This document shows, piece by piece, positions 1 to 20,977 of a DNA stretch of 20,977 nucleotides (positions are counted from its first letter, which is position 1; every line of letters begins with the position of its first letter). Under the pieces are notes generated by a model. It saw only the letters and a list, made by a program, of their open reading frames with translations, did no database searches and was not told the DNA's origin. A program made the translations under genes and the position numbers. This DNA is from a virus: positions 1 to 20,977 of IMG/VR virus record IMGVR_UViG_3300026932_000002; one strand, written 5' to 3'.

Positions 1-186
1 TTCACGGCAGCGCTGCGCAAGGAAAAGGTCGTGCCAGGCATCGGCGGCGGATTCGTGGTGTTGGGCCGCTCGACTTCGCAGATGAGCATCAAAGAGATGG
101 CCGAGCTGATCGAGCTGATGGAGGCGTTCGGGGCTGAACGCCAAGTGCGCTTCACGGCTCCGAAGTGGATGCGGGAGGGATCATGA
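1..186 (+). CDS. ninB: NinB-like recombination protein (C-terminal part, 5' end outside window)
   Basis: The reading frame is open from base 1 and ends at TGA 184-186, giving the last 61 residues. The segment FTAALRKEKVVPG, then GFVVLGRSTSQMS, then ELIELMEAFGAERQV, follows the C-terminal part of lambda NinB closely as I remember it (FTAALKQQDVVPN, GFVVIGQSTSRM, ELLELIQAFGTERGV). NinB is a phage DNA-binding recombination mediator (Orf family) that assists Red-type recombination in the cytoplasm. Lambda NinB is about 146 residues, so roughly 80-90 residues lie upstream of the window. The gene overlaps the next one by ATGA, so it heads a translationally coupled chain. Assignment to NinB is strong. 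The exact recombination partner system cannot be seen. Confidence 0.88.
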   Translation, partial: FTAALRKEKVVPGIGGGFVVLGRSTSQMSIKEMAELIELMEAFGAERQVRFTAPKWMREGS

Positions 187-359
187 CCTTTGTCATCCGA
201 TACGCCTACGCCGGAGTCAAGGGCACAGAGCGCGTGCATGCAGCGGTCCCGCCGCTGACGATCTGCGAAGCGCTGCAGATTCTGGCTGAGCCGGTCGTTA
301 AGCGCCTGCCGCGCGGCGCATACGTTTGCGTGCTGGCGATTGTGGAGGGCGGGTTATGA
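183..359 (+). CDS. small hypothetical phage protein, 58 aa
   Basis: I do not recognise this protein. ATG 183 overlaps the NinB stop (ATGA 183-186) and is preceded by a strong GGGAGGG ribosome site. I prefer it to the in-frame ATG at 165, which has no such site and overlaps more of ninB. The product begins MTFVIRYAYAGVKGTERVHA and reads as a short alpha/beta protein without membrane segment or cysteine cluster apart from single cysteines. The stop overlaps the start of the next gene (ATGA 356-359). Its place in a lambdoid nin-like region suggests an accessory role in recombination or gene control, but that is only position. The coupling on both sides argues that it is a real gene. Confidence 0.62.
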   Translation: MTFVIRYAYAGVKGTERVHAAVPPLTICEALQILAEPVVKRLPRGAYVCVLAIVEGGL

Positions 360-1126
360 GCAGAATCGTATGTCAGTTTTCGTGCGGCGCAGCGTCTGCA
401 GTGGCTACCAAACTTTCAATTGCCCAGTACGGTAATCGCTGTGTAATTCTTAATGCTTTCATCAAAGAAGAACATCCAGACAATCGCCGTTTTCTAGCTG
501 AATGTGAAGCATGGTTTGGAATGCAAATTAACGTTTTGCGCGATAACAAATTTGACGCAAGCGCAATCGAAGTGTTTGAGCGAGTGGGATATATCAAAGG
601 CCCTCTGGGCGCTGCTTGCACGAAGAGAATAAAAAGAGGATTGCTTAAAACCTTCGAGAAGCCGGGAGATGTCTTGGTTTTGGGGTTTACGGCTGAAGAG
701 CAAGATCGACTTGACGATTGGAGGCAACACTGGCCTGACCGTCCAATTATTACGCCTTTGATAGAGAAGGGACTTACTAAAGACGACTGCAAGATAATGG
801 TCCAGCGCGCAGGAATAGAACTCCCGTTGATGTATAGACTAGGTTATGCGAATGCAAATTGCATTGGCTGTGTAAAAGGTGGCCTCGGGTACTTCCGCGC
901 GATTCGTGAAGACTTTCCGGAACAATTCGAAAGACTAGCGAACGCAGAAGCAAAAGTGGCGGATCTGCATGGGGAGAGTGCTTACATCCTGCGGCATCGG
1001 TCTGGCCCGCTGAAAGGAAAGAGATTTCCCCTAAGGGAATTATCTGCAGGGAAAGCCGAACGGAATGAGTCATTGCCAGAGTGTGGGGTATTTTGCGAGC
1101 TCGCCGAACAGGAGTACGCAGCATGA
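356..1126 (+). CDS. PAPS reductase / PP-loop family protein (phage-type)
   Basis: A 256-residue protein of the phosphoadenosine phosphosulfate reductase / adenine nucleotide alpha-hydrolase fold. The nucleotide loop is FSCGAASAVA at residues 8-17. A GFTAEEQDR motif follows at 110-118, and the family signature GYANANCIGCVKGG lies at 163-176. Cysteines 169/172 (CxxC) and 243/247 (CxxxC), plus C88, could bind a metal or Fe-S cluster. The start at ATG 356 overlaps the preceding stop and has the purine-rich site GGAGGGCGGG upstream. Relatives occur in many proteobacterial phages and are usually annotated as PAPS reductase, though their real substrate is unknown. DndC-type proteins of phosphorothioate DNA modification share the fold. 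The gene is AT-rich (24 G/C of 60 in 421-480) compared with its flanks, which suggests recent acquisition. The fold is well supported; the reaction is not known. Confidence 0.82.
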   Translation: MSRIVCQFSCGAASAVATKLSIAQYGNRCVILNAFIKEEHPDNRRFLAECEAWFGMQINVLRDNKFDASAIEVFERVGYIKGPLGAACTKRIKRGLLKTFEKPGDVLVLGFTAEEQDRLDDWRQHWPDRPIITPLIEKGLTKDDCKIMVQRAGIELPLMYRLGYANANCIGCVKGGLGYFRAIREDFPEQFERLANAEAKVADLHGESAYILRHRSGPLKGKRFPLRELSAGKAERNESLPECGVFCELAEQEYAA

Positions 1127-1479
1127 GCACCGCACGCCCCTCCAAGATTGTCGCCCGTACCGGCGATATGCCGCCCACCGGCAAGCGTGAGCCCACTGCA
1201 TACCGTTCGCGGGACTGGATGGCGGCAGTGGCCAGCATCGGCACATGCGTGCTGTGCGGGCAGTACGGCGTCCAGGTAGCTCACCGGAACGAAGGCAAGG
1301 CCAAGAGCCGCAAGAACGACGATTGCCTCACTGCCGCCCTGTGCCCAGCGTGCCACACGGAAATTGACCAGGGCAAAGACCTGACGCGTGAAGAACGCCG
1401 CGCACGGATGGACAAAGCCATCGTTTTAACGCTGCAGGCGCTGGTTCGCGCCGGAAGGGTGAAGGTGTCCAATGAATGA
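1123..1479 (+). CDS. YbcO/DUF1364-like HNH-type zinc protein, putative nuclease
   Basis: A 118-residue protein with two zinc knuckles, CVLC at residues 42-45 and CPACH at 74-78, an AH pair at 53-54 and the run ACHTEID at 76-82. This layout (C-x2-C, then VAH, then CxACHxEID near the C-terminus) matches the E. coli YbcO/DUF1364 family of prophage proteins, which are predicted HNH-like DNA nucleases acting with phage recombination. The first 35 residues are basic and Pro-rich. ATG 1123 overlaps the previous stop (ATGA 1123-1126) with GGAG upstream at 1111-1114; an upstream in-frame GTG/ATG at 1081 would overlap the PAPS-type gene heavily and is less likely. Next to NinB, the position fits a Holliday-junction or ssDNA processing role. 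Nuclease activity is inferred from the family. Confidence 0.72.
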   Translation: MSTARPSKIVARTGDMPPTGKREPTAYRSRDWMAAVASIGTCVLCGQYGVQVAHRNEGKAKSRKNDDCLTAALCPACHTEIDQGKDLTREERRARMDKAIVLTLQALVRAGRVKVSNE

Positions 1480-1744
1480 TCTGTCTCTGGCCGGCATGCT
1501 GCTGGCACCGCACAAACCTGCCCCGCGCATTACCCCGCAGCGGTTGAGCATTCGCGGATATGTCCGGCAGTCACGGGCGCCATTTTTGGCCGCGCAGATG
1601 GCCCTGGCCACCGGCACTTGCTACGACACTGCGCGGCGTCTGCTGCACGAATATGAGAAGCGCGGGCTGGTGCGCCGTTGCCGCAGGCTCAGCCCGGTCT
1701 ATTTTGAGGCCACATGGCTGGGCCGGCAGAGGGGGAACGTATGA
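1472..1744 (+). CDS. small protein with winged-helix-like segment, 90 aa
   Basis: I do not recognise a named family. Residues about 37-70 (PFLAAQMALATGTCYDTARR, then LLHEYEKRGLVRR) have the spacing of a helix-turn-helix followed by a wing, as in MarR/GntR-type or replication-initiator winged helices: a short helix, TGTCYDTARRLL as recognition helix, and the EKRGLVRR strand turn. The protein is basic and has no membrane segment. It starts 8 bases inside the previous gene and its stop overlaps the next start (ATGA 1741-1744), so it belongs to the coupled chain. A small phage DNA-binding regulator is plausible. No operator can be tied to it here. Confidence 0.6.
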   Translation: MNDLSLAGMLLAPHKPAPRITPQRLSIRGYVRQSRAPFLAAQMALATGTCYDTARRLLHEYEKRGLVRRCRRLSPVYFEATWLGRQRGNV

Positions 1745-1926
1745 CGCTGCCCGCCCGGATGTTTCGCGACCCCGCAATCGTTTATGAAGACAAGGAGGCC
1801 CACTCATGCAAGGGATGTGCTCACGAAGAGACGGTGCAGATGTTCGGCAAGCGGCACGACTACTGCAAGAAGGGCCAGCGGCACGGCTGGCGCTGCAAGA
1901 AATATCAGGAAAGGGCCAGCAAATGA
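1741..1926 (+). CDS. Cys-rich mini-protein, 61 aa, possible zinc binder
   Basis: ATG 1741 overlaps the previous stop and is preceded by GAGGGGGA. An earlier in-frame ATG at 1714 lies inside the previous gene and lacks this site. The product has four cysteines at residues 23, 26, 42 and 52 (SCKGC, then YCKKGQRHGWRCKKY), interleaved with histidines 21, 28, 39 and 48. This spacing is suitable for one zinc site. It is strongly basic at the C-terminus. Similar short proteins occur upstream of late-control genes in betaproteobacterial phages, but no function is established that I know of. The stop overlaps the next start (ATGA 1923-1926). Confidence 0.62.
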   Translation: MTLPARMFRDPAIVYEDKEAHSCKGCAHEETVQMFGKRHDYCKKGQRHGWRCKKYQERASK

Positions 1927-2267
1927 ATGAACTGACTGATTACCAGCGCATGCACGTACTTCTTGAAGATTGGGCGCGGTGGTCGGAGCGGTACCACATC
2001 AATCTCGGGGCGCAGACGCACTCGGTGGGGTTTGCCTCGGGCGGGTCAAGCCGGACTTTCGATGACCTCTGTGATGCCGCCGACGATCAGCAAATGGAGG
2101 TTATTGATGCGTCCGTCTATTCGCTTATCCCGATCCATCAAGCGGCGATCTGCAAAGCTTTTGGCTTGTGTGCGGTCTGGCGTTTCCCTCGCCAGAACTA
2201 CGAGCAGGTGCTGGAAACAGGGCTGGCCCAGTTGCTCACACTGTTTCGGAAGAAGGGTGTGCTGTGA
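1923..2267 (+). CDS. candidate Q-type late antiterminator (RinA/ArpU/Q-like), 114 aa
   Basis: The protein starts with ATG 1923 in an ATGA overlap. Its C-terminal half, residues 58-114 (MEVIDASVYSLIPIHQAAIC, then KAFGLCAVWRFPRQ, then LLTLFRKKGVL), resembles the sigma-region-4-like end of small phage late regulators: an Asp-containing helix, a short 'SLIP' turn, an Ala-rich helix with a Gly-Leu step, a Trp, and a final helix. Cysteines at 50, 77 and 83 do not form a clear zinc motif. The best support is context. It is the last gene of a nin-like chain, and it is followed within 20 bases by a promoter and then a strong terminator, the arrangement of Q, pR' and tR' in lambda-like phages. If so, it would load on polymerase at the late promoter and allow read-through into the head and tail operon. 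It could also be an unrelated small protein of the region. Confidence 0.5.
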   Translation: MNELTDYQRMHVLLEDWARWSERYHINLGAQTHSVGFASGGSSRTFDDLCDAADDQQMEVIDASVYSLIPIHQAAICKAFGLCAVWRFPRQNYEQVLETGLAQLLTLFRKKGVL

Positions 2268-2285
2268 TGGATTGCAAAATAGGCC

Positions 2286-2314
2286 TTGACGTTTTTATGA
2301 TCATGGTCTACATT
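2286..2314 (+). promoter_or_regulatory. predicted sigma70-like late promoter (pR'-like)
   Basis: TTGACG at 2286-2291 and TACATT at 2309-2314 are separated by exactly 17 bases. The spacer contains the 8-base palindrome ATGATCAT (2297-2304). In lambda-type phages the Q binding site lies between the -35 and -10 elements, so this palindrome is a candidate contact site. Transcription would start near 2320-2322, in a G-rich stretch. The promoter lies 18 bases after the Q-like gene. The -35 is near consensus; the -10 matches at 4 of 6 positions. Confidence 0.55.
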
Positions 2315-2344
2315 CAGGGGGTTGGGGCAAGTCGCGCCCAAAAG

Positions 2345-2376
2345 AAACCCGCCAGGAGCAATCCTCGCGGGTTTTT
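2345..2376 (+). terminator. strong intrinsic terminator (tR'-like)
   Basis: AAACCCGC (2345-2352) pairs with GCGGGTTT (2367-2374). Inside it, after one C-C mismatch, AGGA pairs with TCCT around the loop GCAA, and a T run follows to 2376. It ends only about 55 bases past the predicted late start, as expected for a terminator that late transcription must read through. The A-rich left side could also let it act for the opposite strand. Confidence 0.82.
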
Positions 2377-2612
2377 GCGTTTACCCCTTGCCGAAAGGGG
2401 GTGATCCTCGTCTCCCCGCGCTGTGAAGCGCCACCGTCCCGTAGATGGACACAATCAGCCAAACAGCCGTGAGGTATAGCCCACAACGGCGCCGGACGCT
2501 GTAACCGGCACCCACACGCCAGCCGCCGTCATCCCGCTGCAGCCCACACAGCGCGAACGCAGAGCCGAGGATCGTTCGGCGGCTGACTTGTGAGTAATCG
2601 CCGGAGGCCCGT
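2377..2612. other. gene-poor control region between the late promoter and the next small gene
   Basis: I see no convincing gene here. A hairpin CCCCTT (2384-2389) / AAGGGG (2395-2400) with loop GCCGA follows the terminator but has no T run. On the minus strand, roughly 2440-2510 encodes a hydrophobic run (LYLTAVWLIVSIYGTVAL) without a good start or ribosome site, possibly a decayed membrane-protein gene. Packaging sites (cos or pac) often lie close to the terminase genes, but no site can be recognised by eye. Confidence 0.4.
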
Positions 2613-2813
2613 ATGGACGAAGACCTGGAAGACGCCGTATGCGACCTCAAGGCTGCGCTGTACGGGGCGCTGGACGCCACCCCGAATTGCCGGGCGGTGC
2701 TGCGCGCCCTGGCTGAGCTGTTGATCGAATATTCCCCCGACGACATCTTCGCCGAGGCCATTTTTACGGAGACGCTGAGCGATGCTGATGCTGGCTGTCT
2801 CACGGTTCACTGA
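2613..2813 (+). CDS. small acidic hypothetical protein, 66 aa
   Basis: I do not recognise this protein. ATG 2613 is preceded by the ribosome site GGAGG (2603-2607) at good spacing. The product is acidic and largely helical (MDEDLEDAVCDLKAALYGAL, later ALAELLIEYSPDDIFAEAIF), with no transmembrane segment and three isolated cysteines. It is isolated between two terminators (2345-2376 and 2852-2877), so it is the only gene of its short transcription unit upstream of terminase. Lysis genes sit in this place in lambda, but this protein is neither holin-like nor endolysin-like. Confidence 0.55.
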   Translation: MDEDLEDAVCDLKAALYGALDATPNCRAVLRALAELLIEYSPDDIFAEAIFTETLSDADAGCLTVH

Positions 2814-2851
2814 GTTTTTTGTTGTCTCCTCCTCCTCCCATAGGGAATTGA

Positions 2852-2877
2852 CCCCGGCCACGTGCCGGGGATTTTTT
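2852..2877 (+). terminator. intrinsic terminator before terminase genes
   Basis: A perfect 7-base-pair GC stem, CCCCGGC (2852-2858) with GCCGGGG (2864-2870), loop CACGT, is followed by ATTTTTT (2871-2877). It closes the small gene at 2613. Late transcripts must pass it to reach the terminase genes, unless a promoter I cannot see lies in 2878-2960. Confidence 0.85.
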
Positions 2878-2934
2878 CTGAGCTACTAAATAGCGGGGCG
2901 GGAGTCAAAAAACACGGGTTTTTATCTGGCCAAC

Positions 2935-2950
2935 CTACTATATGTAGTAG
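2935..2950. repeat. short inverted repeat next to the terS ribosome site
   Basis: CTACTA (2935-2940) and TAGTAG (2945-2950) are separated by TATG. A further CTACTA copy lies at 2883-2888. The repeat ends one base before the GGAG ribosome site (2952-2955) of the small terminase gene, so a hairpin or bound protein here could affect terS translation. It may also be chance in an AT-rich patch. Confidence 0.35.
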
Positions 2951-2963
2951 TGGAGAAAAAATA

Positions 2964-3485
2964 ATGGCGCTAAACGACAAGCAGCGCCGCTTCGCGGATG
3001 AGTACCTGATCGACCTCAACGCCACGAAAGCGGCAGAGCGAGCAGGGTACAGCCCGAAAACAGCAAACGAGCAGGGCGCTCGGTTGTTAGCAAATGTTAG
3101 TGTCCAGGCATTGCTCACCGAGTGCATGCAGGCCCGCGCCAAGCGCACTGAAATCACGCAAGACAGGGTGCTGCAGGAGATTGCCCGGATCGCGTTTTTC
3201 GACCCGCGCACCCTGGTTGATGAAGAGGGTAAGCCGATCCCCCTGAAGCAGCTTGATGCTGACTCGGCGGCGGTCGTCGCCGGGCTCAAGCTTGAAATGC
3301 TCGGGGCTGTGCGCGAGTACAAGATCGCTGATAAGCTCAAAGCGCTTGACCAGTGCATGTCACATCTCGGCATGGGGAAGACAAAGGTTGAGCTGACGGG
3401 GTCGGGCGGTGGCCCGGTGCTTACTGGACAGGTCACACCCGAGCAGCTCGCCGAGGCCGTCCGTAATGTCCGAGACAAGTTTTAG
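2964..3485 (+). CDS. terS: terminase small subunit (Terminase_2 / XtmA family)
   Basis: A 173-residue protein. Residues 4-45 (NDKQRRFADEYLIDLNATKA, then AERAGYSPKTANEQGARLLA) form the typical Terminase_2 N-terminal helix-turn-helix, with the 'LNATKAAERAGYS' recognition segment that binds the packaging start site. A central helical oligomerisation region follows at about 55-135 (RTEITQDRVLQEIARIAFFD). The flexible Gly-rich C-terminus (TGSGGGPVLTG) precedes the helix that usually contacts the large subunit. ATG 2964 has GGAG eight bases upstream; an earlier ATG at 2862 lies in the preceding terminator and is rejected. The gene overlaps the large subunit by 20 bases. Length and motif are normal for the family. 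Confidence 0.9.
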   Translation: MALNDKQRRFADEYLIDLNATKAAERAGYSPKTANEQGARLLANVSVQALLTECMQARAKRTEITQDRVLQEIARIAFFDPRTLVDEEGKPIPLKQLDADSAAVVAGLKLEMLGAVREYKIADKLKALDQCMSHLGMGKTKVELTGSGGGPVLTGQVTPEQLAEAVRNVRDKF

Positions 3486-4923
3486 CGACGCCGAGCGCCT
3501 GGCGGCAATTGGGTGGGCACGCGAGGACCTCTACGAATTTACGCGCTGGATGTTTTTGCATCGGCGCGGGTACCGCTGGCAGGCAGCCAAGCACCACAAG
3601 TTGATTTGCGACGCGCTCATGCGGGTGCATCGGGGTGAGTGCAAACGGCTGATCATCAACATTCCGCCGCGCTACAGCAAAACGGAGCTGATCAAGAATT
3701 TTGTGGCCTGGTCGTTTGGTCGCAACCCAGACTGCGAGTGGATCTACACCAGTTACTCAACTCGCCTGGCGGCGGCAAGCTCTTGGGATGTTCGCGGGCT
3801 GATCCAGGACCCCGAGTACCAGTCGATTTTCCCTGACGTCGTTTTGCGCGACGACAGTCAAGCTAAGGACGAGTGGCGGACGGCTGCGGGCGGCATCATG
3901 TATGCCACTGGCTCGGGGGGGACGATTACCGGCTACGGAGCAGGCAAGCATCGAGATGGATTCTCGGGCGCGATCATCATAGACGACCCCCATAAAGCCG
4001 ACGAGGCGCGGTCTGATGTGATCCGGCAAGGTGTTATCGACTGGTTCCAGAACACACTGGAAAGCCGCAAAAACAGCCCGGACACGCCCGTCATTGTCAT
4101 CATGCAGAGGCTGCACGAAAGCGATTTGGCTGGATGGCTGCTCAATGGCGGGAATGGCGAAGAGTGGGAACACCTTTGCCTGTCGGTCTGGAATGACGAC
4201 GGCACGCCCTTGTGGCCGGAAAAGCACGACGCCGAAGCTCTGCGCAGGATGGAGACGGCGGCGCCGTATGTTTTTTCTGGACAGTATCGACAGCGACCAG
4301 CGCCGCCGAACGGGGGCATATTTAAACCGGACCAGATGCGTATCATTGATGCAATCCCGGCTGAGCGCATCGAATGGGTGAGAGGATGGGATTTCGCGGC
4401 GACGGAAGAGTCGGCATCTTCGAAAGATCCTGACTGGACTGTCGGTGGCAAGCTGGGCAAGCTGGCGGATGGCCGGCTGGTCATTGCTGACATTGCCAGG
4501 TTGCGAGCAGGCCCTGATGAGCGAGACGCTGCACTGACAAACACTGCGGGGCGTGATGGGGCTCTAGTAAAAATTAGCATCCCGCAAGATCCCGGACAAG
4601 CAGGCAAGACGCAGGCGCTGTACCTGACCCGCAAGCTGGCCGGATATCCAGTGCATACCTCCCCGGAGTCTGGCGACAAAGTGACGCGGGCTGAGCCGCT
4701 GGCTGCGCAGATCAACGTCGGCAACGTACTGATGCTGAAAGCCCCCTGGAATGACGCGCTAATCAGCGAAATGCGACTGTTCCCAAACGGCGCACATGAC
4801 GACCAAATTGACGCGCTGTCGCGGGCCTTTGAACGGCTGATCGGCAGCAACACCGGCATGCTCGACTACCTGCAATCGCAGGCTGAGCAGGCCCGACAAC
4901 GCAAAGAAGGAATGCTGAAATGA
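3466..4923 (+). CDS. terL: terminase large subunit (packaging ATPase-nuclease)
   Basis: A 485-residue motor protein that pumps DNA into the prohead and cuts it. Residues 67-74 (PPRYSKTE) are the deviant Walker A loop usual in this group. AIIIDDP at 169-175 is Walker B, followed by the QRLHESDLAGW segment (214-224) typical of the family. The C-terminal RNase-H-like nuclease carries its acids at GWDF (D309), QDPGQAG (D375) and HDDQIDA (444-450). Overall it fits the TIGR01630-type TerL with the 'phage uncharacterised' C-terminal domain. ATG 3466 lies inside terS and is preferred over an in-frame ATG at 3409 because it gives the usual N-terminus. Its stop overlaps the next start (ATGA 4920-4923). 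All catalytic residues are present, so the gene looks intact. Confidence 0.95.
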   Translation: MSETSFSDAERLAAIGWAREDLYEFTRWMFLHRRGYRWQAAKHHKLICDALMRVHRGECKRLIINIPPRYSKTELIKNFVAWSFGRNPDCEWIYTSYSTRLAAASSWDVRGLIQDPEYQSIFPDVVLRDDSQAKDEWRTAAGGIMYATGSGGTITGYGAGKHRDGFSGAIIIDDPHKADEARSDVIRQGVIDWFQNTLESRKNSPDTPVIVIMQRLHESDLAGWLLNGGNGEEWEHLCLSVWNDDGTPLWPEKHDAEALRRMETAAPYVFSGQYRQRPAPPNGGIFKPDQMRIIDAIPAERIEWVRGWDFAATEESASSKDPDWTVGGKLGKLADGRLVIADIARLRAGPDERDAALTNTAGRDGALVKISIPQDPGQAGKTQALYLTRKLAGYPVHTSPESGDKVTRAEPLAAQINVGNVLMLKAPWNDALISEMRLFPNGAHDDQIDALSRAFERLIGSNTGMLDYLQSQAEQARQRKEGMLK

Positions 4924-6338
4924 CCATTGCTTACCGCCTGCCGGGCAATCAGATGACCATCAACATCGACGGCGCCATGCTGCGCGCTGCTGATGACGGA
5001 TTTTTCCGCGTCGATTCCGGGTCACGTGCAGAGGCCGTGCTGCTCGCTGGCGGCGCTCAATTGGCCCCGGCTGGCGCAATCCCCGGGGATTCGTCGGATG
5101 TCGGCCTCACCCTCCCGGAGGTGTTGGCAGCCAGATCAGTAGTAGCTGGATACTCTTCGGATATTTATATTGGATCAAGAACAGGAAGAAAACTTGTAAT
5201 TTGGGGAGACAGCACCGCCGCGCAAAATGATGCTAGTAATTCTGGCTATCGGTATCTCGGTAATGCGTGGGTACAGAAAGGGCTGTACTGCGCAGGGAAT
5301 CCTCTTGACGTTGTCAACGTGGGTGGAAATAGCGGGCTGCGAACCGACCAAATTATTCCAAACTTTGCCGCCCAGGTTTCTGCATATTCGCCCGATTATG
5401 TGCTGTTGCCTGTGTGCACAAATGACCTTATCCAAGGGTATGGGAATTCAGCCGCTATCAATGGCTTGATGACAATGGTCGGCCTTGTCGAGAGTATCGG
5501 TGCAGTTCCCATTTTAAGCTGCCTCACCCCTGGCGATACTTGGGCCTCAAGTAGTGCAAATAGGGCTCTCTGGAAAACGCATAACACACTCGTCCGATCC
5601 ATTGGCGCTGCGATGGGATATCCAGTATGGGACGGGTCTTCCGCATTCGCAATCACGGCAGGCGAACCGGATGCAATAGTCGGCACAAATGACGGCATCC
5701 ATATGAACAACACCGGAACAGAGTATCTCGCTCCCGTACTCGGTGCGTTTTTCAAACAGCATTTCCCCCGTCGAAAGCTTGGGTCGCAGTTGGCAACCGG
5801 CAATCTCTGCACAAACCCGCTATTGACCGGGACGGGTGGGGCAAAACAATCTGGTGTTACGGGCGTGGTACCAGATGGTTGCACGGCAGCACAGGTTGCT
5901 GCATCTGTATCTAGCGTAGCGCTTAGAACTGATGGGGGACCGGGCAATTGGTGGCAGCAGTCGTTGACTCTTGCTGCGGGCACAGGATCAGTTTGGTATT
6001 TCGGAACCGCAACTCTTGCTGCTGCAGGTTTGGCCGTTGGTGATATCGTAAGGGCATCGGTTGATGTCGAGCTTGATAACGGAAGCTCTGGTTTGCATAG
6101 TATTGCCTTGAATATGTCATACACAGGGGGCTCTCAGACTTTGGCAATGTCCAATAATGACGCCACCAACAATGGTGTCGCAATCATAGGGGCTATCAAA
6201 AGACAGTTAGCTACTCCAAAAATTGCAATACCTTCTGGCACTACTGCAATCGGCATGTATCTGACAGTACAGACGAATACTTCAGCCGGTTCGGCTGTTG
6301 TTAGAGTCGGCGCCCCCAGCATCGTTAAGGTCTCCTGA
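4920..6338 (+). CDS. SGNH/GDSL-family hydrolase with N-terminal leader and C-terminal beta-domain
   Basis: A 472-residue protein. Residues 1-70 form a leader unlike hydrolases (MTIAYRLPGNQMTINIDGAM). The SGNH blocks then follow in order: IWGDST with nucleophile S98, VNVGGNSG (132-139) for the Gly block, CTND with N168, and DGIH with D258 and H261. So the four oxyanion/catalytic positions are all present, and an esterase or polysaccharide deacetylase is predicted. Residues about 290-472 are Gly/Ser/Thr-rich and beta-predicted, like a jelly-roll carbohydrate-binding domain (WWQQSLTLAAGTGSVWYFGT). No signal peptide is visible. It is coupled to terL by ATGA and followed by a terminator. Phage SGNH domains usually sit on tail spikes or adsorption proteins that deacetylate host surface glycans; a place between terminase and portal is unusual. 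From about 5137 the DNA is markedly AT-richer than its neighbours (24 G/C of 60 at 5161-5220), suggesting an acquired cassette. The substrate is unknown. Confidence 0.83.
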   Translation: MTIAYRLPGNQMTINIDGAMLRAADDGFFRVDSGSRAEAVLLAGGAQLAPAGAIPGDSSDVGLTLPEVLAARSVVAGYSSDIYIGSRTGRKLVIWGDSTAAQNDASNSGYRYLGNAWVQKGLYCAGNPLDVVNVGGNSGLRTDQIIPNFAAQVSAYSPDYVLLPVCTNDLIQGYGNSAAINGLMTMVGLVESIGAVPILSCLTPGDTWASSSANRALWKTHNTLVRSIGAAMGYPVWDGSSAFAITAGEPDAIVGTNDGIHMNNTGTEYLAPVLGAFFKQHFPRRKLGSQLATGNLCTNPLLTGTGGAKQSGVTGVVPDGCTAAQVAASVSSVALRTDGGPGNWWQQSLTLAAGTGSVWYFGTATLAAAGLAVGDIVRASVDVELDNGSSGLHSIALNMSYTGGSQTLAMSNNDATNNGVAIIGAIKRQLATPKIAIPSGTTAIGMYLTVQTNTSAGSAVVRVGAPSIVKVS

Positions 6339-6364
6339 TTAGGCGCGTTTTAGAACTACTCCCC

Positions 6365-6387
6365 AGCCCGCCCTGCGCGGGCTTTTT
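6365..6387 (+). terminator. intrinsic terminator after the SGNH gene
   Basis: AGCCCGC (6365-6371) pairs with GCGGGCT (6377-6383) around the loop CCTGC, with a T run at 6383-6387. It closes the packaging-SGNH unit, so portal and head genes need read-through or a hidden promoter. Confidence 0.82.
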
Positions 6388-6412
6388 CGTGCCCGTTCTT
6401 TCTGGATCCGCT

Positions 6413-6481
6413 ATGGCTACTTTTTCTGATCTTGAGCCGTACATCGCTGGCGATGTAGCAGGCTGCAACCACACTTCATAA
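6413..6481 (+). pseudogene. 22-codon open frame, likely remnant of a head-tail gene
   Basis: An ATG-to-TAA frame encoding MATFSDLEPYIAGDVAGCNH plus two residues lies between the terminator and the portal gene, with a weak CTGGA ribosome site. The opening 'MATFxDLxPYxxxxxxGC' resembles, from memory, the first 20 residues of a longer phage structural protein common in betaproteobacterial phages (typically continuing with an Ala-rich helix and an EFC motif). It stops at once, so I read it as a truncated remnant. It could also be a leader peptide or chance. Confidence 0.35.
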
Positions 6482-6497
6482 AACACAGGACAATCAC

Positions 6498-8633
6498 ATG
6501 TCACGCAACGCTCAAGGCCAAGCGATAGCGCCGGGTATTGTCGCGCAAGTCGCGGCGGGCCTGCGCTACGCGTTCACTGGCAATGCGCCGGATTGGTTCG
6601 GCCCGTTCAACCCGATGCCGCCGGCGGTATCTGGCGAGCAGGCCCAGCAAGCCGGGGTGGCTGGCCGGCGGTACGATTACCCGGTCGGTGCCAACGTCAA
6701 TTTCCAGCCGCGTGCAACCGAGGCAATCAGCTTTCCGACGCTGCGTGCACTTGCCGAAAATTACGATGTGTTGCGGCTCGTGATCGAGACACGCAAAGAC
6801 CAAGCGTGCTCACTCGCGTGGGGCATCCAGCCGAAGGACAAAACCAAGAAGCCCGATGACCGTTGCAAAGCCATCGAAGATTTTTTGGCGATGCCCGACC
6901 AGGAACATACGTGGGATGAGTGGCTGAGAATGCTGCTTGAAGACATGTATGTCATCGACGCTCCGACGCTCTACATCCGGCGCACGAAGGGCGGACAGCT
7001 CTTTTCGCTGGAGCCCATCGACGGCGCGACGATTCACCGTGTCATTGACGCGACCGGGCGCACGCCGATGGATGGCCCGGCTTACCAGCAGATCTTGAAG
7101 GGCGTGCCGGCCGTTGATTACACGCTCGACGAGCTGATCTACAAGCCTCGCAACATCCGCACGCACAAGCTCTACGGCTACTCGCCCGTCGAGCAGATCA
7201 TCAACACGATCAACATCGCGCTGCGTCGTCAGATGATGACGCTCAACTACTTCACGGAGGGGACGGTACCGGATGCCCTGGCCGGCGTGCCGCTGGACTG
7301 GACGCCACAGCAGATCAAGGAGTTCCAGGACTACTGGGATATGCTGCTGCAGGACGACATGGCATCGCGGCGCAAGTTGAAGTTCGTGCCCGGCGAAATC
7401 GCCAAAAACTTCCACGAAGTCAAGGCCCCGCCCCTCAAGGATCTGTTTGACGAATGGCTGGCGCGTGTTGTGTGTTTCACCTTCTCCATCGAGCACACCG
7501 CTTTCGTTTCCCAGGTCAATCGCGCGACGGCGGAGACCACCCGCGAGCAGTCCCTCGCAGAAGGCCTTGCATCCACGAAGCAATGGATCAAGGTACTCAT
7601 CGACCGGATCATCCTTCAGTGCTTCGGTTACACCGATCTGGAATTCGCGTGGGCGCCTGGCAAGATCATCGATCCGGCTGTGCAGCAAGTTGTGCTGAGC
7701 GGATATGTCACCGCCAAGATCCTGACCGACGACGAAGCGCGCGCGGAGATCGGCAAAGACCCGCTCACCCCCGAGCAGCGCGAGACCATGTCCCCGCCGC
7801 CACCGGTGATGGGTGGCGATGAAAAAGACCCGGACGGAGCTGACAAGGAGCCGCCATCTCCGGATGCCGGGAAGGTGCACAAGCGAAAAAAAGCACATCG
7901 GCAGATCGACAGGGATCGGTCTGCCGTGGCCACGAACACAAAGGCTTTTACTGATCTGATGTCCGGATACCTCTCCGGCAAGAAGGCGGGGATCATCAAG
8001 CAGTGCTGCGACCTCTTGAGTGCAGAGAAGCTGGAGAAGAAAGAGAAGGGCATCGACGATATCGATATCGACTTCTCCGATCTGCCGGAGGACGCCAAGG
8101 GCATCTTGGCCGCGATGGCGGTCGATGGCGGCGACGAAGCCCTGGCTCAATTCGACGTCTTCGACGAAGAGACGCTGAAGCTCGTGCGCCAGCAGGCGAC
8201 CGAGTGGGCAGATGACCGCGCTGCAGAGATGGTCGGCATGAAGTGGGTCGATGGCGAGCTTGTCGAAAACCCGGACGCTGAATGGCAGATCACCGAGGGC
8301 ACGCGTGAATTCCTGCGCTCCGACGTTGAAGCCGCGCTGGATGAAGGCTGGAGCACCGACGAGCTGAGTAGTGCGCTCGAAGAAAACTACGCCTTCTCGG
8401 AAGAGCGCGCCGACATGATTGCCCGCACTGAGATTGCCCGAGCGGACGTGGAAGGCACACGCGCCGGGTGGGACGAGATGGGCGTGCAGCAAGAAGAGTG
8501 GAGTGCGTCTCCAGGATGCTGTGACGCATGTCAAGAACTGGATGGTCAGATATTCGATCTTGGTGCCGCGCCCTTTCCGCAACATCCAAATGACGAATGC
8601 GCCCTTTTACCCGTCATTCCTGACGACGAATAG
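6498..8633 (+). CDS. portal protein fused to MuF-like minor head protein
   Basis: A 711-residue protein. Residues about 70-430 are a portal: RDQ-type entry helix (VLRLVIETRKDQACSLAWGI), YIRRTKGGQ strand, the LIYKPRNIRTHKLYGYSPVE clip/stem segment (213-232), and the helix around ATAETTREQSLAEGL (343-357). A Pro- and charge-rich linker (431-475) follows. The C-terminal 240 residues match MuF/SPP1 gp7-type proteins, ending with ARTEIARA (642-649), the cysteines 674, 675 and 678, and HPNDEC (696-701). The portal forms the dodecameric DNA gate at one capsid vertex; MuF proteins are internal or vertex-associated minor head proteins. AGGA at 6488-6491 precedes ATG 6498. Such fusions are known but uncommon. 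There is no sign of a frameshift, so one polypeptide is expected unless it is processed by the protease encoded next. Confidence 0.88.
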   Translation: MSRNAQGQAIAPGIVAQVAAGLRYAFTGNAPDWFGPFNPMPPAVSGEQAQQAGVAGRRYDYPVGANVNFQPRATEAISFPTLRALAENYDVLRLVIETRKDQACSLAWGIQPKDKTKKPDDRCKAIEDFLAMPDQEHTWDEWLRMLLEDMYVIDAPTLYIRRTKGGQLFSLEPIDGATIHRVIDATGRTPMDGPAYQQILKGVPAVDYTLDELIYKPRNIRTHKLYGYSPVEQIINTINIALRRQMMTLNYFTEGTVPDALAGVPLDWTPQQIKEFQDYWDMLLQDDMASRRKLKFVPGEIAKNFHEVKAPPLKDLFDEWLARVVCFTFSIEHTAFVSQVNRATAETTREQSLAEGLASTKQWIKVLIDRIILQCFGYTDLEFAWAPGKIIDPAVQQVVLSGYVTAKILTDDEARAEIGKDPLTPEQRETMSPPPPVMGGDEKDPDGADKEPPSPDAGKVHKRKKAHRQIDRDRSAVATNTKAFTDLMSGYLSGKKAGIIKQCCDLLSAEKLEKKEKGIDDIDIDFSDLPEDAKGILAAMAVDGGDEALAQFDVFDEETLKLVRQQATEWADDRAAEMVGMKWVDGELVENPDAEWQITEGTREFLRSDVEAALDEGWSTDELSSALEENYAFSEERADMIARTEIARADVEGTRAGWDEMGVQQEEWSASPGCCDACQELDGQIFDLGAAPFPQHPNDECALLPVIPDDE

Positions 8634-8652
8634 AGCATCACCACCCAATCCG

Positions 8653-8677
8653 AACCCGGCCGCGCGCCGGGTTTTTT
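8653..8677 (+). terminator. intrinsic terminator between portal and protease genes
   Basis: AACCCGGC (8653-8660) pairs perfectly with GCCGGGTT (8666-8673), loop CGCGC, followed by TTTT to 8677. The ribosome site GGAG of the next gene begins five bases later (8682), so the hairpin also sits directly in front of that site. Confidence 0.8.
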
Positions 8678-8692
8678 ATTTGGAGAATCGCA

Positions 8693-10012
8693 ATGGCACT
8701 CAAGAAGCTCTTTGCTGAAATCAGCAAGGTCGAAGAGCAGGACGACGGCACGATCAAGGTGTGGGGCTTCGCCAGCTCTGAGGCTGTTGATTCGGACGGC
8801 GAGGTCATCACTGCGGATGCAATGAAAGCCGCGCTGCCCGACTACATGAAGTTTGGCGCGGTGCGCGAGATGCACCAGCCGCTTGCCGCCGGCACCGCGA
8901 TTGAAGCGAGTGTGCAGGAGGATGGCAAGACCCTCTTCGGCGCGCACGTGGTTGATCCGGTTGCGGTCAAGAAGGTGCAGTCGAAGGTCTACAAGGGCTT
9001 CTCGATCGGCGGCAAGGTCACAAAGTCCGAGGGCAACACGATCACCGGACTGAAGCTGGTTGAAGTCTCCCTGGTGGATCGCCCGGCCAACCCGGAGGCC
9101 GTCTTCACGGTTGTGAAGATCGAAGACTCCACCGATCCGATTGATGTCCTGGCCGACATCCTGAACAAGGGCGAGATCACGCCCGAGCGCCTCCTCGAAT
9201 TGATCAAGGCCGACAAGCCGGCGGAAGCCGACCCGCAGAAGCAGGTTGAGCCGGAGCCCGAGATCAAGAAGGGCATGTGGAGCGTGCAGGACTTTGCCGG
9301 CGTACTCAGTACCCTCGGCTGGATTGCCCGCGATGCCCAGGACGAGTCGATGTACGAGGGCGACGAAAGCCCGATCCCTGCCGCTCTGCGTGCGTGGCTT
9401 GCTGCTGGCATTCAGATCTTCAAGGACATGGCGGCCGAAGAAACCGCCGAACTGCTGGCAGGACTGAAGGCTGCGGCCGGCGAAGTGGATGTGCTTGAGC
9501 TTGCAGACAAAGGTCTCGACCTCTCCAAGACGGCCCCCACCGAAGACCTCACCAAGGCCGGCAAGCGCTTTTCCAAAGCGACGAAGGATGCCCTCGGGGC
9601 GATCCACAAAGCCGCTAAGGACGCATGCGACCACTTGGACAAGCTCGGCTACAACAACGATGACGACGAGGATGACGCCGGCAAGGCTGCGCAGGCAGAT
9701 CTCGTCAAGGCCGAAGTTGCCCAGGTCGCCGAAATCGCCAAGGGCGTCGGCATCCAGATCACCGAAGGCGCTGACGCCGCCGATCTGCTGAAAGCCACGG
9801 TTGCCGAGCTGCTTACCGTCCGCAAGTCACTTGCCGATCTGCAGGCTCAGCCTGAACCCGCCAAGGGCGTCAAGACCGTCGTCGTAAGCAAGACGGAAGA
9901 CGTCGCAGGCGCATCCGAGCCTGCAGTCGCCCCGGTCAAAAAGGACGACGGGACGGTGGACGAAGTCACGACCCTCATCAAGGCCGCTCAGGCCAAACCC
10001 ATCAGCTTGTAA
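8693..10012 (+). CDS. prohead maturation protease (XkdF/S78-like) with scaffold-like C-terminal extension
   Basis: A 439-residue protein. Residues 1-140 are the protease: GFASSEAVDSDGE (25-37), EMHQP with H61, YKGFSIGG with S104, and LVEVSLVDRPANPEA (122-136) with E124 as the likely third residue. This is the His-Ser-acid order of the herpesvirus-like prohead proteases and the wording of the XkdF family. Residues 140-439 are long, helical and acidic, including an Asp-run at 322-328 (NNDDDEDDAG) and an Ala/Lys-rich coiled region. Such a tail often acts as the internal scaffold that the protease digests during maturation. ATG 8693 has GGAG upstream. It sits just before the major capsid gene, as usual, and no separate scaffold gene is present. 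Confidence 0.85.
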   Translation: MALKKLFAEISKVEEQDDGTIKVWGFASSEAVDSDGEVITADAMKAALPDYMKFGAVREMHQPLAAGTAIEASVQEDGKTLFGAHVVDPVAVKKVQSKVYKGFSIGGKVTKSEGNTITGLKLVEVSLVDRPANPEAVFTVVKIEDSTDPIDVLADILNKGEITPERLLELIKADKPAEADPQKQVEPEPEIKKGMWSVQDFAGVLSTLGWIARDAQDESMYEGDESPIPAALRAWLAAGIQIFKDMAAEETAELLAGLKAAAGEVDVLELADKGLDLSKTAPTEDLTKAGKRFSKATKDALGAIHKAAKDACDHLDKLGYNNDDDEDDAGKAAQADLVKAEVAQVAEIAKGVGIQITEGADAADLLKATVAELLTVRKSLADLQAQPEPAKGVKTVVVSKTEDVAGASEPAVAPVKKDDGTVDEVTTLIKAAQAKPISL

Positions 10013-10015
10013 CCC

Positions 10016-10035
10016 ACCCGCTCACGGGTATTTTT
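10016..10035 (+). terminator. weak terminator-like hairpin before the capsid gene
   Basis: ACCCG (10016-10020) pairs with CGGGT (10025-10029), loop CTCA, followed by ATTTTT. The stem is only five pairs. It precedes the GGAG ribosome site of the capsid gene and may act as an attenuator or mRNA 5'-end protector rather than a full stop. Confidence 0.5.
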
Positions 10036-10051
10036 AAAACGGAGAAACGCC

Positions 10052-11557
10052 ATGTCATCTCTCAATGAGACCCTGGAGCTGGTCAAAACGGCCCAGAAAA
10101 CCGCCTCGGCAGAAATCGCCAAGGCATTCACCCAGCCGGGATCGGCCACCACCGGTCTGCAAGGCTATGACCTGGAAGCGCCGGCCAAGAGCCTTTACCC
10201 GGTCCTGACGCCGCTGCGCAACAAGATTCCGCGTCGTGGTGGTGGTATTGCTACGCAGGCCAACTGGAAGGCCATCACCGGCGTCAACACCACCAACCTG
10301 CGCGCCGGCGTGTCGGAAGGCAATCGTGGCGGCGTGATCAGCCAGACTACCGCCGAATACTTCGCCGCGTATCGTGCTATCGGTCTGGAAAACAACGTCA
10401 CGTTCGAAGCCGACTACGCTGCGCAGGGCTTCGAAGACCTGAAGGCGCTGGCTGTCCGCCAGTCGCTGGAAGCCACGATGATCAGGGAAGAAATGCTGAT
10501 CCTCGGCGGCAACACCTCGTTGGCATACGGTACGCCGGTCACGCCGACGCTGGTCAACAACGCATCCGGCGGCACGCTGGCCGCCCAGACCTGGAGCGTC
10601 ATCGTTGTTGCCCTCGGTTTGCAGGCCTACTGGGATGTTGCCGGTGCGAACAACGGCCGCGTGGGTCAGTCGCTCTCGATTGCCTCGGCTGTCGTGCCCA
10701 GCTCGATCACCCGGACCAACGCGGATGGCTCGACGGACACGTTCAATGGCGGCATCTCCGCCAAGTCCGCCGCTGCGACGGTCACCACCACCGGCTCGAC
10801 CAGCTCCATCGGCGCCAGCACCACGGCCGTCACGGGAGCGGTGGCGTATGCATGGTACTGGGGCGCGAGTGGGTCCGAAGTCCTTGGCGCCGTTACCACG
10901 GTCAACAGCGTGCTGATCACCGCCGCCGCCACCGGTACGCAGACTGCCGCGTCCATCACCTCCAGCACCGACTTTTCCACCTCCTCGCTGGATTTTGACG
11001 GACTGCTGACCATCGCATCCAAAGGCCTGGGCTCTCAGTATCTGGCGCTGGGCACTGGCACGCCGGGAACCGGTACGACGCTGACCGCAGGAACTGGCCG
11101 CGTTGTTGAAATCGACACGATGCTGGCGAACTTCTGGGACAAGTACCGCCTGCAGCCGAACGAAATCCATATGTCGTTCCGGCAGTTCCAGAAGATCACC
11201 AATCTGGTCCTCGGCAGCACGAACCCGAACGTGATGTTCACCGTGAATCCGAATTCGCCGGAAGTCGTGGTGGCTGGCCGAAACGTCGGGAAGTATGTCT
11301 CGCCGATCAATGGGGTCATCATCGATCTGATCGTGCATCCCAACATGCCGCCCGGCACGATGTTTTTCAATACCACGCAGGCGCCGGCCTACGTGCAGGG
11401 CATCCCGGACATCGTCCGTGTGCGCACTCGCCGCGAGTATTACCAGATCGAGTGGCCGCTCCGCACTCGCCGGTATGAGTACGGTGTTTATGCGGACGAA
11501 GTCCTGCAGCACTACTTCCCGCCCGCCATTGGCGTCCTGACCAACATCGCCAACTAA
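10052..11557 (+). CDS. major capsid protein with Ig-like insertion
   Basis: A 501-residue protein. The N-terminal part (1-150) has a helical arm and then the core start: YPVLTPLRNKIPRRGGG (49-65), WKAITGV, EYFAAYRAIGLENNVTFEA. The C-terminal core runs from about 350 (EIDTMLANFWDKY, then NEIHMSFRQFQKITN, then VVAGRNVGKYVSPINGV) to the end (RREYYQIEWPLRTRRYEYGV). Between them, residues about 165-310 are Thr/Ser/Gly/Ala-rich and beta-predicted, with two related segments (AAQTWSVIVVALGLQAYW, and AVAYAWYWGASGSEVLGA), as in Ig-like surface domains inserted in HK97-fold capsid proteins. It is found right after the protease gene, and GGAG at 10041-10044 precedes the ATG. The N-terminal arm may be cleaved by the upstream protease. 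Identification rests on position, core pattern and size. Confidence 0.87.
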   Translation: MSSLNETLELVKTAQKTASAEIAKAFTQPGSATTGLQGYDLEAPAKSLYPVLTPLRNKIPRRGGGIATQANWKAITGVNTTNLRAGVSEGNRGGVISQTTAEYFAAYRAIGLENNVTFEADYAAQGFEDLKALAVRQSLEATMIREEMLILGGNTSLAYGTPVTPTLVNNASGGTLAAQTWSVIVVALGLQAYWDVAGANNGRVGQSLSIASAVVPSSITRTNADGSTDTFNGGISAKSAAATVTTTGSTSSIGASTTAVTGAVAYAWYWGASGSEVLGAVTTVNSVLITAAATGTQTAASITSSTDFSTSSLDFDGLLTIASKGLGSQYLALGTGTPGTGTTLTAGTGRVVEIDTMLANFWDKYRLQPNEIHMSFRQFQKITNLVLGSTNPNVMFTVNPNSPEVVVAGRNVGKYVSPINGVIIDLIVHPNMPPGTMFFNTTQAPAYVQGIPDIVRVRTRREYYQIEWPLRTRRYEYGVYADEVLQHYFPPAIGVLTNIAN

Positions 11558-11562
11558 CCCAA

Positions 11563-11582
11563 AGCCCCGCTCCGGCGGGGCT
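11563..11582 (+). terminator. terminator-like hairpin after the capsid gene
   Basis: AGCCCCGC (11563-11570) pairs with GCGGGGCT (11575-11582) around the stable tetraloop TCCG. The following GCCTCTTTCT is only a weak T tract, so partial termination or mRNA stabilisation is more likely than a full stop. Confidence 0.6.
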
Positions 11583-11602
11583 GCCTCTTTCTGGAGAACC
11601 AC

Positions 11603-11791
11603 ATGGCACTCATCAAACTTGTCGCACCGGACGGCATCGTGAGCATTTCTCTCGGCGGCCAGGAATATGTCGTTGGAAAGAAAGGCGTCACGGATATCCC
11701 TGAAGAGCACGCGCTGAACCTCTACCAGTACGGCTGGAAGAACCCGGATGGTTCTGCTGACGTGCCCGACACCACCGCTGCCGCGAGCTGA
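11603..11791 (+). CDS. small hypothetical head protein, 62 aa
   Basis: The product (MALIKLVAPDGIVSISLGGQ onward) is a short beta-rich protein with a 'YVVGKKGVTDIPEEHALNLY' segment that reads like a small phage head or head-tail accessory protein; a disordered Ala/Thr tail follows. GGAG at 11593-11596 gives a good ribosome site. It lies between the major capsid gene and the connector gene, where small decoration or joining proteins are often found. I do not recognise a named family and would not call it a decoration protein without structural evidence. Confidence 0.7.
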   Translation: MALIKLVAPDGIVSISLGGQEYVVGKKGVTDIPEEHALNLYQYGWKNPDGSADVPDTTAAAS

Positions 11792-11793
11792 TC

Positions 11794-12324
11794 ATGTCAG
11801 ACCTCACCACCTTGGCGGCGGTCAAGGCCTACCTCAAGACACCGAATTCTGCGGCTGACGATCTGCTGTCAGACCTCATTACCCGGGCATCTGCGGCGGT
11901 CGAGAACTACTGTCAGCGCTCGCTCTTGTCTTCGTCACGAGTCGAGTTCCGGGACGGCACGGGTGGTGCAGTCATGCTGCTGCGCGAATATCCAATTCAG
12001 TCAATCCAGAGCGTTGTTATTGACGGCAATCTGATCCCGCCGTCTGCGTATGCGCTGTACAACCGTACCCTGAAGCTGACCGGGTACCGCTTCACGCGTG
12101 ACCAGATGAACGTCTGCATCACCTACACGGCTGGGTATCTGACCGTGCCGCCCGACGTTGAACAGGCCTGCATAGAGTCCGTCGCGCAGATGTACAAGCG
12201 CGCGGAGCACATCGATGTGTCGAGCAAGAGCCTACAGGGCGAAAGCACGACTTACATTCAGACGGACATCTCTGCGGCAGCCCAGCAGATGCTGAACAAC
12301 TACAAGATCGTGGCGCCGATATGA
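11794..12324 (+). CDS. head-tail connector (gp6-like, phiE125 gp8 family)
   Basis: A 176-residue protein that begins TLAAVKAYLKTPNSAADDLL and continues LITRASAAVENYCQRSLLSS. This is the standard opening of gp6-type DNA-packaging connectors: a helical pair in which a D/N-rich loop precedes the second helix. The mid part (REYPIQSIQSVVIDG, LIPPSAYALYN, ITYTAGYLTVPPDVEQACIE) is the beta-insertion and third helix found in the phiE125 gp8 family. These proteins form the ring under the portal to which the tail joins. It starts three bases after the previous stop and overlaps the next start (ATGA 12321-12324). Length is normal. Confidence 0.85.
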   Translation: MSDLTTLAAVKAYLKTPNSAADDLLSDLITRASAAVENYCQRSLLSSSRVEFRDGTGGAVMLLREYPIQSIQSVVIDGNLIPPSAYALYNRTLKLTGYRFTRDQMNVCITYTAGYLTVPPDVEQACIESVAQMYKRAEHIDVSSKSLQGESTTYIQTDISAAAQQMLNNYKIVAPI

Positions 12325-12809
12325 TTGAGAGCTGGGTGACCGGTGATGCGGCGGTAGTCGCATCCCTCAAAGCAAAAGGCCCGCAGATCGTCGCGGCGGT
12401 GCGTGCATCGATCCAGAAGTCTGCCCTGCGCGTGCAGCGTCTTGCGCGGGAGAAGGTCAACGGAGAAGTTCTCAACGTCAGGACTGGCACATTGCGCCGC
12501 TCGATCAACTCTGCCATGGACGGCGACGACACCAACATCGTCGGCGTGGTCTCCACGAACGTGAAATACGCCCGGCGCTTGGAGTACGGGTTCCATGGCA
12601 CGGAGACAGTGCGCGAGCACATGCGCATGATGACCGTCGCGTTCGGCAAGCAAGTCAAGAACCCGCACAAGATCCTGGTCCATTCGTTTTCGAGGACCGC
12701 CAACACCGCCGAGCACTCTTTCTTGCGCTCGTCTCTGCACGACCTGCAGGACCAGATCAAGGACGACCTTGAGCGGGCTGTCTGGAGGGCGCTTGACAAT
12801 GGTGCGTGA
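12321..12809 (+). CDS. HK97 gp10-like neck / tail completion protein
   Basis: A 162-residue protein with the family core VNGEVLNVRTGTLRRSINSA (46-65), then the strands NIVGVVSTNVKYARRLEYGF (72-91). The 'RTGxLRxSI' and 'TNVKYAxxxEYG' pair is the signature of HK97 gp10 / virion morphogenesis proteins, which lie at the head-tail junction. The N-terminal 45 residues form the usual helix. Residues 95-130 contain a basic His/Met-rich stretch, after which the family's usual 'FLRSSL' motif appears. It is coupled to both neighbours: ATGA overlap upstream and an 11-base overlap downstream. Confidence 0.83.
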   Translation: MIESWVTGDAAVVASLKAKGPQIVAAVRASIQKSALRVQRLAREKVNGEVLNVRTGTLRRSINSAMDGDDTNIVGVVSTNVKYARRLEYGFHGTETVREHMRMMTVAFGKQVKNPHKILVHSFSRTANTAEHSFLRSSLHDLQDQIKDDLERAVWRALDNGA

Positions 12810-13221
12810 AGACATTGACGCTGCTGTGTTCGCAAAGCTCGGGACGCTCGCCGGATTCAACACCACAAGCCGGCGCCTTGCGCACTTTGCTGACACGCCG
12901 GCCGAATCGTGCCCGGCCCTGTTTTACGCATCGGGCCGGGAAAAGTCAGTCACCGTGACCGGTCAGCCTGCTGTCTGGACCTTGGAGCGCGAAGTCTGGA
13001 TCTACGTGAAGACTGACGGCATCGCACCGTCCACGCTCCTCAATCCACTGCTTGACGAAATCTGCAGCCTCATCGACCAGCAGAACCCGATCACGGGGCG
13101 CAACACCCTGGGCATCGACGGTGTCTCTCACTGCCGCATCGACGGGGTCATCGAGATTGCCGAAGGCACCCTGGCTGACACAGCCATCGCGGTAATCCCG
13201 CTCGAAATCCTCACCGCTTAA
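12799..13221 (+). CDS. tail terminator-like protein (gpU/DUF3168-like role)
   Basis: A 140-residue alpha/beta protein starting MVREDIDAAVFAKLGTLAGF. The start ATG 12799 has GGAGG at 12784-12788; an earlier in-frame ATG at 12769 would lengthen the overlap. The pattern is an N-terminal helix, a central beta region (CPALFYASGREKSVTVTGQ, WTLEREVWIYVKTDG), a helix (LLNPLLDEICSLIDQQNP) and a last strand (DTAIAVIPLEIL). This is the pattern of small tail-terminator / minor tail proteins placed just before the tail tube gene. Such rings stop tube growth and join tail to head. The role comes mainly from position and fold pattern. Confidence 0.7.
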   Translation: MVREDIDAAVFAKLGTLAGFNTTSRRLAHFADTPAESCPALFYASGREKSVTVTGQPAVWTLEREVWIYVKTDGIAPSTLLNPLLDEICSLIDQQNPITGRNTLGIDGVSHCRIDGVIEIAEGTLADTAIAVIPLEILTA

Positions 13222-13223
13222 CC

Positions 13224-13236
13224 CCCGCACTGCGGG
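13224..13236 (+). other. hairpin upstream of tail tube gene
   Basis: CCCGC (13224-13228) pairs with GCGGG (13232-13236), loop ACT. No T tract follows. It sits ahead of the strong AAAGGAG ribosome site (13245-13251) and may stabilise the mRNA of a highly expressed gene. Confidence 0.4.
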
Positions 13237-13257
13237 CCAATCACAAAGGAGTTTGAT

Positions 13258-14028
13258 ATGCAGCTCACATTCGGTGCGGGCGAAGTATTCGCCACCATGA
13301 TTCAGGATGCGCAGGGCAACGCCGTCACGAATCCCACCCCGATCCGTATCGCCGGCATCCAGGAAAGCTCTCTCTCGTTCGACGGCGAGTTGAAGGAATA
13401 CTACGGCGCGAATCGCTACGCTCTGGCCACAGCCATGGGGAAGGTCAAGACGACCGGCAAGCTCAAGGCCGCCCTGATCAACGGACTGGCGCTGAACACG
13501 CTTTTCTTCGCATCGTCGCTGACCACCGGCACCATGAAGGCAATCTACGCCGACACCACCGGCTCGACGATCCCGGCGTCCACTCCCTACACCATCACGC
13601 CGACCATTCCCAATTCCGGCACGTTCGTGGCCGACATGGGCGTGCAGAACTCCTCCGGCCAGACTATGACGCTCGTGACCGGCACGCCGACCACCGGGCA
13701 GTACAGCGTCTCGGCCGGGGTCTATACGTTCGCCGCCGCAGATGCCGGCCAGACCGTCTACATCTCGTTCAGCTACACCTATGCAGTCACGGCAGCCAAG
13801 AGCATTCCACTCAACAACATCCCGATGGGCACCTGCCCGAAACTGGCGCTGTCGATCATCACATCCTACGGCGGCAAGAAGTGCCTCGTGGAACTCGCCG
13901 CGGTGACCAGCACCAAGCTTGCGATGCTGGCCGGCAAGAACGACGACTTCTCGGTGCCGGAACTGGACTATTCGGCGCAGACCGACGCCTCTGGTTACAA
14001 GCTTGGCACGATCTGGGTGCAGGAGTAA
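13258..14028 (+). CDS. major tail tube protein
   Basis: A 256-residue protein. The opening FGAGEVFATMIQDAQGNAVT and RIAGIQESSLSFDGELKEYY is the usual start of siphovirus tail tube proteins of this type, followed by a helix and the strand pattern KVKTTGKLKAALINGLALNT. The C-terminal half resumes with IPMGTCPKLALSIITSYGGK and FSVPELDYSAQTDASG. An extra beta module sits between, at about residues 117-180 (SGTFVADMGVQNSSGQ, GVYTFAAADAGQTVYISFSY). The strong AAAGGAG ribosome site fits a very abundant protein. Position between the terminator-like gene and the chaperones agrees. The tube is the DNA conduit of a non-contractile tail; no sheath gene is present. Confidence 0.86.
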   Translation: MQLTFGAGEVFATMIQDAQGNAVTNPTPIRIAGIQESSLSFDGELKEYYGANRYALATAMGKVKTTGKLKAALINGLALNTLFFASSLTTGTMKAIYADTTGSTIPASTPYTITPTIPNSGTFVADMGVQNSSGQTMTLVTGTPTTGQYSVSAGVYTFAAADAGQTVYISFSYTYAVTAAKSIPLNNIPMGTCPKLALSIITSYGGKKCLVELAAVTSTKLAMLAGKNDDFSVPELDYSAQTDASGYKLGTIWVQE

Positions 14029-14031
14029 TCC

Positions 14032-14349
14032 ATGGTCACAAAATACAAGGGCATCGCCGTACAGCTCGGCGACGAAGAGCTTGTTGTGCCGCCGATTGCG
14101 CTGGGTGCGCTCGAACAGCTGCAGTCCAGGCTTTCCGGTTTTACCGGTGACGTGACAGACATCAGCCAGATCGGCTTGGTGCTGGATGTCGCGCTGGCCG
14201 CACTCAAGCGCAACTACCCGGAGATGACCCGCGATCAGCTGGCGGACCTCATCGACGTGGGCAACATGATGGAAGTATTCGAGGCCGTCATGGACGTGTC
14301 AGGACTCAAGCGCAAGGCCGCGCAGGGGGAAGCTCAGGCGGCAGTTTGA
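14032..14349 (+). CDS. tail assembly chaperone, upstream member (gpG-like)
   Basis: A 105-residue protein starting MVTKYKGIAVQLGDEELVVP, with a beta hairpin and then helices (LEQLQSRLSG, LVLDVALAALKRNYPEMTRD, VFEAVMDVSGLKRKA). This is the composition of the tail assembly chaperones lying between tail tube and tape measure genes, which coat the tape measure protein during tail building. GGAG lies just ahead of ATG 14032. The stop overlaps the next frame by four bases. The next frame is -1 relative to this gene, as in the G / GT pair of lambda (see findings). Confidence 0.75.
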   Translation: MVTKYKGIAVQLGDEELVVPPIALGALEQLQSRLSGFTGDVTDISQIGLVLDVALAALKRNYPEMTRDQLADLIDVGNMMEVFEAVMDVSGLKRKAAQGEAQAAV

Positions 14350-14624
14350 CGGACTGGGGCGAGCTGTACTCCCACATCATCGCCTGTACCGGGTGGACGT
14401 GGGAGTACATCGCCGAAAACATCGACCTGCCGCGCCTGGAGTCAATGAACCGCTACTGGCGGAAATCCCCGCCCCTGCACTTGATGGTGCAGGCATATCT
14501 TGGCATCACCCCCACAGAAGACACATTCCCACCCTCCATCGAAGAGCAGCAGTACGTCCCGGCCACGAAGCTGACCAAGGACGAATTTGACGCACTCCTG
14601 AAAGCCAAGGGCCTGATCACATGA
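14346..14624 (+). CDS. tail assembly chaperone, downstream member (T-like), TTG start or frameshift product
   Basis: A 92-residue frame beginning TTG at 14346 (MTDWGELYSHIIACTGWTWE, then YIAENIDLPRLESMNRYW). The 'GWxWEYIAENIDLPRLxxMNxYW' pattern followed by PPLHLMVQAYLGI is typical of the second small protein before the tape measure gene in this phage group. The C-terminus (LTKDEFDALLKAKGLIT) is a charged helix. The only upstream start is TTG inside the previous stop (TTGA 14346-14349), with the modest site AGGCGG four bases ahead. The first internal ATG would lose the conserved Trp region. So either TTG is used by coupling, or the protein is made as a -1 frameshift extension of the preceding gene. 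It overlaps the tape measure start (ATGA 14621-14624). Confidence 0.75.
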   Translation: MTDWGELYSHIIACTGWTWEYIAENIDLPRLESMNRYWRKSPPLHLMVQAYLGITPTEDTFPPSIEEQQYVPATKLTKDEFDALLKAKGLIT

Positions 14625-17476
14625 GCGATGACGACAAAATCGAAGTAAAGGTCTCGGCGAATACGGAAGGCCTCAAGTCGGGAATGGACGACTCTGCCCG
14701 GAAAACCGAAGAGACCACCGAGAGGATCAAAAAGAAGTTTCAGGAGCTGCAGTCGGAGTTCAAGAAGACTGAGGATCTTTTCAAGAAGGGGCTGAACCCG
14801 GAAACCTCCAAGATGAAAGAGTGGGGAGACGAAGCGAAGCGCGTCTTTCTTGAGACTCGGACGAACGAAGAAAAGGTCGCGAACGAACAGGCCAAGCTCA
14901 ATGCGCTTCTGAAAGCCGGCGCAATTGACGCCGAGACGTTCAACCGGGCGATGTCGAAGTTCAACGTCCACCCCGCCGTAGAGGGTGGTGGATTTTTCAC
15001 CACCATGAAAGAAGGCGGTGAAAAAGCGGCCGGCGCAATGGAAATGCTGAATCGGGCGTTTCTTGCCATCACCGCCGTGCTGGCTGGTGGCCAGATTTTC
15101 AAAGAGGTAGTTGGCGAGACGGCGAAAATCACAAGTGAAGCCATCAAACTGGAACGTGCATTCGGCATGGACTCCGAAGCAGCGTCCGCGTTGAATATCG
15201 CGCTGGAAGATGTTTTCGCGACATCAGATCAATACACAGAGTCTGCCACGAAGCTTGAACGCCAGCTGAAGACGAACGAGGCTGGCCTCAACAAAATGGG
15301 GCTTGCCACGCGTGACTCCAGTGGGCATTTGAAGGACCTCAACACGCTGATGCTGGACGCCGTGGAGGTCGTGAACAGTTACAAGCAGGGGACCGACAGG
15401 AACCTCGCATCGATGACGCTGTTCGGCGCTCGATCTGCCGACTTGGCTGGCATCCTCATGCTGACCAAAGAAGGCATGGAAGAAGCCAAGGAGAAGCAGG
15501 AAGCGCTGGGGCTGACTGTGACCGAAAAAGGGCAGAAGGCCTACATCGAATACAAAAAGGCCCTCGTCGAAGTAAATGACGTATTCATGGGGATCAAAAA
15601 GGCGATTGGCGACGCCGTCATCCCTGTGCTCACCAGCCTTGCAAAAGAATTCTCAGACAACGGCCCCTCTGCCGTCGAGCTTTTCAGCGCAGCCATCAAA
15701 GGCCTGCTTACTGCGTTTGAGCTGTTCAAGCTGCAGATCCAGGTTATGGGGTCCGTGGTGTCCAATGTCATGCTGACCTTGATGGATTTGGGTGAAGGCT
15801 TTGCCGACTTCTGGAAGAAGGTGCTTTCTGGAGACTTCTCCGGAGCCATGGAAGTCGCCAAGCACAACCTCAAAATCTTCGGAGAGGATGCCAAGCGCGT
15901 ATTCACCGAAGTCAAGGATGTCGCAGACGACAACGCAAAAAAGATTGCCGCCATCTGGGATCCTGATAAGTCTGGCGCGGCGAAGGTCGGGACCCAGGGT
16001 GATAAGACTATGGGCGAAATGGGCACGAAGCACAGCCGGGTGCCCGAGTGGGAAACCGAACTTGAAGAGCTGAAGACGCACCTCGCCGAGGAAGCGAACG
16101 CCAAGGGCCAGTACTTCAAGATGTCCGAGCAGCAGGAGCTTGAATACTGGCAGAAAGTCAAAGCGCAGCATCAGCTGAGCCAGGAAGAAGACATCTCCGT
16201 CCGCAAGAAGACGGCAACGCTTGGGCAGGAGATCCTGAAGAATGGCTTCGAGGCCACAATCGCAAAACTGAAGGAAGAAGAGGCGGCGGCCCGTAACAAT
16301 GCCGAGGCCAAGATTGCGATTGCGAAGCAAGAGAGCGATCGAATCAAGCAGTACTACGGTGAAGGCTCGAAGGAATATCAGAAAGCGCTGCAGCACGAGG
16401 ATCAACTCGAAAAAGAAGCGGCGAAGCAGCGCCTGGAAATCGCCAAGGCCACCGCCGAGCAGATCCGCGATGTGAAGCTACAGGCTGTCCAGGCCGACGA
16501 AGATTACGCCAAGCTGCAGTACGACCTTGGCAACATCACGAACGCCCAATTGCTGCAACAGGAATTGGTCTTCGAAGACCGGATGAACGAGATCAAACGG
16601 CAAGCTCTCCAGGCACGCGCCGACATGCTTGACCCGCAGTCTGATCCCGTCGCCAAGGCGCAGATTGACGCCCAGATTGAAGCGCTGGAGCTACAGCATC
16701 AGCAGAAGATGCGCCAGATCCGCAACCAGCAGGCCACGAACGAGAAGAACAAGGACCCGCTCAAAGACCTCGGGACAGATCTTGGCGCCGCGACCGGCAT
16801 GAAGGACGGTGGAACGCTTGGCAACAGCATTTTCGGGTCTTTTTCAAATGCTCTAGACAACATGTCGTCACGAGCAAAAACATTCCGGCAAAACATAGAA
16901 GACATGAATAAGTCGCTATATCAGTCTTTTATGCAAAATCTAGTAGTTAATCCGCTAAAACAATATAGCGCTGCTATTGCAAGGATGATTGCCGAAAAAA
17001 TTGGGCTTTTAACTCAAAGTCAAGCAGCAGACAAAACATCAGATGCATCTGCAATCATAAGTGCCAAAGCGAAGGCGGCCGCCATAATCCCTGCCGAAGC
17101 ATCGACTGCTGCGGGTGGCGCAGCATCTGCGATGGCATCAATTCCATATGTTGGTCCGGCTTTGGCTGCTGCCGCTTACGCCGAGACCTTCGCGCTCGTG
17201 ATGTCCGGTCTTGCAACAGCATCTGCAGCCGGGGGTTATGACATTGATGCAGGGGTCAATCCTGTCACGCAACTGCACGCCAAGGAAATGGTGCTTCCAG
17301 CTAAGTATGCTGACGTAATTCGCGGGATGGCTGATGGCGGCTCAGATGGATCTGGTGCGACGAACATCCATATTCACGCTGCTGACGGTAAGAGCGTGCA
17401 GCGCATGCTCATGAGCCAGGACCGCACCATTGCAAAAGCACTCGTGAGAGCAGTGAAAAACGGGGTTCGATCATGA
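14621..17476 (+). CDS. tape measure protein
   Basis: A 951-residue protein, the longest in the window and in the classic place after the chaperones. The N-terminus (1-110) is a charged coiled coil (SARKTEETTERIKKKFQELQ). A hydrophobic helix lies at about 140-165 (FLAITAVLAGGQIF), then a domain with IKLERAFGMDSEAASALNIA and FGARSADLAGILMLTKEG at about 170-300. A second hydrophobic stretch follows at about 325-400, and a long Glu/Lys/Gln/Ala coiled coil at about 480-710. Residues about 825-880 are again hydrophobic and Ala/Gly-rich (IPYVGPALAAAAYAETFALV). The C-terminal 'LHAKEMVLPAKYADVIRGMA' motif is common in tape measure proteins of this family. Length sets tail length; at about 0.15 nm per residue this predicts roughly 140 nm. 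The codon make-up changes sharply to AT-rich at about 16840-17060 (see findings). The start is coupled (ATGA). Confidence 0.92.
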   Translation: MSDDDKIEVKVSANTEGLKSGMDDSARKTEETTERIKKKFQELQSEFKKTEDLFKKGLNPETSKMKEWGDEAKRVFLETRTNEEKVANEQAKLNALLKAGAIDAETFNRAMSKFNVHPAVEGGGFFTTMKEGGEKAAGAMEMLNRAFLAITAVLAGGQIFKEVVGETAKITSEAIKLERAFGMDSEAASALNIALEDVFATSDQYTESATKLERQLKTNEAGLNKMGLATRDSSGHLKDLNTLMLDAVEVVNSYKQGTDRNLASMTLFGARSADLAGILMLTKEGMEEAKEKQEALGLTVTEKGQKAYIEYKKALVEVNDVFMGIKKAIGDAVIPVLTSLAKEFSDNGPSAVELFSAAIKGLLTAFELFKLQIQVMGSVVSNVMLTLMDLGEGFADFWKKVLSGDFSGAMEVAKHNLKIFGEDAKRVFTEVKDVADDNAKKIAAIWDPDKSGAAKVGTQGDKTMGEMGTKHSRVPEWETELEELKTHLAEEANAKGQYFKMSEQQELEYWQKVKAQHQLSQEEDISVRKKTATLGQEILKNGFEATIAKLKEEEAAARNNAEAKIAIAKQESDRIKQYYGEGSKEYQKALQHEDQLEKEAAKQRLEIAKATAEQIRDVKLQAVQADEDYAKLQYDLGNITNAQLLQQELVFEDRMNEIKRQALQARADMLDPQSDPVAKAQIDAQIEALELQHQQKMRQIRNQQATNEKNKDPLKDLGTDLGAATGMKDGGTLGNSIFGSFSNALDNMSSRAKTFRQNIEDMNKSLYQSFMQNLVVNPLKQYSAAIARMIAEKIGLLTQSQAADKTSDASAIISAKAKAAAIIPAEASTAAGGAASAMASIPYVGPALAAAAYAETFALVMSGLATASAAGGYDIDAGVNPVTQLHAKEMVLPAKYADVIRGMADGGSDGSGATNIHIHAADGKSVQRMLMSQDRTIAKALVRAVKNGVRS

Positions 17477-18078
17477 GCAGGATCATCTTCCCTGACCTGC
17501 CAGGGCAGAGCATCACGCTCATCCGCAATCCGGTATGGAGCACGTCCATCAAAGAGTCTGTGGCCGGCGTGGAAACGGCCGTGGGCCTCTTCCCGTGGCC
17601 GCGCTGGCACTACACCGTGCAGTACGAGGTGCTCCGCATGCGTGCGGCGACGGACGAGCTTGCGCAGCTTGCGGCCTTTCTTTGCAAGTGCCAGGGGCAG
17701 GCCCAGACGTTTTACTACACCGATCCGGACTACAACACCTGCTCTGCCGTGCAGTTCGGTACGGGCGACGGTTCCACGACGCTCTTCCAGTTGGCCAGGA
17801 TCATCTACGACTGGGAAGAGCCGGTGTGGGCGCCGAATACCTATGTCATCTTCAAGAACGGCACGCAGCTCACCGAAGGGACTGACTACACGATGGGCAC
17901 GACAGGGCAGGTGCAATTCACCGCTGCGCCGGCCTCTGGCGCCGTCCTGACGTGGACGGGAACCTACTACATGCCCTGCCGACTGATGAAAGATGAAGGC
18001 CCGGACATGGAGCGCATGGTTTGGTATCTCTGGAAAACCGGGAAGCTTGAATTCAAGAGCAAGGTCTATCCGACATGA
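17473..18078 (+). CDS. distal tail protein (TIGR02217/DUF2460, GTA gp12-like)
   Basis: A 201-residue protein. The start IIFPDLPGQSITLIRNPVWS, then ETAVGLFPWPRWHYTVQYEV, then AAFLCKCQGQAQTFYYTDPD is the DUF2460/TIGR02217 signature, with the Pro-rich 'FPWPRWHYTVQYE' strand. The C-terminus WYLWKTGKLEFKSKVYPT is also characteristic. The member is the distal tail ring that links the tube to the hub, as in the Rhodobacter gene transfer agent. Residues about 94-166 form an extra beta module (GDGSTTLFQLARII, TGQVQFTAAPASGAVLTW) that splits the family's N- and C-terminal signatures. ATGA overlaps join it to the tape measure gene and to the next gene. Confidence 0.83.
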   Translation: MSRIIFPDLPGQSITLIRNPVWSTSIKESVAGVETAVGLFPWPRWHYTVQYEVLRMRAATDELAQLAAFLCKCQGQAQTFYYTDPDYNTCSAVQFGTGDGSTTLFQLARIIYDWEEPVWAPNTYVIFKNGTQLTEGTDYTMGTTGQVQFTAAPASGAVLTWTGTYYMPCRLMKDEGPDMERMVWYLWKTGKLEFKSKVYPT

Positions 18079-18929
18079 TCACGCTGACATCTGACCACCA
18101 GACGCTGCTCAACACCCGGCAGTTCCAGAGCTTCGATCTCTACGACTGGACCTTCCAGGATGGGTCACACATCCGCCTGTGCGGGAATGCCCGGACAGTG
18201 ATCTGGAACGGAACCTCCTATCTGGGGTCTGGCCCGATCCTTGAACGTGGTGATCTGCGAATCTCTCGCGGCCTGGATGCCGATGAGTTCAAGCTCAACA
18301 TTCGCCCGCGCGAGGACTCCACGCTGAACGGCATCGGCTGGTATCAGGCGTGTGCCAACGGCTTTTTTGATGGTGCGCAGTTCGTGATGTATCGCGGGCA
18401 TGCGCCGCTTGGAAGCGCATTGATCACCGGCGCCGTGATCCGGTTCAAGGGGTTTGTCGACACGGTTGATACCGACGACACGCTCATCATCGAGATGAAC
18501 CACAAGTCTTTCATGATGGTGCTGGGCCGGCAGTGGCCACCGTTTGTCTATCAGTCTGGATGCTGCCGCACTGTCTATGACACCGGGTGCACGCTGTCAC
18601 GATCAGCTTGGCAGACCACAAGTTCTTGCCTTGCCGGCAGTACGCAGACGGTTATCCAGACCTCTCTGTCGCAAGCGGCCGGCTTCTTCTCTGGCGGCGA
18701 AATCCGCTTCACTGGCGGCAACAATGCCGGCGCACGCCGCACTGTCCGGCTGCATGCCTCGGGCGCCCTGACACTTGCCTACCCGCTCAACTTCGCGCCA
18801 ACAGCCGGCGACACTTTTGCGATCTGGCCCGGATGCGACGGCACTTATGCGACGTGCACCGGGAAGTTCTCCAACGGCACCCATTTTTCCGGTGAGCCGG
18901 TAATCCCAGTCCCCGAAACGACGTACTGA
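18075..18929 (+). CDS. baseplate/hub protein (TIGR02218/DUF2163), putative Fe-S tail-tip protein
   Basis: A 284-residue protein of the DUF2163/TIGR02218 family, equal to GTA gp13 and functionally similar to lambda gpL. Its landmarks are SFDLYDWTFQDGSHIRLCGN (19-38), FKGFVDTVDTDDTLIIEMNH (124-143), then the Cys-rich part with SGCCRTVYDTGC (161-172). The C-terminal GCDGTYATCTGKFSNGTHFS (253-272) is the hallmark 'C-x6-C...KF.N...F.G.P' ending. Cysteines 163/164, 172, 254 and 261 could hold an Fe-S cluster as in lambda gpL. About 80 residues between 172 and 254 form an inserted beta domain. The gene starts by ATGA overlap and is followed one base later by the peptidase gene. It is predicted to sit at the tail tip, closing the tube. 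Confidence 0.85.
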   Translation: MITLTSDHQTLLNTRQFQSFDLYDWTFQDGSHIRLCGNARTVIWNGTSYLGSGPILERGDLRISRGLDADEFKLNIRPREDSTLNGIGWYQACANGFFDGAQFVMYRGHAPLGSALITGAVIRFKGFVDTVDTDDTLIIEMNHKSFMMVLGRQWPPFVYQSGCCRTVYDTGCTLSRSAWQTTSSCLAGSTQTVIQTSLSQAAGFFSGGEIRFTGGNNAGARRTVRLHASGALTLAYPLNFAPTAGDTFAIWPGCDGTYATCTGKFSNGTHFSGEPVIPVPETTY

Positions 18930-18930
18930 C

Positions 18931-19350
18931 ATGACCCAAGACGATATCGTGACCGCCGCGTTGCGGTGGATCGGCACGCCCTATCACCACGCCGCGCGCG
19001 TGCATGGTGCCGGGGTAGATTGCGCCCAGCTGCTCTATGCCGTGTTCGTCGAAGACCTGGAAATTGTTTCGGCTTTCGACATCGACAGCTATCCCTGCGA
19101 CTGGATGCAGCATCGCGAAGAAGAGAAGTTTCTTGGCTACATCACCCAGCACGCTGAAGAAATCACTGACCCGCAGCCGGGCGACGTGGTGCTCTACAAG
19201 TGGGGCCGCTGCTACGCGCACGCCGGGATTGTCAAGTCGTGGCCGGACATCATCCACGCGGATTTCCGAGCGGGGCGCGTCATTGTCTCTGCCGGTGATG
19301 CCGGGCGCTTGACTGATCGCGAACACAAATTTTTCCGGGTGACGAAATAA
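18931..19350 (+). CDS. NlpC/P60-family tail tip peptidase (GTA gp14-like)
   Basis: A 139-residue protein with the NlpC/P60 arrangement: WIGTPYHH (13-20), GVDCAQLLY with nucleophile C31, GDVVLYKW (84-91), CYAHAGIV with H97, and a third polar residue probably H109 (DIIHADF). This set matches the TIGR02219 type found next to TIGR02217/TIGR02218 proteins. It would cut the peptide stem of peptidoglycan at the tail tip during DNA entry. There is no signal peptide, consistent with a virion component rather than a lysin. ATG 18931 has no strong ribosome site, so it probably relies on coupling to the gene ending at 18929. The stop overlaps the next ATG by one base. Confidence 0.88.
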   Translation: MTQDDIVTAALRWIGTPYHHAARVHGAGVDCAQLLYAVFVEDLEIVSAFDIDSYPCDWMQHREEEKFLGYITQHAEEITDPQPGDVVLYKWGRCYAHAGIVKSWPDIIHADFRAGRVIVSAGDAGRLTDREHKFFRVTK

Positions 19351-20977
19351 TGTTCGGTGGCGGCTCGACCTCTTTGTCTGGGCAGGACAGCAAGATCCTG
19401 TCTCTGCGCGTCTCGCAGAGCACGCAAGGCATCACGAAGACGGTGGTCTACGGCAAGACTCGCGTGTCCGGGAATGTCGTCTGGTACGGAGACTTTACGG
19501 CGCACGAGCACTACTCAAGCACGAGTGCCGGCAAGGGCGGCGGCGGTAGCGGATCGACATCGGTGTCCTACACCTACACCGCTTCGCTCATGCTCGCGCT
19601 GGGCATGGGGACGATATCCAGCGTCACCACGGTCTGGAAGGACTCCAGCGAGTATGCGCTTGCAGACCTGGGTTTTGAGCTACATTCGGGCGCGGTCGGC
19701 CAGTCTCCCTGGTCGTATCTGTCATCGTCTCACGCAGACGTGGCCTACCCGTATTCCGGGCTGGCTTATGCCGCGTGCGCAAATTACGACTTGGGCACAG
19801 ACGCTTCGACGCCGCAGTGGTCTTTCGAGGTAGTGGGCAATCTCTCGTCTGCGAGCAACGGCGATGCCCTGCCGTCCGCCGTGATCTCGGACATCTGGAC
19901 CAACACCACATACGGCCTGTCTCAGGACTCGTCTGTCCTGCATGACATGAGCGACTACGCGCTGTGGTGCTCAGCAAACGGGTTCACCGTGAGCATGGCT
20001 TGCTCTACTCAGCAAGAGGCGCGCTCGTGGATGCAGCAAGTGCTGGACGCTACTCTTGCGGTAGCGATCCCGTCTCAAGGCACGATCAAAGTCATCCCAC
20101 TGGGAGACCAAGCTGTCGGCTCATGGTCGCCGAACGCAACGCCCGACTACGATCTGACCGACAACGATTTTCTGTCAATCCCGACATTCAGCCGGACCCA
20201 GCCCAGGGACGCATACAATCGGGTGACGCTCGCGTACCAGAGCCGAGCGAACTACTACAACACGACGTCGCTCACGCAGCTCGATCTGACCAATACCACG
20301 ATCTACGGGGTCAACACCCAGCAGCTGCAGCTGGACTGCATCACCGACGATACCATGGCCGCCACCGTGGCCGCCGCCACGCTCTCGCGCCAGCTCAACA
20401 TCCGGCAGACCGGCGAAGTGGTGGTCGATGACCGATTCATTGCTGTCGAGCCCATGGACTTGATCACCATCCAGTCCAATGCGCTGGGCATGTCGAAAAA
20501 GGTTTTCCGGGTTACAGAGGTCGATGAGTCGGCTGATTTTCAGATCACTCTCAAAGTCGAAGAGTGGCCTTTCGGCGCGGCCCAACCGACAGCAGTAGCG
20601 ACCCAGGCGTCTGCCGGGTATGTGCCGAACTACAACGTTGCTCCAGGCTCTGCGAACACCCCCGTGATTTTCGAGCCGCCGCAGTCTCTTGCTGGCAGCG
20701 CGGAAATCTGGCTGGCAACATCAGGTGGAGATAATTGGGGTGGGTGTCAGGTCTACATCTCGCTCGACGGCGACACATACTCGCAGATCGGCACGATGTC
20801 TGCGAAGTGCCGGCACGGCTACACCACGGCGACATACCCGTCTGCGGGCGACCCGGACAACACCAACACCCTCGCGGTTGATATCTCGACATCTGCCGGG
20901 CAGCTGACGGCGGTTACGGCGGCTGTCCGCGACCTGTTTGAGTCGCTCTGCTTCGTCGGCAACGCTTCGGGCGGCGA
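19350..20977 (+). CDS. central tail hub / tip attachment protein (J-like, GTA gp15-like), 3' end outside window
   Basis: A long frame starting ATG 19350 (TAATG overlap with the peptidase gene) and open to the end of the window, 542 residues seen. The start MFGGGSTSLSGQDSKILSLR, then QGITKTVVYGKTRVSGNVVW, is typical of GTA/phage tail hub proteins, followed by a Gly/Ser linker (AGKGGGGSGSTS) and an aromatic beta region. Later parts (TIKVIPLGDQ, NDFLSIPTFSRTQPRDAYNR, DRFIAVEPMDLITI, VFRVTEVDE) follow the Phage-tail_3 / J-like hub domain. After about residue 405 the sequence turns into a Ser/Thr/Ala-rich part with a probable beta-sandwich (PVIFEPPQSLAGSAEIWLAT). The missing C-terminus probably carries the receptor-binding region. 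The protein sits at the tail tip and decides adsorption. Confidence 0.85.
   Translation, partial: MFGGGSTSLSGQDSKILSLRVSQSTQGITKTVVYGKTRVSGNVVWYGDFTAHEHYSSTSAGKGGGGSGSTSVSYTYTASLMLALGMGTISSVTTVWKDSSEYALADLGFELHSGAVGQSPWSYLSSSHADVAYPYSGLAYAACANYDLGTDASTPQWSFEVVGNLSSASNGDALPSAVISDIWTNTTYGLSQDSSVLHDMSDYALWCSANGFTVSMACSTQQEARSWMQQVLDATLAVAIPSQGTIKVIPLGDQAVGSWSPNATPDYDLTDNDFLSIPTFSRTQPRDAYNRVTLAYQSRANYYNTTSLTQLDLTNTTIYGVNTQQLQLDCITDDTMAATVAAATLSRQLNIRQTGEVVVDDRFIAVEPMDLITIQSNALGMSKKVFRVTEVDESADFQITLKVEEWPFGAAQPTAVATQASAGYVPNYNVAPGSANTPVIFEPPQSLAGSAEIWLATSGGDNWGGCQVYISLDGDTYSQIGTMSAKCRHGYTTATYPSAGDPDNTNTLAVDISTSAGQLTAVTAAVRDLFESLCFVGNASGG

Follow-up and report, generated by a model that had tools for sequence, protein, structure and literature searches.

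A gene lying between the terminase and portal genes of a siphophage-like virus encodes an SGNH hydrolase that can be read, with modest confidence, as a virion-borne glycan O-acyl esterase, in which an exchangeable cassette of SGNH and carbohydrate-binding parts would be mounted on a small docking module. The window, i.e., the whole stretch of DNA analysed, is an entire IMG/VR record of 20,977 bp and represents part of a late region, with the gene order small terminase, large terminase (TerL), SGNH ORF, portal-MuF, prohead protease-like, capsid, 62-aa ORF, adaptor, neck, and tail (Table 1). As reported in the preliminary description made from the sequence, the SGNH ORF (4920-6338, + strand) stands between terminase and portal, the latter starting at 6498. 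It starts with ATG, codes for a protein of 472 aa, and overlaps the stop codon of TerL through an ATGA sequence.

Table 1. Features of the window around the esterase gene and the small module encoded after the capsid gene
Feature	Coordinates	Strand	Basis
Terminase large subunit (TerL), upstream neighbour	3466..4923	+	Pfam Terminase_6C, phrog_38
Leader / putative docking module, residues 1-57	4920..5090	+	Paucibacter identity, TerL-like GC3, predicted secondary structure, profile-profile match
Linker, residues 58-80, with GC3 change point at 5126	5091..5159	+	GC3 change-point analysis
SGNH hydrolase domain, residues about 81-300	5160..5819	+	PF13472, PHROG_6102, residues read directly
C-terminal all-beta part (predicted), residues about 301-472	5820..6335	+	BLASTP to ~450, PHROG_6102 to 471, structural matches
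Intrinsic-terminator-like hairpin and T run, between esterase gene and portal	6365..6383	+	Folding z -2.2
Portal with C-terminal MuF-like domain, downstream neighbour	6498..8633	+	Pfam Phage_portal, Phage_Mu_F
Probable major capsid protein	10052-11557		phrog_13692 (no named function); assigned by position
62-aa stand-alone small module, directly 3' of the capsid gene	11603..11791	+	phrog_26071, E 7.7e-9

The catalytic residues can be read directly in the product as S98 (GDS), G136, N168 (TND), and D258 with H261 (DGIH). Blocks I, II, III, and V follow each other in order with Ser, Gly, Asn, and Asp-x-x-His, which places the protein in the SGNH/GDSL superfamily. The Pfam family Lipase_GDSL_2 (PF13472) matches residues 96-266 with 52.7 bits for a cut-off of 32.9 (E 9.4e-14), and the PHROG_6102 "lipase" profile matches residues 89-471 (E 1.2e-27), spanning both the catalytic and the C-terminal parts. 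Because the residues are in place, the Pfam score exceeds its cut-off, and PHROG_6102 also matches, this catalytic set is far beyond chance, and the full set announced earlier is found at the very same positions. The AF2 model of the SGNH part, built on a two-sequence alignment, has a pLDDT of about 25-40 and is unusable, so no active-site geometry is claimed; a PDB sequence search with the full 472-aa protein returned no matches. The C-terminal part is also found in the homologues from phages Jojan60 and Belphegor, with BLASTP alignments reaching residue ~450. It is probably a carbohydrate-binding jelly roll, in line with its first description as jelly-roll-like: it is predicted to be all-beta, and its structural matches include the CBM61, CBM16, and CBM4 jelly rolls with Z of about 6-7, obtained from a low-confidence model (pLDDT about 40-51).

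The leader of the protein is shared with that of another phage carrying a very different hydrolase. Indeed, the terminase-portal gap of a Paucibacter sp. KBW04 prophage (locus L012, the same as L082) encodes a 542-aa protein (L012:4070-5695) that begins with the leader of the window, BLASTP aligning the two proteins over residues 5-46 only, with 59.5% identity (E 1e-8). Both proteins occupy the same site between terminase and portal, and both hydrolases are SGNH enzymes matching PHROG_6102, one broad family. However, no BLASTP alignment is obtained between the two hydrolases, and Block I (GDS) of the Paucibacter enzyme is set off by an insert of ~80 residues. By BLASTP, the nearest relative of the window hydrolase is found in Stenotrophomonas phage Jojan60 (E 6e-18), whereas that of the Paucibacter hydrolase is found in Gordonia phage Belphegor (E 9e-14). 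As the nearest hydrolases differ while the leader is shared, leader and enzyme have therefore had separate histories in both phages. An interchangeable enzyme on a resident docking piece is suggested because the same leader precedes a very different esterase in the same spot. Judging from these alignments, exchange behind the leader appears once, between the window and the Paucibacter locus, and the enzyme cassette looks exchangeable between phages.

Close copies of the leader are rare in the collections searched. A query with residues 1-75 alone did not hit any of 50,697 phage records, and peptide and DNA patterns retrieved from IMG/VR only one identical contig, IMGVR_3300026947_000010. With 100% identity along 10.7 kb, this contig represents the same virus and was rejected as an independent relative. 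A third close leader was not found in about 800 proteobacterial genomes, the Paucibacter protein being the sole other one; weak matches in L164, L166, and L343-L345 look like chance on inspection. The leader is absent from the Jojan60, Belphegor, and PhiPsa374 proteins. It had been proposed to search with the leader alone for different enzymes behind it, a leader always joined to the same hydrolase being taken as evidence against a cassette. The search did yield the same leader with a hydrolase that BLASTP cannot align, and strictly the leader is not always found with the same enzyme; nevertheless, only two leaders are known, and both carry an SGNH cargo of the PHROG_6102 family.

The base composition of the gene changes close to the edge of the leader. 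The best GC3 change point falls after codon 69 (window 5126), with a single drop from 0.72 to 0.46 (permutation p 0.001), very near the position of about 5137 given in the preliminary description. The leader, said there to be GC-rich like its neighbours, indeed has a GC3 of 0.684, compared with 0.685 for TerL and 0.743 for the portal, whereas the values are 0.495 for the SGNH part and 0.43 for the C-terminal part. The homology edge of the leader (about residue 46-57) roughly matches this break and the leader, not the hydrolase, is shared with the Paucibacter locus, both of which sustain the earlier proposal of a hydrolase cassette joined to a resident leader. In the Paucibacter protein, the break is less sharp, with a GC3 of 0.77 for the leader and 0.67-0.73 for the remainder.

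From profile comparison and predicted secondary structure, the leader is probably a divergent copy of the small module that stands alone after the capsid gene. This small protein family is common to filled terminase-portal gaps and to the post-capsid position in many relatives (proteobacterial prophages), the gap members matching the post-capsid members with an hhalign probability of 96.8% (E 2.7e-10). Its consensus is of the type K-L-x-A-P-x-G ... G-x-x-Y ... G-x-x-x-V-P ... L-x-x-x-G-[FW]; no Pfam match was obtained in the members tested, and phrog_26071, which has no assigned function, covers part of the family. Compared with the post-capsid profile, the leader reaches an hhalign probability of 83-88%; the score of 27.5, obtained at 83%, is attained by none of 150 column shuffles (none above 17.7). 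The AF2 models of the leader (strands 2-6, 13-16, 19-22, and 29-32, helix 36-43; pLDDT 58-71) and of the post-capsid protein (strands 3-7, 14-17, 20-23, and 29-33, helix 34-41; pLDDT 80-88 for residues 1-50) display the same strand-strand-strand-strand-helix register. The homology is graded as probable rather than established because an ordinary hmmsearch makes no significant connection (E 4-45). Moreover, the leader gave no match when the profile was restricted to the proteins of the terminase-portal gap (hhalign probability 0.7%). An HMM of the leader seeded with the window and Paucibacter sequences seemed strong family-wide; after reseeding without them, the leader was not significant, and the claim is for this reason kept at the level of profile-profile comparison.

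Other small phage proteins were considered as relatives of the module. Lambda gpFI and JBD30 gp39, the latter a capsid decoration protein (PMC11445458), are likewise small and encoded directly after the capsid gene but show no sequence or profile similarity to it: 42 gpFI variants gave no hmmsearch match and an hhalign probability under 1%, the gpFI structure is absent among the Foldseek matches listed for the module, and sequence and profile comparisons with gp39 were negative. Sequence matches in the PDB are at chance level only, e.g., the P74-26 head decoration protein (E 1.8). By fold, the best matches of the 62-aa module in the PDB (Z 4.3) are GINS/Sld5 domains and ribosomal L6. This resemblance is attributed to a small arrangement that is common among proteins, and no phage protein is among the fold matches listed. 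In Methylobacterium and other Rhizobiales prophages, the module is seemingly found at the C-terminus of TerL (L137, L141, L143, L145, L146, and L159, E 5e-5 to 3e-3 each; weakly in L131, L144, and L149), where it might be a terminase-capsid tether. A recurrent C-terminal tag (about DTTxG, then WDGxTWRN and TGA) is observed in L024, L025, L087, L091, L106, L183, L149:14629, and L145:15004; in the gap and post-capsid module proteins tested, this tag matches phrog_20787, a virion structural protein.

Relatives were gathered via the portal (70 viral and 80 genome loci) and the terminase (80 loci), and their gaps were read. Of the 92 portal-family loci in which both genes are present, about half have a gap shorter than 150 bp. 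Gap contents include lysis-like genes, assigned by eye as endopeptidase-, holin-, and spanin-like ORFs (L009:3755-5535 and L060:3539-4726) or lysozyme- and holin-like ORFs (L150:5278-6980), an HNH endonuclease-like ORF (L020), small proteins of about 95-116 aa (L024, L087, and L183; directly before the portal in L025, L091, and L106), and a 303-aa fibre-like protein (L040). In a Rhodocyclaceae MAG/prophage (L157:3829-6079), the gap contains a trypsin-like protease-like ORF, a small module protein, and a separate SGNH hydrolase. This hydrolase shares 64% identity with a Bradyrhizobium phage BDU-MI-1 protein and gives a match to PHROG_9703 "head decoration" (E 5.6e-12), the latter speaking for a virion-borne enzyme. 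Five genes are inserted between terminase and portal in the Arthrobacter phage Laroye of cluster AL (PMC5513430).

Among phage proteins of the same family, gp053 of Pseudomonas phage PhiPsa374 is a strong PHROG_6102 member (E 1e-158). LC-MS/MS of purified virions identified it from 42 unique peptides covering 94% of the protein (PMC9796965). Because of this member, the window protein is taken as virion-borne rather than free, an analogy that gives supported but indirect grounds. Like the window protein, gp053 combines the SGNH and C-terminal parts over most of its length and is encoded near the terminase, but it has no leader, shares 25% identity, and its gene is located a few genes upstream of the terminase instead of in the terminase-portal gap. 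The Jojan60 and Belphegor esterases are the nearest in hydrolase and C-terminal part, with 25-27% identity along some 360 residues, but they are devoid of the leader module, and their genes adjoin the one for the tail tube or for the major tail protein. The statement that SGNH enzymes are normally found with tail spikes is too strong: the Jojan60 gene adjoins the tail tube gene, those of Belphegor and Jasmine stand among capsid and tail genes, and that of PhiPsa374 stands upstream of the terminase.

SGNH proteins of other phage particles deacetylate capsule or LPS, and most of those studied in virions are tail spikes or fibres (PMC8471582, PMC13123978). Gp41 of Acinetobacter phage Aristophanes associates an N-terminal particle-binding part with an exchangeable enzyme part (PMC8471582), and gp63.1 of E. 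coli phage G7C, cited in PMC13123978, is another virion SGNH deacetylase. As far as these descriptions go, gp41 and gp63.1 are comparable to the window protein as SGNH deacetylases carried by virions, but they form tail spikes or fibres, and their N-terminal domains are different.

In the proposed mechanism, the protein would consist of three parts, a ~55-residue N-terminal docking module resident in the head-gene cluster of the phage lineage, the SGNH domain, and a C-terminal jelly roll. The esterase would be made together with the late genes via translational coupling to the terminase and would be brought into the particle by its leader. The jelly roll would probably bind glycan, while the SGNH domain would strip acyl groups from the host surface polysaccharide at adsorption. 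The genomic context of the module suggests docking to the head: in dozens of relatives, the genes of modules resembling the leader belong to the head cluster, where they follow the capsid gene or lie between TerL and portal. Where a gene lies does not determine where its product sits in the particle, and the protein may instead be located on the tail. A receptor-binding esterase docked by its leader to the tail or baseplate is compatible with a virion location and competes only with head docking; this is a real though minority possibility, consistent with the predominance of spikes and fibres among studied virion SGNH proteins and with the annotation of PhiPsa374 gp053 as a tail fibre, its gene having a tail fibre gene as neighbour a short way upstream of the terminase, whereas the head-cluster context of leader-like modules argues against it. 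A broader proposal is that the leader belongs to a general head-docking family, occurring alone after the capsid, at the TerL C-terminus in Rhizobiales phages, and, in the gap, at the N-terminus of fibres, tags, and enzymes that it would anchor. This would place the esterase on the capsid or neck rather than on the tail and make the gap a cargo slot for head-mounted surface enzymes; this generalization is tentative and rather doubtful.

The preliminary description also considered a moron altering the lysogen surface, i.e., a passenger gene expressed in the lysogen whose product edits host surface polysaccharide (superinfection exclusion) outside the virion. PHROGs files PHROG_6102 as "moron, auxiliary metabolic gene", the GC of the gene is below that of its neighbours, and the terminator-like hairpin lies directly 3' of it. 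Further downstream, a truncated ORF start at 6413 (MATFSDLEPYIAGDVAGCN..., in full MATFSDLEPYIAGDVAGCNHTS*) stops after 22 codons; hairpin and ORF start (window 6365-6480) look like possible insertion scars, for which no donor was found in phages and fetched loci, nor any relative of the 22-residue ORF start. In Arthrobacter phage Hum25 (L339:5779-9018), a PHROG_6102-type esterase gene stands beside a convergent O-acetyltransferase gene near the integrase, possibly an add-and-remove acetylation pair, which also speaks for a moron. However, a hydropathy scan detected neither a signal peptide nor an N-terminal hydrophobic or membrane segment for export, and a sigma-70 consensus scan revealed no upstream promoter (2 matches versus 1.1 expected, both inside the ORF). 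Owing to these two features and to the coupling with the terminase through the overlapping start codon, the moron is weakened to an unlikely explanation, the more so as a family member is a virion protein and no terminator-like or promoter-like match was obtained at the Paucibacter locus. A cytoplasmic esterase helping to degrade O-acetylated peptidoglycan at lysis was considered because the TerL-portal gap holds lysis genes in sister phages, as seen in the ORFs assigned by eye in L009, L060, and L150. It is very improbable, since the hydrolases of this family probably possess a carbohydrate-binding tail, one of them is a virion protein, and no holin or lysin adjoins the esterase gene in the window.

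Since neither insertions between terminase and portal nor SGNH enzymes are new in kind, the novelty of this finding lies in the arrangement of leader and cargo. The label of PHROG_6102 as a moron family is at least questioned, one of its members being a proven virion protein. The small module constitutes a recurrent family without a Pfam match, which many proteobacterial prophages encode 3' of the capsid gene and which is apparently found at the TerL C-terminus as well, and because of this recurrence, its role in packaging or decoration is directly testable. If the leader docks to the head, it would provide an exchangeable route for bringing glycan-modifying enzymes onto capsids or necks that differs from the use of tail spikes, and the ~55-residue module would represent a tag by which cargo could be attached to phage heads.
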